From contig NZ_AP017312.1 of NCBI RefSeq assembly GCF_002355375.1, forward strand, positions 2,869,001-2,933,000: 64,000 nucleotides of DNA, in the 5' to 3' direction. Below the pieces are notes generated by a model that had not been told where the DNA came from, did no database searches, and saw only the letters and a list, made by a program, of their open reading frames with translations. Within the stretch, counting starts at the first letter, position 1, and each line of letters starts with the position of its first letter. This document shows positions 1-64,000 of the stretch, piece after piece. The stretch is from Aneurinibacillus soli. GTDB lineage: Bacteria > Bacillota > Bacilli > Aneurinibacillales > Aneurinibacillaceae. Both the position numbers and the translations under genes were made by a program.

Positions 1-658
1 CTGTATTTACTCCAATGCTATATCCAGCTAGTAAAATCACAAGGGCCAACAGTGCCCCGATCAGCGATGGTTTGGGTTGCTTTTCCCCAACTTTTTCTGC
101 ATGAAACAGCTCAATAAGTTTAAAACGGTATACAATTGAAGATGCGTACAGTGAGGTAATGATAAACAAAATCCCAAATACACCAACCGTATACATAAGC
201 GCTTCTGGACTTACCGTGAATGTAATAACAATAGCTACGGCCATCATTTTCACAAGCATCATCATGAGCAGCTTGGAAAAAATACTGCCTAACAGCACCC
301 CAATGGCAAGCGCCAAGATCCCCATCACAATATTTTCATAAAATAGCATCAAGCCAATTTTTCTCCTGGTCACACCAAGCAGAGTGTATAAGCCGATTTC
401 TTTTTTGCGTTTACGTACAAAGAAGGAAGTTGAGTACCAAATAAATAGCATCGAAAACAAGGCAATCACGATAGAAGCGGCATTAAAGGCCAGCAAAACC
501 TTATCATCGCCCTCTGCAAAGCTCGCGAGCTGTTCGTTAAAACGAATCGATACGAATGTATAATAAATCGTCACAGTAAAAATAATGGAAGCAAAATAAA
601 TAAAGTAATTTTGGAAATTTCGCTTCAAGTTTTTCGTAGCCAGATTAAAGAGTGTCAT
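1..658 (-). CDS. ABC transporter permease, FtsX/BceB-like (partial, runs off the window)
   Basis: This is the N-terminal ~219 residues of a membrane permease of the BceB/VraG (FtsX-like) type, which works with a dedicated ATPase in peptide-antibiotic sensing and detoxification. It starts MTLFNLATKNLKRNF, then has a first membrane segment (about residues 18-38), a second near residues 55-75, the charged motif FVRKRKKEIGLYTLLGVTR typical of FtsX-fold permeases, and further hydrophobic segments. The start overlaps the end of the ATPase gene by 14 bp, so the two are translationally coupled. The 3' part lies outside the window, so the large extracellular domain that defines BceB cannot be seen. 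Confidence 0.85.
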   Translation of the reverse strand, partial: MTLFNLATKNLKRNFQNYFIYFASIIFTVTIYYTFVSIRFNEQLASFAEGDDKVLLAFNAASIVIALFSMLFIWYSTSFFVRKRKKEIGLYTLLGVTRRKIGLMLFYENIVMGILALAIGVLLGSIFSKLLMMMLVKMMAVAIVITFTVSPEALMYTVGVFGILFIITSLYASSIVYRFKLIELFHAEKVGEKQPKPSLIGALLALVILLAGYSIGVNT

Positions 659-1409
659 GGTTACCGCCTCCGATAACTGCGAGTACATCCATAATTTTGT
701 TGAAGAATGCTTTACGTGTTTCACCTTTGACAAGCTCCATAAACAGCTTCCCATCTTTAATGAAAAAGATGCGGTCACAATAGCTAGCCGCGAACGGGTC
801 ATGTGTCACCATCAGAATAGTGGCCTGTTGCTGCTTGTTCAAATCAGATAAACACTCCAGCAATCCGGTCGCTGACTTGGAATCCAGTGCACCCGTTGGC
901 TCGTCAGCAAGTACCAACTTGGGTTGGTTAATGATGGCGCGTGCAGCTGCGGTTCGCTGTTTTTGTCCGCCAGATACTTCATACGGGTACTTGTCTAGAA
1001 GTGTATCAAGGCCGAGTGTTTGCGCAATCTCCTGCACCCGTTGTTCAATCTCTTGTGCCCCTACACCCGCCAGTGCCAGAGGCAGTATGATGTTTTCTTT
1101 CAAGGTGAGTGTATCAAGCAGATTGAAATCCTGAAAAATAAAGCCAAGTTTATTTCGACGGAAAGAAGCAAGGGCTGTTTCATTCATCGTATGAATGGCT
1201 TCTCCATCCACCATAATACTGCCTGTGCTTGGTTTATCGATGGTAGCGACCAGGTTTAATAGCGTAGTTTTCCCTGCACCAGAAGGCCCCATCACCCCGA
1301 CAAATTCTCCTTCTTGAATTTCTACATTCATATCATGAAGTGCCGTATATTGATGACCACGCGAGCCGTACACTTTGCTTATTCCTTTTGCTTGCAATAC
1401 GATTGACAT
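645..1409 (-). CDS. ABC transporter ATP-binding protein, BceA-like
   Basis: A 254-residue ATPase that energises the neighbouring permease. Walker A is GPSGAGKT (about residues 41-48), the signature is VSGGQKQR (about 145-152), and Walker B with the catalytic glutamate is LVLADEPTG followed by ALDS, the usual MacB/LolD/Bce subfamily version. Length is normal for the family. It is downstream of a BceR/BceS-type regulator pair on the same strand, which supports a resistance module induced by cell-wall-active peptides. Substrate is inference from family and context. The C-terminal tail is slightly longer than the core domain. Confidence 0.92.
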   Translation of the reverse strand: MSIVLQAKGISKVYGSRGHQYTALHDMNVEIQEGEFVGVMGPSGAGKTTLLNLVATIDKPSTGSIMVDGEAIHTMNETALASFRRNKLGFIFQDFNLLDTLTLKENIILPLALAGVGAQEIEQRVQEIAQTLGLDTLLDKYPYEVSGGQKQRTAAARAIINQPKLVLADEPTGALDSKSATGLLECLSDLNKQQQATILMVTHDPFAASYCDRIFFIKDGKLFMELVKGETRKAFFNKIMDVLAVIGGGNHDTL

Positions 1410-1507
1410 TGTCGCCCTCCTGTATGTTTCTGTGCTTTTCTATATGTATTAAACCGCAAAGAGGGAAAGGGAACCATGTTTTTACCTAACAAAACAACAC
1501 GCCAACC

Positions 1508-2542
1508 TTACATATTTGTAAGGTTGGCGTACGAATCGTTCAGCTTCGGAAAATGAAGCGTGACCTCAGTATAAGAGTCATATTCAGACGTTACCGTAAT
1601 ATCGTGACCGAGCTTGCGTGCTAACTTACGTGCTAAATATAGTCCCATCCCCGTTGCTTTTTCATACTTGCGTCCGTTCTGTCCCGTGAATCCTTTATCA
1701 AAGACTCGGGATACATCTTCTACAGGGATGCCCATACCTGTGTCCCGTATTTTTAGCATTTTCTCCTCTCGCGTTTCCAGTCCGTATATTTCGATTGTAC
1801 CTTCTGTTTCTGTATATTTTAGCGCATTGGATAAAATTTGATTCAGAATAAACGAAAGCCATTTTTTATCGCTCATGACCTCGTATTCAAGATCATGCAA
1901 TTTGATCTGAATTCGTTTGGAAATAAACGTTTTGGCATTATTTTTCACTGCTTGTTTCACAAGGCTTTCCAGGCTGATATCATGGATCAGATAATCGCGG
2001 GAAAAATCATCAATCCGTGCATAGTATAGTGCTCGCTCGATATGGTGTTCAATTTTGTCAAGTTCTTCATCAAGGCTGTCGAGGACACGCGCCGGGTCTT
2101 TTCCGGTCTTGTTTTCAATAACAAGTCGACTGACCGAAATGGGGGTTTTAATGTCATGAAACCATGAAGTCATGAATTCCAGTGTTTCTTTTTTTTCTTC
2201 ATATATGTGTTCCATCTCCACTCGTTGTTGTTCATACACATTTTCAAGCAGCTTTCTGTATAAAGCTTGTTCATAAGTGCGCGGCTCGGGTAACACAGCA
2301 ATGAATGAGGATGACTTCTCGCACGCTTGCTACAAGGCGCGAAAATATCCCTGCCTTCTCATATATCCGCCGAAAAAATAAAGGCAGAACAACAGGAAAG
2401 CAACTACGTTCGTATACAACAGCATATCTACCGTGGCACCGCCGAACGGGGCCACATATATGACAAGGGAAATAAAGGTCATGAGTACCGTGTAAAAAAC
2501 GAGCAACCACGTATGGTCGGCAATATAATTCGTTAGCTTCAT
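1508..2542 (-). pseudogene. BceS-like sensor histidine kinase, interrupted by in-frame amber stop
   Basis: A small intramembrane-sensing histidine kinase. The first 70 codons (start ATG at 2542, overlapping the regulator stop as ATGA) encode two closely spaced membrane helices with almost no external loop, typical of BceS. A TAG codon at 2330-2332 ends this part. Translation continues in the same frame after the stop into the rest of the kinase: dimerisation helix with SWFHDIKTPIS (phospho-acceptor His), N box, and ATPase G boxes DTGMGI and GMGLYLARKL. Nothing else is disturbed, so one base change would explain the break. A GTG at 2296 could restart the catalytic part, but I see no ribosome binding site there. 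It is a recent pseudogene, a readthrough case, or a sequencing error. Confidence 0.8.
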
Positions 2543-3213
2543 GGGATCATATATCCTTGTCCTTTTTTTGTTTGGATGAAGTCATGTAGCTGGATATCGG
2601 CTAACTTTTTACGCAGTCGGTTAATGTTGACAGTCAGCGTATTATCATCCACAAAGCTTTCATCCTCCCACAGACTGCGCATAATTTTATCCCGGTTGAC
2701 AATGGTTCCCGCATTTTTCATTAAAAGATGCAAAATGTTGAATTCATTTTTGGTTAATTCGATCTTTTGTTCCGCATGCGTGAGCGTTCCAGCTTTACTA
2801 TCAAGCATGGCTTGTTTGTACTGCAGCACATTTGTATCTGTGTCCGCATACGAATACGTTCGGCGCAAAATGGCTTGAATTTTAGCAATTAAGACATCCA
2901 GTGAGAAAGGCTTCTGAATAAAATCATCACCTCCCATGTTGATCGCCATTACAATATCCATGCTTTCATTGCGCGAAGAAATAAAGATAATAGGTACGTT
3001 CGAGACTTCGCGTATTTTTTGACACCAATAAAACCCATTAAAAGAGGGGAGATTAATATCCAGCAGAACGAGATGCGGTTTCTGCTCAATGAAATCTGCA
3101 AAGACATGGTCAAACTGCTGGACAGCGTGCACGTCGAAGCCCCATTTTCGAATATTTTCTTCTATAATTTCACGCAGTTTTGGGTCGTCTTCAACTAGCA
3201 TGACGGTAAACAT
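2539..3213 (-). CDS. BceR-like response regulator, OmpR family
   Basis: A 224-residue two-domain regulator. The receiver domain has the acidic pair EDD near residues 8-10, the phospho-acceptor Asp in LVLLDINLPS (about residue 52) and the Lys in QKPFS (about 102). The C-terminal winged helix includes ELTKNEFNILHLLM and ends in the family motif KKGQGYMIP. It is the first gene of a regulator-kinase-ATPase-permease unit. Its stop overlaps the kinase start. Expected role is activation of the downstream transporter when the kinase senses peptide antibiotic flux; because the kinase is interrupted, that control may be lost. Confidence 0.92.
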   Translation of the reverse strand: MFTVMLVEDDPKLREIIEENIRKWGFDVHAVQQFDHVFADFIEQKPHLVLLDINLPSFNGFYWCQKIREVSNVPIIFISSRNESMDIVMAINMGGDDFIQKPFSLDVLIAKIQAILRRTYSYADTDTNVLQYKQAMLDSKAGTLTHAEQKIELTKNEFNILHLLMKNAGTIVNRDKIMRSLWEDESFVDDNTLTVNINRLRKKLADIQLHDFIQTKKGQGYMIP

Positions 3214-3384
3214 AACAACTCTCCAATCGTAACAATGTTCAATACATCTTTCATTATCGTCATAATGATCAGGTAATTACGCATAACAGCAGAATTCTCC
3301 GTAATCCCTGCTGTTATTTTACACGATACCTTGAACGCGATATGCTAGTCACGACTAATCATACGAATATGAGGATGACGGATA

Positions 3385-3442
3385 CAAACAAAAAAGCCAC
3401 CCTCCCTTTAATTCAAATTGAACTAAAAGAAGAGTGACTTTC
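3385..3442 (-). terminator. Long terminator hairpin after the tRNA genes
   Basis: On the minus strand a ~24-bp stem (with several G-U pairs) of the type AAAGTCACTCT.../...AGGGTGGCTTT is followed by a run of T. It lies directly downstream of the tRNA-Leu gene and the truncated tRNA remnant. Confidence 0.75.
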
Positions 3443-3455
3443 GTTTCTTATAACA

Positions 3456-3493
3456 GGTTTCAGTCCGATCACTACCAACTGTGCCACACCAGC
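3456..3493 (-). pseudogene. Truncated tRNA-like sequence (5' half, tRNA-Phe-like)
   Basis: Four bases after the tRNA-Leu gene the minus strand reads a D-arm (GGCACAGTTGGTAGTG) and an anticodon-arm-like segment CGGACTGAAACC, resembling the 5' half of tRNA-Phe with anticodon GAA. The variable loop, T arm and acceptor 3' strand are absent; the sequence runs straight into the terminator. It cannot fold as a full tRNA. Confidence 0.5.
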
Positions 3494-3497
3494 ATAA

Positions 3498-3579
3498 TAC
3501 CGAAGGTCGGGGTCGAACCGACACTCCTTACGGAACACGATTTTGAGTCGTGCGCGTCTGCCAATTCCGCCACTTCGGC
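3498..3579 (-). tRNA. tRNA-Leu (anticodon CAA)
   Basis: The acceptor arms GCCGAAG and CTTCGGT pair (one G-U). The D arm, the anticodon loop CTCAAAA flanked by CACGA/TCGTG, a long variable arm typical of class II tRNAs, and the T arm GTCGG-TTCGACC-CCGAC are all present. CCA is not encoded. Transcribed after tRNA-Gly. Confidence 0.93.
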
Positions 3580-3583
3580 AATT

Positions 3584-3657
3584 TGGAGCGGGTGAGGGGA
3601 ATCGAACCCCCGCCTCAGGCTTGGGAAGCCGGCATTCTACCATTGAACTACACCCGC
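3584..3657 (-). tRNA. tRNA-Gly (anticodon CCC)
   Basis: Acceptor GCGGGTG/CACCCGC, D arm GTTC...GAAT, anticodon loop TTCCCAA (CCC), T loop TTCGATT; CCA is encoded at the 3' end. The anticodon stem contains one C-U mismatch. First of the tRNA pair; a TTGACA sits upstream at 3731-3736 (minus strand) but no good -10 box matches it. Confidence 0.92.
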
Positions 3658-3805
3658 AATTGAACGATGATCTGGAAGACAACATTTTGACCTACGGCTA
3701 GTCTCCCCTTCACGACTACGTTAATACCCATGTCAATATATTATCAATATAGACTAATATATCATAACTCCGCTTATAATTCATTAGTATTTTAGTTCTA
3801 AGGTA

Positions 3806-3838
3806 CCCACTACCCTGTAGGTAGTGGGCCATAGTCTT
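3806..3838. terminator. Hairpin between tRNA genes and VOC gene
   Basis: CCCACTACC-CTGTA-GGTAGTGGG is a perfect 9-bp stem. It sits just downstream of the minus-strand VOC gene and could end that transcript; a T run follows on the plus strand about 7 bases later. Confidence 0.5.
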
Positions 3839-3859
3839 TTTAAAGGTATGTATGTTTTT

Positions 3860-4276
3860 CTATTGTTTAGGTTTTGTATAATTGAGGTCCCATATCACTC
3901 CGAAATAATCCCTGACTTTAGCAAACTTTGCGCTCCAGAAAGTATCCTGTAACTCCATTAGAATCGTGCCTTTTTGGCTTAAAGCATCGTATAATTTATG
4001 AATTTCTTCTTCACTTTCAAGTTCAAGAGCTAATGAGATATTATTGCCTTTTTCAACTGACTGACCTAGAAATGCATCAGAGACCATTATAAATAAATCG
4101 TCTTTTTTAAATTGAGCATGCATAATTCGATTATCCACTTCTGGAGGAGTCGGGAAATCTGCCTTTCCAAAAGTTTTGATTTCTAAAATTTCTCCCTTGA
4201 AAACGTCCTTATAATACTCTAGCGCTTCTCTAGCATTACCATCGAATGTAAGGTATGGGGTTGCTTGCTGTTTCAT
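3860..4276 (-). CDS. VOC-fold protein, PhnB/YjdN type
   Basis: A 138-residue protein of the vicinal-oxygen-chelate superfamily, PhnB (3-demethylubiquinone-9 3-methyltransferase-like) group. Seen: the opening ATPYLTFDGNAREALEYYKDVF, the paired beta-alpha-beta modules, ISLALELESEEEIHKLYDAL, and the family ending FWSAKFAKVRDYFGVIWDLNY. The start is placed at 4276 because an AAAGGAG site lies 7-8 bases upstream of that ATG; an upstream in-frame ATG lacks a site. Such proteins are usually of unknown substrate. It is a lone gene on the minus strand. Confidence 0.85.
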   Translation of the reverse strand: MKQQATPYLTFDGNAREALEYYKDVFKGEILEIKTFGKADFPTPPEVDNRIMHAQFKKDDLFIMVSDAFLGQSVEKGNNISLALELESEEEIHKLYDALSQKGTILMELQDTFWSAKFAKVRDYFGVIWDLNYTKPKQ

Positions 4277-4317
4277 ATGTAACACTCCTTTCATTTATAC
4301 TTCTTTATTATATAAGA

Positions 4318-4482
4318 TCATGATATAAATTTCCAATTGGAACAAGTCCCGTTTATATATCCAGAAAGGTGTCCAACGAGATCCAGGCGCTTCGTAATCT
4401 CGCCCCCGACAGAACCGTTCTGGCGAGATGTTATATCCGGTCCAAGCTGCACACCGAACTCAGAAGCGATTTCATGCGAGGT
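4318..4482 (-). pseudogene. alpha/beta-type small acid-soluble spore protein remnant
   Basis: The minus strand encodes [12 protein letters not shown] and then [16 protein letters not shown], the two diagnostic DNA-binding motifs of alpha/beta-type SASPs, ending at a TGA at 4318-4320. The N-terminal third is missing: an in-frame TAA stands just upstream of the preserved part and no start codon is available. The last ~20 codons no longer resemble the family. SASPs coat spore DNA and protect it from UV damage; this copy cannot make a complete protein. It lies just upstream of, and antisense to the leader of, the Spo0E-like gene. Confidence 0.75.
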
Positions 4483-4560
4483 AAATTAATCCATGTATTT
4501 TTGAATGTATTTCTTTCGAGTGGGAAAAATAATAACATCCACAGTTTGGAGGAATACAGT

Positions 4561-4734
4561 ATGAATGAAATCGAGGAACTTCTAAAACAGATCGAGGAAT
4601 TAAGAAGAACGCTCTATGCATTAGCGACAAAAAAGAAGCTGAGCGATCCAGAGGTTGTGACAGCAAGTCAAATGTTAGATGCTTTGTTAAATGAGTATGA
4701 GAAGTTAATCAAGAGAAAGAAAGAAGATAAATAA
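4561..4734 (+). CDS. Spo0E-like sporulation phosphatase
   Basis: A 57-residue protein of the Spo0E family, small phosphatases that remove phosphate from Spo0A and delay sporulation. Two predicted helices are seen: IEELLKQIEELRRTLYALA and, after a short turn, the family signature SQMLDALLNEYEKLI (pattern S-x2-LD-x-LL-x-x-Y). The start is chosen because TTTGGAGG lies 7 bases upstream; a longer frame extends upstream into unrelated sequence that is the antisense of a SASP remnant. Monocistronic. Confidence 0.8.
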   Translation: MNEIEELLKQIEELRRTLYALATKKKLSDPEVVTASQMLDALLNEYEKLIKRKKEDK

Positions 4735-4813
4735 AATCGCTTCCGACTGAGAGTAAAGTAGTGAGGTTTCGTATTAATTAATCAAAAGTTAAAATGGATT
4801 TCATATTTTTTTA

Positions 4814-4875
4814 ATCAGCACGTAATATAAGTCGTTTATTATTTGTTTTGTAGCATCATGACTTAAAATGCTGAT
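4814..4875 (+). promoter_or_regulatory. Conserved, covarying leader structure upstream of FbpA-like gene (copy 1)
   Basis: An outer pair ATCAGCA (4814-4820) / TGCTGAT (4869-4875) and an inner pair AAGTCG (4829-4834) / TGACTT (4859-4864) enclose a conserved loop. The paralogous gene at 24766 has the same arrangement with compensatory changes (ATTGGCA/TGCCAAT and AAGTCC/GGACTT). This supports base pairing in RNA, or a cruciform or operator in DNA. The ribosome binding site AGAGAGG follows 3' of the structure. Confidence 0.55.
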
Positions 4876-4897
4876 GTATAAGAGAGGTAGTCTTACG

Positions 4898-5056
4898 ATG
4901 ATAACAACTAGCAAACTGGATAAGTATATAGAGAAACTGTTACAAATGGGTATTTTCAAGATTAACGATCATCAACTTTATGAATGTTCAGAGAAAGAAG
5001 TGAAACAAGCTCTGTTTCATGCTCTATCAAGAAACAGAAAAGTACAAGTACATTGA
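4898..5056 (+). CDS. Small FbpA-like protein (copy 1)
   Basis: A 52-residue protein. The core KLDKYIEKLLQMGIFK-INDHQLYECSEKEVKQAL resembles the Fur-regulated basic protein A family (helix, GIFK/GVFK turn, QLYE, second helix), but the match is judged by eye only. An almost identical paralog (about 80% identity) occurs at 24766-24915, together with ~130 bp of shared upstream sequence, so the unit was duplicated. AGAGAGG precedes the chosen ATG. If it belongs to the FbpA family, a role in iron sparing is possible; I see no clear Fur box. Confidence 0.6.
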   Translation: MITTSKLDKYIEKLLQMGIFKINDHQLYECSEKEVKQALFHALSRNRKVQVH

Positions 5057-5067
5057 ACTTCTCATCG

Positions 5068-5155
5068 CTAGTCCACTCTACTGAGCAAAATTAGTACGAT
5101 ATATCCCAGGCTGTTGGTTAAATTATGTTTCTAACAGTCTGAGTCCTTCTTGCAA
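5068..5155 (-). mobile_element. IS605/TnpB 3'-end remnant (omega-RNA scaffold-like)
   Basis: This segment matches the 3' end of the tnpB gene and the following right-end sequence of the intact element at 42.4 kb (shared blocks GTCCACTCTACTGAGCA, TTTCTAACAGTCT, AGTCCTTCTTGCAAAAT). A hairpin present in the intact copy is deleted and the terminal right-end hairpin is missing. The rest of tnpB is gone. This is a solo fragment of the region that gives the guide-RNA scaffold. Confidence 0.7.
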
Positions 5156-5577
5156 AATTTACACATGATGCTCCAGATACTCTTCTACGTACTTTGATTC
5201 ATCACTGATAGTGCCCAGCCTTTCCCCGATGTATCCCCATGCCTGGAAACAGGTGGTTATTGAAGGGCAGTATCCAGCATTTCTCAGGCGCGATCCCATT
5301 CTTCAGCGGCTGTTTTATCACGTTCTCCTGAAATAGTTTCTTTTCATTATCTGCCGACTTGAAACAGATATAGAAGAGATAATACCTCCAGCTTGATTGA
5401 CGCCCTGATTTTGTCAAATTTCCGATCAAAATGGCACCCGTTCAAGTTGTCCATCCGCTTCTCTCCTTCCCAAAAGAAAAAGCCTCTCTAGAATTTGATT
5501 TCCATACTTCAAACTAATTAAGAACTCACCGATAAATAAAGTGAAACGCGATTTTTATTACATCGGAGTGAAGACCT
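5156..5577. other. Intergenic region, no confident gene
   Basis: The minus strand has an open frame (5202-5429, 75 codons) without a ribosome binding site and without recognisable motifs. I treat the stretch as decayed sequence next to the IS605 remnant. Upstream of 5578 an AT-rich region probably holds the promoter of the next gene. Confidence 0.4.
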
Positions 5578-5905
5578 ATGATCAAAAAAACTCTTGGTAG
5601 CTTACTAGCCTTATCACTAATTACAGCACCAGTTACGGTATTTGCAGCGCCTGGCCATGGTACTAGTTCTTACAACTCTCAAAGCTGACTACGATCAAAT
5701 TACAGCTCTTCATGCTCAACTGAAAAACAGTACAGCCGCTGTGCCCGTTCCTGTAACTCCAGTTCCGACTACGGATCCTAGTGGAAGCCAAACACCAGCA
5801 CCTACTGGCGATACTGTAACCCCGGTTCCAACAGATAGCAGTGGTTCATCAACACCTGTTGAACCAAATCCCGTAGACCCGACTTCTACTACAACACAGC
5901 CTTAA
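5578..5905 (+). pseudogene. Secreted Pro/Thr/Ser-rich protein gene with frameshift
   Basis: A good start (GGAGTG then ATG at 5578) opens a signal peptide, MIKKTLGSLLALSLITAPV then TVFAAPG, which stops after 36 codons at a TGA. A second frame overlapping it carries on as LKADYDQITALHAQLKN followed by a low-complexity tail of PVPVTPVPTTDPSG-type repeats and ends at 5905. Joining the two requires a frameshift near 5660-5690. The intact form would be a ~108-residue exported protein with a short helical part and a Pro/Thr/Ser-rich tail. It is a frameshifted gene, or a sequencing error. A strong terminator follows. Confidence 0.65.
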
Positions 5906-5920
5906 TCATTAGACATGCAT

Positions 5921-5953
5921 CAAAGGGTACAACCGTTGTACCCTTTGATTTTT
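5921..5953 (+). terminator. Rho-independent terminator
   Basis: CAAAGGGTACAA-CCG-TTGTACCCTTTG is a perfect 12-bp stem followed by ATTTTT. It ends the secreted-protein gene. Confidence 0.9.
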
Positions 5954-6195
5954 ACCATCTACATTACCACTATCATTCAAATCATGGCTAAAATCGATTA
6001 AAAATTTTTTGAGATCGATTGCCACAGATGAATAACACTTCTCTGTCCTGTTAGGAATCCCCAGGCAAACCATAGAAGACAGATTGCTCCAATAATAACA
6101 ACACCACCTGAACAGATTCTGAACATATATAGCTTAGTCACAGTGTTTCTGTATAATAGGTATATCCTAAGCTGCTAAAAGGAAAGGGTTAAAAA

Positions 6196-6384
6196 ATGCT
6201 AACAAATCAAGAAAAAGATGATGTAATCTATATGGCACGACGGATCATGCTTTCGAATCGTGATGTGGAATGGGAAGGATGGAAGCAGCTGGTTGAAGAT
6301 GAACTTCTACAACTGGACTGGCCAATAGAAAAGCAACAGGAAGCTCTTAAGCTAGTAGGACTGTTTAAGAAAAAAACACTTTAA
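6196..6384 (+). CDS. Small hypothetical protein
   Basis: A 62-residue acidic-to-neutral protein, MLTNQEKDDVIYMARRIML... , mostly predicted helical, with three Trp in the middle. GGAAAGGG lies about 7 bases before the ATG and a strong hairpin follows the stop, so it is a plausible single-gene unit. TATAAT occurs about 40 bases upstream. I do not recognise a family. Confidence 0.55.
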   Translation: MLTNQEKDDVIYMARRIMLSNRDVEWEGWKQLVEDELLQLDWPIEKQQEALKLVGLFKKKTL

Positions 6385-6399
6385 TTCCCTCAGCTCTTC

Positions 6400-6438
6400 T
6401 CAAGCATAAGCTTGCCGTCAAGGCAAACTTATGCTTGA
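6400..6438. terminator. Strong hairpin after small gene
   Basis: TCAAGCATAAG(C)TTGCC / (A)GGCAA(A)CTTATGCTTGA forms a ~16-bp stem with a 4-base loop. No long T run follows, so termination is inferred from position. Confidence 0.55.
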
Positions 6439-6527
6439 ATAATGCGTCCATTATTTATTTTGGTTTTCGTCCTGCACGCCCTTTTTCGAAAAAACATGAT
6501 TCGCCTAATTACTTTTCTATGATTAAT

Positions 6528-7774
6528 CAGGCCTGTTGATTAACCAATTTTAGACAAACTACTCCCCTGTATGAGTAGAGATCGACTTATTATTGTATGA
6601 ATTGCAATCATCCATTCGGCCTGAAGGCTCTCAAACCGTAAAAGACGTGCAAACTGAATAAAAGATAGCATAGCGAAACGTGAAACCATCGGTTTCGCCT
6701 TCTCATAGATCCACTTTATCAAAACATAGGTAATTAAAGCCGTATACAATTGACCGTATACAGCATTTTTAGTGGTACCAAACAATACAGGTACATTTAC
6801 GTGTTGCTTAATCCAGCGGAAAAACGTTTCGATTTGCCATCTGGCTTTATAAATCTCCGCAATTTTTTCGGCAGATAGGTCTCTTCGATCCGTTACGACT
6901 CGAATCTCATTCCCTTCATCATCTGTAAAAAATATAACACGATGCCGCTCTTGAGAACGACACTGAGAAGTGCCGAGATAGCACGTACTGTCTTTGATTA
7001 CAGAGGGTGCAGTAGAGGAGCAGCGTCGAAGAGATCGTGGTGTATCGATTGTGACATTTTCTTTGATTCGAATGACGAAAGACTGCTTATCTTTCAGGTA
7101 TTGATCAAACCGTTCGATTTTTCCGTACGCTCTGTCGGCAACAAGAAGAAAAGAAGGGTTCGCTAGTTGATCTAAGAATGGACTGTCATGTTTACTTCCT
7201 ATCGATTCGATTACGTGAACAGGCGTTTCCTGATCGGGATCAAAAGCCACATGTAGCTTGATGCCTGCCCGTTTTCCATGATAAAGAGCCCAAGGAAGTC
7301 GTGGTTTTCCTACGGTAATGGTAGTGGAATCAACGAGTAAAAGTTTTTTGGGGATCGCTAACTTACGTCTTGTAGCACGGTTACATTTGGACACAAGATG
7401 ATGAAATAACTTTTTAAATACAGTATAGGGAACATCACTTGCTTTTTTAGAAAAAGTGGAATAGTTAGCGGACGGAAGTCCGCAAGACGATGAGCGATCC
7501 GCTCCGTAACGAAATCCTTCCCATTCTTCGAATGCGGCCATGGCCCAGTAATGAAGTAACGTAGAAGTTGTGAATTTCCTTGCTTTTTCCTCGTATTCAA
7601 CGTCCTGTACCACAGATTGAATCTCCTCTTCTGATAACAGTGTTTGAACAATTGTAGCGAACGTGGTAGACTTTTTCATGAGGTCGCCTCTTTCTGAATC
7701 GGTTTGGTGGTACAAACGATTCTACTGAAAAGGCGACCTTTTTTCTACCTTTTATTAGCTAATCAACAGGCTTG
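6528..7774 (-). mobile_element. IS4-family insertion sequence, complete
   Basis: The ends are 15-bp inverted repeats with one mismatch (CAGGCCTGTTGATTA at 6528 and CAAGCCTGTTGATTA read inward from 7774). A 9-bp direct repeat, ATGATTAAT, flanks the element (6519-6527 and 7775-7783), so the insertion is intact and probably recent. Length 1247 bp; one transposase gene fills it. The target is non-coding. Confidence 0.9.
6540..7679 (-). CDS. IS4-family DDE transposase
   Basis: A 379-residue transposase. The DDE domain is visible: first Asp in LLLVDSTTITV, second Asp in FLLVADRAYGKIERF, and the YREK-like motif YKARWQIETFFRWIKQ with the catalytic Glu. The start at 7679 is preferred because GAGGCG precedes it at good spacing. 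The gene lies between the element's inverted repeats, with its stop 12 bases inside the left end. It looks undamaged. Confidence 0.92.
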   Translation of the reverse strand: MKKSTTFATIVQTLLSEEEIQSVVQDVEYEEKARKFTTSTLLHYWAMAAFEEWEGFRYGADRSSSCGLPSANYSTFSKKASDVPYTVFKKLFHHLVSKCNRATRRKLAIPKKLLLVDSTTITVGKPRLPWALYHGKRAGIKLHVAFDPDQETPVHVIESIGSKHDSPFLDQLANPSFLLVADRAYGKIERFDQYLKDKQSFVIRIKENVTIDTPRSLRRCSSTAPSVIKDSTCYLGTSQCRSQERHRVIFFTDDEGNEIRVVTDRRDLSAEKIAEIYKARWQIETFFRWIKQHVNVPVLFGTTKNAVYGQLYTALITYVLIKWIYEKAKPMVSRFAMLSFIQFARLLRFESLQAEWMIAIHTIISRSLLIQGSSLSKIG

Positions 7775-7986
7775 ATGATTAATAAACAATTTCAGCCCCG
7801 CTTATGTTGCTACAGAAGTAGGAGCTTTTTGTATTCCTTTAAAAGTTAGTTATATTAAAAGTTTCTATCGAGGCATCGGCTATACTAATCTCCATTTAGA
7901 AATTCGAAAAAGATTATTTCTCCTTTACATCAGCTCCCTTTGTTTGCTTCAATAAAGTCAGGATCACATGTCGAGGAGAGAAAACT

Positions 7987-8295
7987 ATGACCCTTAATTT
8001 AGATCACTATGTCGGAAAAATAATCCGTGTCCACTATGCTTCACCCAAGGGAGAGCTTCAGCATACCGGCTTTGTACAGTCTTCCAATGAACGAATGGCA
8101 CTATCATTACGAGTAAATGATGAAGTCCTGACGATCCCTTGCTATCGCATCCAATCCATCGAGATTGTAGACGATCTCCCGAATTACTTAACCCAGGAAC
8201 AAATAAACGAATTCCTTAAAGATCATACCGAACTGAATGAAGAGCATACTACCTCTCCATCATCATTCCTACAGCCATCCAACAAGAAAATGTAG
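7987..8295 (+). CDS. Hypothetical protein
   Basis: A 102-residue protein with a beta-rich first half (VGKIIRVHYASPKGELQHTGFVQSS... SLRVNDEVLTIPCYRIQSIEIVDDLP), suggestive of a small SH3/Sm-like barrel, and a Ser/Thr-rich tail. A GAGGAG site is 9 bases upstream of the ATG. The convergent gene at 8303 begins its stop 8 bp away, and its protein is also small and beta-rich. I do not recognise a family. Confidence 0.6.
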   Translation: MTLNLDHYVGKIIRVHYASPKGELQHTGFVQSSNERMALSLRVNDEVLTIPCYRIQSIEIVDDLPNYLTQEQINEFLKDHTELNEEHTTSPSSFLQPSNKKM

Positions 8296-8302
8296 TTAAT
8301 TG

Positions 8303-8503
8303 TTAAAAAATAGTCGTCTTATCTACAAAAACTAAGAGCTGCGGAACAGAGTCAATAACTCGGAGCTGGATGTGGCTCAGTTCGTATTCCTTACCTTCTA
8401 TATTGATACTATCACTTTCTTTTATGGCAGAAACGAACCCTGATACATTGTCTGTATTGATTTCATAAAACAGGATGTTACGTTCAAGAAATTTTATATC
8501 CAT
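8303..8503 (-). CDS. Small hypothetical protein
   Basis: A 66-residue protein, MDIKFLERNILFYEINTD..., with a predicted beta-rich fold. AAAGGAGG stands upstream of the ATG at normal distance. It converges on the gene at 7987-8295. No family recognised. Confidence 0.6.
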   Translation of the reverse strand: MDIKFLERNILFYEINTDNVSGFVSAIKESDSINIEGKEYELSHIQLRVIDSVPQLLVFVDKTTIF

Positions 8504-8924
8504 TACCTCCGCCTCCTTTACCTTTACTATGTAGGAACAGAGGACAAGCTGGGTATATCATTTATCGTCAAATTACGACATGCAGCCTTAAACAAGAATC
8601 TGGACAAGTTTTGCAAAGATATAAACCTCTTGTGAACTAGTGATACCGCTGTACCAGAAATGATAGCTGGTGCTAACTAACATTTGATCCACATCTCCCC
8701 ACTCAAAATAAAAAAGCAACCAGGTTATAGCTGCTTAAAATGTTTTTATACAGTTGTTTAAATTCGACACACACTAGCAAATTATCAGTTTCATGCTGTG
8801 AAAAGTGTCGGACGATTTTTATTTAACAAGGTTCTAATTATTGGTAATGTCATAGACAGCCCCTATGTTTGCCCTGAGTAAATTGCTTCCTTACACATTC
8901 CTCAATTAAGTGCCTATATGGGCA
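8504..8924. other. Intergenic region with one hairpin
   Basis: No supported gene on either strand. It contains a minus-strand terminator hairpin at 8714-8736 (AAGCAGC / GTTGCTT with T run), which probably ends the short RDD gene. Confidence 0.4.
8714..8736 (-). terminator. Terminator downstream of short RDD gene
   Basis: On the minus strand AAGCAGC-TATAACCTG-GTTGCTT followed by TTTTTATTTT. It is ~190 bases after the RDD-remnant stop. Confidence 0.5.
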
Positions 8925-9119
8925 CTATTTTTTTGCATAAATCACACAGGTTCCAGCAATAAAGTCATGAATAGCTCTTTTATCTTGACGCATGCTTATC
9001 ATAAAAGCACTGATAATGGCACCGATGCCGAATGGGATGCTAATAATGATTTTATCCAAAATAGCGGCCCCGAATCTCGTTAGGAATCCAGGTCTCTTTT
9101 CTGTGTTCTTCCATCTCAT
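8925..9119 (-). pseudogene. RDD-family membrane protein with internal deletion
   Basis: A 64-residue product that joins the N-terminal part of an RDD protein (KRPGFLTRFGAAILDKIIISIP) directly to its C-terminal part (FGIGAIISAFMISMRQDKR-AIHDFIAGTCVIYAKK). The full-length paralog at 9789-10202 shows that about 65-70 residues in the middle, including one membrane helix and the loop, are missing while the frame is kept. The start at 9119 has a GGGGGAGAGG site. RDD proteins are small membrane proteins, some linked to ion transport. Whether this mini-version works is unknown. Confidence 0.65.
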
Positions 9120-9363
9120 GTTACCTCTCCCCCTGCAATCTTCATGCAATTATATTGTAACTATTCAGCCTGTGGATAGTTACAATTTTTCCGATTTACT
9201 TTGCATAACTATTTCTTTTTTCACAATTTCACATATTTTTTTGGTATTTATCCCATACTTTTCTATCATTATAAAGGTGCTAGGACAATAGCATCAAGCA
9301 TAGTAAGACAGCTCTTTTATGATCGATTATTAAATCTCAAAAACGAAGTGAGGATGATTAGAC

Positions 9364-9654
9364 ATGAATATTTCAAGCACATCAATTTTATCCAGCACTA
9401 GTTTCACCAATATCAACAATGGACAACAATCACAATCAACAGCTACTACTCAACCTGATGAAAAGCAAGAAGGCACTCAAAAAGCTAAAGGAAATCATCA
9501 ACACCAGCATCATGGTCATCATAGAAATCATGCTAAAAAATCAGATACCCAATCACAATCATATAGTACATATGCAGTAGCACCTAATCAAAGCGTTCAA
9601 ACAAATGAAACATCTGAGACATCTCCACAGCCATCCATTGATATGTCGGTATAG
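9364..9654 (+). CDS. Low-complexity His/Ser/Gln-rich protein
   Basis: A 96-residue hydrophilic protein with no signal peptide or membrane segment. It has a central His-rich stretch (NHQHQHHGHHRNHAKK) between Ser/Thr/Gln-rich flanks. AAGTGAGG lies upstream of the ATG. Composition is like that of some spore-coat or metal-binding proteins, but no family is recognised and function is not assigned. Confidence 0.55.
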   Translation: MNISSTSILSSTSFTNINNGQQSQSTATTQPDEKQEGTQKAKGNHQHQHHGHHRNHAKKSDTQSQSYSTYAVAPNQSVQTNETSETSPQPSIDMSV

Positions 9655-9788
9655 CTTTACTGTTTTTTGTAACTGTTCAGCCTGTTACGACATTGTTTAA
9701 TAAACAGCACAAATAGAGGTAATTCTTTACGGAACTACCTCTGCTTTTATTGTAGAAAAAGGAGAAGTAAGTCTACTCCCGTACAGGC

Positions 9789-10202
9789 CTATTTTTCTGC
9801 ATATACTACACAAGTACCCGCTATAAAATCATGGATGGATCGTGTATCTTCCCGGAAAGCTATCATAAAGGCGCTTACAATAAAACCAATCCCCAGTGTT
9901 AAGAAGTAAACAAGAGCACTGACTATATCACGCATAATCATGTTTCCAATTCCTACATTTTCTCCATTTACCTTTACAATTCGTATTCCTACAATCCTTT
10001 TTCCAACTGTGTATCCATTCCATATAACTGGAAGAGCCAAGGAGTATGTCATCTGGCATACGTCAGACAACCAAGTGTCTTTTGTTTGTCCTGTTATTAC
10101 GTATTCTATAATCAATAATGGAATACCAATAATGATTGCATCCAGAATAAGCGCTCCTATCCTTACCAATAATCCCGCTCGTTTACCTGTGCTGTGCTCC
10201 AT
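9789..10202 (-). CDS. RDD-family membrane protein
   Basis: A 137-residue protein with three predicted membrane segments. The family's R-D-D pattern is visible: KRAGLLVRIGALILDAIIIG at the start and EDTRSIHDFIAGTCVVY at the end, with NGYTVGKRIVGIRIV in the middle. GGGGGAG precedes the ATG. A deleted paralog lies 0.8 kb away on the same strand, so the pair arose by duplication. Function of RDD proteins is mostly unknown; some are Na+/H+ antiporters. Confidence 0.85.
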   Translation of the reverse strand: MEHSTGKRAGLLVRIGALILDAIIIGIPLLIIEYVITGQTKDTWLSDVCQMTYSLALPVIWNGYTVGKRIVGIRIVKVNGENVGIGNMIMRDIVSALVYFLTLGIGFIVSAFMIAFREDTRSIHDFIAGTCVVYAEK

Positions 10203-10306
10203 AACTATCTATCTCCCCCTATTAAAGCCCTTTACTCTATTTTATAGAAGATAATATCATATAATTATAAATTTTTACACAAAAAGGTATTTTTGCGAGG
10301 TTACAT

Positions 10307-10480
10307 ATGGGCACAACAAGAGAATACAGAAACTGTGATAATTGCTGGTGGGCAAAAGACACGAGATGTAAGGGACTGCTTTTTAATTTTCTTCTCGTTC
10401 TACTTCTGCCGTTCCCAGCGCCGCTCCTTTCGCTCCCGGTAAGCTTGAACGCTACCTTCCCAGCCTACGAAACAACATAG
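10307..10480 (+). CDS. Possible small membrane protein
   Basis: A 57-codon frame starting MGTTREYRNCDNCWWAKDTRC with a CxxC motif, then a hydrophobic segment LLFNFLLVLLLPFPAPLLSL. GCGAGG lies 6-8 bases before the ATG. It is short and unlike anything I recognise; it could be chance or a gene fragment. Confidence 0.25.
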   Translation: MGTTREYRNCDNCWWAKDTRCKGLLFNFLLVLLLPFPAPLLSLPVSLNATFPAYETT

Positions 10481-10640
10481 AAATGAGCGCAAAACAAGTA
10501 AAAGGTCTATCTTCGTTTTGGAACTGTGCATTGAACAAGAAAAACTGCATCAATAAAAATATAGACAAATAAATAAAATACCCACTATAATACAAACGAA
10601 TTAAATAATAGTTTGTTTTATATGTATTAGGAGGGATATC

Positions 10641-11328
10641 ACGAATCAGTTTACATGCAAGATAGCAGTCATCACTGGAGCAGCAAGCGGGATCGGCCGC
10701 GCATTGGCAACACGCTGCGCACAGAAAGGAATGAAGGTCGTACTTGCCGATGTGGAAGAAGCAGCGCTAGCAAAAGGCCGAGCAGGAATTGAAAGCAGCT
10801 GGTGCAACCGTCCTCTCCGTCGTGACCGATGTAGCCAAAGAGCGCGACATCCAGGCGCTGGCGCAGAAAACCGATTGCCACATCGTGAACACAGCTTCCC
10901 GAGCAGGCCTTGAATCGGGTCCCGGCACCGGTGTCTACCGTGTAAGCAAGCACGCTCTAGTTAGCCTAACGGAGACCCTCTACCACGAATTGAAGATGGT
11001 CCGAGCTCGCATCGGAGTCTCCGTCCTCTGTCCTGGATCTGTGCGAACACAAATATGCGATGCTGATCGCAATCGACCTTCCGAGTTTAGCAAGCCTGGC
11101 GATATCATGCCGCCCTCACCACAGGAAAGTAAGATCATCGAATTCATCCGGGCGGGTGTCGAGCAAGGAATTTCACCCGAAGAAGTAGCTGAGCTGACCT
11201 TCAGCGCCATTGCGAACAACCAGTTTTACATCATGCCTGATCCCGACTATAAGCAAGCCGTGCAACAACGGATGGACGATATTTTGAACCAGCAAAACCC
11301 GACATTCGTCATCCCTGATTCCTTGTAA
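10641..11328 (+). pseudogene. Short-chain dehydrogenase/reductase, degenerate
   Basis: An SDR oxidoreductase gene with three lesions. (1) The codon spaced correctly after TAGGAGGGAT is ACG rather than ATG (10641). (2) The cofactor-binding part (IAVITGAASGIGRAL, then VVLADVEE) shifts frame near 10780. (3) The residues between the acidic loop (VLSVVTDVAKERDIQALAQ) and the active site are missing, so the NNAG motif is lost. The C-terminal part is well preserved with the catalytic YRVSKHA (Tyr-x3-Lys) and the substrate loop. Upstream, CAAAC...GTTTG forms a possible TetR-like operator. Confidence 0.8.
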
Positions 11329-11431
11329 GGGAACTGACGATTCCCTTGTGCCCATTTTTTATTAGCTCATGTTCCGCTTCCTAGGTATTCACATAGGATG
11401 TAACTGTTCAAATGTGAAGGGAGATGGAAAG

Positions 11432-12025
11432 ATGAGTTCTCAAGAGTATCAGGTACAAGGTGAAAATTATCAGGTTCCACCAATTTCGCCATATGCAACA
11501 CAGGATGAAATGTATCGAATGGTAATGCATCCAATGCAAGGAGTTGTTCCAATGCCTAATTTTCCGGTACAAGGAGCGATGGCTCCAATGCCGAATTATC
11601 CCGTGATGGGTGAAATGGCTCCGATGCCAAATGCTCCTGTGATGGGCGAAACAATGCCAATGCCGAACGCCCCTGTAATGGGCGAAACAGCATCAATGCC
11701 AAATGCCCCTGTGATGAGTGCAATGCATCCTATGTATGGAGGAATGCACCACATGCACCATGTTCATTATGTGTGTAAAGTAAATCCATATCTTTTCAAA
11801 ACGCTGTGTACACTGATCGGACATAAAGTAGTAATCGAAACCGTCCGTGATAAACACGTTGGAAAGCTCATAGATGTGAAGCCAGATCACATCGTACTTG
11901 AGTCTATGCATGCAGTTTTCTTTATTCGGATTCAGGAAATTGTTTCGATTATGCCTATTCCACATTGTCATCATGGTCATCATCACAAGAAGCACCGTGA
12001 CAGCAGAGAAGTTCAAAATGACTAA
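11432..12025 (+). CDS. Repeat-containing spore-coat-like protein with DUF2642 domain
   Basis: A 197-residue protein. Residues ~30-105 are tandem repeats of about 11-15 residues with the pattern PMPNxPVMGExx, rich in Met and Pro; the matching DNA repeats lie at about 11548-11720. The C-terminal part (YLFKTLCTLIGHKVVIETV, then GKLIDVKPDHIVLES and FFIRIQEIVSIMP) matches the DUF2642 fold of Bacillus coat-associated proteins. It ends in a His-rich tail (HCHHGHHHKK). The start at 11432 has GGGAGATGG upstream. A spore-surface location is inference. Confidence 0.8.
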   Translation: MSSQEYQVQGENYQVPPISPYATQDEMYRMVMHPMQGVVPMPNFPVQGAMAPMPNYPVMGEMAPMPNAPVMGETMPMPNAPVMGETASMPNAPVMSAMHPMYGGMHHMHHVHYVCKVNPYLFKTLCTLIGHKVVIETVRDKHVGKLIDVKPDHIVLESMHAVFFIRIQEIVSIMPIPHCHHGHHHKKHRDSREVQND

Positions 12026-12046
12026 ATCAAAATTGAAAAAACAAAC

Positions 12047-12074
12047 AAGCCTCCCACTAATTCCGGGAGGCTTT
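12047..12074 (+). terminator. Rho-independent terminator
   Basis: AAGCCTCCC...GGGAGGCTTTT, 22 bases after the coat-like gene. Near-identical terminators occur at 24170 and 30194. Confidence 0.9.
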
Positions 12075-12169
12075 TGACTGTATCCTCTTTTACCGTATGT
12101 TCAAGTGTCCGTTTTATTGCACAAATCTCCCGCCTAATTGTTGTTCTGCAAGCTGAATAGTCACGATTG

Positions 12170-12385
12170 TTAATCTATCCACCTGATGCTTTCTGTCGGA
12201 CATTCGTCTCTTGCGCTCATTGCTTTGCTCACGAATTCTTTCGGAACTTCAACGAAATCTTTTAGACCTCCCGGCAACTTTACGAATGAATATCCATCAT
12301 CATCCGATTCATAAACACCTGGACAAGTAGAATAGCATGCCTCACAAGCTATACATGTTTCTTGATCAACGTATGTTTTTGCCAT
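12170..12385 (-). CDS. Ferredoxin, single cluster
   Basis: A 71-residue ferredoxin. Cluster ligands are the cysteines in ETCIACEACYSTCPG near the N-terminus and the distant Cys in RDECPTESI near the C-terminus, the arrangement of Bacillus-type monocluster ferredoxins. GGGGGAGATG precedes the ATG. It would carry electrons for redox enzymes such as the KorAB oxidoreductase encoded at 59-61 kb; the pairing is inference. Confidence 0.92.
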   Translation of the reverse strand: MAKTYVDQETCIACEACYSTCPGVYESDDDGYSFVKLPGGLKDFVEVPKEFVSKAMSARDECPTESIRWID

Positions 12386-12567
12386 GGTATCATCTCCCCC
12401 TTTACATTAATAAAAACCTTCAAGAGTCCAATCAAAGACATTCTGCATTTAACAATTTTAGGATCACTCCAAGATTATACAATTTTAAACAAGGATTTCG
12501 AACTACTTTTTCTGAAATTAGCGTAAAATAAAAAACCCCACCGTCCAAATAGCCAGGGCTAGTAACA

Positions 12568-12741
12568 TTACTCTGCTTTTTTAGCATCTACATGTGATTG
12601 ACCAAGGATATAAGCTACCACTACACCAGCAATAGACATAATGGATTCTTCTGGGATATTTAACCCAAGTCTATTATTGGCAATTACAAGACCAGCTGTT
12701 ACAATGGCCATCCAGAACTTACGAGATTTAAGTTTCTCCAT
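12568..12741 (-). CDS. Small holin-like membrane protein
   Basis: A 57-residue protein, MEKLKSRKFWMAIVTAGLVIA, then a short loop, SIMSIAGVVVAYILGQSHVDA and a charged tail. Two membrane helices and this layout occur in small phage-derived holin-like proteins of Bacillales. The start is set at 12741 by AAAGGGGG upstream. No lysis genes are adjacent. Confidence 0.6.
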   Translation of the reverse strand: MEKLKSRKFWMAIVTAGLVIANNRLGLNIPEESIMSIAGVVVAYILGQSHVDAKKAE

Positions 12742-12796
12742 TATTGGTTTCCCCCTTTCTGCCTGATGCTTTTCTGATCTCATCTGCAAGATCAGA

Positions 12797-12895
12797 TCAT
12801 TCTTTTTGATCGGCACGTACTGTATCAGCTGCCGTATGGTATTCATCTAACTTTTGTGGAGATTTGTCCGGCTTTGCATTTTCTTCCTGACACAT
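12797..12895 (-). CDS. Possible 32-residue leader peptide
   Basis: A short frame, MCQEENAKPDKSPQKLDEYHTAADTV..., ends just upstream of the holin-like gene on the same strand. AAAAGGAG is present but only 2 bases before the ATG, which is too close to be good. Low support. Confidence 0.2.
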   Translation of the reverse strand: MCQEENAKPDKSPQKLDEYHTAADTVRADQKE

Positions 12896-12971
12896 AGCTC
12901 CTTTTTATATGGTATGTTCGTTCGTGTTTATCTGCTTGTTCGTTCGCCTTAGTTTTACGTGAAATAGAAAA

Positions 12972-12991
12972 AGGCGCGATTGCTCACGCCT
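12972..12991 (-). terminator. Minus-strand terminator hairpin
   Basis: AGGCG-TGAGCAATCG-CGCCT followed by TTTTTC on the minus strand. A related hairpin with compensating changes occurs at 23729-23747. Confidence 0.55.
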
Positions 12992-13094
12992 ATGCTAATT
13001 AATTGAGATCCACAGTGAATCTGTTTGGTATTTGGTATAAATCTTCCGTTTGTACAAACCTTATTAGTACATCAAATTATGGAGGGATAACAAA

Positions 13095-13262
13095 ATGAAT
13101 GAACACAACCGTAAAAAAGAAGCAACTAACGCAGCGAATACAGACGATTCATTCGATCTTGTAGTTGATGGGTTTGAACGCATGATGACCCCATCAAAAG
13201 AAACCATGAAAAAGATTGAATCTGATCAGGATGATAATATCGATGATGTAACACTTATTTAA
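13095..13262 (+). CDS. Small acidic hypothetical protein
   Basis: A 55-residue hydrophilic protein, MNEHNRKKEATNAANTDDSF..., ending in an acidic stretch (SDQDDNIDDVTLI). A near-ideal GGAGGGAT lies 8 bases before the ATG. The stop is 6 bp from the stop of the convergent YcdB-like gene. No family recognised; size and composition are like many small spore proteins. Confidence 0.5.
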   Translation: MNEHNRKKEATNAANTDDSFDLVVDGFERMMTPSKETMKKIESDQDDNIDDVTLI

Positions 13263-13268
13263 ATATCA

Positions 13269-14966
13269 CTACTCTTCATCATCCCGCTCAATCGGCACCT
13301 GCACGTAGTTACTCGTAAACGCATCAACATAATCATCTATATTTTCAGAAGGCTCCCATGTATACGTCAGAATCGGAGCAGGAGCGAGTTGATCAAAGTA
13401 AGATGGCCATACGTATTCCAGCTTTAGCTTTTTGTTTTGCAAGAAAGATTCAGCGGCTTTTTCTTTTGATATAACCCCTTTTGGCACAGGAAGAGAGAGC
13501 GTCTCTTTGTACGGAGCAAGCGAAAAACTAATGATTTTTCCCGTTGCTGAATCGACAGTCACCATGTGTAACCGTTCCATGACCGGGATGCCTTCATATC
13601 GTTCAAAGAACCAGAAATGGTGATTTTCCTGTTCATTACCTACAAATTTAGGCAACTTCCCCTTATCCACCCAAGCTGGAGGTTGTTCTAGTCCGAATGT
13701 AGCATATTGTACATCCAGTTCTTTGGCTGTAGGCCCGGTATACTTTTCAATGAATGCGAGCGCTGTTGCAAACGCCTCTTCCTTGCTGACTGTTGCTGGA
13801 TGACTATTTTCGCCGCTTATATCAAGGCTTGCAGAGGTAATCCAGCCGCTTGCTTTTTCACCATTTGCGTGAATGCTGATGTCTTTTGCATTAGTCCAGG
13901 AATAATTAAGGTATGGATCCCCTTGTCCGTCTCTAGAAAAAGGTGGATCATCATGTTTTTGCAGTTGTATCTGGCTAAAGTCGAAGTTGAACGCTTTACT
14001 TACTACTTCTGCTGCTTCCTTTTCTGAATGAGCGACTAGTTTATTTCCTTGCGGATGGATCTGCACGACTTTCCACGGGGCAGAGAAGAAAGAATCTTGT
14101 TTAATTTCTTCCCCTGTCATCGTGCTAATGGATTTACCGGTTTGAGCGTCGAAAAATCCGTAATTCAGTAAATCATATCGTAGCGCCAGCTTTGTTTCTT
14201 GTTCTTCTTTCAGGGAACTGTAAGATTTTTCAGGCTGTTTTTCTACGTACTGGAGTGCAAGACTATCTTCGGTAATGAGCTGTTTTTTCATATCCTCAGC
14301 AGAGCGGATATGTGTAGCAGTTGGAATAGCTACATTTTTTAGATTGGGTGGATTGTACCTAAAACTCACAATATGTCCTACACCATCTACTTCCATACGA
14401 AAGAATTCACGGCTAGAAACGGGAATATTGTTGAGCAAAAACGGGAATTCAACTTGACGCTCTGCCCAGGTAGTTGGGTTTTGGTCGCTATCATATATGG
14501 TAGATGAACCGCTTCCATTTGAAGTAGGTTCACCAAATTGTTTTCGCCCTTCAGCGCCCAGCCAACTGATAAGGAATTGCTCTGCTTTCTCTTTCGCTAA
14601 CGTGGTAGACGGTTTTTTCTTGGAGACCCATTCCTTCATTTGAATATCAAACGAACGAAGCTCTCCTGTCTCCATATCGAAAGTCAGATGTCCGCTGGAG
14701 CCAATAGAAGCATCTGTAAGTGAGATGGAAAACGTGTTAGTAATCTTATCCGGTGTACTTGTCTCAATACGCAGTTGTTTAAAGGCTGGTTGTAACGTAA
14801 AGAGCCTGTCCATCGTTTTTTGAATCATCGGGGGAATCGGAGCTACTTCCGGAACCCCAGCTACCTGTTTAACAGTAGCTGACGTGTGTTCTTGTTCCGC
14901 GGCAAGTACCACTCCTGTTGGAAGTAGTGTGGCTGCCAGAAGAAGAGCGGTGAATGAGCGTTTCAT
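13269..14966 (-). CDS. Exported protein with YcdB/YcdC-type repeats
   Basis: A 565-residue protein with a clear signal peptide (MKRSFTALLLAATLLPTGVVLA, cleavage near AAEQE). The mature part has repeated PepSY-like modules, each with the pattern 'VSKEEAxxxAxxFIxxY' followed by beta strands (DVQYATFGLE, YEGIPVMERLHMVTVDSATGKIISF). This matches the YcdB/YcdC repeat family of Bacillus. These are thought to be extracellular regulators or inhibitors; function here is not known. Monocistronic, convergent with the small gene at 13095. Confidence 0.8.
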   Translation of the reverse strand: MKRSFTALLLAATLLPTGVVLAAEQEHTSATVKQVAGVPEVAPIPPMIQKTMDRLFTLQPAFKQLRIETSTPDKITNTFSISLTDASIGSSGHLTFDMETGELRSFDIQMKEWVSKKKPSTTLAKEKAEQFLISWLGAEGRKQFGEPTSNGSGSSTIYDSDQNPTTWAERQVEFPFLLNNIPVSSREFFRMEVDGVGHIVSFRYNPPNLKNVAIPTATHIRSAEDMKKQLITEDSLALQYVEKQPEKSYSSLKEEQETKLALRYDLLNYGFFDAQTGKSISTMTGEEIKQDSFFSAPWKVVQIHPQGNKLVAHSEKEAAEVVSKAFNFDFSQIQLQKHDDPPFSRDGQGDPYLNYSWTNAKDISIHANGEKASGWITSASLDISGENSHPATVSKEEAFATALAFIEKYTGPTAKELDVQYATFGLEQPPAWVDKGKLPKFVGNEQENHHFWFFERYEGIPVMERLHMVTVDSATGKIISFSLAPYKETLSLPVPKGVISKEKAAESFLQNKKLKLEYVWPSYFDQLAPAPILTYTWEPSENIDDYVDAFTSNYVQVPIERDDEE

Positions 14967-15070
14967 TGTATCTCCCCTTTACTATGCAAAAATTACAATA
15001 TATTACCATGATACAGATAAACAAAACAATTTCAACAGTATTTCCCAAATCATATGGTTTTACATAATAA

Positions 15071-15096
15071 AAAGCACTCCCTATTGGGAATGCTTT
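15071..15096 (-). terminator. Terminator overlapping the end of the DUF2164 gene
   Basis: AAAGCATTCCC/GGGAGTGCTTT stem on the minus strand followed by TTTATT. It overlaps the last codons of the gene starting at 15344. Confidence 0.75.
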
Positions 15097-15344
15097 TCCG
15101 AAATGGTTTTTACATGTAAAGCATATATTTCTTCCTCTAGAGAAGTAAATTGTTGTTGAATGACAGTTCTAGCATCACGTAACGCCTGATTATAAATAAT
15201 GGGTGCTGTTTGATTCAATATAAAATCGAGTAGCTGTTCAGCTTCCAGGTTACCTATAGTCTCCTCTCTTTCCTCACTAAAATAAAGTTGGATGTTACTG
15301 ATGATGTCGTCCTTAAGTTCCCTTGGTATTTTCTTAATAAGCAT
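15081..15344 (-). CDS. DUF2164-family protein
   Basis: An 87-residue protein of the DUF2164 family: IPRELKDDIISNIQLYF, then EEREETIGNLEAEQLLDFILN and the conserved PIIYNQALRDA. Length is typical. Function unknown. It lies downstream of a DinB-family gene on the same strand, 38 bp away, and may be co-transcribed with it. Confidence 0.85.
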   Translation of the reverse strand: MLIKKIPRELKDDIISNIQLYFSEEREETIGNLEAEQLLDFILNQTAPIIYNQALRDARTVIQQQFTSLEEEIYALHVKTISEKHSQ

Positions 15345-15382
15345 GACAGAATCCCCAATCTATCGAGAATTTTTAATTTTGC

Positions 15383-15895
15383 TTACGAGCGTCCTTTTTC
15401 GTACAAATAAAAAACATAATCAGTAGAAACACCTGAATGTCCTAACTGCCGCAGCATGTCCGTTACCTGTCCACGATGATATGTTCCGTGATTAACTACG
15501 TGTTGTATTAACTCAGAAAGACGAGTTTCTAAACGACCAAAATGAGGATGCTCAATTGAAAATGCTTCATCTAGATTTTGCTTGTGTTCAAAAAAAGCTT
15601 TGTAGCGTTCGGATAAAGTGAGGAACGCTGTTTCCATTTCATGTACACTTTTCCCCCTCGTGGTCTCTGACAATTGCTGTAATAGCTCGATACTTGTAGA
15701 AAAGCTATCACCAGACATAACACTTAACCACAAAGCATCCATCAGATAGATATGTGTCAATGCTTCCGAAACAGAAGGAAAGACTCCTTGAGCTTCTTTA
15801 TTGTAAATTTCCTGCTGCAGATTCTTTACATGCTCTAAAATTCTTTTGTTTGCCCAGGTATGGTAATCATATAGTTGTACTGCTTGATTATTCAC
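15383..15895 (-). CDS. DinB-family protein
   Basis: A 170-residue four-helix-bundle protein of the DinB/YfiT-like superfamily. The metal-binding histidines are visible: His in LYDYHTWANKRIL, and the pair in VVNHGTYHRGQVTDML. The start codon is GTG at 15895, with AAAAAGGGG upstream. Members are metal-dependent transferases (for example thiol transferases) of often unknown substrate. A second, divergent DinB protein is encoded at 19848. Confidence 0.88.
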   Translation of the reverse strand: MNNQAVQLYDYHTWANKRILEHVKNLQQEIYNKEAQGVFPSVSEALTHIYLMDALWLSVMSGDSFSTSIELLQQLSETTRGKSVHEMETAFLTLSERYKAFFEHKQNLDEAFSIEHPHFGRLETRLSELIQHVVNHGTYHRGQVTDMLRQLGHSGVSTDYVFYLYEKGRS

Positions 15896-16042
15896 TAGAA
15901 CACACCCCTTTTTCTATATTTTACATCATCATCCTTTATTTTTGATTTTAAATTTTCTGTATATGAAAAGACGCCGCTAATTCAGAAAAAACAGGGATCG
16001 TATCGATTCTTTCATCACCGACTTCAATTTCAAATCCCATGT

Positions 16043-16429
16043 TTGATACCTTTTAGCATTACAATCGCACAATTTGCATTTGCATTTATTCTTTTGTGGA
16101 TTTTAACCTTATTAGGATGCTATCGAGCTTTACACCAAAAACGTTTTTTAGGTATGCGTGCTATAACGTTCTTTTCATTTTTAGTTCCCGGTATATTTCT
16201 GGCAAATGGTATAGGTCATCTACTACAATTTATTTTCTTTCAGAGTTATGTCCCGGGTGTTGTTACATCTGTTTTGATTATATATCCGTATTCTTTTTTC
16301 ACTTTAAAGTACTTGTTACGAAACAATTTGTTGACGCTTAAAAGATTTCTTTTGTTTTTATTTTTAGGATTCTTTTTGCAAGCTCCTTTTGCGTTACTAG
16401 CGCTTTTACTTGCAAAGGTCTTACTTTGA
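16043..16429 (+). pseudogene. HXXEE-type membrane protein, N-terminus missing
   Basis: A very hydrophobic 128-residue frame with four membrane segments. NGIGHLLQFIFFQSYVPGVVTS and the following helices look like the C-terminal part of the HXXEE-domain membrane proteins. The N-terminal motif that gives the family its name is absent, the only start is a TTG without a ribosome site, and the upstream DNA belongs to another small frame on the opposite strand (15948-16040). I read this as a truncated gene at a rearrangement junction. Confidence 0.5.
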
Positions 16430-16469
16430 TTTCTTTCATTCATCCGCCTATCTCCGTTCTAAAAGAAAA

Positions 16470-16490
16470 AGCCACTCCATCGGAGCGACT
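16470..16490 (-). terminator. Terminator after small gene
   Basis: AGTCGCTCC-GAT-GGAGTGGCT followed by TTTTTC on the minus strand, 13 bases after the stop of the 16503-16682 gene. Confidence 0.8.
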
Positions 16491-16502
16491 CTTTATCCTT
16501 GC

Positions 16503-16682
16503 TTATTGCCAGTATAGAAATTGATATCCTTCTTCCTGATCTGCTTCCTCATTATTCGGTTGATTCTCTTCGCTTAAAATAAAGCTCGATACATCCGTAT
16601 CCAGTTTATCGTTTCGATACTGATTTTCTCCCGGAGCAAATCGTGTTGCAGGAAGAGAGTCGTGTTCTTTCTTTTTATCCAT
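16503..16682 (-). CDS. Small hydrophilic hypothetical protein
   Basis: A 59-residue protein, MDKKKEHDSLPATRFAPGENQ..., with an acidic C-terminal half ending EEGYQFLYWQ. GGTGAGGG is 4 bases before the ATG and a terminator follows, so it is a complete transcription unit. No family recognised. Confidence 0.5.
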   Translation of the reverse strand: MDKKKEHDSLPATRFAPGENQYRNDKLDTDVSSFILSEENQPNNEEADQEEGYQFLYWQ

Positions 16683-16741
16683 TAACCCTCACCATCCTTT
16701 CTGCAGTTGGTTAACATACATTTTTATTATGTCCTGTACTA

Positions 16742-16806
16742 TTGCGTTAAATCCTTCTAAATCAGGGGTTTGACGCTTTTTGTTGTGTCTTGTTGCGTTA
16801 AATTCC
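16742..16806. repeat. Short direct repeat TTGCGTTAAATYC
   Basis: TTGCGTTAAATCC at 16742-16754 and TTGCGTTAAATTCC at 16793-16806, about 50 bp apart in non-coding DNA. Purpose unknown. Confidence 0.4.
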
Positions 16807-16829
16807 GCTACGTTTGTCGCAAATCAAAA

Positions 16830-16848
16830 AGCGGCCTTTATGGCCGCT
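16830..16848 (-). terminator. Terminator of the FAH-family gene
   Basis: AGCGGCC-ATAAA-GGCCGCT followed by TTTTGA on the minus strand, ~45 bases after the stop. Confidence 0.85.
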
Positions 16849-16893
16849 ATCCTTCTCTATTATAATATTTTGATAATTATAAAAATTAATTTC

Positions 16894-17691
16894 TTATTTT
16901 ACATTATTACATAGCTTGCCAATATTCTCTATTTCCACAGAGACGACATCGCCTGACTTCATTGGACAACTGCCAGAAGGTGAACCAGTAGCCAAGACAT
17001 CACCCGGCTCCAGTGTCATAATCTGTGAGATCCAACTAATAAGGAAAGGAATAGAAAATGACATCTGATTGGTATTACAATCTTGTACGACCTCGCCGTT
17101 TAAAGTTGTAACGATTCGTAAATTAGTTGGATCTACACCTGTCACAATCCATGGACCCAAAGGACCAAACGTGTCAAAACCTTTGCCGCGTGTATACTGA
17201 GGATCCGTATGTGTAAGGTCTCTTGCAGTCACATCATTAAATACAGTACAGCCCAAAACATAATCTAATGCCTCTTCTTCTTTTATGTTTTTGCCGCGTT
17301 TCCCAATAACAAGCGCCAATTCGCCCTCCATTTCCACCTGATTGGTTAAATCATTTGGCGGAAGAATGATTTCCCCCTGATCTGGAATCAAGGCAGATAT
17401 CGGTTTTAAAAATAAAAGCGGTTGTTTGAGATTGGCCTGTCCCCCAACTTCTTTTACGTGTTCCGCATATGTCCAACCGAAATTAACCACTTTTGAGGGA
17501 ACTACAGGCTCCAAAATTTTCACATCGCTATATTTAACTCTTACACCGTCATATTTTAGTTGATTATTTGCAATTTCAGTAAAATTACTGGATAATTGTA
17601 AAATCTCATCATCCTCAACAATTCCGTAGTATACTTTACTGTCATGATTCTGATAGCGAACTATCGTTTGTGTTTTTCGTATTACTTGCAT
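16894..17691 (-). CDS. Fumarylacetoacetate hydrolase-family protein
   Basis: A 265-residue enzyme of the FAH superfamily (acylpyruvases, HpaG-type decarboxylases and hydratases). The metal ligands and core motifs are present: VEMEGELALVIGKRGK, GCTVFNDVTARDL, KGFDTFGPLGPWIV and LEPGDVLATGSPSG. Length fits the single-domain enzymes. The start is ATG 17691; a GTG two codons earlier is possible. No pathway genes are adjacent, so the exact 2-oxo-acid substrate cannot be inferred. Confidence 0.88.
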   Translation of the reverse strand: MQVIRKTQTIVRYQNHDSKVYYGIVEDDEILQLSSNFTEIANNQLKYDGVRVKYSDVKILEPVVPSKVVNFGWTYAEHVKEVGGQANLKQPLLFLKPISALIPDQGEIILPPNDLTNQVEMEGELALVIGKRGKNIKEEEALDYVLGCTVFNDVTARDLTHTDPQYTRGKGFDTFGPLGPWIVTGVDPTNLRIVTTLNGEVVQDCNTNQMSFSIPFLISWISQIMTLEPGDVLATGSPSGSCPMKSGDVVSVEIENIGKLCNNVK

Positions 17692-17893
17692 TACCACAAC
17701 AACTCAACTCCATCCAAACAGATTAGATATTCGTTTCTTCTCTAATGAATTACAAATTCGCAATATGTCAAATGCGGATCTGTATTTGAACTATCTTAAT
17801 CTATTAGGAAATTTTCATCAAGTGCTAAGTTTGCTCTCGTACATTGGGCTTCGTCAAAATCATTCTCCAAGTTTAGATCAGCGGACTCCGCCA

Positions 17894-18760
17894 TTACCGG
17901 AATTTTTCTACATACTCATGCAGAAAAGCGTCTAGTGTGCGTGGCTCTCTACCGAGCAAGCTCTTTACAGTGTCCGTAGGTCTTTCCGGCACCACCGTAG
18001 ACATGGCTTGAATTTCCACAACATGGTTCGCAAGCCAAGAAGGCATGTGCTCGTACTCGATTAGATTACGAAGTAGTACTTCGCGGTCCATGTCTATGTA
18101 GCGTATCGGTCGATTGAGCAGGGCGGATAATTTACTCGCGATCTGGGGATAACTGAAAATCTCCGAACCGGTAAGCGTATATATTTGTCCTGATACTTCT
18201 CGGTTGGTCAGGACCTCTGCGGCAACATCCGCAATATCTCGACAGTCAATAAAGTTACATCGCGAATCACCCATGGAGCCGAAAAAAGCATCTTGCGTTG
18301 CGATCGTTGGGGCAAAACGCAGTAAGTTTTGCATGAACGCATACGGACGCAACACCGTGTGGGTGAGACCAGATTCGCATAGAGCTTTCTCAATTTTGCC
18401 ATGCCAACCCGCCACTGCCACTGGAGAGCTTTTCTCGAAGGCAGGACTGGATATCTTTACGATGTGCTCGATTCCAGCTTCGGCGGCAATGCGAATGATC
18501 GAGGTCTCCAATTCGATCTGTCTTGGACTGTTGGACATTGTAAGGAAAAGCTGGGTAGCTCCTGTAAACGCACGGCGCAACGATTCAGGATCGGAAGCAT
18601 CAGCCGCTGCGACCTCGATAGTCGACTGACCTAAATCCCCGATCTGACTCCGTAATTTCTCAGGCTCTCTACTTAGCGCCCGCGCAGGTACGCCAAGATC
18701 AATCAAACGTTTCAAAAGTGCACTGCCGATTATACTTGTTGCTCCAATTATAACAATCAT
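17894..18760 (-). CDS. NmrA/atypical SDR NAD(P)-binding protein
   Basis: A 288-residue Rossmann-fold protein of the NmrA / quinone-oxidoreductase-2 type. The cofactor motif is IVIIGATSIIGSALL (G-x2-x2-G), followed by ALSREPEKL and the internal motif LTMSNSPRQIELE. It lacks the SDR YxxxK, as usual for this group. It lies in the same direction as a MarR gene (19242-19787); such pairs often respond to electrophiles or quinones, which is inference. Confidence 0.85.
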   Translation of the reverse strand: MIVIIGATSIIGSALLKRLIDLGVPARALSREPEKLRSQIGDLGQSTIEVAAADASDPESLRRAFTGATQLFLTMSNSPRQIELETSIIRIAAEAGIEHIVKISSPAFEKSSPVAVAGWHGKIEKALCESGLTHTVLRPYAFMQNLLRFAPTIATQDAFFGSMGDSRCNFIDCRDIADVAAEVLTNREVSGQIYTLTGSEIFSYPQIASKLSALLNRPIRYIDMDREVLLRNLIEYEHMPSWLANHVVEIQAMSTVVPERPTDTVKSLLGREPRTLDAFLHEYVEKFR

Positions 18761-18898
18761 CTTCTATCTCCTCCGTTAACCGAAAAATTTTTAGTGATGG
18801 TAAGGCGCCATCGCCATGTTACTGTCGTGCTTGCGATCGTTGCAGATAGTGGGAAATCGGTCCAAACACGACCGAACCAGACTAAGTGATCGCTCGGA

Positions 18899-19105
18899 TT
18901 AAAAATTTCTAGTAAACCAGATGTCACCCATGCCGCGAATAGACCAAGCAGGGCCCCTGTCAGCGGTGACCAATCCCCCTATACTTGCCATAATGGCAGG
19001 AGCAGCATATGCCATTACAACTTCACGCCACAGCACAAAATTCTTTGCATCAGAACCCGTAGCTTTGGCATCACAAATACCTTCTGTATTATTCTGATAG
19101 TTCAT
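18899..19105 (-). CDS. Hypothetical protein, possibly a remnant
   Basis: A 68-residue frame with one hydrophobic stretch (WREVVMAYAAPAIMASIGGLV) between hydrophilic ends. AAAGGAG is ~17 bases upstream, rather far. It may be the decayed start of a larger membrane-protein gene between the MarR and NmrA genes. No family recognised. Confidence 0.3.
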   Translation of the reverse strand: MNYQNNTEGICDAKATGSDAKNFVLWREVVMAYAAPAIMASIGGLVTADRGPAWSIRGMGDIWFTRNF

Positions 19106-19163
19106 CTTGTTTATTTCGTTACTCCTTTCTTCTTTATAAATAGTTTAGTAGTTGCTTTCACCG

Positions 19164-19191
19164 CCATATGATTAGGTCCCTAATTATATGG
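19164..19191. promoter_or_regulatory. 28-bp palindrome, candidate MarR operator
   Basis: CCATATGATTAGG-TC-CCTAATTATATGG has 13-bp arms with one mismatch. It sits between the MarR gene and the unit at 18.9-19.1 kb, upstream of that unit on the minus strand. The size and symmetry suit a MarR dimer. Confidence 0.5.
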
Positions 19192-19201
19192 CAGTGAAAA
19201 T

Positions 19202-19220
19202 GGGCTAGTTTCACTAGCCC
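19202..19220 (-). terminator. Terminator of the MarR gene
   Basis: GGGCTAG-TGAAA-CTAGCCC then ATTTTC on the minus strand, 22 bases after the MarR stop. Confidence 0.75.
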
Positions 19221-19241
19221 GTTCTACTCTTTCCTGGTGCA

Positions 19242-19787
19242 TTACTTTGATTCGCCTGATTCATCCGTAAGTGCTGAGATACCTTGTGTAACTCTGCCTA
19301 GCAGGTCGAGAAATACGCTACGCTCTTCGATACTGAGTAAGCCCACCATTGCTTCTAGACGAGCAAAATGCTCAGGAGCCATTTCGCAGAGCTTCTTTCT
19401 CCCTTCCTTCGTCAAAATAACCGATTTCTGACGGCCATCTTCTGAACTGGTTCGACGGGATACTAGACCATCTCGCTCAAGAGTGTCGATAAGACCTGTC
19501 ACTGTAGCACGTGTAACACCTAGATGTTCGGCTAATTGCGAGGGCAGCTCCTCTCCTTCGTTGTCTTCAAGGTCTGCCAGTAAACGATATCGCCCTGTCG
19601 ATAAGCCGAATCTGGAGAAATGAATCTCCGCAGCATGTCCAAGCTTGGCTCCCGCTGCCATTAGCCTAGACGCGACGAGTATAGCCTGTGCATCTACATC
19701 TAGGTTATAGCGTTCAATCTGACGCTTAGATTGTATAAGTGAGGGAGTAGCGTCAATGTCATTTGTTCCTTTATTATCGTTGGTCAT
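19242..19787 (-). CDS. MarR-family transcriptional regulator
   Basis: A 181-residue regulator. The winged helix-turn-helix is clear: LPSQLAEHLGVTRATVTGLID, then LERDGLVSRRTSSEDGRQKSVILT, where DxRxxxVxLT is the MarR wing signature. The N-terminal ~40 residues are longer than usual. Palindromes lie at its own 5' end (19793-19810) and beyond its 3' end (19164-19191), suggesting autoregulation and control of the downstream NmrA-type gene. Confidence 0.9.
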   Translation of the reverse strand: MTNDNKGTNDIDATPSLIQSKRQIERYNLDVDAQAILVASRLMAAGAKLGHAAEIHFSRFGLSTGRYRLLADLEDNEGEELPSQLAEHLGVTRATVTGLIDTLERDGLVSRRTSSEDGRQKSVILTKEGRKKLCEMAPEHFARLEAMVGLLSIEERSVFLDLLGRVTQGISALTDESGESK

Positions 19788-19792
19788 GTATA

Positions 19793-19810
19793 TAGTATGG
19801 ATCCTAACTA
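19793..19810. promoter_or_regulatory. Imperfect palindrome at the MarR gene start
   Basis: TAGTATGGATCCTAACTA is symmetric about GGATCC (TAGTnnGGATCCnnACTA). It lies 6-23 bases upstream of the MarR start codon, the normal place for an autoregulatory operator. Confidence 0.4.
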
Positions 19811-19847
19811 ATTTTGCGTCAACATATTTTTTAACACACCTTCAATT

Positions 19848-20306
19848 TTAAGGTTTCGTTCTCACCAATGTAATAAAGTCAATAGTAACTGGTTCAACAC
19901 CCTCCGCTCGAAGTCTTGAGTTAATCTGTCCTCGATGATACTGACCATGCAAGGCTACATGAGTTAAAATATCCCGTACAGAATTCGTAAATTCTTTTCC
20001 TTTACTATTTGTGTAGGATATTATTTTGTCTAAGTCAGTATTCGCTACATTAGTAAGAAACGCTGTAAAACTCTCTTCATTTTGTTTAACAAGTTCTGCA
20101 CAAACTTCTATATCGATCTCCGACCAGATGGGAAGTTGTGAGCTGTCCGATCCTTGTAATCTAGTGATCCATACTTTTTCTGCAAGAAGAATGTGGGAAA
20201 AGTACTGCCTCCCTCGCTGATTTTCATCTTCAATACTTTGCAAGGTTTCAAGAATACGTCGGTTAGCCCAATTTAGGTGCTCATACATCTTTTGAATCGT
20301 TTTCAA
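19848..20306 (-). CDS. DinB-family protein (second)
   Basis: A 152-residue DinB-superfamily protein. The histidine pattern is HVALHGQYHRGQINSRL plus an N-terminal MYEHLNWANRRILETL. It is only distantly similar to the DinB protein at 15383. Convergent layout around it gives no clue to a substrate. Confidence 0.88.
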   Translation of the reverse strand: MKTIQKMYEHLNWANRRILETLQSIEDENQRGRQYFSHILLAEKVWITRLQGSDSSQLPIWSEIDIEVCAELVKQNEESFTAFLTNVANTDLDKIISYTNSKGKEFTNSVRDILTHVALHGQYHRGQINSRLRAEGVEPVTIDFITLVRTKP

Positions 20307-20424
20307 CGAGAATCCCCCTTCGTTTATTTCATCATAGCAAAGTAATTCTTTCTTCTATGATGCAGTCTATCATGATAATTTTATAACTATACACATTACC
20401 GTATAACAATTTAAGGTGGGCCGC

Positions 20425-21276
20425 ATGATGAATATAGAATATTTAGATAATTTTTTAGAAGCTGTTACTACTAAAAGCATTTCTAAAGCCAGTGAAAAAC
20501 TAAATCTAACACATACTGCTCTAAGCAAGCAAATACGGAGAGTAGAAGACTATTTTGGTGTGGACCTGGTTTCGCGATCGCCTTTCGGTATAGAATTAAC
20601 CGAAGCTGGATCGGTGTTATTTAGACGAATACAGCCGCTTCTTGCCGAGTTAAAAGCCATTGAGCTAGAATTACAAAAATATGCAGAAAAGAAAGTAATC
20701 TCTTTAGGTACGATTCCAAGCCTAGCTGCTTATTATTTGCCCGAAAAAATTGTATCCTTAAAGGAAAAAGGGATCGAAATAGAAATCACTGTGCGAAATA
20801 CATCTGAAGAAATAGTAAACTTGTTACAATCAAAGATTATTGACACAGCAGTAATTGAACGTTTGCCTACCCATAAATCTTTTTGGACTCATGATCTTTT
20901 TGATGACCCTTTTTATGTTATTTTCCCTAAAAACCACCCTTATGTCACTAAAGATTCAGTTGCATTGCCTGAGCTGGTTAATGAACCTTTTGTTGTATAT
21001 CCTGCAAATTGTACGATCAGAAAAACGATTACAAACAACTTAGCAAAACATCATATCACACCCAAAATCGGGGTAGAAGTAGACTTTGGTGAGTTTATTC
21101 CCGGTTACGTTGCAGCAGGTGCAGGGATCGCCATTCTTCCTAAACTTGCTGCTGAGCATTTGGGACATGATACGCTAAAAACGATTTCGATTACAGATGT
21201 AAATGCTAAGCGAATCATTACACTACTATCTGCTTCGGAAAAAACCGGGAGGCTACTTCTACAAAGCTTCAAATAA
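20425..21276 (+). CDS. LysR-family transcriptional regulator
   Basis: A 283-residue LysR regulator. N-terminal HTH: FLEAVTTKSISKASEKLNL-THTALSKQIRRVEDYFG; C-terminal periplasmic-binding-like effector domain follows with VEVDFGEFIPGYVAAGAGIAILPK near the end. ATG 20425 is preferred over an upstream GTG because AAGGTGGG precedes it. It converges on an NADP-binding protein gene (16 bp between stops), which is a possible but unproven target. Confidence 0.88.
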   Translation: MMNIEYLDNFLEAVTTKSISKASEKLNLTHTALSKQIRRVEDYFGVDLVSRSPFGIELTEAGSVLFRRIQPLLAELKAIELELQKYAEKKVISLGTIPSLAAYYLPEKIVSLKEKGIEIEITVRNTSEEIVNLLQSKIIDTAVIERLPTHKSFWTHDLFDDPFYVIFPKNHPYVTKDSVALPELVNEPFVVYPANCTIRKTITNNLAKHHITPKIGVEVDFGEFIPGYVAAGAGIAILPKLAAEHLGHDTLKTISITDVNAKRIITLLSASEKTGRLLLQSFK

Positions 21277-21291
21277 ATTCTTCTATACATC

Positions 21292-21936
21292 TCATTCATT
21301 TGTTTTTTCGTTTCCAAACAATCGAAATGAAACATACGGATAATGTCCATAGCGTATCGCCATCTCTCGTTCAAATAACGTCATTCGCTCAATCGTTCGG
21401 TTATTTTTCAACACTCCTCCATCAAAAACCCGAAACGGTAGCGGCTCCAATAATGTAATAACTGTTTGCCGCGACTCTTCGTGATCAGATGTCACATATA
21501 CATCGCTTTCTAAACCATTGTGAAGCGGATTATCGAAAATTTTGAAAAAGGTATTTTTGAATGCGCCCACTACTTTTGTGTCTGGGATTACTTTTTGCAG
21601 TTCTTCCGCAGCAGAGGTGCCCCATTCTGTAGTAAAATCACTGAAATCTTCTGTAAACGGGTTTACGATATCTACCAAAATTTTATTGGCCAGCTTTTTC
21701 TTGTTTTCTTCTGCAAAGGGTAAAAGGTCTCTAAACCAGAGAGAGTGGATAATAATATCAGCCTCTAAAGCTTCCTCATAGGTAGCAGATTGAACACCTT
21801 CACACTTTAGTTCATTTATTAAATGGTTTACTTTTACTGGTGTCCGGGAACCCCAGATGATTCCCTTAATGTGTGGCGACAAAACTTTAATTAACCCTTG
21901 CCCCATCCGGCCTGTTCCTAGCAAACTTACCTTCAT
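21292..21936 (-). CDS. NADPH-dependent F420 reductase-like protein
   Basis: A 214-residue Rossmann protein: MKVSLLGTGRMGQGLIKVL is the nucleotide-binding start, IIWGSRTPVKV the phosphate-binding loop for NADP, and ADIIIHSLWF the following strand. This is the NADP-oxidoreductase coenzyme-F420-dependent fold, also used in Bacillales for F420-independent reductases. AAAAGGGGGG upstream fixes the start at 21936. The partner LysR gene is next to it. Confidence 0.8.
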   Translation of the reverse strand: MKVSLLGTGRMGQGLIKVLSPHIKGIIWGSRTPVKVNHLINELKCEGVQSATYEEALEADIIIHSLWFRDLLPFAEENKKKLANKILVDIVNPFTEDFSDFTTEWGTSAAEELQKVIPDTKVVGAFKNTFFKIFDNPLHNGLESDVYVTSDHEESRQTVITLLEPLPFRVFDGGVLKNNRTIERMTLFEREMAIRYGHYPYVSFRLFGNEKTNE

Positions 21937-22114
21937 TTTTATACCCCCCTTTTCGACATGGTTAAATTGTAACAAGTATTTTAGCCATGTGGAATTTCCT
22001 CTATTATTTATGGTTGAAACAAAAAGTTTCATCCTAACTGTAAGCTAGAACTGTATCTATTTCCCGATATATCAGAGACCGCCCCACTTCCCAGCCACAA
22101 GCTAGTACACGGTA

Positions 22115-23170
22115 TCAAAACGAAAATTTCAACTGCTCATACACCTGTGCCGTTAAGTTGCTGAGTCGAATCCCAAACAAGCGAATCGGACGATCCGAAA
22201 AATGCAACTCATATGTATGCATGGCTATTCGGTAAATATCATCCGCACGATCTGTTGGCACTTCCAGTGTGATGCTGCGAGAAACAGCCTGGCGATAATC
22301 GAACTTCACCTCTACCGAGACCGTCGCGGCTCGTTTATGTTGGCGCTGCACTTTCTCGGCCAGCTTGTGGCTAAACTCACGAGCCGTTTGCTCAATCAAC
22401 GACCGCTCCATCGTATCGACCGCAAACGTACGAGAAGAGCCGATGCTTTTCTCCCCCTTCTTCCGCTCTGGATTAACCGGGGACACATACGCTCCCCATG
22501 CTGCCTTATACAAATACTCACCCTTTTTCCCGAACCATTGCTGTAAGTCTTCTAATGGGCGAGCCGCCAATTGTCCGATGGTATGAATTCCTTTCTGTTT
22601 CAACTTCTCGGCTGTGCTTTTGCCGCAGCCATGCAGCCGGTTTACGGGTTGTGGCCAGAAGTACGCTTGAAACTGACGCTGCCCCATCTCCACAAATCCG
22701 CGTGGTTTTTTCACATCCGCACACATTTTCGCAATCAACTTATTCGGTCCAGCTCCGATACTACACGGGATTCGCAGCTCAGATTCCAGCTTGCGCTGAA
22801 TATAGGAGGCGACCTCTTTAGGAGAATGACCACGCTTGATGATTTCTGTAATATCCAGATATGCTTCATCAACGGAAGCTACCTCACAAGGTGCGATACG
22901 AGAGAGAAAACGCATGATGACCTCAGAGTACTGACGATAGAGAGTATGCTCAGGCTGTACAAATATCGCCTTCGGACAGCATTTCCACGCGTCACGGTAG
23001 CGCATCGTTGTGTATACTCCGTATGCCTTTGCCTCGTAACTGGCAGCCACCACAATCCCCTTTCGTTTCTCAGGGTTCCCTGCGACCACCACCGGTTTGC
23101 CTCGCAGCTCTGGTTGCATGCTTTGGTGCACAGAAGCAAAGAAAGAATTCATATCACATAACAAAATCAT
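22115..23170 (-). CDS. dinB: DNA polymerase IV (Y-family translesion polymerase)
   Basis: A 351-residue Y-family polymerase. Catalytic carboxylates are in ILLCDMNSFFASV and in ASVDEAYLDIT (SVDE motif); GIVVAASYEAKAYGV is the fingers motif. The helix-hairpin-helix is VNRLHGCGKSTAEKL. The little-finger domain follows and the C-terminus QLKFSF fits a sliding-clamp binding motif. Length is normal. A LexA-type box overlaps the promoter, so it is probably part of the SOS response. ATG 23170 is chosen over the upstream GTG because of ribosome-site spacing. Confidence 0.92.
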   Translation of the reverse strand: MILLCDMNSFFASVHQSMQPELRGKPVVVAGNPEKRKGIVVAASYEAKAYGVYTTMRYRDAWKCCPKAIFVQPEHTLYRQYSEVIMRFLSRIAPCEVASVDEAYLDITEIIKRGHSPKEVASYIQRKLESELRIPCSIGAGPNKLIAKMCADVKKPRGFVEMGQRQFQAYFWPQPVNRLHGCGKSTAEKLKQKGIHTIGQLAARPLEDLQQWFGKKGEYLYKAAWGAYVSPVNPERKKGEKSIGSSRTFAVDTMERSLIEQTAREFSHKLAEKVQRQHKRAATVSVEVKFDYRQAVSRSITLEVPTDRADDIYRIAMHTYELHFSDRPIRLFGIRLSNLTAQVYEQLKFSF

Positions 23171-23208
23171 CGCATTCACCCGCTTTCGTGATCCCTTCCT
23201 CTTATCCT

Positions 23209-23238
23209 CATTATAAGAACGTATATTCCTATCCGCAA
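23209..23238 (-). promoter_or_regulatory. Promoter with LexA (SOS) box for polymerase IV
   Basis: On the minus strand TTGCGG (23238-23233), a 17-base spacer, then TATAAT (23215-23210). The spacer contains GAATATACGTTC (23228-23217), one mismatch from the Bacillus LexA core GAACnnnnGTTC. A repressor there would block transcription. Confidence 0.65.
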
Positions 23239-23427
23239 TCTTTTCTCTTCTTTTCCTCTCTCTTAGATACAGAACTGACGAAAAATAAAGTAAGCCTCTT
23301 ATTATGAGGAGATAGTATACATATTTTCGATTGGCAAATTCATGAATTAGGTTAGCTGATTAAACATCATATTCCTTCTCTAAACATACTTTGTAAGTAT
23401 AAGCATCATGAGAAGGACGTGCTCAAT

Positions 23428-23643
23428 GTGAAGATTAGCGTAAATGGAATATATTCTAATGGAGCATTCGGTAAGTTTAGGGTTGAACGCAAGATTTTAT
23501 ATATAAGTGATGGAGAGCAGGATAAAGAGGCGTTAATATACATGGTAATTAGAGGGGAGGAAAGAGGTTTATGCTTTAAAACAACTATAAATAATTTTTC
23601 TAATTGTGCTAAAGAGAAGATTCATACCCAGGAAATAATCTAA
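23428..23643 (+). CDS. Small hypothetical protein
   Basis: A 71-residue beta-rich protein (KISVNGIYSNGAFGKFRVERKILYISDG...) with two Cys in the C-terminal half. The start is GTG 23428, with GAAGGA about 10 bases upstream. No family recognised. Confidence 0.45.
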   Translation: MKISVNGIYSNGAFGKFRVERKILYISDGEQDKEALIYMVIRGEERGLCFKTTINNFSNCAKEKIHTQEII

Positions 23644-23728
23644 TTTTTGCATGCTATCGTACCCCTTTTTTTCAATGTGACTGCTTGTGTATTTCCGTCC
23701 CACACAGTCTCTTCCGGAAATAGAAAAA

Positions 23729-23747
23729 GACGCGATTACTCGCGCCT
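23729..23747 (-). terminator. Terminator of the Tyr/Pro-rich gene
   Basis: AGGCGCG-AGTAAT-CGCGTCT then TTTTC on the minus strand. Related to the hairpin at 12972. Confidence 0.75.
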
Positions 23748-23824
23748 TAAGCTCCTTATTTTTTGTTCAAGTTATCTTCTTCTCTCCTGATTCTAGAGGG
23801 CAACACCCTTTTGTTCTTAACCTT

Positions 23825-24046
23825 TCATTCGTCACGATGTCCATGTGGGTAGTACGGATATGGTGGATATGGATAAGGGTATGGTGGATACGGGTAATAA
23901 TAAGGTGGGTAATAATAAGGTGGATAGTAAGGATAAGGTGGGTAATAATAAGGTGGATAGTAAGGATAAGGTCGAGGACGTGGGTAATAGTAATACGGGC
24001 GCTCATCTACTTGTTGTTCTACATTAACAGGTAAATATTCTTGCAT
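23825..24046 (-). CDS. Tyr/Pro-rich coat-like protein
   Basis: A 73-residue protein whose residues 17-67 are almost only Tyr and Pro (units such as YPPYYYP and PYPPYPYP), after a short ordinary N-terminus (MQEYLPVNVEQQVDERP) and before HGHRDE. GGAGGG precedes the ATG. The DNA contains a ~33-bp tandem repeat. Such compositions occur in cross-linked spore coat and crust proteins of Bacillales; location is inference. Confidence 0.7.
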   Translation of the reverse strand: MQEYLPVNVEQQVDERPYYYYPRPRPYPYYPPYYYPPYPYYPPYYYPPYYYPYPPYPYPYPPYPYYPHGHRDE

Positions 24047-24169
24047 GTATTATTCCCTCCTGTTGTTTTTCATTGGGATAATCATCTACATTACCTGATA
24101 TATGCCTATAGATAAAAAATGGTGTGGGCTCTGTGAATTATATGCTTCAATCAAAATGAAAAAATAAAC

Positions 24170-24198
24170 AAGCCTTCCGCTAACTCCGGAAGGCTTTT
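24170..24198 (+). terminator. Rho-independent terminator (family member)
   Basis: AAGCCTTCC...GGAAGGCTTTTG. Same context (GACTGTAT downstream) as the terminator at 12047, with paired changes in the stem. Confidence 0.75.
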
Positions 24199-24224
24199 GA
24201 CTGTATATAATGCGCCGTACATCT

Positions 24225-24392
24225 CTAAATCAAGGAAGAAACTTCATACTTTCCTTGTTTATATTCTTTTATCCAACGGTAGATCATCCGACTGTTCAGT
24301 CTATTTTCTCTAGCCACTTTATTTAGGTCTTGTATTTCTAAAGCTCGCTGAATCACCTTGTACTTAAAAGATAGTGAATATGATCTTCTCAT
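24225..24392 (-). CDS. Transposase-like HTH protein (short)
   Basis: A 55-residue protein, RRSYSLSFKYKVIQRALE, LNKVARENRLNSRMIYRWIKEYK, matching the N-terminal helix-turn-helix of IS3-type OrfA transposases. It has its own AAAGGAG site and stop codon, but no catalytic partner or inverted repeats nearby. It is a transposase remnant or a captured DNA-binding domain. Confidence 0.6.
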   Translation of the reverse strand: MRRSYSLSFKYKVIQRALEIQDLNKVARENRLNSRMIYRWIKEYKQGKYEVSSLI

Positions 24393-24680
24393 CTTTTTTC
24401 TCCTTTCGGTAACCCGGCCATCATAGTTTGTTAAACGTTAGACCCGTGGTTTTGCGTCCTCACTTTTCAATGAGTTTGCCATTATCGAGGCAGTGTAAGA
24501 AACTGATAATAACTATAACAAATTTAGAGGTTTTCACCAACCCTTTTTATTTTTTCGTTCATTTGACGAAAAAATTATCATCCATATGGATAGAATGATG
24601 AAGATACCTCCAGCTTGGAGTAAAGCAGTGAGATTTCGTATTAATTAATCAAAAGTTAAAATGGAGTTCATATTTTTTTA

Positions 24681-24742
24681 ATTGGCACGCAATATAAGTC
24701 CTTTATTATTTGTTTTGTAGCATCAGGACTTAGAATGCCAAT
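24681..24742 (+). promoter_or_regulatory. Conserved, covarying leader structure (copy 2)
   Basis: Outer pair ATTGGCA (24681-24687)/TGCCAAT (24736-24742), inner pair AAGTCC (24696-24701)/GGACTT (24726-24731). Compared with copy 1 (4814-4875), two outer pairs and one inner pair changed on both sides, so pairing is kept. Confidence 0.55.
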
Positions 24743-24765
24743 GTATTAAGAGAGGTAATTTCACG

Positions 24766-24915
24766 ATGATAACACTGGATCGATATATAGAAAAACTGTT
24801 GCAACTGGGTATTTTCAAGATTAACGATCATCAACTGTATGAATGCTCAGAGAAAGAAGTAAAGCAGGCTCTGTTTCGAGCTTTATTAAGAAATAAAAAA
24901 GTACAAGTACAATAA
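24766..24915 (+). CDS. Small FbpA-like protein (copy 2)
   Basis: A 49-residue paralog of the gene at 4898: LDRYIEKLLQLGIFK-INDHQLYECSEKEVKQAL is nearly identical. AGAGAGG precedes the ATG, downstream of the shared leader. The substitutions between copies are mostly conservative, so both are probably still under selection. Confidence 0.6.
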   Translation: MITLDRYIEKLLQLGIFKINDHQLYECSEKEVKQALFRALLRNKKVQVQ

Positions 24916-25196
24916 AAAAATCCGCGCCCGCCTACATCTTGCATCGCATCCAAGTCAGGCAAGTAAAGTACACTGTGAATCATTGCAGATAGTCGCCACT
25001 CAACTTTTGTTCAGCCATTTGAACAAACCTTTTGGTAATAGTAGAGACTCGTCTCCTTATTTATTTTTTATAAAAGATATGTAAATAATAATTTGATTAC
25101 GTAAAACTTAGGTCAATAGTATTAAATAACCTATTCTTTGGATGCTATAATCTAAAACATATAAATATTAATTCGCTTTTCTGGAGGAATGGTTCT

Positions 25197-27245
25197 GTGA
25201 GGTTTACTAGTATTAAAATGCGTACAATGTTCTCGATATTGCCCCTTACCATTGTTACACTACTTACCATTGTATTTATTTCCTATTCTTATTCACGATC
25301 ACTGATCGAGCAAGAAATCAATCAAAAAATGAAAAATCAGATGGAGAGTATCAGTAATGAATTACAAATCAGAATCACGGCTCATAGTACGTTAACCAAA
25401 GGAGTTGCTCGTGCTATTGAAACAGCCCCTACTTCATTAACACCTACCCAATATACTTCGCTATTAAAAAATAGCTTATCCCTAAGTTCTGACACTTTTG
25501 GTACCGGCGTTTACTTTGAGCCGAATAAATACCGTCCGAATCTAAAATATTTCTCATATTATGCATATCGTACTGGTGACAATGTAACATTTACAGATAA
25601 ATATAGTGATCCAAAATATGACTATCCAAATCAAGATTGGTACATCAGAGGCAAAACCTCTACTCAACCTATTACATACTCACCTCCATACCTGGATAAT
25701 TCCACTAATGTTACGATGGTAACGGCTACTGCCCCATTTTATGATCAAAATAAAAATTTGCTTGGTGTAGCAACAGGTGATATCGATATTACAGAACTGC
25801 AGAAAATAATACGTAATACAAAAGTCGGGAATACTGGCTGGGCGTTTTTAGTCGATAATACTGGAACTTATATAACCAATCCTGATGAACAAAAGGTAAT
25901 GAAAACAAAACTTGCTCAAGATCCAAACAAGTCATTGGCTTCGCTTTCCAAGCAAATGGCCAGCGAAAAAAATGGGCACTCTGTTTTTGAAGATGCGAAC
26001 GGGAAAAATCAGATTTTTTTTACTCGTATACCGCAAACAGACTGGGTACTCGCACTTGTGATGCCTGAGCATGAATTATTTTCACCACTGCAATCTTTGA
26101 TGAAAATTCTTACTACAGTTAGTGCAATTGCGATTCTGATCATCATTGGTGTAATTCTGTTATATAGTCGCTACATTACTTCTAACATCACACGCATTAA
26201 TAACATATCAAAAGTAATGTCTACTGGAGATTTTACGCAAACGATCGAAACAGACTCTGTTGATGAATTTGGACAAATGGCAGATAACTTCAACGACATG
26301 ACCATGAAGGTTCGTGATATGATGCTCCAAGTAGCCAATAATTCACACCATGTCGCAGCCACTTCTGAGCAATTAACAGCTAGTGCTGAGCAAACGAGCA
26401 AAGCAACCGAACAAATTTCAGAAGCAATTCAACAGGTTGCCACTGGTTCAGATACCCAATCAGGCATTGTGACCACTACTCACGCCATCGTAACACGTGT
26501 ATCCGATGGTATACACCAAATTACGAATCGCGTCCATGAAGTTAGCGAAGCATCTCAACATGCTGCACAGACATCTGCTAGTGGCATTCAAGTCGTAGAA
26601 ACTGCTCGTGGACATATGAATCTGATAAACGAAAAAGTCCAGCGTTCTGACGATATTATCCATACACTCGGTCAAAAATCTGAAGAAATCGGAAAGATTG
26701 TATCGCTTATCACTTCAATTGCTGGACAGACGAATTTACTAGCGTTAAACGCCGCCATCGAAGCTGCCCGCGCTGGAGAACACGGGCGCGGATTCGCTGT
26801 TGTTGCTGACGAAGTTCGTAAACTAGCTGAACAATCTGCTCATGCAGCTGATGATATTAGTTATTTAATTACTCATATTCAATCCGAGACAGATAAAGCT
26901 GTTCAAGCTATGCAAGAAGGGAGTTCAGCTGTTAGTGAAGGAATGGTCATGGTCGATAATGCTTCTGTAGCCTTTAAAGAAATTCGTATCGCTGTGCAAG
27001 ATGTATCCGGTCAAATCGGAAAGGTAACGGAAGTTGTTACCCATATTCAAACTGGTACACAACAAATGATACAATCCATGAATCAACTGACTGACATTTC
27101 CGAATCTGCTGCTGAAAATACTCAACAGGTTGCTGCCGCTGTTGAAGAACAAACTGCTTCTATGGAGGAGGTTGCATCTGCCTCTATTATGCTATCTAAA
27201 ATGGCTGAGGAGTTAAATGAGGTTATCACTCGTTTTAAGATATAA
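25197..27245 (+). CDS. Methyl-accepting chemotaxis protein with double Cache domain
   Basis: A 682-residue chemoreceptor. N-terminal membrane helix (about 10-32), extracellular dCache domain (about 35-290; contains DWYIRGK and [10 protein letters not shown], ligand-pocket motifs), second membrane helix (about 300-322), HAMP (323-375), then a coiled-coil signalling domain with the hairpin tip [20 protein letters not shown]. Ends TRFKI. GTG start with CTGGAGG upstream. Many such dCache receptors sense amino acids or organic acids. Single gene, not near the cheA operon. Confidence 0.92.
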
Positions 27246-27400
27246 CTTATACTCTGAAGCACTACTATCGAATGTGTGTACTAAGTTGCATAAACAAATA
27301 AGTATAAATAAGTTAGGTAACAGGATATTTGTTTTACGTAGGAGGCAAAGAAGCGTCTTATAAATTACGATACATATCTTCTGTTTTAAGCCAACAAAAA

Positions 27401-27423
27401 GAGCACAACATTATGCTGCGCTC
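27401..27423 (-). terminator. Terminator-like hairpin
   Basis: GAGCGCAGC...GTTGTGCTC followed by TTTTTG on the minus strand; no intact gene lies upstream of it. Confidence 0.5.
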
Positions 27424-27543
27424 ACCTAAATGTTAATTTTATGTAGTAACCATGTCGTTTACATGAAAAATCTGGTCAAGCCATTTATCTATTCTACTTA
27501 CCGTATTAGAATGTAGACATGTGTATCACCACCACTTTCCACA

Positions 27544-27574
27544 GGCATCCTTTATGGGTGTCTTTTTCTTTTTT
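27544..27574 (+). terminator. Terminator on the plus strand
   Basis: GGCATCC-TTTAT-GGGTGTC with G-U pairs, then TTTTTCTTTTTT. It could end the chemoreceptor transcript 300 bases upstream. Confidence 0.7.
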
Positions 27575-27793
27575 CGGAAGTGATTTTAGTGAATCGCCTG
27601 ATTTACTTAGGCATCAGGGAAGCCTCTTCGATCTCCATTTCCAATGTCCAATTTCTCTTGGCATATCTGGCAAGTATCCCTTCTGCACTCCCTCTTATTA
27701 AATTACAATAACCGCATCTATTTTCCTATATTTTCATTTATAATTTATGGTAATTAAGTATACTAGAAGTAAAAAATCAATTAGGAGAAAAGC

Positions 27794-28174
27794 ATGAAGA
27801 ATCTCTCTTTTTTTGCAGGAGCATTATTAATTTCTCTCTCAATTATAGGCGGCAGCTACATCATCAGAACTTCCCCAGTACCGCAACCGCAACCTGCTAT
27901 ACAACCAACCTCTCTACCGAATGCCGATACAAAAGCTGTTCTCACTCTACCGGAAGCCGCCGCGTTCCTTAATCTTCAGGAAGATCAGCTGCGAATCATG
28001 GTAGAAACAGAAGAGAAGTGGATAAAAGAATCAAAGGACGCCTTCCCCGACATAATTCCCTTCTTCAAAATCAGAGAGGAATTTTTCTTTAGCAGAACCG
28101 CCCTAGAAAAATGGGCCGAACAATCGGCTAACGAACATCGGAGGTATAATAGGGATGAAGACGTAGTAAAGTAA
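27794..28174 (+). CDS. Membrane-anchored excisionase-like HTH protein
   Basis: A 126-residue protein with an N-terminal membrane anchor (MKNLSFFAGALLISLSIIGG), a Pro-rich linker, then LTLPEAAAFLNLQEDQLRIMVE...IPFFKIREEFFFSRTALEKWAEQ, the helix-turn-helix and wing of MerR/excisionase type proteins. TAGGAG precedes the ATG. DNA-binding by a tethered HTH is inference. A small membrane protein gene follows 48 bp later. Confidence 0.7.
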   Translation: MKNLSFFAGALLISLSIIGGSYIIRTSPVPQPQPAIQPTSLPNADTKAVLTLPEAAAFLNLQEDQLRIMVETEEKWIKESKDAFPDIIPFFKIREEFFFSRTALEKWAEQSANEHRRYNRDEDVVK

Positions 28175-28222
28175 TGACGGTAAAATAGAAAAATAAAGAG
28201 AACAGGAATGATATCGGTGAAT

Positions 28223-28384
28223 ATGAAAAGAATACGTTTGGCCATCAAATTGCTGGGGCTTTGCTTCTTCCTCAGCTACCTTCTTTTTAACCCAACAGCT
28301 TCTAATTATAAGGAATATGTCCCTTTTGGCTTACTTGGATTAGCAATCATTACTATAAGCGACTTAATCCCATACAAGAAGTGA
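28223..28384 (+). CDS. Small membrane protein
   Basis: A 53-residue protein with two membrane helices (AIKLLGLCFFLSYLLF and GLLGLAIITISDLI) and a basic N-terminus. ATG 28223 has GGTGA upstream; an in-frame ATG at 28208 is also possible. It probably forms a unit with the HTH protein upstream. No family recognised. Confidence 0.5.
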   Translation: MKRIRLAIKLLGLCFFLSYLLFNPTASNYKEYVPFGLLGLAIITISDLIPYKK

Positions 28385-28409
28385 AAGTCTCTCTCGTCTA
28401 TCCCAACTA

Positions 28410-28882
28410 TTATGACCGAACAAGCCCTTTTTCCTTCTTCATACTCACCTTGAACTTGCAGCATGGATAACCCGAGCATCCCAGGAACGCCCCATACTGC
28501 CCCATGCGCTCGACTAACGGACTGTTACAGCTCGGGCATATCCCATTCTCCACTTGCTCTGTACGCCTCTGAATATCGGTGACATGCTGCTCCCGCACTT
28601 TCTCATCTGTGATATTCGCCTTCCGCAACACATCGACCATCTTGTTGGCCTGCTTAACCAACATCTTTTGCTCGGTATGCTTATGGATCGCCGTCAAAAG
28701 CTCATTCTCGCGTACCACGATAGCCTTTGTTACTTCCACTTCTACGCCCTTTGTGCCAACAAATACAACTCATGCCGCTGTCCATTCTTCAAAAACTGAA
28801 TCCAACTCTTTGCATCTTCGCAGCCTTTGACATAGCTGTTGTACGCTTTCATTTCCAAGACAAAGATGCCGTATGGAGATAA
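28410..28882 (-). pseudogene. NERD/topoisomerase zinc-ribbon protein, degenerate
   Basis: The first part reads LSPYGIFVLEMKAYNSYVKG, the core of a NERD nuclease-related domain. After WIQFLKNGQRHEL the frame changes, and the second frame (from ~28739) continues as VTKAIVVRENELLTAIHKH, ending with the zinc-ribbon NGICPSCNSPLVERMG...GCSGYPCCKF of topoisomerase I C-terminal type. The start and the middle of the NERD domain are missing, so at least one deletion and a frameshift have occurred. Confidence 0.75.
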
Positions 28883-28930
28883 GAAGTTTAGTTTAATTTG
28901 TGAGAATTATTTATCTGTGTATTGCTAAAA

Positions 28931-29299
28931 GTGGAGATCAATCAAGTAAAGGTTCCTAGCATCTCAACCCGCTTATATGTATCCGATATGGATCAAGCCC
29001 TCTCTTTTTATGATGGCTGTTCTCCATACTAAACCAATACATCGCTTTAGTTATGTCGACATTGAACTGACTGCTATCGGCTCGTTACTTATTCTAGCCG
29101 GTTCTCCAGAAGCGTTGGCCCCTTTTCGTCAAACTACCGCTACTTTTGTTATGGATTCGATCACAGAATTCAAAGAGCATCTGATTGAACAAGTGGCACA
29201 ATCATTTGAGATATTCAAACCGTACCAACTGGAAAAAACATGACTGTTCGATACCCGGATGGAACGGTTGTAGAATACGTAGAGTTTAAAACACAATAA
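28931..29299 (+). pseudogene. VOC-family protein, degenerate
   Basis: Three frames together give a glyoxalase-like protein: ISTRLYVSDMDQALSFYD (then a stop), FSYVDIELTAIGSLLILAGSPEAL...FVMDSITEFKEHLIEQ, and finally VRYPDGTVVEYVEFKTQ. At least two frameshifts separate them. Confidence 0.7.
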
Positions 29300-29542
29300 A
29301 TCGGAATAAATAAAATTACCCATTACTATAGTATTAGGAGAAAATGGAATAATGGAAGGAGAAAAGGACAAGAGATTAGCGTCTATGCACCCGACAGTGG
29401 CTATATGCGCGGAGAAACGTATATAGGTAGCTGAAGCCCCAGGGTGGAAAGCTGATCAAGCAGGCGGTCATAGTGCCATTTACGATTCCATACTAAATTA
29501 TACAGGCGGCATGATATTGTACCGCAATTAGGGGGACTAGGA
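29300..29542 (+). other. Decayed coding fragments
   Basis: Two short frames (EISVYAPDSGYMRGETYIGS and GWKADQAGGHSAIYDSILN) look like pieces of a former gene, without start or ribosome site. Source family not recognised. Confidence 0.3.
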
Positions 29543-30106
29543 ATGAAGAAGAACATGCTATCCGTTCTGACGCTTGCCTTACTAGGTGGACTGATCCCAG
29601 TGCAGGCTAAAGGGTTAGAAGTATATCAAGCTCAGAACATCGACATTGTTCAAGCGCAAGACATCGAGATCGTTCACGCGGAGGATGTGAAGCCGGTTAT
29701 CCCGCCAAAAAATAAACCGAGCACAGTACCCTCTAAGTCCAATTCGGTTGACTACGCTTTCCGGACATTTATTCTGTGGGTACCTGGCACATCGTATTCT
29801 TTTGATAATTATGCGGCAGGTACACGCACGCTGTATACATCAACCGGCACACTTCCAAAAAGCGCGCTCACTGTCAATAAGGATGGCACGTATGTGTGGA
29901 ACAGTGCCTGGGATGGAAAAATCATCAAAGGAAAATGGAAGAAAAATAATGATGGAACGATTAACCTGCTGAAAGGGCAGGAAGGAAAGACATGGACGCT
30001 GAGCAAAGGAGACGGAAAGTACGAGGATATTTTCCTGATGGATGGATCGATATGGTATAGCGGTAAAACAGTCACATTGAAAAAAGGAAAAGTACCGAAA
30101 AAATAA
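29543..30106 (+). CDS. Exported hypothetical protein
   Basis: A 187-residue protein with a signal peptide (MKKNMLSVLTLALLGGLIPVQA, cleavage after QAKG). The N-terminal mature part repeats AQxIDIVQAQDIEIVHAED-like units; the rest is beta-rich with paired Trp (TYVWNSAWDGKIIKGKW, IWYSGKTVTL), resembling lipocalin-like or copper-resistance-like sandwiches. GGGGGAC stands upstream. Function unknown. A strong terminator follows. Confidence 0.6.
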   Translation: MKKNMLSVLTLALLGGLIPVQAKGLEVYQAQNIDIVQAQDIEIVHAEDVKPVIPPKNKPSTVPSKSNSVDYAFRTFILWVPGTSYSFDNYAAGTRTLYTSTGTLPKSALTVNKDGTYVWNSAWDGKIIKGKWKKNNDGTINLLKGQEGKTWTLSKGDGKYEDIFLMDGSIWYSGKTVTLKKGKVPKK

Positions 30107-30193
30107 TCGAGATCTATGAAAAACTATCTCTTCCTATTTAAGGGCAGCAAGGCTAATAAATTTATGTTTCTTCTGTTTATAGAAATTAGAAAG

Positions 30194-30220
30194 AAGCCTC
30201 CCACTATCCGGGAGGCTTTT
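30194..30220 (+). terminator. Rho-independent terminator (family member)
   Basis: AAGCCTCCC-ACTATCC-GGGAGGCTTTT, ~90 bases after the exported-protein gene. Confidence 0.85.
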
Positions 30221-30319
30221 ACTATATATCACTCTATATATGCTACGTTATTCGCCCAATCCATCTCATTCATTTGAGCATAGACTGTTGAGGATCATTT
30301 TTAAAAGGAGTGAAGTTGA

Positions 30320-30610
30320 ATGGTATTTATGCCACCGCCGGGACCGCCGCCAGGGACACAAGCACAACAGCCAACATCTCCACCACCACCATTTATTCCC
30401 CAACAAGCTGCTACCTTTGCTGTTGACCCAGGAGCTATTGCACGTTGCTTGTTTCGTAATACGTATGTTTGGCTCGCGAATGGGGATGAGTTCTGGTTTT
30501 TCCCCATTTTTGTAGGCCCTAGATCGGTTGCAGGTTTTAGATGGAGCGGTAGGTTCTGGAGATATACTGGATTTGATTTAAGATTAATTATTTCATTCAC
30601 GTGTTTTTAA
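30320..30610 (+). CDS. Pro-rich small surface protein of unknown family
   Basis: A 96-residue protein. The first 30 residues are Pro-rich (MPPPGPPPGTQAQQPTSPPPPF); the rest, CLFRNTYVWLANGDEFWFFPIF, SVAGFRWSGRFWRYTGFDLRLI, is aromatic-rich and matches a family I have seen in Bacillales genomes under uninformative names (often 'transporter'). AAAAGGAGTG precedes the ATG. Function is not known. Confidence 0.65.
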   Translation: MVFMPPPGPPPGTQAQQPTSPPPPFIPQQAATFAVDPGAIARCLFRNTYVWLANGDEFWFFPIFVGPRSVAGFRWSGRFWRYTGFDLRLIISFTCF

Positions 30611-30661
30611 AACTCAAAAGCAATAACGAAAAAAGACTGATCCAAGACGTCTGAACTGTAG

Positions 30662-30706
30662 CCCGAATAATGGACACTTCAAAAAAAGTCCCTTATTCGG
30701 GTTCTT
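30662..30706 (+). terminator. Rho-independent terminator
   Basis: CCCGAATAA(T)GGAC ... GTCC(C)TTATTCGGG then TTCTTTA. ~50 bases after the Pro-rich gene. Confidence 0.8.
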
Positions 30707-30809
30707 TATATGAGGAAATGACGGGAATATCGGTATATTAGATTTTGTGACTCACCAACGTACAACAGTTCTCCAAATGGTGATATTTCCACGATTTCTT
30801 TAACAAGTG

Positions 30810-31382
30810 TTACTTCGTGTCCTGAATCATACACTCTCTTTTTAACAGCGAATACATCTCTAGGTTAATAAAGTTGCCTTTTACAAACTGGTAATCCCTC
30901 AGCAAACCTTCCTTTTGGAACCCGATTTTCTTCAGCAGCTTGATCGATGCTATATTCTCCGGCTCCACCAGGGCTTCCACACGGTTTAACTTCATCTGCG
31001 TAAAACCATAGTCCAACATAACTTCCAAAGCTTCTGCTGCGATTCCTTGACCCCAGTATTCTTTTCCAAGGTCATATCCGATTTCTCCCCGGCATCTTTC
31101 GTCTTTGACCCAGTTGTTGTAGCCACAGCTACCAACAAGCTCATTTGTTTCTTTCAACACGATCCCCCATCGTATCGCTTCTTTGTAACTAGCTAAATTG
31201 TTTAAGAGATCAATCATTTCTGTAGCCTGGCTCACATCCTGAAAAGCCGGGATATTCATATATTTTGTAACTTTCTCATCCGACCAAAAACGAAAAAGTG
31301 TAGGCGCATCATCCATACTCATTTTTCGTAGAAGTAATCGCTTTGTTTCTAATTGAGGGAATTCTTGAGATGTATGTGACAT
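30810..31382 (-). CDS. GNAT acetyltransferase, RimJ/RimL type
   Basis: A 190-residue GNAT protein: ETKRLLLRKMSMDDAPTLFRF (start of the fold), ELVGSCGYN, GEIGYDLGKEYWGQGIAAEAL (acetyl-CoA pyrophosphate loop GQGIAAEA) and NRVEALVEPENIASIKLLKKIGFQKEGLLRDY at the end, the standard RimJ/RimL layout. The start at 31382 is chosen because the family begins there. It could acetylate a ribosomal protein N-terminus or a small molecule. Confidence 0.88.
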   Translation of the reverse strand: MSHTSQEFPQLETKRLLLRKMSMDDAPTLFRFWSDEKVTKYMNIPAFQDVSQATEMIDLLNNLASYKEAIRWGIVLKETNELVGSCGYNNWVKDERCRGEIGYDLGKEYWGQGIAAEALEVMLDYGFTQMKLNRVEALVEPENIASIKLLKKIGFQKEGLLRDYQFVKGNFINLEMYSLLKRECMIQDTK

Positions 31383-31575
31383 ATAAAAATAAGTTCCTTT
31401 CCTTGTAAAAATGATTTTGAAGGGATAGCAGATGATATATCCATCCGTCTGCAATGTTTACTCATATATCACGAATGGACTTCTTCTCCCTCCTGCTTCA
31501 GATTAGTTTTAAATCTACAATTTAGAAATGAGAATGTAAACGGCCTATCTCATATCAAGCCAGTAAAATACAAAT

Positions 31576-31617
31576 AAATCCTGACATACTACCCTATAAG
31601 GGAATATGTCAGGATTT
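31576..31617. terminator. Bidirectional terminator
   Basis: AAATCCTGACATA...TATGTCAGGATTT, a 13-bp stem, with T runs on both strands. It separates the GNAT and DUF1842 genes. Confidence 0.85.
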
Positions 31618-31633
31618 TTATATGTGAAACTAT

Positions 31634-32047
31634 CTATTCTATTATTTTCACAGGTGCATCTGAAATACGATGTACATTTCCATCTGCATCAAGATATTGA
31701 TAATTTGCTACCCCTAATTTCCAATCTCCTTCTAAAACAATTCTGAACGTTAAAGTAGGAGAATCTGAACTATTGTTTACATCAGGAAGAATACTTTCTC
31801 GCGTCCCGTTACCCACCACCAAAATATGCGTATTATTTGGCATAACGGTCATATACGTAAAGTTCCCTTGTACATGATACGTATAGTCAATCGGTGGATT
31901 TACTGCTTGGGTAATGTGTCCAAGCCCACTCACCAATTCTTTTGGGGTACTTACGGCCAAATCGAGCTGAAATGAAGGCGCGCCTGGTTTATCACCTCCG
32001 ATTTGATAACGGGCAAGAAACAATCCTACTTGTACATTTGCACTCAT
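31634..32047 (-). CDS. DUF1842-family protein
   Basis: A 137-residue protein matching DUF1842: VGLFLARYQIGGDKPGAPSFQLDLAVSTP, GLGHITQAVNPPIDYTYHVQG. Family members occur in Paenibacillaceae and pseudomonads; function unknown. AAGGGGAAAG upstream. Single gene. Confidence 0.8.
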   Translation of the reverse strand: MSANVQVGLFLARYQIGGDKPGAPSFQLDLAVSTPKELVSGLGHITQAVNPPIDYTYHVQGNFTYMTVMPNNTHILVVGNGTRESILPDVNNSSDSPTLTFRIVLEGDWKLGVANYQYLDADGNVHRISDAPVKIIE

Positions 32048-32163
32048 TACTTTCCCCTTCTTTCTCCGATTAATTATAAAATCACAAAAAAAAGAAACAT
32101 GCAGTAATATACGTATGCATGACTAATGGTGCATTATTCCACCAAAAAATACCCAATAAAAAT

Positions 32164-32209
32164 AACGTAGCCCTGTGTTCTCGATTCACGGAGAGCACAG
32201 GGCTACGTT
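32164..32209. terminator. Very long hairpin
   Basis: AACGTAGCCCTGTG(T)TCTC pairs with GAGA(G)CACAGGGCTACGTT, a ~19-bp stem with a short loop, in non-coding DNA upstream of the DUF1842 gene. It may terminate a transcript that has otherwise decayed. Confidence 0.6.
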
Positions 32210-32740
32210 TGTATTTCCTCGCTATTCAACTTTTCACGTTCTCCCTTCTTGCTTTAGTTTATATACCTGTACACCCCTAACGATCTTAGGAAGTGTCACA
32301 CCTTCCTTCTTTCGTTATTCGACTGCTGTGTACATCGCCTTTCCCTATTTACCTGGAGCAAGCATCCATTGAATTTTACCCTCTGCAATCATCGTCATCA
32401 CATCCATTCAGGTGTAGTGGGTTGAGTAGAAGATTGTCCACCTGTTGTTGGTGTAAAACAAGTATATCAAATATTCTAAATAATTAAAATAGTAAAACGA
32501 ATCGTTTATCTCCTTATATCTCCACATAGCATCTTATTAATCCGTTTATCATCCATTTTCTCTCTTTTTATTTATTTTTACGCTCGCAAAATTGTTTAAT
32601 CCTTATAATTAGAGCCCTACTACATGCCTATTAAAGGATGCCTCTGACCGCTTCGAAGCCTCCATGAATCAAGCCCGGCATTCGATTTAGCATACTAAAG
32701 GTGGTCAAGACGCTATATCCTCTTATTTTAGTTCCACAAA
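32210..32740. other. Non-coding region with decayed coding traces
   Basis: The minus strand has short pieces such as TPTTGGQSSTQPTTPEWM and MTMIAEGKIQWMLAPGK that look like a broken gene. From 32470 on the DNA is AT-rich with nothing I can support. Confidence 0.3.
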
Positions 32741-32782
32741 AAAAGCGTAAAACTCCAGTATTATCAAGGGTTTTACGCTTTT
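32741..32782 (-). terminator. Terminator of the mutSL operon
   Basis: AAAAGCGTAAAACCC...GGAGTTTTACGCTTTTTTT on the minus strand, starting ~30 bases after the mutL stop. Confidence 0.9.
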
Positions 32783-32809
32783 CATCTATTTGCATATGCA
32801 CAAAGCGAG

Positions 32810-34852
32810 TTACATGACCCGCTTAAACATCTTCTCTATATCATACGTCGAAAAGTGAATGATAATCGGCCGTCCGTGCGGGCATGTGAACGGGCTTGTC
32901 GTCCGGCGCAGCCGCTCAATAAGCGCCTCTAGCTCCGCGTGATTCAAGTGACGATTCGCTTTAATCGCTGCCTTGCATGACATCGTAATCGCCGCTGCTT
33001 CCCGCAACTTTACCACATCAATCCCTTTGCGGCCCGGTTTCACAACCATCTCCACCATTTCATGAATGATTGCCTCTTCTTCCCCTTTTGGCAACCAGCG
33101 CGGGTGCGAGCGTACAAGGAAACTGTTCAGTCCGAATGGTTCAAGATGCACACCGATCCGCTCAAACCAGTCGCGATGTGCTTCAACCGCGCCCGCTTCC
33201 GCCGTTGTCAGCTCCAGTGTAATCGGAATCAGCAAATCCTGACTCTCCACCGCTTCTTCATGCAACTTGTTGAGGAAATACTCATAAAAGATCCGTTCCT
33301 GGGCAGCGTGCTGATCAATCATGTACATTCCGTCCGCATTCTGCGCAATAATGTAGGTGCCATGCACCTGCCCCACTGGATACATGTCCGGTACCCGTTC
33401 TCCTGTGCTTGGGGACTCTTCTACCTGATCCTCATTAGATTGCGCTTCATCCGGCTCATATTCTGCTTCTGCCATCTCATCCATTTCTTCGTCTGACGGC
33501 TCATCTATCGCAAGCGGTACCCCTGGCTCTGCTATGGAATCCGGCGAAGGGTTATCTATAGATATAGATCCCTGCACGGAATTTTCCACTGGCACGACAG
33601 GCTCAGTCGCAAACAACGACTGTTCGTACTCCTGTGCTGCTGAGTAGGAACTATACAAGTTGCCTGTACGACTTGCCTGCTCTGTTGCCACCTGACGATC
33701 CTCCGGAGAAGAAGTCTGACGCGGTTTGGCCGAAGTGGTCAATTCTGATGTTTCCGCCTGCTCCGGCACGAACAATGACCAATCCATCGAGGCCTGGAAG
33801 GATGGTGGCTTCGGAGTACGAGGTCCTTCACTTGAGCGGGTGCGGCCTGGCTCGGGAATAAGTCGTTCGTTACTCCATGCACGGCGTACTTCTTCCTCTA
33901 CAAAGCTATACAGCTCCTGTTCCTTACTAAACCGCACTTCAAGCTTCGCCGGATGGACGTTCACATCAACAAGCGACGGCTCCATCTCAATCGCAAGTAC
34001 GGCAATCGGACTGCGGTTAATCGGCAACAGTGTATGATAGCCACGCAAAATAGCGTTGTTGACTCCATGATTGCGCACATAGCGCCCGTTGATAATCGTC
34101 GACATGTACGAACGTCCGGCCCTTGTAATCTCAGGTCGGGCAAGATAGCCAGACAGCTTGTAATCGAGGGATTCTGCTTCAATCGGAATCATACTGCGGG
34201 CGATATTCATGCCGTACACGGCTGCGATGGCGTGCAGCAGCTTTCCATCCCCTGGTGTTTTTAAAAGCTGCTTGTCGTTGTGCGTCAGCACAAAGGATAT
34301 GCCCGGATGCGATAGCGCCTGCCGGTTCATCACATCCGATACGTGACCGACTTCTGTATGAATGGTTTTCATATATTTGAGCCGAGCGGGCGTATTATAG
34401 AATAAATCCGTCACATGCACTTCTGTGCCACGCGGATGCGCGACAGGCTCCACGACTTCCTCGACTCCTCCAGCGATACGGATGCGTGTGCCACCTGTAG
34501 AGCCTGCTTGTGTACTTTTGATTTCCGTACGGGAGACAGCCGCGATGCTTGGCAGCGCCTCCCCACGAAAACCAAGGGTTCGGATATGCGACAGGTCACG
34601 CTCACGGATAAGCTTGCTTGTCGCATGCCGCTCGAATGCCAGACAGCAGTCTTCTGAGTCCATACCGCGCCCGTTATCGACCACACGAATGGACATCAGT
34701 CCGCCTTCTTCAAGATGCACCTCGATCCGTGTCGCGCAGGCGTCAATCGCATTTTCCACCAGCTCCTTCACGACCGAAGCGGGACGCTCCACGACTTCGC
34801 CTGCCGCAATCAAGTTCGCAAGCTGTGCATCCATTACTTGAATGTCTGCCAT
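32810..34852 (-). CDS. mutL: DNA mismatch repair protein MutL
   Basis: A 680-residue MutL. The GHKL ATPase is complete: VKELVENAIDA (ATP-Mg), VVDNGRGM, RHATSKL, TLGFRGEALPSIAAV. After a long acidic linker (about 350-480), the C-terminal endonuclease domain has DQHAAQERIFYE (the DQHA-x2-E-x4-E metal site), the ACR-like motif CKAAIKANRHL, and CPHGRPIIIHF. MutL links MutS recognition to nicking of the new strand. It starts 12 bp after the mutS stop with a GGAGGG site, so they are one operon. Confidence 0.97.
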   Translation of the reverse strand: MADIQVMDAQLANLIAAGEVVERPASVVKELVENAIDACATRIEVHLEEGGLMSIRVVDNGRGMDSEDCCLAFERHATSKLIRERDLSHIRTLGFRGEALPSIAAVSRTEIKSTQAGSTGGTRIRIAGGVEEVVEPVAHPRGTEVHVTDLFYNTPARLKYMKTIHTEVGHVSDVMNRQALSHPGISFVLTHNDKQLLKTPGDGKLLHAIAAVYGMNIARSMIPIEAESLDYKLSGYLARPEITRAGRSYMSTIINGRYVRNHGVNNAILRGYHTLLPINRSPIAVLAIEMEPSLVDVNVHPAKLEVRFSKEQELYSFVEEEVRRAWSNERLIPEPGRTRSSEGPRTPKPPSFQASMDWSLFVPEQAETSELTTSAKPRQTSSPEDRQVATEQASRTGNLYSSYSAAQEYEQSLFATEPVVPVENSVQGSISIDNPSPDSIAEPGVPLAIDEPSDEEMDEMAEAEYEPDEAQSNEDQVEESPSTGERVPDMYPVGQVHGTYIIAQNADGMYMIDQHAAQERIFYEYFLNKLHEEAVESQDLLIPITLELTTAEAGAVEAHRDWFERIGVHLEPFGLNSFLVRSHPRWLPKGEEEAIIHEMVEMVVKPGRKGIDVVKLREAAAITMSCKAAIKANRHLNHAELEALIERLRRTTSPFTCPHGRPIIIHFSTYDIEKMFKRVM

Positions 34853-34864
34853 ACCGTCACCCTC

Positions 34865-37555
34865 CTACACTTGCTTTTTCAGCTCAAATAAAAAGTTCAT
34901 CGCCTGCATCGGTGTCATGTTCAACAAATCCGCTTCCTGCAATTGGCGCACAAGCTTCTCTTCAGCCTTCGATACCTTGCTTGCTACCGGAGAGGCAGAC
35001 GATGCCGTTTCCTCAAACAGTGCAAGCTGTACCTCGGCATCCGACGCCGGTTCTGTAACTTCCGCCATACCTTCCTGTACGTGGTCTTCTGCTACAGGCT
35101 CTGGTGCAACAATGACAACCGGTGCAGCATCAGCCGTTGCTGGCAGTGCCATGCCTTCATAGCTGCTCAACAGCTCATTCGCCCGCTCGATGATTCGCTC
35201 TGGTAACCCAGCAATTTGCGCACAATAGATACCGTAGCTTTTATCTGCTGGGCCGCCAATCAGTTTACGCAAAAAGATAACCGTATCATTCAACTCATCG
35301 ACTGCCATATGAAAATTCTGCAGGCGTGGCAGCGTCAACTCAAGATGTGACAATTCATGATAATGCGTGGATACAAGCGTTTTGCATCCCACTACGTCAT
35401 GCAAGTATTCAATGACTGCCTGCGCAATCGACATCCCTTCCGATGTGGACGTGCCACGGCCTAGTTCATCAATGATCACAAGACTGCGTGCATTTGCGTT
35501 CGTGAGCGTCACTTCAATCTCTTTCATCTCGACCATAAACGTACTCTGCCCGCCTACGAGATCATCCGCCGCCCCAATCCGGGTAAAAATCCGATCTACA
35601 GGAGCAAGCGTAGCAAATTCTGCTGGTACGTAGCTGCCAAGCTGCGCCATAATCACGATGAGTGCTACTTGACGCATATATGTGCTTTTCCCCGCCATGT
35701 TTGGCCCGGTGATCAGCAGCATCGCATGCTCATGACTAAGCTCGGTATCATTTGGCACGAACGGCTCACCGCGCAGCACTGCCTCAACAACAGGATGTCG
35801 GCCTTCGGTAATCACCATCGGACCGTCCACTGTCATCTGTGGCTTCACATAGCGATTTTCCTGCGCGATGGCAGCAAGTGATTGAAGCACATCAATCGTT
35901 GCCACCTGCTGAGCCAGTGCCTGTAGCCGCTTCACTTCTCTCGCTACCGCCTCACGAATTTCCACGAACAGCTCATATTCAAGACCGGTACGCTTCTCCT
36001 CCGCTTCGAGAATAAGGGCTTCCTTCTCTTTTAACTCTGGTGTAATGAAGCGCTCTGCGTTGGCAAGCGTCTGCTTCCGCTCATACCGGTTTGGTGGCAA
36101 TGTGCCCAGATTCGCTTTTGTTACTTCTATATAATAGCCGAACACCTTGTTATAGCCGACTTTCAAGGAACGAATGCCCGTAATTTGACGCTCCTGCTGC
36201 TCAAGCTCTGCAATCCACTGCTTACCTTCCCGGCTTGCGGTGCGCAGCTTGTCCAAATACTCATGATAGCCTTCTTTAATGAGGCCACCGTCTTTTAAAG
36301 CAAGCGGCGGGTCATCTGTAATGCCCTCTTCGATGATCTCCGCCACATCCAGGCAGGCATCCATGCCATCCGCAAGTTCGCGCAGCACATCTGCCTCAGG
36401 TGCGAGTTCGGCAAGTGCCTGCTTCAAAGCCGGAATGGTCGCAAGCGACGTTTTCAACTGCACGAGATCGCGCGCACTCGCCGTACCGTACGCGATGCGC
36501 CCGGCAAGCCGCTCCAGATCGTATACGTCCTCAAGCAGCGTCCGCAGCTCATCTCGCACCATCCAGCCGTCTATCAGTTGCTCAACCGCGCGTTGGCGTC
36601 GCTCGATCTGTACCACGCCAAGTAACGGCTTATCAATCCAGCGCCGCAACAGGCGTCCACCCATCGCGGTTACGGTCTGGTCAAGCAGCCAGAGCAAGGA
36701 ACCTTTTTTTGTTTTATCACGAATCGTCTCCACCAGCTCCAGATTACGGCGGGTGAATGGATCGAGCACCATATATTCATTTGCTTCATAGAGCTGTATC
36801 CGATGCAAGTGTGCCAGGGAACGCTTCTGTGTTTCTTCAAGATAGGCCAGAAGCCCACGTATGGCTACAAGCATCGATTCCGTACACGTCCGCTCTCCTG
36901 CAATGTCACTGAACAGTGTGCCCAGTGCATCCTGCGGCCTGTCTGCGCCATCCAGGTTCGGGGGGCGTCGCGTTACGACTACATGATAAGGAGCGAGCCG
37001 CTCTGCCAGCTCCTCTCCATCTGTATCCGGTGCAAGCAGCACGATTTCAGATGGGCTATACTGTGTCATTTCGTCCAACATACCCGTAATGCCCCGCACT
37101 TCTGTCGCATAGAACTCCCCGGTAGAAATATCACATGCCGCAAGTCCGAGCAGACCGTCTGCCCTGTACACCCCAAGCAAATAGTTATTTTCCTTCTCTC
37201 CAAGCAGCTTGCCTTCCATCACAGTACCCGGCGTAATAATGCGCGTCACTTCTCGGCGCACAACACCTTTTGTCTGCTTCGTATCTTCCACCTGCTCACA
37301 GATCGCGACCTTGTAGCCTTTCTCGATCAACTGAGCAATATAAGCATCTACAGAATGATACGGCACACCACACATCGGAATCCGCTCATCCCCACCACCT
37401 GCACGGCCTGTTAACGTAATCTCAAGCTCCTTAGACGCCCGTACCGCATCCTCAAAAAACAATTCATAAAAATCACCCAGCCGAAAAAACAGGAATGCAT
37501 CCTGATGGCGGGCTTTTATCGTTAAATACTGCTGCATCATCGGCGTATGTGTCAT
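34865..37555 (-). CDS. mutS: DNA mismatch repair protein MutS
   Basis: An 896-residue MutS1. The mismatch-binding Phe-x-Glu is in LFFRLGDFYELFF (about 33-43). The ATPase has Walker A GPNMAGKSTYMRQ, Walker B LVIIDELGRGTST, and the signature loop in between. The C-terminus includes the dimer/clamp region ALFEETA. MutS recognises base mismatches and recruits MutL. GGAGAGAAG precedes the ATG. Gene order with mutL and cotE is the one conserved in Bacillales. Confidence 0.97.
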   Translation of the reverse strand: MTHTPMMQQYLTIKARHQDAFLFFRLGDFYELFFEDAVRASKELEITLTGRAGGGDERIPMCGVPYHSVDAYIAQLIEKGYKVAICEQVEDTKQTKGVVRREVTRIITPGTVMEGKLLGEKENNYLLGVYRADGLLGLAACDISTGEFYATEVRGITGMLDEMTQYSPSEIVLLAPDTDGEELAERLAPYHVVVTRRPPNLDGADRPQDALGTLFSDIAGERTCTESMLVAIRGLLAYLEETQKRSLAHLHRIQLYEANEYMVLDPFTRRNLELVETIRDKTKKGSLLWLLDQTVTAMGGRLLRRWIDKPLLGVVQIERRQRAVEQLIDGWMVRDELRTLLEDVYDLERLAGRIAYGTASARDLVQLKTSLATIPALKQALAELAPEADVLRELADGMDACLDVAEIIEEGITDDPPLALKDGGLIKEGYHEYLDKLRTASREGKQWIAELEQQERQITGIRSLKVGYNKVFGYYIEVTKANLGTLPPNRYERKQTLANAERFITPELKEKEALILEAEEKRTGLEYELFVEIREAVAREVKRLQALAQQVATIDVLQSLAAIAQENRYVKPQMTVDGPMVITEGRHPVVEAVLRGEPFVPNDTELSHEHAMLLITGPNMAGKSTYMRQVALIVIMAQLGSYVPAEFATLAPVDRIFTRIGAADDLVGGQSTFMVEMKEIEVTLTNANARSLVIIDELGRGTSTSEGMSIAQAVIEYLHDVVGCKTLVSTHYHELSHLELTLPRLQNFHMAVDELNDTVIFLRKLIGGPADKSYGIYCAQIAGLPERIIERANELLSSYEGMALPATADAAPVVIVAPEPVAEDHVQEGMAEVTEPASDAEVQLALFEETASSASPVASKVSKAEEKLVRQLQEADLLNMTPMQAMNFLFELKKQV

Positions 37556-37601
37556 CCGTTTTCTTCTCTCCTGTACCGCAAAAGTCTACTAATCGGCTCT
37601 A

Positions 37602-39059
37602 TTATAGCACACTGGGCTCATGCGTTCGATTCACGACGATGTCGGGCTGGAACGGTGGTAGCTTCCAGGCCATACGGATATCCGCATGCTCTTTCCATAC
37701 CTCGCGGGAAGTCACCAGCTCCCGGAATGGTGCAATGTATGCTTCATACTCTTTGTATTCAGGAAGAACCGCAAGATCCTCCCACAGCTCTGCCACATAC
37801 GGCACGAGCACCTCCTGCTGGCCCGCATAAAACGCATGATGCAACTCCGGAATCAAAAATAAGCACCGCAGCGGCAGCTGACGATACACGCGGGCAATGA
37901 GATGAGCCAGTGCCAGTACCCCCCGCGTAATACGCGGTGAGACGATAAAACTCGGCAAGGTCCGGTATTCGAATCCGCCGTGGAACTGAGCACGCATATC
38001 CCCAAGCTGCCCATACTTCGGACGCCGTGCCCGTGACGCTTCACTCTCTAGCATCAGCAGCGGCAGCGCAACATACATATCGAGTGCCCGTAGCAGTCTA
38101 GCATTGCAGGCAATTTCGCTAAAATGAATATGCCCACCAATCGGGTACCCCCGAAGCGGCATTCCCCCTGCTGCCCAGGTTAGATTAGATGTGCCAATCA
38201 ATTGAATCCCCCGACGCATAGCGCGATATACATTGCGAAACAATCCCTGTACGGTATCCGCAGGTGCAGGTCGCAGCTCGGCAAGCGGAAACTGCCTTCG
38301 AGTCACATCTCCGCGCCACCACGCCCGATCACAACCAACGACGCCGTCTCTCGGAAAATAATGCGAAGCCATGGCTGTTTTCCCGGCAGGCGTGCGCAGC
38401 ACGAATTCAATATCAGCACCAAGTGTCACCGTACGTGTACATGATGCCGTATAATCCGCCGCAAATGCCTCAACCGCGAGCTGGAACTTTCGTTTGATTT
38501 TGCCTACTTTCGGAAGCGTTGGCTCTACTGCAAATACCGCCAACTGTCCTTGTGCATTCACACCCGCATACACCGCGCCGAAATCAAGGCCAAGACTGTA
38601 TACGCTGCGCACCGCATATGAAAGTAGACGACGAATGGTTCGCTGCCCGACATCCAGGGCAATCTCTTCATATGATTCTTCCGTACCAGCCACCCGATTA
38701 TTCAGCCAGAGCCGGTGGCCACTCGCTTCATACAGCGCCAGCACCTCCTGCTGAAACACGATGGCCATATACCGGCGTACGCTCGCATCTTTTGCTGTGA
38801 ATCCGCGTACTGTATGTACAGTCGGAATGCCCGCATCCGCAAGCATCCCAGGCCAGATCGCCCGATCCGCTGCATTTTCGATTGCTTCTCTTCCATTCAA
38901 TACAGTCGTGTGTGATTCTTGGCACGACAGCCCACACGCCCCCCACTGCACCGTTACAGCAGGCCATGGTGCAGGCAGGTGTGTTCCGGATGGCCACGAG
39001 AAGTCAGATGCAAATAAGGCCGCTTCTTTTTCATCTTGATGCAGCAGGAAACATGTCAT
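37602..39059 (-). CDS. Putative amidoligase (COOH-NH2 ligase, phiEco32-like type 2)
   Basis: A 485-residue protein. The C-terminal ~270 residues show the amidoligase pattern of the glutamine-synthetase fold: LGADIEFVL (metal-binding Glu), VGCDRA, LAELRPAPA, GYPIGGHIHFS (His-x-His) and GFEYRTLPSF. This subfamily is named after a phage phiEco32 protein and is predicted to form amide bonds using ATP. The N-terminal ~200 residues contain FTAKDASVRRYMAIVFQQEVL and GLDFGAVYAGV, possibly an ATP-grasp-like recognition domain. It lies between cotE and mutS on the same strand, with a hairpin separating it from cotE. Role in the spore is suggested only by position. Confidence 0.75.
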   Translation of the reverse strand: MTCFLLHQDEKEAALFASDFSWPSGTHLPAPWPAVTVQWGACGLSCQESHTTVLNGREAIENAADRAIWPGMLADAGIPTVHTVRGFTAKDASVRRYMAIVFQQEVLALYEASGHRLWLNNRVAGTEESYEEIALDVGQRTIRRLLSYAVRSVYSLGLDFGAVYAGVNAQGQLAVFAVEPTLPKVGKIKRKFQLAVEAFAADYTASCTRTVTLGADIEFVLRTPAGKTAMASHYFPRDGVVGCDRAWWRGDVTRRQFPLAELRPAPADTVQGLFRNVYRAMRRGIQLIGTSNLTWAAGGMPLRGYPIGGHIHFSEIACNARLLRALDMYVALPLLMLESEASRARRPKYGQLGDMRAQFHGGFEYRTLPSFIVSPRITRGVLALAHLIARVYRQLPLRCLFLIPELHHAFYAGQQEVLVPYVAELWEDLAVLPEYKEYEAYIAPFRELVTSREVWKEHADIRMAWKLPPFQPDIVVNRTHEPSVL

Positions 39060-39107
39060 ATGCAATACTTCCTTTCCAGAAAGATAGTTCAGGGAAAAAA
39101 AGAAAAA

Positions 39108-39124
39108 GGGAGGACGCTCCTCCC
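39108..39124 (-). terminator. Terminator of cotE
   Basis: GGGAGGA-GCG-TCCTCCC followed by TTTTTCTTTTTTT on the minus strand, 26 bases after the cotE stop. Confidence 0.9.
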
Positions 39125-39149
39125 ATGTTAGCTGTGCTGTATGTGCCGA

Positions 39150-39464
39150 TTAATCCAGGAATGTGTCTGGATCAAGGTCGGCGAAGTCATCTAGTTCTTC
39201 GAATTCGTCCGTATACATCTCATCTTTTTCTTCGTCTCCGCATGAATCACAGATGACGATACACAGCTTTGTTTCTCCAACGATTTCAACCGCGTATTCA
39301 CGCTCAACAGTGACAACGATTACCCCGTTACTTGACACCCGCGCTTCCACACAATTTGGTTCCTGCGTGACCCGCGCCGTTACTTCAATATCCCCGCGGC
39401 AGTTGCTGTCATAGTAGGAAAGCGGCACGACTTCAACAAACTTGACGGTTTCTTTCAACACTGT
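39150..39464 (-). CDS. cotE: cotE, 3' part (C-terminal 104 codons) - spore coat morphogenetic protein
   Basis: This is the second half of CotE, the protein that directs assembly of the outer spore coat. VLKETVKFVEVVPLSYYDS, VTQEPNCVEARVSSNG-VIVVTVEREYAVEIVGETK and the acidic tail ending DDFADLDPDTFLD match the CotE C-terminus (B. subtilis: VKYVDVIKL..., QPNCLEV..., EREFLAEVVGETK, acidic tail). It has no start codon with a ribosome site. The reading frame begins at the crossover CTGT (39461-39464) and continues, after excision of the 10.93-kb element, from the 5' part at 50397-50627. Joined length: 77 + 104 = 181 residues. Confidence 0.93.
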   Translation of the reverse strand, partial: TVLKETVKFVEVVPLSYYDSNCRGDIEVTARVTQEPNCVEARVSSNGVIVVTVEREYAVEIVGETKLCIVICDSCGDEEKDEMYTDEFEELDDFADLDPDTFLD

Positions 39465-39491
39465 CGTTTCTCTGAAGGTGGGGTAATTGTA
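39456..39491. other. Element junction (att site, cotE 3' side)
   Basis: CAACACTGT of cotE (39456-39464) runs into the element arm TGAAGGTGGGGTAATTGTA (39473-39491). CTGT (39461-39464) is the sequence shared with the other junction. The arm is the mirror partner of the arm at 50371-50389 (16 of 19 positions pair). Confidence 0.85.
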
Positions 39492-39494
39492 AAG

Positions 39495-39760
39495 GCTTTT
39501 GTAATATCGACAACGTTTGGTGGTGAGGGAGTAGGAGAAGGGATGAGCCGTTCGTTTGAGTACGCTTACAGGGAAGCCCTGACTGTCCGCTCCGAGAGCC
39601 CGACGAACTCGCCCGCAAAGAAAGGCCTACGATGTTGATTCGCCGAAGGATTGCGGGCAAAGGCCCGTTCGCCGTTCTCCCTCCGCTGAGTAGACGCGTA
39701 CAGGCACTCTCTTGCTCATCCCTTCTCCCACTCCCCGCACAACGTTTCGGTTTACAAAAA
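39495..39760 (-). repeat. Structured repeat copy R1
   Basis: ~265 bp, inverted relative to R2 and R4. Read on the minus strand it has a long outer stem (GGGGAGTGGGAGAAGGGATG / mirror at the other end), an inner helix GCCCGCAA/TTGCGGGC, and conserved unpaired blocks CTCAGCGGA and GGAGCGGACAGTC. The repeat begins immediately inside the element's attachment arm. Confidence 0.8.
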
Positions 39761-39835
39761 ACATGCAATGCCAGAATGCATTTGCTTGGGTCGCAGCCGA
39801 CTTTTCGAAAAACAGCTTCGGTTCAACAACTCAAA

Positions 39836-40113
39836 CATGCTTGACGGACTGATAAGCAAAGCCCAGTTGGACAAGAGAAGAGAGATGCAGGGAACGCCTT
39901 TACGCGTGTATCTCAGCGGAAGGGGGATGTGAGCGTGCCTTTGCCCATCCTTCCTCGTAGCCATACATCGCTGGCTTATTTGGATGGGCGAGCGAACAGC
40001 CCCCTGGAGCGGACAGTTACAGCTTCCCTGCCACGCGTAACCAAGTGACAGGTAGCTCTCTTCTCTTGTCCACCTCCAAGCTTCTACTTATATCCAATCC
40101 GTCAAACATGTCT
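39836..40113 (+). repeat. Structured repeat copy R2
   Basis: Same layout as R1 but a different stem sequence: GGACAAGAGAAGAGAG with its perfect complement, inner helix GCCCATCC/GGATGGGC, and the conserved blocks CTCAGCGGAAGG and GGAGCGGACAGTT. The extreme ends (ACATGCTTGACGGA / mirror) also pair. Confidence 0.8.
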
Positions 40114-40136
40114 TTTCGGCTAAAACGATAAAAGCA

Positions 40137-40168
40137 GGGGCTATCCTATGCGCAGGATAGCCCCTTTC
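40137..40168 (-). terminator. Terminator of the aldehyde dehydrogenase gene
   Basis: GGGGCTATCC...GGATAGCCCC, 10-bp perfect stem, ~15-45 bases after the stop on the minus strand. Confidence 0.85.
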
Positions 40169-40181
40169 AAAAATAGCTTAT

Positions 40182-41672
40182 TTAGTTCTTGAACCAGCCA
40201 ACCGGCTCGACTTGCATGTTAATATTAATCTGCTTCACTTCTGTAAATTCTTCAAGGCCAAACGTTCCGAGTCCACGACCGATACCGCTCTGCTTGTAGC
40301 CGCCCCATGGTGCTTCATTGTATGTCGGGTGGTAGCTGTTAATCCATGTAATACCGGAGCGCAGCTTCTTAATCACGCGCATTGCTTTTGCTCCGTCCAG
40401 TGTGAACACGCCGCCTGCAAGACCGTATACCGTTCCGTTCGCCAGTTCAATCGCTTCGGCTTCATCTTTGAACTTCTGAACCGCAAGTACAGGTCCGAAA
40501 ATTTCTTCCTGTACAATGCGCATATTTGGCTTTGTATCAACAAAGATCGTCGGCTCAACGAAGTACCCGTTCTCAAAACCGTCTTTTGTAATGCGATTTC
40601 CGCCGCATACGAGACGCGCTCCTTCTTGTTTACCAATCTCGATATAGCCGAGTACTTTTTCCATATGCGCCTGGCTAACAAGCGGTCCCATTTCTGTGTC
40701 AGGATGGTCGCCTGCTCCCACTGTAATCTGCTTCGCACGCTCAACAAGACGCTCCACGAATTTGTCATGAATGCTTTCTTCTAACAACAGACGAGAACCT
40801 GCGGAACATACTTGCCCCTGGTTGCAGAAAATACCGAACAGCGCATAGTCTACAGCTGTCTCAAAATCTGCATCCGCGAATACGATATTCGGAGATTTAC
40901 CACCGAGTTCGAGCGAGATTTTTTTGATGTTGCCCGCAGCCGCCTTCATGATACTGCGACCCGTTGCCGTACCACCTGTAAACGATATTTTATCAACAAG
41001 ATGGCTCTCAGCCAGTTCATTGCCAACAGTCGGGCCTGCGCCCATTACCATGTTAATTACACCGTGCGGAATGCCCACTTCTTCAATAATTTCAAACAGC
41101 TTAATCGCTGTAACCGGCGTTACTTCAGATGGCTTGAAGACAACCGTGTTTCCCGCTGCAAGAGCCGGAGCAATTTTCCATACACCCATGAGAAGCGGGA
41201 AGTTCCACGGTACGATTAGCGCACATACACCAACCGCTTCGCGGACGACCATTGCCTGCATCGGGTCTGCTACGTGGTATGTTTGTCCATCTGGTTTTGT
41301 TGCAAGACCTGCATAGTAACGGAAGCAAGCCGCCGCATCCGCCACATCGAATTCTGCTTCACGAAGTGGTTTGCCGTTATCAAGCGTTTCTAAGCGGGCA
41401 ATTTCTGCTGCATATTCTTCAAGCTTATCTGCAATCGCGAACAAATAGCTAGCTCGCTGTACAGCCGGCATTTCAGACCAGCCACCTTCATCAAATGTAC
41501 GACGCGCTACTTCAATCGCCCGGCGTGCATCTTCTACATTCCCTTCTGCTGCTTTCGCGATCACTTGACCGTTCGCCGGGTTCACGATATCACGTGTTTC
41601 CCCACTTTGTGCATCTACCCATTTTCCATCCACATACATTTTCAGATCGAGCACTTGTGTTACTGTTGACAT
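40182..41672 (-). CDS. NAD(P)-dependent aldehyde dehydrogenase
   Basis: A 496-residue enzyme of the ALDH superfamily, close in layout to betaine-aldehyde or phenylacetaldehyde dehydrogenases. The NAD site VFKPSEVTPVTA, the general base Glu in KKISLELGGKSPNIV and the catalytic Cys in GIFCNQGQVCSAGSRLL are all present; length is full. AAGGAGGAAT precedes the ATG. It is carried inside the cotE element with its own terminator; upstream lies a 35-bp palindrome that could be its operator. The natural aldehyde is not determined by the sequence. Confidence 0.93.
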   Translation of the reverse strand: MSTVTQVLDLKMYVDGKWVDAQSGETRDIVNPANGQVIAKAAEGNVEDARRAIEVARRTFDEGGWSEMPAVQRASYLFAIADKLEEYAAEIARLETLDNGKPLREAEFDVADAAACFRYYAGLATKPDGQTYHVADPMQAMVVREAVGVCALIVPWNFPLLMGVWKIAPALAAGNTVVFKPSEVTPVTAIKLFEIIEEVGIPHGVINMVMGAGPTVGNELAESHLVDKISFTGGTATGRSIMKAAAGNIKKISLELGGKSPNIVFADADFETAVDYALFGIFCNQGQVCSAGSRLLLEESIHDKFVERLVERAKQITVGAGDHPDTEMGPLVSQAHMEKVLGYIEIGKQEGARLVCGGNRITKDGFENGYFVEPTIFVDTKPNMRIVQEEIFGPVLAVQKFKDEAEAIELANGTVYGLAGGVFTLDGAKAMRVIKKLRSGITWINSYHPTYNEAPWGGYKQSGIGRGLGTFGLEEFTEVKQININMQVEPVGWFKN

Positions 41673-42050
41673 ATCGATTCCTCCTTATAATTACTAATTT
41701 GTACGGCACCATTTCATTTCATCGCTATGCTCCTGTTCTAGAATGAACGAGGAAAGCAAGTATCAGGATAATCACTTTTCCCTTACCCTTCCACATTTCA
41801 AATTATTGCAACTATTATGCCAATAAAAATTCCGCGTACTATATGGGCGTATGCATTCATTCGTAACTTTTCGGTATTCATTTTTGAATTATATATTCAA
41901 AAATGAATAGCATTGACTTATAATTACGAATATTTTAGTTTATGAAAATTTAGTATTTAGTTCTTCTTCAACTAATGAGCAGATAGTTGGAACGAAAAAC
42001 TACCCAATATATGTAAATTTATGATAAAATCACACAAAGGGGGCTATGAT
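41673..42050. other. AT-rich divergent promoter region
   Basis: Between the ALDH gene (minus) and the lipoprotein gene (plus). It holds the palindrome at 41875-41909 and presumably both promoters. No further gene seen. Confidence 0.5.
41875..41909. promoter_or_regulatory. 35-bp perfect palindrome
   Basis: TATTCATTTTTGAAT-TATAT-ATTCAAAAATGAATA, 15-bp perfect arms. No T run follows, and it lies in a divergent intergenic region, so a repressor/activator operator is likelier than a terminator. Confidence 0.6.
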
Positions 42051-42353
42051 TTGAAACGAGTATTTCTAATAATTTCATTGAGTGTATTTTTAATAACAAC
42101 TGGATGTACTCCCATTAATAAAATTAGTGAAAAAGAGATGAAAAGTGAAACTGAGATTAGTCCAATAAAAATTGTAGAAAATAGCCCAGTAACTACCCAT
42201 ATTGATAATAAATGTGATTTTACCTATCTTGAAGGATTGCCAGAGGATAAATTAAAGAAGTACAACCTTTTTTTAAAAGATGGAAATACTGATCACTTAA
42301 CAGACTTCACACCAGAACAGATTGTCTTACTCTATATGAACTTAGTATTGGAG

Positions 42354-42520
42354 CTTGAACACTCCCCCCACTTAAAAGTGGGGAATTCCTGGCTCGTCCA
42401 CTCTACTGAGCAGAATTGTACGATAGTACCCCAGGCTACCCCCGTGTGTCCCACGGTTGGTTAGATTATATTTCTAACAGTCTCAGTCCTTCTTGCAAAA
42501 TATTGATCGCGGCATTTATA
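42354..42520 (-). ncRNA. Predicted TnpB omega-RNA (reRNA)
   Basis: In this family the RNA guide comes from the end of tnpB through the right end, with the guide taken from flanking DNA. Here the scaffold ends at the hairpin and GTTCAA at ~42355-42360, and the guide would read into the lipoprotein gene (CTCCAATACTAAGTTC). Position is predicted from family knowledge. Confidence 0.55.
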
Positions 42521-43569
42521 TCCCGATTATGGTGTGTATGACATTCAGGGCAATCCCATTCACGTAGGTTCAGGTTTTTTACATCCTGGTTCCGGTAGCC
42601 ACAAGCTGAACACAACTGACTCGATGGGAATGTCTTTCCGACAAAGCAAACCGTGCGACCATACCAGTTTGCCTTATATGTAAGCATGCGGCGAAACTCT
42701 GACCATGAGGCATCTGCGATTGATTTAGCCAGCTTGTGATTCTTCTGCATATTTACCACCTGCAAGTCCTCCAAGCAGATCGTTTGGTTTTCACGAATCA
42801 GCGTAGTGGACAGCTTTTGCAGGAAGTCCATGCGGCAATTGGTTATTTTCTCATGTAGACGAGCCACCTTAATTCGGGCTTTGTTCCAGTTAGAACTGCC
42901 TTTTGTACGTTTGCTCATGATACGTTGAAAGCGTGCCAGTTTCGTTTCATATTTTCGCAGATACTTCGGATTATCGAACGTTTCTCCATTTGAGAGAATG
43001 GCAAACTTCTTGAGGCCGAGGTCTACTCCGACCTGGCTATCTACTTTCGGTAATGGTTGAATTTCTATTTCACATAGCACCGATACAAAATATTTGCCGG
43101 ATGGATTGCGGCGAACAGTAGCAGACAGGACGCGACCTTCTACTTCCCGACTTTTGGCGAAGCGAATAAGCCCAAGCTTCGGAAGTCGGATATGTGTTCC
43201 TTCGATCCGAATCGCTTCCTTGTTGTTTGTGGTATTGTACGATTGCCTGCGATTCTTCCGGCTTTTGAATTTCGGATACCCCGTTTTCTCGTTGAAAAAC
43301 GTTTGATACGCCCGGTCCAGGTCTTGCAAGGCGTTTTGCAGTGCCGTAGAATCCGGCTCTTTTAGCCACGTTATTTCTTTTTTTAGTTGGGTCAAAAGAG
43401 AAGAGCACGCCTTGTAGCTTAGTGTCTTTTGCTCAGTCTCATACATTTCTTTCCGTTTCGCCAGGAAGTGATTGAACACATAGCGAACACAGCCGATGGA
43501 CTTGTTGATGAGTGTTGCCTGTTCCTCAGTCGGATAGATACGGAATTTGAAGCCTTTATGTTTGATCAT
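42466..43569 (-). CDS. tnpB: RNA-guided endonuclease TnpB (IS605 OrfB)
   Basis: A 367-residue TnpB. N-terminal [20 protein letters not shown] (helix-turn-helix region); RuvC-like active site: Asp in [16 protein letters not shown], Glu in [12 protein letters not shown], Asp in [12 protein letters not shown]; zinc finger [10 protein letters not shown]...[13 protein letters not shown] between the last two. All catalytic residues are intact. GGAGGTG upstream of the ATG. TnpB cuts the donor site after excision using its omega-RNA, which keeps the element in place. Confidence 0.95.
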
Positions 43570-43949
43570 ATATGTTTCACCTCCTCCGTTTCTATTGTAC
43601 CTGACCGTTTAGGGAGAAAACAGTCGGACTTGTGAGAAGGCAAATCGCCTTCCCTGGTCCGAAGCCGATTCATCCCCCACTTTCGCTATCACTTAGAAGT
43701 GGGAGTCTTCTCGGCTGAAATGATAAAGTTGATAAAATATATGCTCTAACCTACGATAACAGTCAGCTTCCTTCCCTTGATCAATTCATAAATGAATACG
43801 ACGATTATTTATCCCAATATTTAAATGACGATTATTTGAAATATCGATTTTATGATTCCATTTCAGTAGATGAGAGAACAAGAAAAAAGGAAGAGAAAAA
43901 TAATTTATTTCATGTAGCGTATACAACTAACAGGGGCGTTAGATTAGGA

Positions 43950-43991
43950 AGATAGGGAAATCCTTTATAAGCAGGGGGTTCCCTATCTTTT
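43950..43991 (+). terminator. Terminator of the lipoprotein gene
   Basis: AGATAGGGAA ... TTCCCTATCT then TTTAT, overlapping the stop codon. Confidence 0.8.
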
Positions 43992-44028
43992 ATCAAAATA
44001 TCAATCGTAACATTTAACACAGCCCATT

Positions 44029-45570
44029 TTAATAACTGAACCGCAAGCAAAGATGCGTTACGGTGTTCCGGTCATACACTTCTACTCTTTTTACAAGTCG
44101 ATGGAAGAAGACTCGCAGCGTTTGATGACTTTCCGTTCCTACAAGGGCATGTCGAAAGGCGAGCACCTCTCCAAGCGTGTATACCTGATTTTCTGTCTGT
44201 CCGCTTTCAATCATCTGTTTTTGTATCCTCTTCATCTGCTGCGTAACAGCATCAATCCGATCTTTAAGTCCAGCGAGGAGCTCGCGTAGCATATCCGGTT
44301 CAAGCAGGTCACTTGTAGCTATAATGTTCATCTGTTTTTTCAATAGCTTCTTCCGTTCTTCCTCAAGCGCTGTGTATTTATGTGCAAGTTCCCCGCTTTT
44401 TGCCTTTGCATATGAATGAATGGGATGTGAGTCCTGAGCCCGAGCCAATTCGTCCATCAATAAGCGAAACACCGCTTGCTCCAGTTCTTCTGCCGGAATC
44501 GGCTCATGCACACAAACCGCTCTGCCGTATTTATGATTTTGACCGCATTTATAATAGCGATAGCGGTACTTTTTCTGCCCTGGCTTTGTTGATTGGATCG
44601 TCACCATTCCTGCACCGCACCGCGCACAGTATAGAAGACCCGCAAGTGGGTACTTTACCCGGTTAGATGGCATTCCTGTTTTCGTACTGCGTTCGCACAA
44701 CAACTCCTGGGTGCGATTGAACAGGCTCCGATCAACTATCGCAGGATGCGCCTCCTGGACGATAATTGGATTGCCAGTTTCGATATACTTCCGGTTTTTT
44801 TTGACGAGATTTTGATTATCATCGTATACACGTTCGAGTTTTGTTCGCTTCACGCCGTATACGACATCCCCCATATACACCGGATTGCTGAGCATTTTGC
44901 GGACAGTCGCCTGCTGGAAGCGATTATTCCGGGTGCTCCGGTAGCCATGCGCGTTAAGCCGTTCCGCAATGGCAGGTGTTCCGAGGCGGTCATGCACATA
45001 GGAATGAAAGGCGAGACGTACCGCTTCTGCCTGCGATTCATCAATTACAAGGTGCTGCGTGTTTGGATCACGCCGATAGCCGAACGGGACATGGGCTGAC
45101 GGCCATTTGCCAGTGCGCGCCTTCTCTCGGAAGCCAGCAGACACCCGACTGCTAATACGTTCGGATTCGACTTCTGCCATAAAGTTGCTAATCTTGAACA
45201 ATAGCTTTGACTCCGGTCGCTCAGAATCATACCCATCGTGTGACTTGATTCGTACCCCGGACGCTTCGAGAATGCGGACGATTTTCAAATTTTCTTCCTC
45301 ATCCCGCCCCATCCGGGTAATCTCTTTGAACAGCACAACGCGGAATTTCCCTGCTCGTGCATCCTCAAGCAGACGTTTCATTGCCGGGCGCTCCAGGATG
45401 GTCGTATAGTAACCGCTGTAGCCTTCATCGACATACAGCAAGTCGTCGGCTGCTGCATACTCTTCAGAAAACATGCGGTGCATGTAATCTTTCATCAGCG
45501 AAATCTGGTGGTCGATCGAATCTCCTTGCTGGTCCGTAGAAACCCTGGCATAAATCGCAACCGGTATCAT
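44029..45570 (-). CDS. Large serine recombinase, SpoIVCA-like
   Basis: A 513-residue site-specific recombinase. The catalytic domain has VAIYARVSTDQQGDSIDHQ (nucleophile Ser at residue 10), VLFKEITRMGRD (catalytic Arg region) and a long E helix; a Recombinase domain follows (PFGYRRD..., GTPAIAERLNAHGYRSTRNNRF), then a zinc ribbon (LLYCARCGAGM ... YKCGQNHKYG...VC) and a coiled coil (KYTALEEERKKLLKKQMN). This is the large-serine-integrase layout used by SpoIVCA at skin. The start at 45570 has GGAGGG 8 bases upstream. It is the only recombinase in the element and is the obvious agent of excision. Confidence 0.93.
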   Translation of the reverse strand: MIPVAIYARVSTDQQGDSIDHQISLMKDYMHRMFSEEYAAADDLLYVDEGYSGYYTTILERPAMKRLLEDARAGKFRVVLFKEITRMGRDEEENLKIVRILEASGVRIKSHDGYDSERPESKLLFKISNFMAEVESERISSRVSAGFREKARTGKWPSAHVPFGYRRDPNTQHLVIDESQAEAVRLAFHSYVHDRLGTPAIAERLNAHGYRSTRNNRFQQATVRKMLSNPVYMGDVVYGVKRTKLERVYDDNQNLVKKNRKYIETGNPIIVQEAHPAIVDRSLFNRTQELLCERSTKTGMPSNRVKYPLAGLLYCARCGAGMVTIQSTKPGQKKYRYRYYKCGQNHKYGRAVCVHEPIPAEELEQAVFRLLMDELARAQDSHPIHSYAKAKSGELAHKYTALEEERKKLLKKQMNIIATSDLLEPDMLRELLAGLKDRIDAVTQQMKRIQKQMIESGQTENQVYTLGEVLAFRHALVGTESHQTLRVFFHRLVKRVEVYDRNTVTHLCLRFSY

Positions 45571-45618
45571 CCATACATCCCTCCGACTCACATGCTGTAC
45601 GATGATTCATCCGGTACT

Positions 45619-45650
45619 ATGTGTATGCACAAGTGGGTTGTACGTATTTA
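45619..45650 (-). promoter_or_regulatory. Candidate sigma-E promoter of the recombinase
   Basis: On the minus strand ATA (45647-45645), a 17-base spacer, and CATACACAT (45627-45619), close to the sigma-E pattern ATA-N16-CATACA. The predicted start lies ~45 bases before the ATG. The same CATACACAT occurs upstream of cotE. Confidence 0.55.
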
Positions 45651-45668
45651 TGTACAGCCTTTTGGTGT

Positions 45669-45922
45669 AGATTTTCCCCAACGTATTGTGAAGGAGCGGG
45701 ATCGGGCGGGGCCTCGTCACTTTGGTACGCTTACGAAGAAGTTGGGACTGTCCGCTCCAGGGGCCAGACGAACTCGCCCACAAAAGGTGCCTGCGATGAA
45801 TTTTCATCGAAGCATTGTGGGCAAAAGCCCGTTCGCCTGGCCCCTTCCGCTGAGGAGTCGCGTACAGGCGTTCCGTTGCCCCGCCCGATCCCGCTCCTGA
45901 CACACAATTTGGATGAAATCCC
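45669..45922 (-). repeat. Structured repeat copy R3
   Basis: Orientation as R1. Outer stem GGAGCGGGATCGGGCGGGGC with perfect complement, inner helix GCCCACAA/TTGTGGGC, conserved CTCAGCGGAAGG, GGGCGAGTTCG and GGAGCGGACAGTC. It lies just upstream of the recombinase promoter. Confidence 0.8.
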
Positions 45923-46279
45923 TCAAGTATAATCAAGAGGCTGAGCTTTGCTACGCAGATAAAAATAAAGGAAACAGGCTTCCAAAAAGCCAGTCAAGAT
46001 CGAACACATCCGTTCTGGTGTCGAGTGGGTTTTGATAAACCAAAACGTTGTGTGGGGAGTGGGAGAAGGGATGAGCAAGAGAGCGCCTGTACGCGTCTAC
46101 TCAGCGGAGGGAGAACGGCGAACGGGCCTTTGCCCGCAATCCTTCGGTGAATCAACATCGTGGGCTTTTCTTACGATTAGTCAAGTGAATCATAATGATT
46201 TTGAGTGATTATTTTGTAAGTAACAGGGGGAGGAAGCGGAGAGAAAATAACAGGTTTCACAGAAAGTATGGATGTTGAC

Positions 46280-46330
46280 ATACCAAATAAACCTAGGGTG
46301 TTTTTATTTTTTGCTAGGTTTATTTGGTAT
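46280..46330. terminator. Perfect 17-bp hairpin at the IS110 left end
   Basis: ATACCAAATAAACCTAG ... CTAGGTTTATTTGGTAT, a 17-bp loop. It probably ends the transposase transcript or blocks reading-in from outside. Confidence 0.6.
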
Positions 46331-46350
46331 ATGGTATGATAGAAATTGCA

Positions 46351-47568
46351 TTATGATCTGGTGGCACACTGGTACTCATAGTGCTGATTGTGTGTAATAA
46401 GGTAGAAGAGGCACTTCAAGAGCTTATTTACACAAGCGATCGACGCAACTTTATGACACTTGTTATAAGGTTGCGTTTTTACTTTGTCATAGTACTCAAC
46501 GAGATGGTTGTTCCCGAAACGACGCTGTTTAATCATATTCTGAATGACAAGGTAAAGCAGTTTACGCAGGTGCTTGTTTCCGCGCTTATTGATTTTATCC
46601 TGGAAAAAGGTTTTACCGGACTGGAACCGTCGGATATCAATCCCTGCAAAGGCGTTGAGCTGTTTCGGATTGTCGAAGCGGCGGATGTCTCCGATTTCGG
46701 CGAGTAAACGCACCGCTGTATTTACCCCAATGCCCGGAAAGCTGAGAAGAACTTGATAGTCCTCTCGATGCATGCTCATTTCCTCCATTTGCCGAATCAG
46801 AGCTTCTCGTTGGCGAAGAATCTCCAAATAACGTTTGACATAGATGCGTAGCTGGTCACAAAGAACATCGGTTGCGGAAACCGCCGGATACGAGTTCTGT
46901 GCGGCTTCAAGCAACTGGATGGCTTTCTTCTCAGCGGTACCTGCCGATAACTTTTTGTCGGTACTCTTGAGAATCCGGTTTCTGATTACGGTTTTGGAAA
47001 GACCGTTCACGAGATCGGGATGTGGAAATAACTGAATGACATGTAAACAGAGCTCCGATCGGCTTGTAAAGATCGTTTCCAGTTCGGAAAAGGTCAGTTG
47101 AATGACTTTATGCATCCGATTGCGAAGAGTAGAAAGTTCTCCGTCTAATTCTTGGTAAAACCGAGAGAGAGACTTTAGCTGCTGGAAGAAGTCATTGGGT
47201 ACTTCTTTTTCTCTTCGAGAGACCGTGAAATGAGTCAACGCCAGCCGATGAGCGTCACTTCGATCCGTTTTATGCATCCGCATAGAAGCGGACTGCAGTT
47301 TGGCTTCAAGCGGGTTTAACAGGCAATAGGTGTACTGATGATCTTGCATAAAGCGTTCCAGTTGTCTGGAGTATACGCCCGTAGCTTCGAAAACAATGGA
47401 CGGTTGTTCCCCATCTTGCTCGATCAGCTTCTCCATGCAGGCATGCAACCCTTCAAAATCGGAACGGGTATGCCGGATTTCTCCTTCAAACTCACAGTGC
47501 CGGTCGGCATTGTACACCACCCAATAGCTCTTTCCCATACTTACATCAAATGCGACTACATGTTTCAT
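46351..47568 (-). CDS. IS110-family DEDD transposase
   Basis: A 405-residue transposase/recombinase. N-terminal RuvC-like DEDD domain: AFDVSMGKSYWVV (Asp), VFEATGVYSRQL (Glu), HKTDRSDAHRLAL (Asp-x-x-Asp). C-terminal Tnp domain: LLSFPGIGVNTAVRLLAEIGDI and NAFAGIDIRRFQSGK with the catalytic Ser region. AGGAGGAG precedes the ATG at 47568. It appears intact. These enzymes use a structured bridge RNA to choose target and donor. Confidence 0.92.
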   Translation of the reverse strand: MKHVVAFDVSMGKSYWVVYNADRHCEFEGEIRHTRSDFEGLHACMEKLIEQDGEQPSIVFEATGVYSRQLERFMQDHQYTYCLLNPLEAKLQSASMRMHKTDRSDAHRLALTHFTVSRREKEVPNDFFQQLKSLSRFYQELDGELSTLRNRMHKVIQLTFSELETIFTSRSELCLHVIQLFPHPDLVNGLSKTVIRNRILKSTDKKLSAGTAEKKAIQLLEAAQNSYPAVSATDVLCDQLRIYVKRYLEILRQREALIRQMEEMSMHREDYQVLLSFPGIGVNTAVRLLAEIGDIRRFDNPKQLNAFAGIDIRRFQSGKTFFQDKINKRGNKHLRKLLYLVIQNMIKQRRFGNNHLVEYYDKVKTQPYNKCHKVASIACVNKLLKCLFYLITHNQHYEYQCATRS

Positions 47569-47607
47569 GGTTGTTCTCCTCCTGATGTTCGTTGTAGAAG
47601 CCTTCAC

Positions 47608-47810
47608 GCATCCTTATCGATTCCCTTTTCTTATACACGATCTCAATGGATCCAACATACTGAAGCTGATTCAAATAAGGGCAGTGAAGTTGGCCTGTTT
47701 CTTTGACGGATTCAAGATCCCGAAGCCCACTCGGCCTGTTTCTTCACTTCTACCACAAAAAAATAGTAGCACAAACCGTGGCCTTGGTCTGTGCTACTAA
47801 TCTTAGTATG
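47608..47810 (-). ncRNA. Candidate IS110 bridge-RNA region
   Basis: Non-coding left-end region upstream of the transposase, containing a 9-bp hairpin (47765-47798). In the IS110 group the bridge RNA is transcribed from here. I cannot define its exact ends or loops by eye. Confidence 0.35.
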
Positions 47811-47937
47811 TTTCTTTGCGGGCGAGTTCGCCAGGCTCCCGGAGCGGACAGTCACCGCTTCCCTGCAAGCGTACTCAAGCGAACGGCTCCTCCCTTCTCC
47901 CACTCCCTCACCACCACACGTTGTCGATATCACAAAA

Positions 47938-47977
47938 AGGCTATCCCGTTCGCCATGCTCTGGCTTTTGGGACAGCC
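47938..47977 (-). terminator. Terminator after small element gene
   Basis: AGGCTGTCCC ... GGGATAGCCT then TTTTTG on the minus strand, ~20 bases after the small gene. Confidence 0.75.
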
Positions 47978-47995
47978 TCTGTCCTTAGATCGTTC

Positions 47996-48169
47996 TTATG
48001 TGTTCTCCCCCTCGTCTATCCTCTCCATGACTTTATCTACATTTTCACCGAAAACCACCTCTACATCACTTCCGAATTTCTCTTCATAAAAAAGCTGAAT
48101 CTGCTCCCTAAAGTACACGACAATCGGCTCATCCCCATGCTCCACCTGCAAAATGCGGATCATCTTCAT
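47996..48169 (-). CDS. Small acidic element protein
   Basis: A 57-residue protein, MKMIRILQVEHGDEPIVVYF..., predicted beta-alpha-beta, acidic C-terminal half (VMERIDEGENT). GGGTGATG is upstream; a second ATG at 48163 is also possible. A terminator follows. Unknown family; carried by the cotE element. Confidence 0.5.
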   Translation of the reverse strand: MKMIRILQVEHGDEPIVVYFREQIQLFYEEKFGSDVEVVFGENVDKVMERIDEGENT

Positions 48170-48233
48170 CACCCGCTAGTATATATATGAAGCAGATTAA
48201 AAGCACATATCTTGTACTCACTTAATGGTAGGT

Positions 48234-49967
48234 TTAATTAAAAGTAAATTTCCCTAACTCCCCTCGCAAATGCTGCGAGATTTGCGCCATGTCTTCAGCA
48301 TTTGCCGCAATCTCCTGTACAGTTGCCGACTGTTCTTGTGCGACCGCGACTACCTCCTGTGCAGCCGACGCCGCCTCTTCTAGAATCTCTGTAATCTCCT
48401 CGATATGCGCAAGCACATTCTCTACGGTCAACTCAATCTCACTAAATGACTGCGCCATCCCGCGTGAATCTTCTTCTTTGTCTTTCATGCAGGCTGCCAT
48501 CGCATCGAGCGCATGCCCACCTTCATGCAAAAGCTCGATCTGTTCCGCAACGGCCTGCTCACTGGCCCGCATGGATAAAACCGTATGATCCATCTCCGAC
48601 AGAATCACCCGCACAAGCTCGGTGATTTGCCGAGCTGCTCCATTTGACTGCTCCGCAAGCATCCGTACTTCATCGGCTACCACAGCAAACCCTCGCCCAT
48701 GTTTCCCCGCGCGTGCCGCTTCAATCGCCGCATTCAGCGCTAGCAAGTTCGTCTGGCTAGCAATGCTCGTAATGACCGTTACCATATCACCAATTTGCGA
48801 AGATCGCTCGGTAAGCCGATCCATCGTTTCGCATGCCTGCCCAACAGAGTTTGAAATCGCCGGCATATGTTCCACTGCATGCCGAATGGCCTGATGACCC
48901 TGCCGGGAGATGCTTGCTGCCTGCTGTGTCCGGTGACTATTCTGCTCTACCTGCTTTTTGCCCGTGCCGACCACATCGCGTGCGTGCTTCATCATTCGAA
49001 CAATGTCACGTGCCCGTTCGTTCTGCTGCATACTTCCGTCCGCTACTTCCTGAATCGTATGCGCGACTTGCACAGAGTTTGCTTCCGATTGTTCAGTAGC
49101 AGCAGATAATCGCTCCGCGTCTGCTGCTACTCCGTCCACACTCGTTTTGACATCGCGTAGAAACTCAGCCAATGTAGCCTCCATCACCTGAAAAGAGTGT
49201 GCCAGCCTGCCCACTTCATCTCGCTGACTAGCTGATACCGTCACATTTGGTTTCATTGGCGTGGAAAAATCACCCGCCGCAATTTTCTCAGCGGTTTCTG
49301 TCACGTCCTGTAACGGGCGCAAGCTTCGGCGGACCAGCCAGGAAAACAGTGCCGTCGATATGAGCACAAGCACTACACTTGTCAGCACAAAGGTCGGGAT
49401 ATTTTCCATAATTATGCCCTGAACAAGCTCATTCACAAATGAAGCACTCATATCCATTTCTAACACGCCAATCACCTGGCCCGCTTTATCTCTAACCGGT
49501 GCTACTGCAGGTAAATAATCTCCATATTTCTCATCATGCACTAGGTGCATACGCAGCGTCTCTCCCCGCATCACAGCCGCCACCTGCTCAGTACTAAGCG
49601 CGTCTGTCGACTCACCAATCGGGGATGCAATATTCGAATTCTTCGGCTGTCCGTCCAACAAAATACGCACCTGATTATTCCGCACTTCAACCGTCGTAAT
49701 GTACAAAGCCCCTGTTTTTTCACGTATATCATTCAACTCACGACGTAATTTCCAGTACGTCTCGTCTTCGACCGGCTGTGCGAGAAACTTCTTATACGCT
49801 GCTGTGTCCACATATTTTGCTGTATTCTCAGCCATCCGGCTGCTGTATTCCGCCACCGTCTGCTCCACTGCTCTACTCACACTGCGGTATGAAAAAAACG
49901 CGCTCATTCCTACTACAAAAATAATGAGCGATGCAGACAGCAGGAATAGTTTCCGTCGCAAACTCAT
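48234..49967 (-). CDS. Methyl-accepting chemotaxis protein (in the element)
   Basis: A 577-residue chemoreceptor. Membrane helix (about 8-28), extracellular sensor of ~165 residues, probably a single-Cache domain ([45 protein letters not shown]), second helix (about 195-215), HAMP, and a signalling domain with the tip [20 protein letters not shown]. Start ATG 49967 with GAGGAG upstream. It is unrelated to the dCache receptor at 25197. A chemoreceptor is unexpected cargo for a sporulation-linked element. Confidence 0.92.
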
Positions 49968-50072
49968 CAATTCACCAGCTCTCCTCTTTTATGTGTTTGT
50001 GCACAACATTATTCAGTTCTGCATACAAGAGAAAGCCAGGCACATACAGCCTGGCTTTCCTCCTTCTATTAT

Positions 50073-50228
50073 TCATTCCTGAATGAACAGATTGTCTCCA
50101 TCTTCTGTATGAAAGGAGTCGTCATGATACGTTTCTACCATGATCTCGCGGCAGTTTGTACACTCCGCACGGTTTCTCTCCCAGCTAACCAACTCATTAC
50201 CGCAAGAAATGCACTTATCTTCTGTCAT
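50073..50228 (-). CDS. Small zinc-ribbon protein
   Basis: A 51-residue protein with two CxxC knuckles, DKCISCGNELVSW and AECTNCREIM, spaced as in rubredoxin-like zinc ribbons, and an acidic tail. AAAGGAGG upstream. It is the first complete gene inside the element next to the cotE 5' part. Function unknown. Confidence 0.6.
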   Translation of the reverse strand: MTEDKCISCGNELVSWERNRAECTNCREIMVETYHDDSFHTEDGDNLFIQE

Positions 50229-50324
50229 CCTTACCCTGCCTCCTTTATATTTGCTAGGATGTCTGCATCCCAAGCATTTTATGCTTGCTTATGTACAATG
50301 CACATAATGTGCCAAAAATAAAAA

Positions 50325-50353
50325 GAAGCCTGCCATCACTTCGGACAGACTTC
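50325..50353 (-). terminator. Terminator after the truncated cotE frame
   Basis: GAAGTCTGTC-CGAAGTGAT-GGCAGGCTTC then TTTTTATTTT on the minus strand, 22 bases after the stop of the unrecombined cotE frame. It would stop cotE transcription from entering the element in cells that have not excised it. Confidence 0.85.
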
Positions 50354-50370
50354 CACTTCTATACACGGTA

Positions 50371-50400
50371 TACAATTAACCTCCCTTCACATCTGTGTTG
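50371..50400. other. Element junction (att site, cotE 5' side)
   Basis: Element arm TACAATTAACCTCCCTTCA (50371-50389), then CAT and the shared CTGT (50393-50396), then cotE GTTG. Mirror partner of 39473-39491. Confidence 0.85.
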
Positions 50401-50627
50401 TTGTTGTAAGAATACCAGATGTTGACTTCATACGATCCGCTTACCTCGACAGTTTCTCCGATTTTGTTCGCCCGATATGTGTGATTAATCACCCAGGCAC
50501 CCAGAATCGTGACTGCTTTGTGGGATGGGGTAACGGTGTGAGTGGCTTCGGAAAACTTACGACCGCGGCCACAAACCGCTTTCGTAATAATTTCCCGGCA
50601 CTGCACTTCTTTATTTGTACTCGACAT
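50397..50627 (-). CDS. cotE: cotE, 5' part (N-terminal 77 codons)
   Basis: [62 protein letters not shown] match the N-terminal half of CotE ([49 protein letters not shown] in B. subtilis), including the SafA/SpoIVA-interaction region. The start at 50627 has GGAGGAGG. Without excision the frame runs seven more codons into the element (TDVKGG) and stops at 50376, giving an 83-residue stub. With excision codon 77 is followed by ACA at 39464. It stands directly after ricA, as in other Bacillales. Confidence 0.95.
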
Positions 50628-50662
50628 GTGGCTGTTACCTCCTCCATACAGCATTTCCCTAC

Positions 50663-50671
50663 ATGTGTATG
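50663..50671 (-). promoter_or_regulatory. Candidate sigma-E -10 box upstream of cotE
   Basis: CATACACAT on the minus strand, ~36 bases before the start codon, identical to the box before the recombinase. I do not see a good -35 at the expected spacing. cotE is transcribed by sigma-E in B. subtilis. Confidence 0.4.
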
Positions 50672-50737
50672 CAGGGCGTTCATCACGGGTGCAGCCCTCT
50701 TTGTCTATCAGACCGCCCACATTATGAAGCCCCCAAA

Positions 50738-50896
50738 TCAGCGCCTTGACTGATAATCCATAAGTATGCAGGGCATACGCCGTGGGTGAAAGCGGAGAAA
50801 ATGGGCATGCGCCCGATTCACACCTGTTTGCTTCGCATCAGCGACAACTTTCTCCAGTTTATCCACATCAGCAATCAGTTGATCGCACAGTTTCAC
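50738..50896 (-). CDS. Possible small protein between ricA and cotE
   Basis: A 52-codon frame with GTG start, MKLCDQLIADVDKLEKVVADAKQ..., helical and coiled-coil-like. The same frame is open further upstream (SEDKILALFYWEERDKIV) but overlaps the ricA terminator and lacks a start. It may be a remnant of a gene or not real. Confidence 0.25.
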   Translation of the reverse strand: MKLCDQLIADVDKLEKVVADAKQTGVNRAHAHFLRFHPRRMPCILMDYQSRR

Positions 50897-50925
50897 AATT
50901 TTATCTCTTTCTTCCCAATAAAAAA

Positions 50926-50948
50926 GAGCGAGGATTTTGTCCTCACTC
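50926..50948 (-). terminator. Terminator of the miaB-ricA operon
   Basis: GAGTGAGGA-CAAAA-TCCTCGCTC then TTTTTT on the minus strand, ~50 bases after ricA. Confidence 0.85.
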
Positions 50949-50994
50949 TCATGTTACAACTATGTCTACTATTCTATCCCACTGTATGAACCGT

Positions 50995-51432
50995 TCATTC
51001 CAGGTGGGGAACCACCTTCGAATATCCGATTTCATTGTATAACGGGTCGCCGCCTGTAGAGACAATAATGTGCTCTGAAACTTTACTTGCAATCGCACTT
51101 GTTACCATCTGCAACAGCTCATTAATATCAGCCTGTGACTGTCTGAATTCCACCACAATCGGAATCTGATCTAACTCATCCTGCAACGCATCAATCTCCT
51201 GTTCAAGTGCCGGAATCTGATCGTCCTTGCGGTTATGCTCAAGCGTTACAATTCGCTTCTGCTTCTGTTTAATTTCTGCAATCAGCCTCTGTACCGTTTC
51301 ATTCGCATTAATTTTTTTCTCCGCCTGCTTGAAGCGTTCCACTTCTTCTGAGTCGGCAATCAGTCCTGCCAGGTCGCGTGCCTGCCCGAGAATCGAATCA
51401 TAATCAAGTGTATGTTCCTTATTCTCTTCCAT
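50995..51432 (-). CDS. ricA: RicA/YmcA-family regulator
   Basis: A 145-residue helical protein of the YlbF/YmcA family: TLDYDSILGQARDLAGLIADSEEVERFKQAEKKI at the start, a long coiled region, and IVVEFRQSQADINELLQMV. In B. subtilis RicA forms a complex with RicF and RicT that speeds Spo0A phosphorylation and mRNA processing by RNase Y (rny is also in this window). The start at 51432 has GAGGTGTAAGG upstream, 5 bp after the miaB stop. Cysteines used for the Fe-S clusters of the complex are not evident here. Confidence 0.85.
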   Translation of the reverse strand: MEENKEHTLDYDSILGQARDLAGLIADSEEVERFKQAEKKINANETVQRLIAEIKQKQKRIVTLEHNRKDDQIPALEQEIDALQDELDQIPIVVEFRQSQADINELLQMVTSAIASKVSEHIIVSTGGDPLYNEIGYSKVVPHLE

Positions 51433-51437
51433 TAGCC

Positions 51438-52961
51438 TTACACCTCTGCTTTTGCGGTAACTTCTCCGTAAAGTATCCATGTCTGCGGCTCTGTAATCGT
51501 CACATGAATCAATTGACCAATCATCTCTTTTGGTGCAGTAAAATGAACAATTTTGTTAGTCCGTGTGCGCCCCATGAGCACATCCGGGTTGTTCTTGCTC
51601 TCACCTTCTACGAGCACTTCCACTACCTGACCGCGCAGGTTTTCATTTTGCTCACGTCCAAGACGGTTTACCAGACTAATGAGACGCTGCAGACGATCCT
51701 TCTTCTCCGCTTCCGGCACATTATCCTCCATACCAGCTGCTGGTGTTCCGGAGCGTGGCGAATAAATGAACGTATACGCAGAATGGAAGCCGACTTCCTC
51801 AACAAGAGACATCGTTTCCTGGAATTGTTCCTCCGTTTCACCTGGGAAACCGACAATAATATCTGTAGTAAGCACGGCATCTGGAATCGCCGCTTTAATT
51901 TTGCGTACGAGCTCCATATACTGCTCGCGCGTATATTTACGAGCCATCCGCTTAAGAACTTCCGTGCTGCCAGACTGCATTGGTAAGTGGATGTACTCCA
52001 TCAGGTTGCCCTTTTTCGCCAGTACTTCAATCAGATGGTCATCAAAATCACGCGGATGACTTGTCGTAAAACGAACGCGCGGCACATCAATCTTACGTAC
52101 ATCATCCATTAAGTCACCGAAGCCATATTCGATATCCGTGAAATCCTTACCGTATGCGTTGACGTTCTGCCCAAGCAGAAAAATTTCTTTATAGCCCTGG
52201 CGTGCTAGATCGCGTACTTCTGCAAGCACGTCTTCTGGACGGCGGCTGCGCTCTTTGCCGCGTGTATATGGCACGATACAGTACGTACAGAACTTGTCAC
52301 AGCCGTACATGATGTTCACCCACGCCCGCAGCCCTTCTTTACGCACTTTCGGCATGTTTTCCACGACGTCTCCCTCTTTGGACCATACTTCAATGACCAT
52401 TTCTTTATTGAAGAACGCATCACGAAGCAGAACCGGCAGGCGGTGGATGTTATGCGTGCCAAAAATCAAGTCTACATGCGGATAGCTTTTGAGAATCCGA
52501 TTGACAACGGCTTCTTCCTGCGACATACAGCCACAAACGCCCAGGATCAGCTCCGGCTTCTCCTTCTTCAGTGCTTTTAGCCGACCGATCTCGCCAAACA
52601 CTTTGTCTTCCGCACCTTCGCGTACCGCACACGTATTGAACAAAATCACGTCTGCTTCTGCTTCCTCCTCGGTCTCTGTGAAGTTCATTGCCTGAAACAG
52701 ACCAATAATCGTTTCGGTGTCATGCTCGTTCGCTTGACAGCCATACGTGCGGATCAGGTACGTACGACCTTTTCCTAACTCCTGCAACTCTTCGGGAATC
52801 CCTTCGAACTCGTTGTATTCAATGCCATTCTTCGTACGCTTCTTCGCGTCTTTCAGGCTCGGTGCTGTTCCTGAAAAATATTTACTGTAATCTTTCTCCT
52901 TCTTCGGAGCGGATTTTAAGTCCACGGAAGAAGCGGAATTATTTTTTGTTTCGTGTGTCAT
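51438..52961 (-). CDS. miaB: tRNA-2-methylthio-N6-dimethylallyladenosine synthase MiaB
   Basis: A 507-residue radical-SAM methylthiotransferase. N-terminal UPF0004 domain: [26 protein letters not shown] and [11 protein letters not shown] (three cluster Cys). Radical-SAM motif [16 protein letters not shown] (CxxxCxxC). C-terminal TRAM domain ([10 protein letters not shown] ... GQLIHVTIT). It adds the methylthio group to i6A37 of tRNAs. GGAGG before the ATG at 52961. Conserved partner of ricA and cotE. Confidence 0.97.
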
Positions 52962-53076
52962 ACTAACCTCCATACAAAATGTGATGCATTACCTTACGAT
53001 TATACATAACTGATCTTGTAAACTCAAAAGAAAACCGTTCTTCCGATTTTACTACGCAGTATTTTATAACTATAAA

Positions 53077-53115
53077 AACATACCAACAGGAGGCTTCTCA
53101 TCCTGTTGGTATGTT
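53077..53115. terminator. Terminator of the hybrid kinase gene
   Basis: AACATACCAACAGGA ... TCCTGTTGGTATGTT, a 15-bp perfect stem; T run on the minus strand. It separates the kinase from miaB. Confidence 0.9.
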
Positions 53116-56045
53116 TACTGTTTCGTTTCGATTCCAAGTAACTTCTCCATCGTGGTTAGGAAATCAGGGAGATGCAGCGGCTTTGTTATGTATTCCGCAA
53201 ATCCTGCCGCTTTTCCCCGAGCGACTTCCCGTGGCATAGCATGCGCACTAATCGCCACGACTGGAATATGTTTCGTATTCGGATATGCACGAAGACGACG
53301 AAGCGCTTCGTATCCGTTCATCCCAGGCAAATGCAGATCGAGTAGAATTACATGTGGTTCATGCACCTGTGCTAATTCCATGCCAAGTTCCGCATCTGAG
53401 GCACAGAGCACTTCTACGTCCGGGTAGCGACTAAGCACACGGGATATGAGCATAAGATTAGCCGAATTGTCTTCAATATATAGCACCTTACGCAGTGGCA
53501 GATGTACATGGCTACGATTTCTTGGCAGTTTTGCTTCGTTGGCATTCACATGCTTCAATGACACGCTTTCACAGCGGCACAGATCAATCCAGAAGTCACT
53601 TCCCACTCCTGGCGTACTACGAACCTGTACGTCCCCATTCATCAAGCGAGCCAGCTGACGAGCGATCGTCAGTCCGATCCCTGTCCCTTCAATCCCTTCC
53701 TGCTCCCCACGCTGAAATGATTCAAAAATCACCGACTTCTGCACATCGGTAATGCCACACCCGGTATCCGATACCGTAATGCGTACCCAGTCCGGCTGCG
53801 GTTCTTCCACACTTACCGTAATCAAGCCACCGTCCTGATTGTATTTCACCGCATTTGACAATAAATTCAGTAAAATCTGCTTAAGCCGAATCCGGTCAGC
53901 CATCACAACAGCCAGTTCGGGCGAAAGCTCGTACCGAATCGTACAAGTGATGCTTCGCCGATCAGCCAACGGCGCGATCAGTGCTGTACATTCCTGCAGA
54001 AGTAAGTCAACGTCTACGGGCTCAAGCATGATGGATGTTTTACCAGCTTCAATCCGCGCCAGATCCAGTACATCATCAATTAAATCAAGCAGATGATTTC
54101 CTGCTTTCAAAATCTCTTCTACACTTTGCTGCTGCGACGATGTAAGGGTTTCATGCGGATGATATTCCAATAGCTGAGCGAATCCGAGAATTGCATTCAT
54201 CGGCGTGCGCAACTCATGACTCATACTCGATAAAAACTGGGATTTAGCAAGGCTTGCTTTCTCGGCTTCTTCCCGCGCCAGAATCAGCAACTGCTCCATC
54301 TGCTTCTTCTCGGTAATATCACGCACAAGCGCTGATACCGTCCGTTTCATCCCGGTTCGGTTAAACACGGGCGCAATTCGTGTTTGGAACCAGCGTCGCC
54401 CCCATGGAACCGTAAGTTCCTGTTCGAGCACTTCAGGCTGTCCACTAGTCAGCACACGTAGCACAGCTTCCTGCATCACCCGACCCGGCTCTTCTCCAAT
54501 CCGATCCGTCAGTTTCTTGCCGATAATCTCCTCATACTTCATCCAGTGCGTCCATACGTTCACATACACACCGTCTTCATCAATCTCAAAGATAATATCG
54601 TCAATCGATTGCAAAAGTGCCTGCAAATCCTGCTCGCGTTCCTCGAGTTCGTGCCGTGCTTCACCGAGGCGCTCCCCCATTCCGGCAATCAACTGTTCCG
54701 CATCATGCAACTCCGCAATCTCTGATCCAGCAGACTCCTGCCTATATTTTCCCTGTCCGATACGCCGTACCATATCATTCATTCGTGTAAGAGGATGCAA
54801 CAAACGACTACTCATCTGACCAGCCTGATAATACTGCCGAATGAAAAATCCGACATAAAACACGAAAAGGCCAGCTAACATCCACATTCCTACCTGCATC
54901 AGCTCAGAACCGAGGCGATTTGCTTCCATGTATATACTTTGCTCAGGCGTATAAATAAGTAAGCGCCAGCCTGTACCAGGGATCGTTTCCCAGGCTAAGA
55001 GTCGGTTTTTCCCATTGATATCTACATGGGTAATGCCACTTTTCTCCGCCTGCACAAGCTTACGTACAACAGGAAAATCAGGATGATCCTGTAAAAAACT
55101 GTAGGATGGCGCCGAGGTTCCAGCTTTCTCCCAGTCCTTGACCCCTCTGTCTGAGAGAGCCAATACTGCACCATCACGCCCAAGAAGCATTCCATATCCA
55201 TCCCATGGAATGTCAAGATTCAGTACATAGCGAGAAATCGTATTCAGCGTTACGTCCAGACCTACAACCCCTTCTAGCCTATCTCTGTAATATACAGGAA
55301 ACAGACAAGATGTCATCCAACCCTTCCCAGCCAGATCGAGATACGTATTGGTCCAGCGTACATGCCGCTGTGGATTGTGCTTCTGGTCTGCTTCATAATA
55401 AAAGCTATGCGAGGTAAAGTCCATCCCATATTGAAATCGCTTTCTTACATCCAGATATGGATATAAAACCGCTAATGAATCATGGTCTGTGTAGTATACC
55501 CAGGTAAGCATCGGTTGCGACTTCTGAACATGCTTAAAAAGCGGCTGTAGCTGTAAAAGCTGCGCCACTTTTTGTTTCCCGGTGTCGGTAACAGGCGTGT
55601 GTCCACTATAAAAAACTGCTACCCCACCGCCATCAGCGCGGTCCCTCACAGTATAATACGATCCATTTGGTTGCTGCACAAGACGAGAGGCGTCATCAGC
55701 AGACAGAGAAGGGGCTGGCTCCGCCAGCCTATACTCGATCTGCCGATGCAGCACATCTCCGAGTGATTCAATGCCAGAAAGCTGTTGTTCCATTCGGTTT
55801 GCCTCACGATGGGCAATCCGCTGTAGCTCTTCATCTGCATTTTTCTTGCTATGTATAATGGTCTGCTCTTTCGTCCATATACCCGATAAAAAATACAGCC
55901 CCACAAAAAGCAATTCCACCAGCACAAGCGGAATAAGAGCCGTTCGTATATACGACTTCCATATCCAGCGAAATAGGGGAATGGGGGGATCCTGCTTGGA
56001 GCCCTTACTGCGGCGTGCTGATATGAACCATGATTTCATACTCAT
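53115..56045 (-). CDS. Hybrid sensor histidine kinase (Cache - PAS - HisKA - HATPase - REC)
   Basis: A ~976-residue kinase. Two membrane helices (about 25-55 and 365-385) bound an extracellular dCache-like domain (about 60-360; GVVGLDVTLNTIS). Then HAMP-like and coiled regions, PAS (about 460-585; IDDIIFEIDEDGVYV), HisKA with phospho-acceptor His in FLSSMSHELRTPMNA, HATPase (NLLSNAVKYNQ, VSDTGCGI, GTGIGLTI), and a C-terminal receiver with Asp in VILLDLHLPGMNGYEA. The start overlaps the cheX-like gene by ~40 bp (ATG 56045 or 56039), so translation is coupled. It probably senses a small organic ligand and feeds the CheY-like protein or phosphorelay; partner is inferred. Confidence 0.88.
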   Translation of the reverse strand: MSMKSWFISARRSKGSKQDPPIPLFRWIWKSYIRTALIPLVLVELLFVGLYFLSGIWTKEQTIIHSKKNADEELQRIAHREANRMEQQLSGIESLGDVLHRQIEYRLAEPAPSLSADDASRLVQQPNGSYYTVRDRADGGGVAVFYSGHTPVTDTGKQKVAQLLQLQPLFKHVQKSQPMLTWVYYTDHDSLAVLYPYLDVRKRFQYGMDFTSHSFYYEADQKHNPQRHVRWTNTYLDLAGKGWMTSCLFPVYYRDRLEGVVGLDVTLNTISRYVLNLDIPWDGYGMLLGRDGAVLALSDRGVKDWEKAGTSAPSYSFLQDHPDFPVVRKLVQAEKSGITHVDINGKNRLLAWETIPGTGWRLLIYTPEQSIYMEANRLGSELMQVGMWMLAGLFVFYVGFFIRQYYQAGQMSSRLLHPLTRMNDMVRRIGQGKYRQESAGSEIAELHDAEQLIAGMGERLGEARHELEEREQDLQALLQSIDDIIFEIDEDGVYVNVWTHWMKYEEIIGKKLTDRIGEEPGRVMQEAVLRVLTSGQPEVLEQELTVPWGRRWFQTRIAPVFNRTGMKRTVSALVRDITEKKQMEQLLILAREEAEKASLAKSQFLSSMSHELRTPMNAILGFAQLLEYHPHETLTSSQQQSVEEILKAGNHLLDLIDDVLDLARIEAGKTSIMLEPVDVDLLLQECTALIAPLADRRSITCTIRYELSPELAVVMADRIRLKQILLNLLSNAVKYNQDGGLITVSVEEPQPDWVRITVSDTGCGITDVQKSVIFESFQRGEQEGIEGTGIGLTIARQLARLMNGDVQVRSTPGVGSDFWIDLCRCESVSLKHVNANEAKLPRNRSHVHLPLRKVLYIEDNSANLMLISRVLSRYPDVEVLCASDAELGMELAQVHEPHVILLDLHLPGMNGYEALRRLRAYPNTKHIPVVAISAHAMPREVARGKAAGFAEYITKPLHLPDFLTTMEKLLGIETKQ

Positions 56046-56466
56046 TATCAATGCCAAACGGGATGCTAATAAACTTGTTGACAGAACGGAATCGGCTTTC
56101 TCCCTCATTAATAATCGGTGGAGTAATGTTTACATCCGTGTACCCGCTGTTTGTAAGCTCGGTACAGCAAGCGGCTCCCACCCAGTTTCCAAATTCAGAA
56201 AAGGCACTCCAGCCCATATCATCAATCTCAACAATTTCCATACCACCATACATTTTACCAATAATGGCGCAAACCGTAGCAGTTGACATCCCCATGATTA
56301 GCTCTGCTTTAATGGAACCTGTTACACCGACAATAACAGATACTTGCCCGGATAATACAGGATTCACCTGTAATGTCGGTTTACCGGCGTTAACTTGCAT
56401 TCCTAGATGATTTTCCAGGACGCTACGTGTCCCGGACAAAATGGCATTAATTTGATTGGCTTGCAT
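56005..56466 (-). CDS. CheX-like chemotaxis phosphatase
   Basis: A 153-residue protein of the CheC/CheX/FliY family. The phosphatase motif E-x-x-N is in WSAFSEFGNWVGAACC; SIKAELIMGMSTATVCAIIGKMYG matches the first helix-strand unit. One such motif suggests CheX rather than CheC. It lies between the CheY-like gene and the hybrid kinase, so it likely dephosphorylates this CheY. Confidence 0.85.
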   Translation of the reverse strand: MQANQINAILSGTRSVLENHLGMQVNAGKPTLQVNPVLSGQVSVIVGVTGSIKAELIMGMSTATVCAIIGKMYGGMEIVEIDDMGWSAFSEFGNWVGAACCTELTNSGYTDVNITPPIINEGESRFRSVNKFISIPFGIDNEYEIMVHISTPQ

Positions 56467-56503
56467 ACTCCCCCACCCTCCACCTATTTCTCTTTACAAC
56501 TTG

Positions 56504-56866
56504 CTATCCAAGCACTTTTTTGATTGCTTCAATAACGCGATCTTCCTGGAACGGCTTTACGATAAAGTCACGCGCACCAGCCTGAATAGCCTGTACGACC
56601 ATGTTTTGCTGCCCCATAGCAGAACACATAATAATTTTAGCATTCGGGTCCAGTGCTCGAATTCCTTTTACGGCTTCGATTCCATCCATCTCTGGCATTG
56701 TAATATCCATTGTGACCAGATCAGGGTTAACCTGCTTGTATTTCTCAACTGCTTCCAGACCATTCGCTGCTTCTTCTGCTACTGTATATCCATGCTTTGT
56801 AAGAAATCCTTTAATCATCATTCGCATGAACGATGCATCATCAACAATCATAACTCGCTTGCTCAT
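56504..56866 (-). CDS. CheY-like single-domain response regulator
   Basis: A 120-residue receiver. MIVDDASFMRMMIK (acidic pair Asp-Asp), phospho-acceptor Asp in LVTMDITMPEMDGIEAV, Ser/Thr in KIIMCSAMGQQ and the Lys in ARDFIVKPFQ are all present, as in B. subtilis CheY. First gene of a three-gene unit (cheY-like, cheX-like, hybrid kinase). Confidence 0.93.
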   Translation of the reverse strand: MSKRVMIVDDASFMRMMIKGFLTKHGYTVAEEAANGLEAVEKYKQVNPDLVTMDITMPEMDGIEAVKGIRALDPNAKIIMCSAMGQQNMVVQAIQAGARDFIVKPFQEDRVIEAIKKVLG

Positions 56867-57142
56867 TCATTTTCCTCCTCATTCTCCGCCTAATTTATAT
56901 CATCATACAAACCGCTCAGTGTCTGTTGAAAAGGCATCATACCGTTCACTAGGAGATTATACCTATTATTTCCTAATTTTTCAACAGAAACTGGATAAAA
57001 AATTATTTTATATTACTTCAGTATGATGGCTTTTGGGGGTTTGGTCAATAACCAATCGTTGAAAATATTAACACCAATACTGCAGTACGTGGCGGATATA
57101 CTACATGTACGCCCCGAAAAAACCTGGAGGTGACCGTAAGTA

Positions 57143-57346
57143 ATGACCAATAATCATGACCTATTCAGGAACAAACGCGACTTTGCCCGTGCTGAATTTG
57201 CAACTGAGCTATACAAACCGTCAGGAAAACCGCGCGCTCGTGAAGCTCACACGCAGAAAAACCAGGACACACCACGCAATGCCGGGTTTAAAAATGTAAA
57301 GGTTCCTTTTCAGCAGAAGGCTGGTCTACCAGGCAACCGGGCATAA
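57143..57346 (+). CDS. Small basic hypothetical protein (possible spore protein)
   Basis: A 67-residue hydrophilic protein, rich in Asn, Gln, Lys, Arg, with FARAEFATELYKPSGKP. The composition and the phrase EFATEL recall gamma-type SASP repeats, but the match is weak. GGAGGTGACC precedes the ATG and a perfect terminator follows. It is the only plus-strand gene between cheY and mnmM. Confidence 0.55.
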   Translation: MTNNHDLFRNKRDFARAEFATELYKPSGKPRAREAHTQKNQDTPRNAGFKNVKVPFQQKAGLPGNRA

Positions 57347-57353
57347 AATACAT

Positions 57354-57380
57354 GAGGGATACGCATGCGTATCCCTCTTT
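57354..57380 (+). terminator. Terminator, perfect palindrome
   Basis: GAGGGAT-ACGCATGCGT-ATCCCTC then TTTG, 10 bases after the small gene; shared with the convergent mnmM gene. Confidence 0.85.
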
Positions 57381-57386
57381 GCTCCG

Positions 57387-57971
57387 TTATTTTTTTTCGA
57401 TGACAATGACATAAGGCGGACGATTGTCCAGATTAATGTAATCATAGCGTAGAACAAGATACTCAGCGATCGGCAAGGACTGTGCATACGCCTCAATCTG
57501 TGCCGCTTCCTCCTCGCCTCCTTCGTGTCCGCGATAAATGACAAGTACAATCATTCCACCGCACGCAAGCTTCTCACGCGCAGCCTGTACCGCTTCAAGG
57601 GTAGATTTTGCCTGTGTAATCATGGTCTTGTCCGAGCCTGGCAGATAGCCGAGATTAAACACAGCAGCCTGTATTTCCTCCTTAATCTGAGCTATCTCAG
57701 TATGGGAAGCATGATGCAGCTGCACCCTCTCTTCTACCCCCGCATTGGCAAGCCTTTCTGCTGTAGCAGCTAATGCTTGCTCCTGTACATCATAGGCATG
57801 TACGAGGCCATTCTCTCCAACCAGTTGCGCTAAAAACAGCGTATCATGCCCGTTCCCTGCTGTCGCATCCACAACCGTATCTCCTGATCGCACACGCCCC
57901 ACAAGTAGTTGATGCGCCATCTCTGTAATGCGGGGCAGACGCTCCCGCCTCTCCTCTACCTTCTGTTTCAT
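57387..57971 (-). CDS. mnmM: tRNA 5-aminomethyl-2-thiouridine methyltransferase MnmM (YtqB)
   Basis: A 194-residue SAM-dependent methyltransferase of the YtqB family. SAM-binding VVDATAGNGHDTLFLAQLVG (motif I), the acidic loop in VHAYDVQEQAL, and the YtqB signature VFNLGYLPGSDKTM. YtqB-family proteins complete mnm5s2U in Gram-positive bacteria. The start overlaps the upstream metallohydrolase stop (ATGA), so they are co-translated. Confidence 0.88.
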   Translation of the reverse strand: MKQKVEERRERLPRITEMAHQLLVGRVRSGDTVVDATAGNGHDTLFLAQLVGENGLVHAYDVQEQALAATAERLANAGVEERVQLHHASHTEIAQIKEEIQAAVFNLGYLPGSDKTMITQAKSTLEAVQAAREKLACGGMIVLVIYRGHEGGEEEAAQIEAYAQSLPIAEYLVLRYDYINLDNRPPYVIVIEKK

Positions 57972-58705
57972 AGTTCAATCACCTGTCCAATCTGAGCTAG
58001 TTCCCAGACGCCGCTATATCCGCCAGATGCCGCATCCTGTCTATATTGCTCCCGTTCCATATCAGGCGACTGGTGCGTAATCAATAGCCGTTTGGCCTTG
58101 ATCTGCGCAGCCACTATAGCAGCTTCCCGCGCCGATAGATGGCTGCGTTTGCCTGTCGGTACACGATCACTCGTAAACGTTCCTTCACAAATAAACAGAT
58201 CACAGCCATGGGCAAACTCCCAGTTCGTATCCGGTCCGGAGTCAGCTCCATATACAATCGTATGTGTGCCGTCGGTTATATGCATCGCATGACAAAGTGG
58301 TGGATGTGCAGTCTGGTAAAAGGTAATATCCACACCTGCCATACGAATCGTCTGTCCCTGCCTAACCTCATGCAGACGGGTATAGTGCTGGTAGGTCATT
58401 TTCTCGGCCCAAGATTTCGGCTCAGCTGGTCCGTATACGGGAAGCACCCGGTTTTCTCTACCCATAACCGATGCCATCAGCACACCATATTGCACAATTG
58501 GTACATCACATACATGATCATGATGATAATGAGAAAGCAGAACAGCATCCAGTTCTTCTATTCGTATGTAGTTCATAAGTTTAGCATAAACGCCACTCCC
58601 ACAATCGATAAGCAGCTTGCCACTCCCCGTATCAAGCAAATACCCTGCTGTTGCTCCATTCGGACCGGGTGCAGGAGATTGATAGCCCAGAACAGTCAGC
58701 TTCAT
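57968..58705 (-). CDS. Metallo-beta-lactamase fold hydrolase (YhfI/RNase Z-like)
   Basis: A 245-residue MBL-fold protein. Metal ligands: His-x-His-x-Asp-His in VLLSHYHHDHVCD, later His in QTAHPPLCHAMHI, and Asp in VYGADSGPDTN. GGGSGLLDCGSG-like loop is LLIDCGSGVY. The layout is that of YhfI, a predicted phosphodiesterase/RNase-Z-like enzyme of unknown substrate. GAAAGGAGG fixes the start at 58705. Confidence 0.85.
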   Translation of the reverse strand: MKLTVLGYQSPAPGPNGATAGYLLDTGSGKLLIDCGSGVYAKLMNYIRIEELDAVLLSHYHHDHVCDVPIVQYGVLMASVMGRENRVLPVYGPAEPKSWAEKMTYQHYTRLHEVRQGQTIRMAGVDITFYQTAHPPLCHAMHITDGTHTIVYGADSGPDTNWEFAHGCDLFICEGTFTSDRVPTGKRSHLSAREAAIVAAQIKAKRLLITHQSPDMEREQYRQDAASGGYSGVWELAQIGQVIEL

Positions 58706-58790
58706 ATTGATCCTCCTTTCAAACCGTTTCTTCTTTATGATAGCAAAAAACACCGATCCCTCAAAACGAGGAATCGGTGTTGTTGTTTTC

Positions 58791-59657
58791 TTACATAAAT
58801 TCAGCCATAAGCTTCTGGAAACGATCTTCTGTAATAGTCAGATCCTGTTTCACAAGACCTTCTTCACGGAAGCCTGGTACAAGTGCTTCATATGGCTTAC
58901 GCTCAGTGTTCTGATAGATCAGGCCATTTACGAGACCCTCTGTTTCCATCAGGATACGCATTGCCGCAATGCGGTCATGCGCATCGTAGCCTTCAACGTC
59001 GCTCAGGTTTTTCACATGATCCTTGAACCAATCGTATGTGTTTACTTTATTGAATGTTACACAAGGACTGAATACGTTAACGAGAGAGAAACCTTCGTGC
59101 TGAATCGCTTGCTCAATCAAGCTAGTCATGCCTTTAAGGTCGCTCGACAATGTTTGCCCAACGAATGTAGCACCAGCTGCCATTGCCAGCTCAAGTGCAT
59201 GCATCGGACGCTCAATAGAACCTTTTGGCGTAGACTTCGTAACAAATCCTTCTTCAGAACGAGGAGATGTCTGGCCTTTTGTCAGACCGTAAATATGGTT
59301 ATCCATAACGATGTACGTAATGTTCATGTTACGGCGAATTGCATGGATAGTGTGGCTCATACCGATCGCGAAGCCATCACCGTCCCCACCGGATGCGATA
59401 ACAGTCAGTTCGCGATTTGCCATTTTAACACCCTGTGCAATCGGAAGGGAACGGCCATGTATACCGTGCACACCGTATGCATTGATGTAGCCGGAAATAC
59501 GTCCTGAACAACCGATACCAGAAATAACAGCAAGGTTCTCAGGCTCTAGACCTACACTCGCAGCAGCACGCTGAATCGCTGCCTGCACGGAGAAGTCTCC
59601 ACACCCCGGGCACCAGTTCGGTTTTACGCTATTGCGGAAGTCTTTAAACGTTGCCAT
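58791..59657 (-). CDS. korB: 2-oxoacid:ferredoxin oxidoreductase, beta subunit
   Basis: A 288-residue beta subunit. Cluster Cys in NWCPGCGDFSV, TPP-binding GIGCSGRISGY, the Mg/TPP loop ASGGDGDGFAIG and MDNHIYGLTKGQTSP are all present. With KorA it decarboxylates a 2-oxoacid (2-oxoglutarate in the well-studied Bacillales case) to the acyl-CoA and reduces ferredoxin. AAGGAG precedes ATG 59657, next to the korA stop. The ferredoxin at 12170 is a possible partner. Confidence 0.92.
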   Translation of the reverse strand: MATFKDFRNSVKPNWCPGCGDFSVQAAIQRAAASVGLEPENLAVISGIGCSGRISGYINAYGVHGIHGRSLPIAQGVKMANRELTVIASGGDGDGFAIGMSHTIHAIRRNMNITYIVMDNHIYGLTKGQTSPRSEEGFVTKSTPKGSIERPMHALELAMAAGATFVGQTLSSDLKGMTSLIEQAIQHEGFSLVNVFSPCVTFNKVNTYDWFKDHVKNLSDVEGYDAHDRIAAMRILMETEGLVNGLIYQNTERKPYEALVPGFREEGLVKQDLTITEDRFQKLMAEFM

Positions 59658-59658
59658 A

Positions 59659-61395
59659 TTAGAACAGCTCCTTGCATTTATTATAGATCTCACCAGGCAA
59701 GAATGGGTTACCGTCGTATTTCAGAATGCTTTCGATTTTCTCTGCCATTCCTACATGCAGCTTGACCTGATCAGTCAGTTGGCCAGTTGCATTATGCTCA
59801 ATGACGATAACTTTTTTCGCTTTTTCCATCAGTTCCTTCATTTCTTGAGCCGGGAACGGATGGATCAGACGAACGTGAGCCTGATTCACTTTTTTGCCAT
59901 CAGCTTCAAGACGCTCTTTTGCTTCAGTAATCGTGCCGCGTATACCACCCATACCGACTACGAGCACATCCGCTTCTTCATGAGCAGCTTCCTTCCAAAC
60001 CGGAGTATCCACTTTCAGGTTATCGAGTTTACGGAAACGTTTGTCCATTTGTTTTGTACGGACGATTGGATCTTCCGTCGGACGGCCTGTTTCTGTATGC
60101 TCTACGCCTGTTACATGGTGAATGCCGTATTTTTGTCCTGGAATAACGCGCGGTGATACGCCGTCTTCTGTTACTTCATAACGCTTGAACATTTCAACAT
60201 CTGTTTCTGGAAGTTCTTGTCCGCCCATGAATTTACCGCGACGAATTTGTACACGGTTCATATCAAGCGGTTCAACAGACTGTTTACCAAGCGAAAGTTG
60301 CAGGTCTGTCAGCAAAATAACTGGAACTTGATATTCTTCTGCAATGTTGAATGCTTCCACTGCATCGTAGAACGCTTCTTCTGCTGTACTTGGTGCGAGC
60401 ACGACTTTTGGAATCTCACCGTGTGTATTGTAGATCATTGCGTTCACATCAGATTGTTCCTGCTTCGTTGGCATACCTGTAGATGGGCCACCACGTTGCG
60501 TATTTACGATAACGATCGGTGTTTCTGTAATACCTGCAAGACCAATTGCTTCTGCCATGAGAGACAGACCAGGACCTGCGGATGCTGTCAGTGTACGAAC
60601 ACCAGCGTAGTTACCACCGATTGCCATCGTTACCGCAGCAATCTCATCTTCTGTCTGGATAACTGTACCGCCAAACTCTGGCAGCTTCTTAACAAGGTAT
60701 TCCATAACTTCAGAAGCCGGTGTGATCGGGTATGCTGGCATGAAGCGACAACCCCCAGCAAGTGCACCCATTGCGATTGCATCGTTACCGATCATGAACA
60801 GGCGCTGTTTGCCGTCTGCCGGCTCTAAGCGCAGCTCTTCAATCGGGCCACCTGCTTCTTTATCTACGAATTCAGCCCCGCGAGCGATGGCTTCCATATT
60901 TTTCTCAACGACTTTGGCGCCTTTCTTGCCAAAGATTTCTTCTACTACGTTTTTGAATGATTCAACTGGCAGGCCGAGCAGTGCAGTAGATGCGCCAATC
61001 GCTACCATGTTTTTCATAAGAGATGTTCCCAGCTCTTCTGCAATTTCTGTGAACGGAACCGCGAACAGACGTGCAGGTGATCCTTCCGGCGCTTTCGGGC
61101 CGAATTTTGCATCTGCGATAATCACGCCGCCTTTGCCCAGCTCCGGGCTGTTTACATCAATTGTTTCCTGGTCAAACGCTACAAGGATGTCGAGAGAATC
61201 TGCAATACCTTGTGCTGGTTTTGTGCTTACACGAATTTTATTATTCGTATGTCCACCTTTAATACGAGAAGAGAAATGACGATATCCATACAGATAATAA
61301 CCCAGACGGTTTAGTGCGATTGCGAAAATCTCACCCGTACTGTCAATCCCTTCACCTTGTTGTCCTCCAACTTTCCAAGAAAGTTGACTAATCAT
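59659..61395 (-). CDS. korA: 2-oxoacid:ferredoxin oxidoreductase, fused gamma-alpha subunit
   Basis: A 578-residue protein joining the gamma domain (QLSWKVGGQQGEGIDSTGEIFAIAL, residues ~1-180) and the alpha domain (MIGNDAIAMGALAGGCRFMPAYPITPASE...). The alpha part has the CoA/TPP-interface motif TEDEIAAVTMAIGG and ASAGPGLSLMAEAIG. Fusion of these subunits is the norm for KorA of Bacillales. ATG 61395 follows AGGGGTGGAG. The gene leads the korA-korB pair. Confidence 0.93.
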   Translation of the reverse strand: MISQLSWKVGGQQGEGIDSTGEIFAIALNRLGYYLYGYRHFSSRIKGGHTNNKIRVSTKPAQGIADSLDILVAFDQETIDVNSPELGKGGVIIADAKFGPKAPEGSPARLFAVPFTEIAEELGTSLMKNMVAIGASTALLGLPVESFKNVVEEIFGKKGAKVVEKNMEAIARGAEFVDKEAGGPIEELRLEPADGKQRLFMIGNDAIAMGALAGGCRFMPAYPITPASEVMEYLVKKLPEFGGTVIQTEDEIAAVTMAIGGNYAGVRTLTASAGPGLSLMAEAIGLAGITETPIVIVNTQRGGPSTGMPTKQEQSDVNAMIYNTHGEIPKVVLAPSTAEEAFYDAVEAFNIAEEYQVPVILLTDLQLSLGKQSVEPLDMNRVQIRRGKFMGGQELPETDVEMFKRYEVTEDGVSPRVIPGQKYGIHHVTGVEHTETGRPTEDPIVRTKQMDKRFRKLDNLKVDTPVWKEAAHEEADVLVVGMGGIRGTITEAKERLEADGKKVNQAHVRLIHPFPAQEMKELMEKAKKVIVIEHNATGQLTDQVKLHVGMAEKIESILKYDGNPFLPGEIYNKCKELF

Positions 61396-61872
61396 GAACT
61401 CCACCCCTTCAAGACGATAGATTGCTCGCTCTTTTCAGCTGAAAAGTGTATCAACTTTTAAACAGATACACTACAGTGTTGAGCCCTCTTCCAATCAAAT
61501 AGGTCACGAACTATATGTATCTATTTAAAAATATGAACAAATTGTGTACTTCAAACTTTCCTCATTGTAGTCCTCTACGTAGTAAATTTCAACCCTTACG
61601 TTAATTTTTCTTTCAGAAATTCCACATTCACATGTAAGTTAAATAAAAGGCCGTTTTTTTTCTTCTCCCCTTGCCACACCAGCATTTATCATTGTTGTAT
61701 AACAAGTTCTTACCCTGTTTTAGTACATTCTATTTTATTGTGTACGCAATCGCCTCGCTTTATAATCAAATCCCCCTATGTTTTTTGACGATTTCTTTAC
61801 ATTTTTATCTTGGATTTGTTTTTGAAACACATGATTTTTGACAATAAAACAGCAAAAAGAATGGCAGAATAG
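61396..61872. other. Long leader/intergenic region upstream of korA
   Basis: Nearly 480 bp without a gene. It contains a 16-bp palindrome CTTTTCAGCTGAAAAG (61431-61446) and a hairpin GTGTATC...GATACAC (61446-61471) close to the korA start, then AT-rich DNA. Confidence 0.45.
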
Positions 61873-61914
61873 AAGAACGCCTTTTTATTCTTTTCGAATA
61901 AAAAGGCGTTCTTT
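61873..61914. terminator. Terminator after spoVS
   Basis: AAGAACGCCTTTTTATTC / GAATAAAAAGGCGTTCTT, an ~18-bp perfect stem, T run on both sides; ~30 bases after the spoVS stop. Confidence 0.9.
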
Positions 61915-61940
61915 TCTAAAAAATATGTTCCAAACCTCTG

Positions 61941-62201
61941 TTATCTAGGTTCAACAATCAGTTTGATTGCGGTCCGTTCTTCCCCTTCTATCATAATATC
62001 CGTAAAAGCTGGAATGCAGATTAAATCAACACCGCTCGGCGCTACAAATCCTCGTGCGATTGCGACAGCTTTAATTGCCTGATTAAGTGCTCCGGCGCCA
62101 ATAGCCTGCAATTCCGCAGCCCCACGTTCCCGAAGAACGCCTGCCAAAGCACCAGCAACGGAGTTCGGGTTCGATTTTGCTGAAACTTTTAAGACTTCCA
62201 T
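61941..62201 (-). CDS. spoVS: Stage V sporulation protein S
   Basis: An 86-residue Alba-like protein, nearly invariant in Bacillales: EVLKVSAKSNPNSVAGALAG, GAGALNQAIKAVAIARGFVAPSG and ERTAIKLIVEP. It is required for normal coat and cortex assembly. AAGGAGG precedes the ATG. It follows rny on the same strand, with its own promoter presumably in the 150-bp gap. Confidence 0.97.
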   Translation of the reverse strand: MEVLKVSAKSNPNSVAGALAGVLRERGAAELQAIGAGALNQAIKAVAIARGFVAPSGVDLICIPAFTDIMIEGEERTAIKLIVEPR

Positions 62202-62308
62202 CTTGTGACCTCCTTGGATCGATTGATCATTACCATCACTACTTTATTCATAGCATGTAAAAATCATTCCATTCTTCTTACCGATCACGGGTCTAGAGGA
62301 AAAAAATG

Positions 62309-62348
62309 AAGGGGACTTCCGCATACTAGTACGGAAATCCCCTTCGTT
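62309..62348 (-). terminator. Terminator of rny
   Basis: GAAGGGGA(T)TTCCG ... CGGAA(G)TCCCCTTC then ATTTTTTT on the minus strand, overlapping the end of the gene. Confidence 0.88.
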
Positions 62349-62349
62349 T

Positions 62350-63891
62350 TTATTTCGCATATTCAACTGCTCGTGTTTCCCGAATGACGGTTACTTTAAT
62401 ATGTCCCGGGTAATCAAGCTCGTTTTCGATTTTTTTGGTGATGTCCCGTGCCAGTCTATGGGCTTCAAGATCATCAACATGTTCCGGTTTTACCATAATG
62501 CGTACTTCACGGCCCGCCTGAATCGCGTACGATTTCTCCACTCCGTCGAATGACTCGGAAATTTCTTCGAGTTTTTCCAGACGGCGAATATACGTCTCTA
62601 GTGTTTCACGGCGTGCACCCGGACGTGCAGCGGACAATGCATCTGCTGCCGCTACGAGCATCGCAATTACAGATGTCGGTTCACAGTCGCCATGATGAGA
62701 GGCAATACTGTTAATTACAACCGGATGCTCTTTGTATTTCTTCGCTAATTCTACCCCAATCTCAACATGGGAACCTTCTACTTCATGATCGATCGCCTTG
62801 CCGATGTCATGCAGGAGACCTGCACGCTTGGCAAGCATCTGGTCTTCTCCAAGCTCAGCTGCCATCAACCCGCACAGATGTGCGACTTCCATGGAATGCT
62901 TAAGCACGTTCTGTCCATAGCTTGTGCGGAATTTAAGTCGACCCAGAATCTTAATCAGATCAGGGTGCAGACCATGAATTCCGGTCTCAAAGGTAGCTTG
63001 CTCACCGTATTCGCGGATGCGTTCATCCACTTCACGGCGCGCTTTTTCCACCATTTCCTCAATACGGGCCGGATGAATACGTCCATCCGCCACCAGCTTC
63101 TCCAGCGCGGTTCGTGCAATTTCGCGACGAACGGGATCAAAACCGGACAAAATAACCGCTTCCGGTGTATCATCAATGATTAAGTCGATACCAGTCAGAG
63201 TTTCAAGCGCCCGAATGTTGCGGCCTTCTCGACCAATAATCCGGCCTTTCATCTCATCATTTGGCAGGGAGACAACGGAAACAGTCGTTTCCGCCACATG
63301 ATCGGCAGCACAGCGCTGGATTGCCGTCGTAATAATCTCACGCGCTTTCTTGTCTGCCTCTTCTTTTGCTCGCTGTTCAATTTCTTTCGCAAGCATTGCG
63401 GCTTCATGCCGTACTTCGGCTTCCACCTGTTGAAGAATAATCTCACGCGCTTCTTCCTGTGTCAAATTCGAGATGCGCTCTAGTTCGGTAACCTGAGATG
63501 TGAGAAGCTCTTCGGCTTTCACATGCATCTGGTTGATGGATTGTTCACGGCGCTCGAGTTCTACTTCCTTACGCTCGTACTGCTCCATCTTCCGGTCGAG
63601 AGACTCTTCTTTCTGGAGAAGGCGTTTCTCCTGACGCTGACTCTCATTCCGGCGTTCACGCAGCTCTTTCTCAGCATCGGTTCGTAGCTTATGGACTTCG
63701 TCTTTCGCTTCGAGCACTTTCTCTTTACGAAGTGCTTCTGCTTCCTTCTCGGCATTCTCTACGATCTGACGAGCAGCCTGTTCAGCGCTCGAAATTTTTG
63801 CTTCGGCTAACGATTTACGAACAACGTAACCAATTCCCGCTCCGACCGCCAGAGATGCAAGTGCGATAAGAATTACAATTTCTATTGTCAT
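62350..63891 (-). CDS. rny: Ribonuclease Y
   Basis: A 513-residue RNase Y, the main endonuclease starting mRNA decay in Firmicutes. N-terminal membrane anchor ([19 protein letters not shown]), long coiled coil (about 30-190), KH domain ([22 protein letters not shown]), and the HD catalytic domain ([17 protein letters not shown]). The start at 63891 is set by AAGGAGGTGA. The Ric proteins (ricA at 50995) modulate this enzyme in B. subtilis. Confidence 0.97.
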
Positions 63892-64000
63892 TTTTTCTGT
63901 CACCTCCTTGCATCTGAGGTCTTGTTTCAATTGTGTACTTTTTACATTACAAGGTTCAGTAAAAACGAAACCGTTCACACGGCTTCTGTGTGTTTCATAA

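Follow-up and report, generated by a model that had tools for sequence, protein, structure and literature searches.

A putative mother-cell promoter before the recombinase gene of a cotE-interrupting element in Aneurinibacillus soli

The window, by which we mean the whole stretch of 64,000 nucleotides that was analysed, contains the coat gene cotE in two pieces. The Pfam CotE profile (PF10628) is matched twice on the minus strand, 50376-50720 covering profile positions 1-71 and 39150-39461 covering positions 75-175. Comparison with intact relatives places an intervening element of 10,923 bp (39469..50391) between the 5' half of the gene (50376..50627, minus strand; host coding ends at 50392 and the element supplies the stop) and its 3' half (39150..39468, minus strand). 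Our CotE search covered this genome (G000) and 60 relatives, among which a family subset comprises 11 genomes. In five of these (G000, G001, G004, G006 and G007) cotE is present in two fragments, and in the other six (G002, G003, G005, G008, G009 and G010) it is intact as one gene. The interruption lies within the same codon, codon 79, in all five genomes, after the NNNT codons and inside the E codon of ETTVLK. Set against intact relatives, both halves identify a GA dinucleotide in this codon as the crossover, with the core at 50392-50393 in the junction of the 5' half (50367..50416, minus strand) and at 39469-39470 in that of the 3' half (39444..39493, minus strand). Rejoined in silico, the halves give an in-frame CotE of 184 amino acids without a stop in all five genomes. 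The implied attP is palindromic around the crossover, with CAATTA...TAATTG arms, a symmetry that we take to be the expected look of a large serine recombinase site. Arm matches centred on the core number 15, 15, 13, 9 and 15 of 20, against 1-10 at other shifts; the symmetry is clear in four genomes and weak in G001 (9/20 on the core versus 8 at another shift).

The element measures 10,923 bp in G000, 17,158 bp in G006 and 4,010 bp in G004, and in G001 and G007 the cotE halves are on separate contigs. Between the halves of G000 we found genes for a recombinase, an IS110 transposase, TnpB, a chemotaxis receptor and an aldehyde dehydrogenase; in the 4 kb G004 element, the genes that can be recognised are a small ORF, the recombinase and a chemotaxis receptor. 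This cargo receptor, a methyl-accepting chemotaxis protein (48234..49970, minus strand), is also carried by the elements of G006 and G004. The three receptors are 54-82% identical and are placed differently within each element, and the sequence read for G001 and G007 showed none. Judged by eye, an IS605-type TnpB insertion seems to interrupt a lipoprotein-like ORF (42021-42464, within 42021-43950), and similar long intergenic sequences repeat around the element genes (39500-40100, 45690-46180 and 47800-47930).

The recombinase (44029..45570, minus strand, ATG at 45570) is a large serine recombinase of 513 amino acids with Resolvase, Recombinase and Zn-ribbon domains, which matches a PHROG integrase family with an E-value of 1.8e-113. 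When this genome and 20 relatives were queried, orthologs were found in G006, G001, G007 and G004 (86, 66, 65 and 64% identity), that is, including G000, in five of five genomes with split cotE and in none of the six with an intact gene (Fisher P 0.002, kinship ignored). The best match in an intact family genome reaches E 1.7e-50 at 30% identity. In G000 and G006 the recombinase lies between the two halves of cotE; in G001, G004 and G007 it is at most about 300 bp away from one of them. A phage origin was considered and not retained, with tblastn in phages giving 609 records, all below 60% identity and the top row at 30.5%; a pattern method found no relatives in viral contigs.

Upstream of the recombinase, all five elements carry a small ORF of 43-55 amino acids. 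Its stop is 35, 57 and 63 bases from the recombinase start in G004, G007 and G001; in G000 the 55-aa ORF (47996..48163, minus strand) is now 2.4 kb away, with IS110 in between. The predicted product is acidic (pI 4.2 and 4.5 in the two computed). A profile search of 151 genomes gave nine matches in seven genomes, eight of them preceding a recombinase; since six of the nine are query rows, the independent support amounts to two of three. Over the 1.5 kb read of G127 (L195), what follows a homolog is an excisionase-like HTH gene and not a recombinase. Searches for a match to a known recombination directionality factor (RDF) yielded none that convinced: PHROG gave no match, NCBIfam one weak row (E 0.067), PDB sequences E 0.3 or worse, and fold comparison nothing under E 6, with a structure model of pLDDT 76 and pTM 0.53. 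Because no family or fold match is convincing, it is the position of the small ORF and its homologs upstream of recombinases that makes it a candidate directionality factor. RDFs are reported, in the excerpts available, to be dissimilar to one another. Before the small ORF, GTACAAGATATG ... CATATATAT (48181..48217, minus strand) is a putative promoter, and GTACAAGATAT is present there in all five elements.

On the minus strand before the recombinase, TGTACATAAATACGTACAACCCACTTGTGCATACACATAG is followed by GGAGGG and then by the ATG. Direct counting confirmed the layout given in the initial annotation: CATACACAT, the putative -10 of a recombinase promoter (45619..45627), lies 49-57 bases before the ATG, an ATA that could form the -35 core (45645..45647) stands 17 bases further upstream, and the same nonamer recurs 36 bases before the cotE ATG at 50627 (50663-50671, minus strand). 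Between the putative -35 and -10 of the recombinase there is a GTACAA box (45638..45643, minus strand). A third copy of CATACACAT within the window, at 2233 on the plus strand, brings the count to three against 0.51 expected, a number reached by one of 100 shuffles; ATA-N16-18-CATACA occurs five times against 1.75 expected, and 5/100 shuffles reach five. Genome-wide (4.117 Mb), there are 80 copies of the nonamer versus 55 of a reversed control, and ORFs of at least 90 amino acids, on either strand, overlap with 77 of these copies. The recombinase and cotE copies are counted among these 77, because chance ORFs cross both sites. Nine of the 80 copies, again including these two, are followed 10-170 bases downstream by an ORF of at least 80 amino acids with a Shine-Dalgarno-like start. 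Both sites are real, and by sequence alone they are not far beyond chance. As 77 of 80 copies overlap ORFs, identity over nine bases tells little; we rejected the view that the nonamer signals shared control, and as evidence on excision timing it is only modest.

The block that surrounds the recombinase site, from ACATAAATACGTACAACCCACT to TGCATACACATA, is identical at 34 of 36 bp between G000 and G006 and retains ATA-N17-CATACACAT. By comparison, identity between the two genomes is 81.8% over the recombinase gene and 75% immediately downstream (P 0.03 and P 0.003 under the respective backgrounds), and the sequence upstream of it is hardly alignable. This conservation lends moderate support to a recombinase promoter. 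Before the recombinases of G001, G004 and G007, three of the five elements, the block is missing. Fold prediction for the gap between small ORF and recombinase gave a terminator-like hairpin before T-runs in G004 and G001 and none in G007; both stretches from a second recombinase locus, described below, also fold into a hairpin before T-runs, which makes four of the five stretches folded.

The initial annotation had placed the recombinase site close to the sigma-E pattern, and its letters agree with this: a CATACA-type -10 and an ATA-type -35 correspond to what we take to be the sigma-E consensus, except for an A at position 8 of the -10, where sigma-E presumably has T. Its spacing and its rank point the other way. 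On our assumption that ATA forms positions 4-6 of the sigma-E 8-mer, the spacing in the 8-mer/10-mer scheme is 14, against 12 ± 1 for sigma-E. The latter value is the published one, as given in an excerpt of the source. On a small sigma-E matrix for the genus, the recombinase site ranks 2337th of 2991 window sites, and the small-ORF site and both cotE sites rank 1980th, 2418th and 2802nd; these ranks are weak counter-evidence, as the set is small and without a SpoIIID-activated gene. It comprises 14 sites from four genes (spoIVA, spoIIIAA, yabP and yqfC), counted after all five spoIIID rows (no clear -10), the rows with a wrong ORF or start (spoIIIAA of G000 and G007, yqfC of G000 and G006, yabP of G004) and the near-duplicate G006 spoIVA row had been left out. 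It is plausible that the recombinase has a mother-cell promoter, and the assignment of this promoter is a reasonable guess.

Two promoter-like modules precede cotE itself on the minus strand, a proximal CACCC-N14-GCATACACAT (50663..50691) and a distal CACCC-N14-GCATACTTAT (50760..50788). In the form CACCC-N14-GCATA, the proximal one is present in 11 of 11 family genomes and the distal one in nine; the proximal nonamer equals CATACACAT in six genomes and differs in five. The earlier remark that the cotE copy has no obvious -35 applies to a sigma-E type ATA, which is absent there, but not to the invariant CACCC box, found 14 bp before GCATA in all 11 genomes. Judged by the sigma-K consensus letters that we presume, of which the TA end of the -10 is unmatched in the cotE copy, the proximal module appears sigma-K-like. 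A sigma-K promoter combines a 5-mer -35 with a GCATA-type -10; the published distance between them, as given in the excerpt available, is 15 ± 1 bp, and the proximal CACCC-N14-GCATA fits this spacing. The recombinase copy has no CACCC box 13-15 bp before its GCATA, and the two sites look like members of different promoter classes.

For B. subtilis, excerpts of published work describe spoIVCA as a sigma-E/SpoIIID gene and a sigma-E promoter P1 and a sigma-K promoter P2 of cotE, which bears out, with sigma-K in addition, the premise that spoIVCA and cotE are both sigma-E genes in that species. Shared control by way of the identical nonamer, in contrast, is not supported, given a nonamer that varies among the family genomes and a sigma-K-like cotE module. 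The suggested coupling of excision with cotE expression survives in part. The recombinase lies inside the element that splits cotE, and excision would therefore be tied to CotE production; if, however, the two promoters do belong to different classes, excision would come before the later phase of cotE transcription and not at the same time.

Boxes similar to the GTACAA of the recombinase block, which carries GTACAACCC, occur in several promoters of the genus: CGTACAGGCAC precedes the -10 of sigK in all five loci read, GTACAAG is present in five of five spoIVA promoters, and GGACAAA in the three spoIIIAA loci with a start found. By eye, the distance from box to CATA is 11 bp at the recombinase and 12 at the second locus, 22 at sigK and 23 at the small ORF of G000. 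We tentatively read these GTACA boxes as SpoIIID-like. According to the excerpts available, B. subtilis spoIVCA and sigK require SpoIIID besides sigma-E, and SpoIIID also acts on spoIVA in that species. Excision may be timed not by the recombinase promoter but by that of the small ORF, which carries a box also present in the sigK promoters of the genus. As a marked motif, GTACAANCC was dropped, with three window copies against 1.3 expected and 15/100 shuffles reaching three, which is not clear of chance. The sigK gene is itself apparently split in G001, G002, G006 and G007, and in G000 partial sigK matches lie at 1241703, 1247426, 1253860 and 1264280 around a full-length gene at 1259349.

A second recombinase, 43% identical to the first and accompanied by a homologous small ORF, is present in G006 (L133:5024-9600) and G000 (L132:7491-9575). 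The second element of G006 separates MEHFSIGDWVTFPYNDKGK from TLLLTGYVKEMNKAQ... in a gene that has no Pfam name and is intact in G001-G005; in the 19 kb read of G000, we saw its 3' half but not its 5' half. Upstream of this gene, GYAACAA occurs in six of six and CCATA in four of six loci read. In both genomes the second recombinase has a promoter related to that of the cotE-element recombinase, with ATA-N17-CATA and the sequences AAATAGTACAA and AAATAGTACAATCC. We tentatively suggest, as a possibility and not as the likelier course, that one family of recombinases and small proteins was inserted twice in the same genomes, maybe into mother-cell genes (cotE and the small conserved gene of the second locus), and that both excisions could be timed by GTACA-box promoters shared with sigK of the genus. 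In the lineage of G000 and G006, the recombinase would then have gained a second promoter of its own, active in the mother cell, in the place that a terminator-like hairpin occupies in relatives, and an irreversible DNA cut would gate CotE production.

The site under study is probably the region from which the large serine recombinase of the cotE-intervening element is transcribed; excision of the element in the mother cell would rejoin cotE. In a sporulating mother cell, the recombinase and the small acidic protein would recombine the element ends at the GA core, release a circle and restore the reading frame of cotE, which would allow the full-length protein to be made; the spore's own chromosome would retain the split gene. 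In G000 and its sister G006, the recombinase may have its own promoter, probably active in the mother cell under sigma-E and perhaps with SpoIIID, and cotE would be expressed from its two conserved modules, the proximal one sigma-K-like.

It is possible, though we think it the less probable course, that the recombinase is constitutive, expressed through sigma-A or read-through, that a sporulation promoter of the small ORF times excision, and that the recombinase CATACACAT is incidental. This would agree with the distribution of the candidate signals, as GTACAAGATAT precedes the small ORF in five of five elements and the recombinase block is present in two of five, and with the division of labour reported, in excerpts, for three other systems: C. 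difficile CD1231 is constitutive, probably through sigma-A, with an RDF dependent on sigma-E and SpoIIID; in SPbeta, sprA is driven by a sigma-A promoter and sprB by a sigma-E/K promoter; and phi3T int is constitutive with a sporulation-timed rdf. Yet a scan of 45450-46350 for the sigma-70 consensus gave no match on the recombinase strand, the block is kept in G006 although the sequence upstream of it hardly aligns, and spoIVCA of the B. subtilis skin element is itself reported as a sigma-E gene.

That the recombinase site is a sigma-K rather than a sigma-E promoter, with excision late, appears unlikely to us. A CATA-type -10 is used by both mother-cell sigma factors, and the identical nonamer near cotE stands in a module of sigma-K-like spacing, but the CACCC box of that module is missing at the recombinase. 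In addition, the excerpts available describe skin-type recombinase or RDF genes as timed by sigma-E and SpoIIID. We consider it very improbable that cotE is merely broken by a dead element, a pseudogene without excision. The G000 element does hold IS110 and IS605-type insertions, the former between the small ORF and the recombinase, but all five genomes keep open reading frames across the junction, in the recombinase and in the small ORF, which speaks against this reading, as a dead gene should decay.

CotE is a hub that governs outer-coat assembly in B. subtilis, according to excerpts of published work. If our reading is true, a conserved and removable interruption of cotE would extend programmed DNA rearrangement from late gene regulators to coat assembly, and the 4 kb element of G004 would offer a small unit for the study of element timing and maintenance. 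In the excerpted literature the interrupted genes are sigK, spoVFB, spoVR, spsM, gerE, yabG and kamA. The available parts of PMC5595907, PMC10747680, PMC4191935, PMC8987985, PMC6957869 and PMC13141910 do not mention cotE, and among the matches listed in a search that left most subscription journals outside, we found no report of an interrupted cotE or of an Aneurinibacillus element.

Among known systems, whose published accounts are used here partly in excerpt, the skin element of B. subtilis (sigK, spoIVCA, skr) likewise splits a mother-cell gene that is rejoined in frame, encodes a large serine recombinase within the interruption, and has sigma-E timing, as we propose here. In skin, skr overlaps the start of spoIVCA, which may be compared with the small ORF upstream of our recombinase; the latter matches no family searched and is likened to the RDF Skr by position. 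Skin is prophage-like, whereas we found no phage structural gene among eight window proteins (Pfam) or among the recognisable genes of the G004 element, and it targets sigK, in contrast to the structural coat gene cotE. In Bacillus cereus ATCC10987, the gin element is, like ours, not prophage-like, and it splits a sporulation gene that is rejoined in sporulation, with gerE instead of cotE as the target. The skin element of C. difficile (CD1231/CD1234) also combines a recombinase with a small acidic RDF, the latter under sigma-E and SpoIIID, but its recombinase is constitutive, unlike what we propose. Finally, vfbin, vrin, SPbeta/spsM, phi3T/kamA and yin are likewise mobile elements that interrupt genes expressed in sporulation, each in a target other than cotE.
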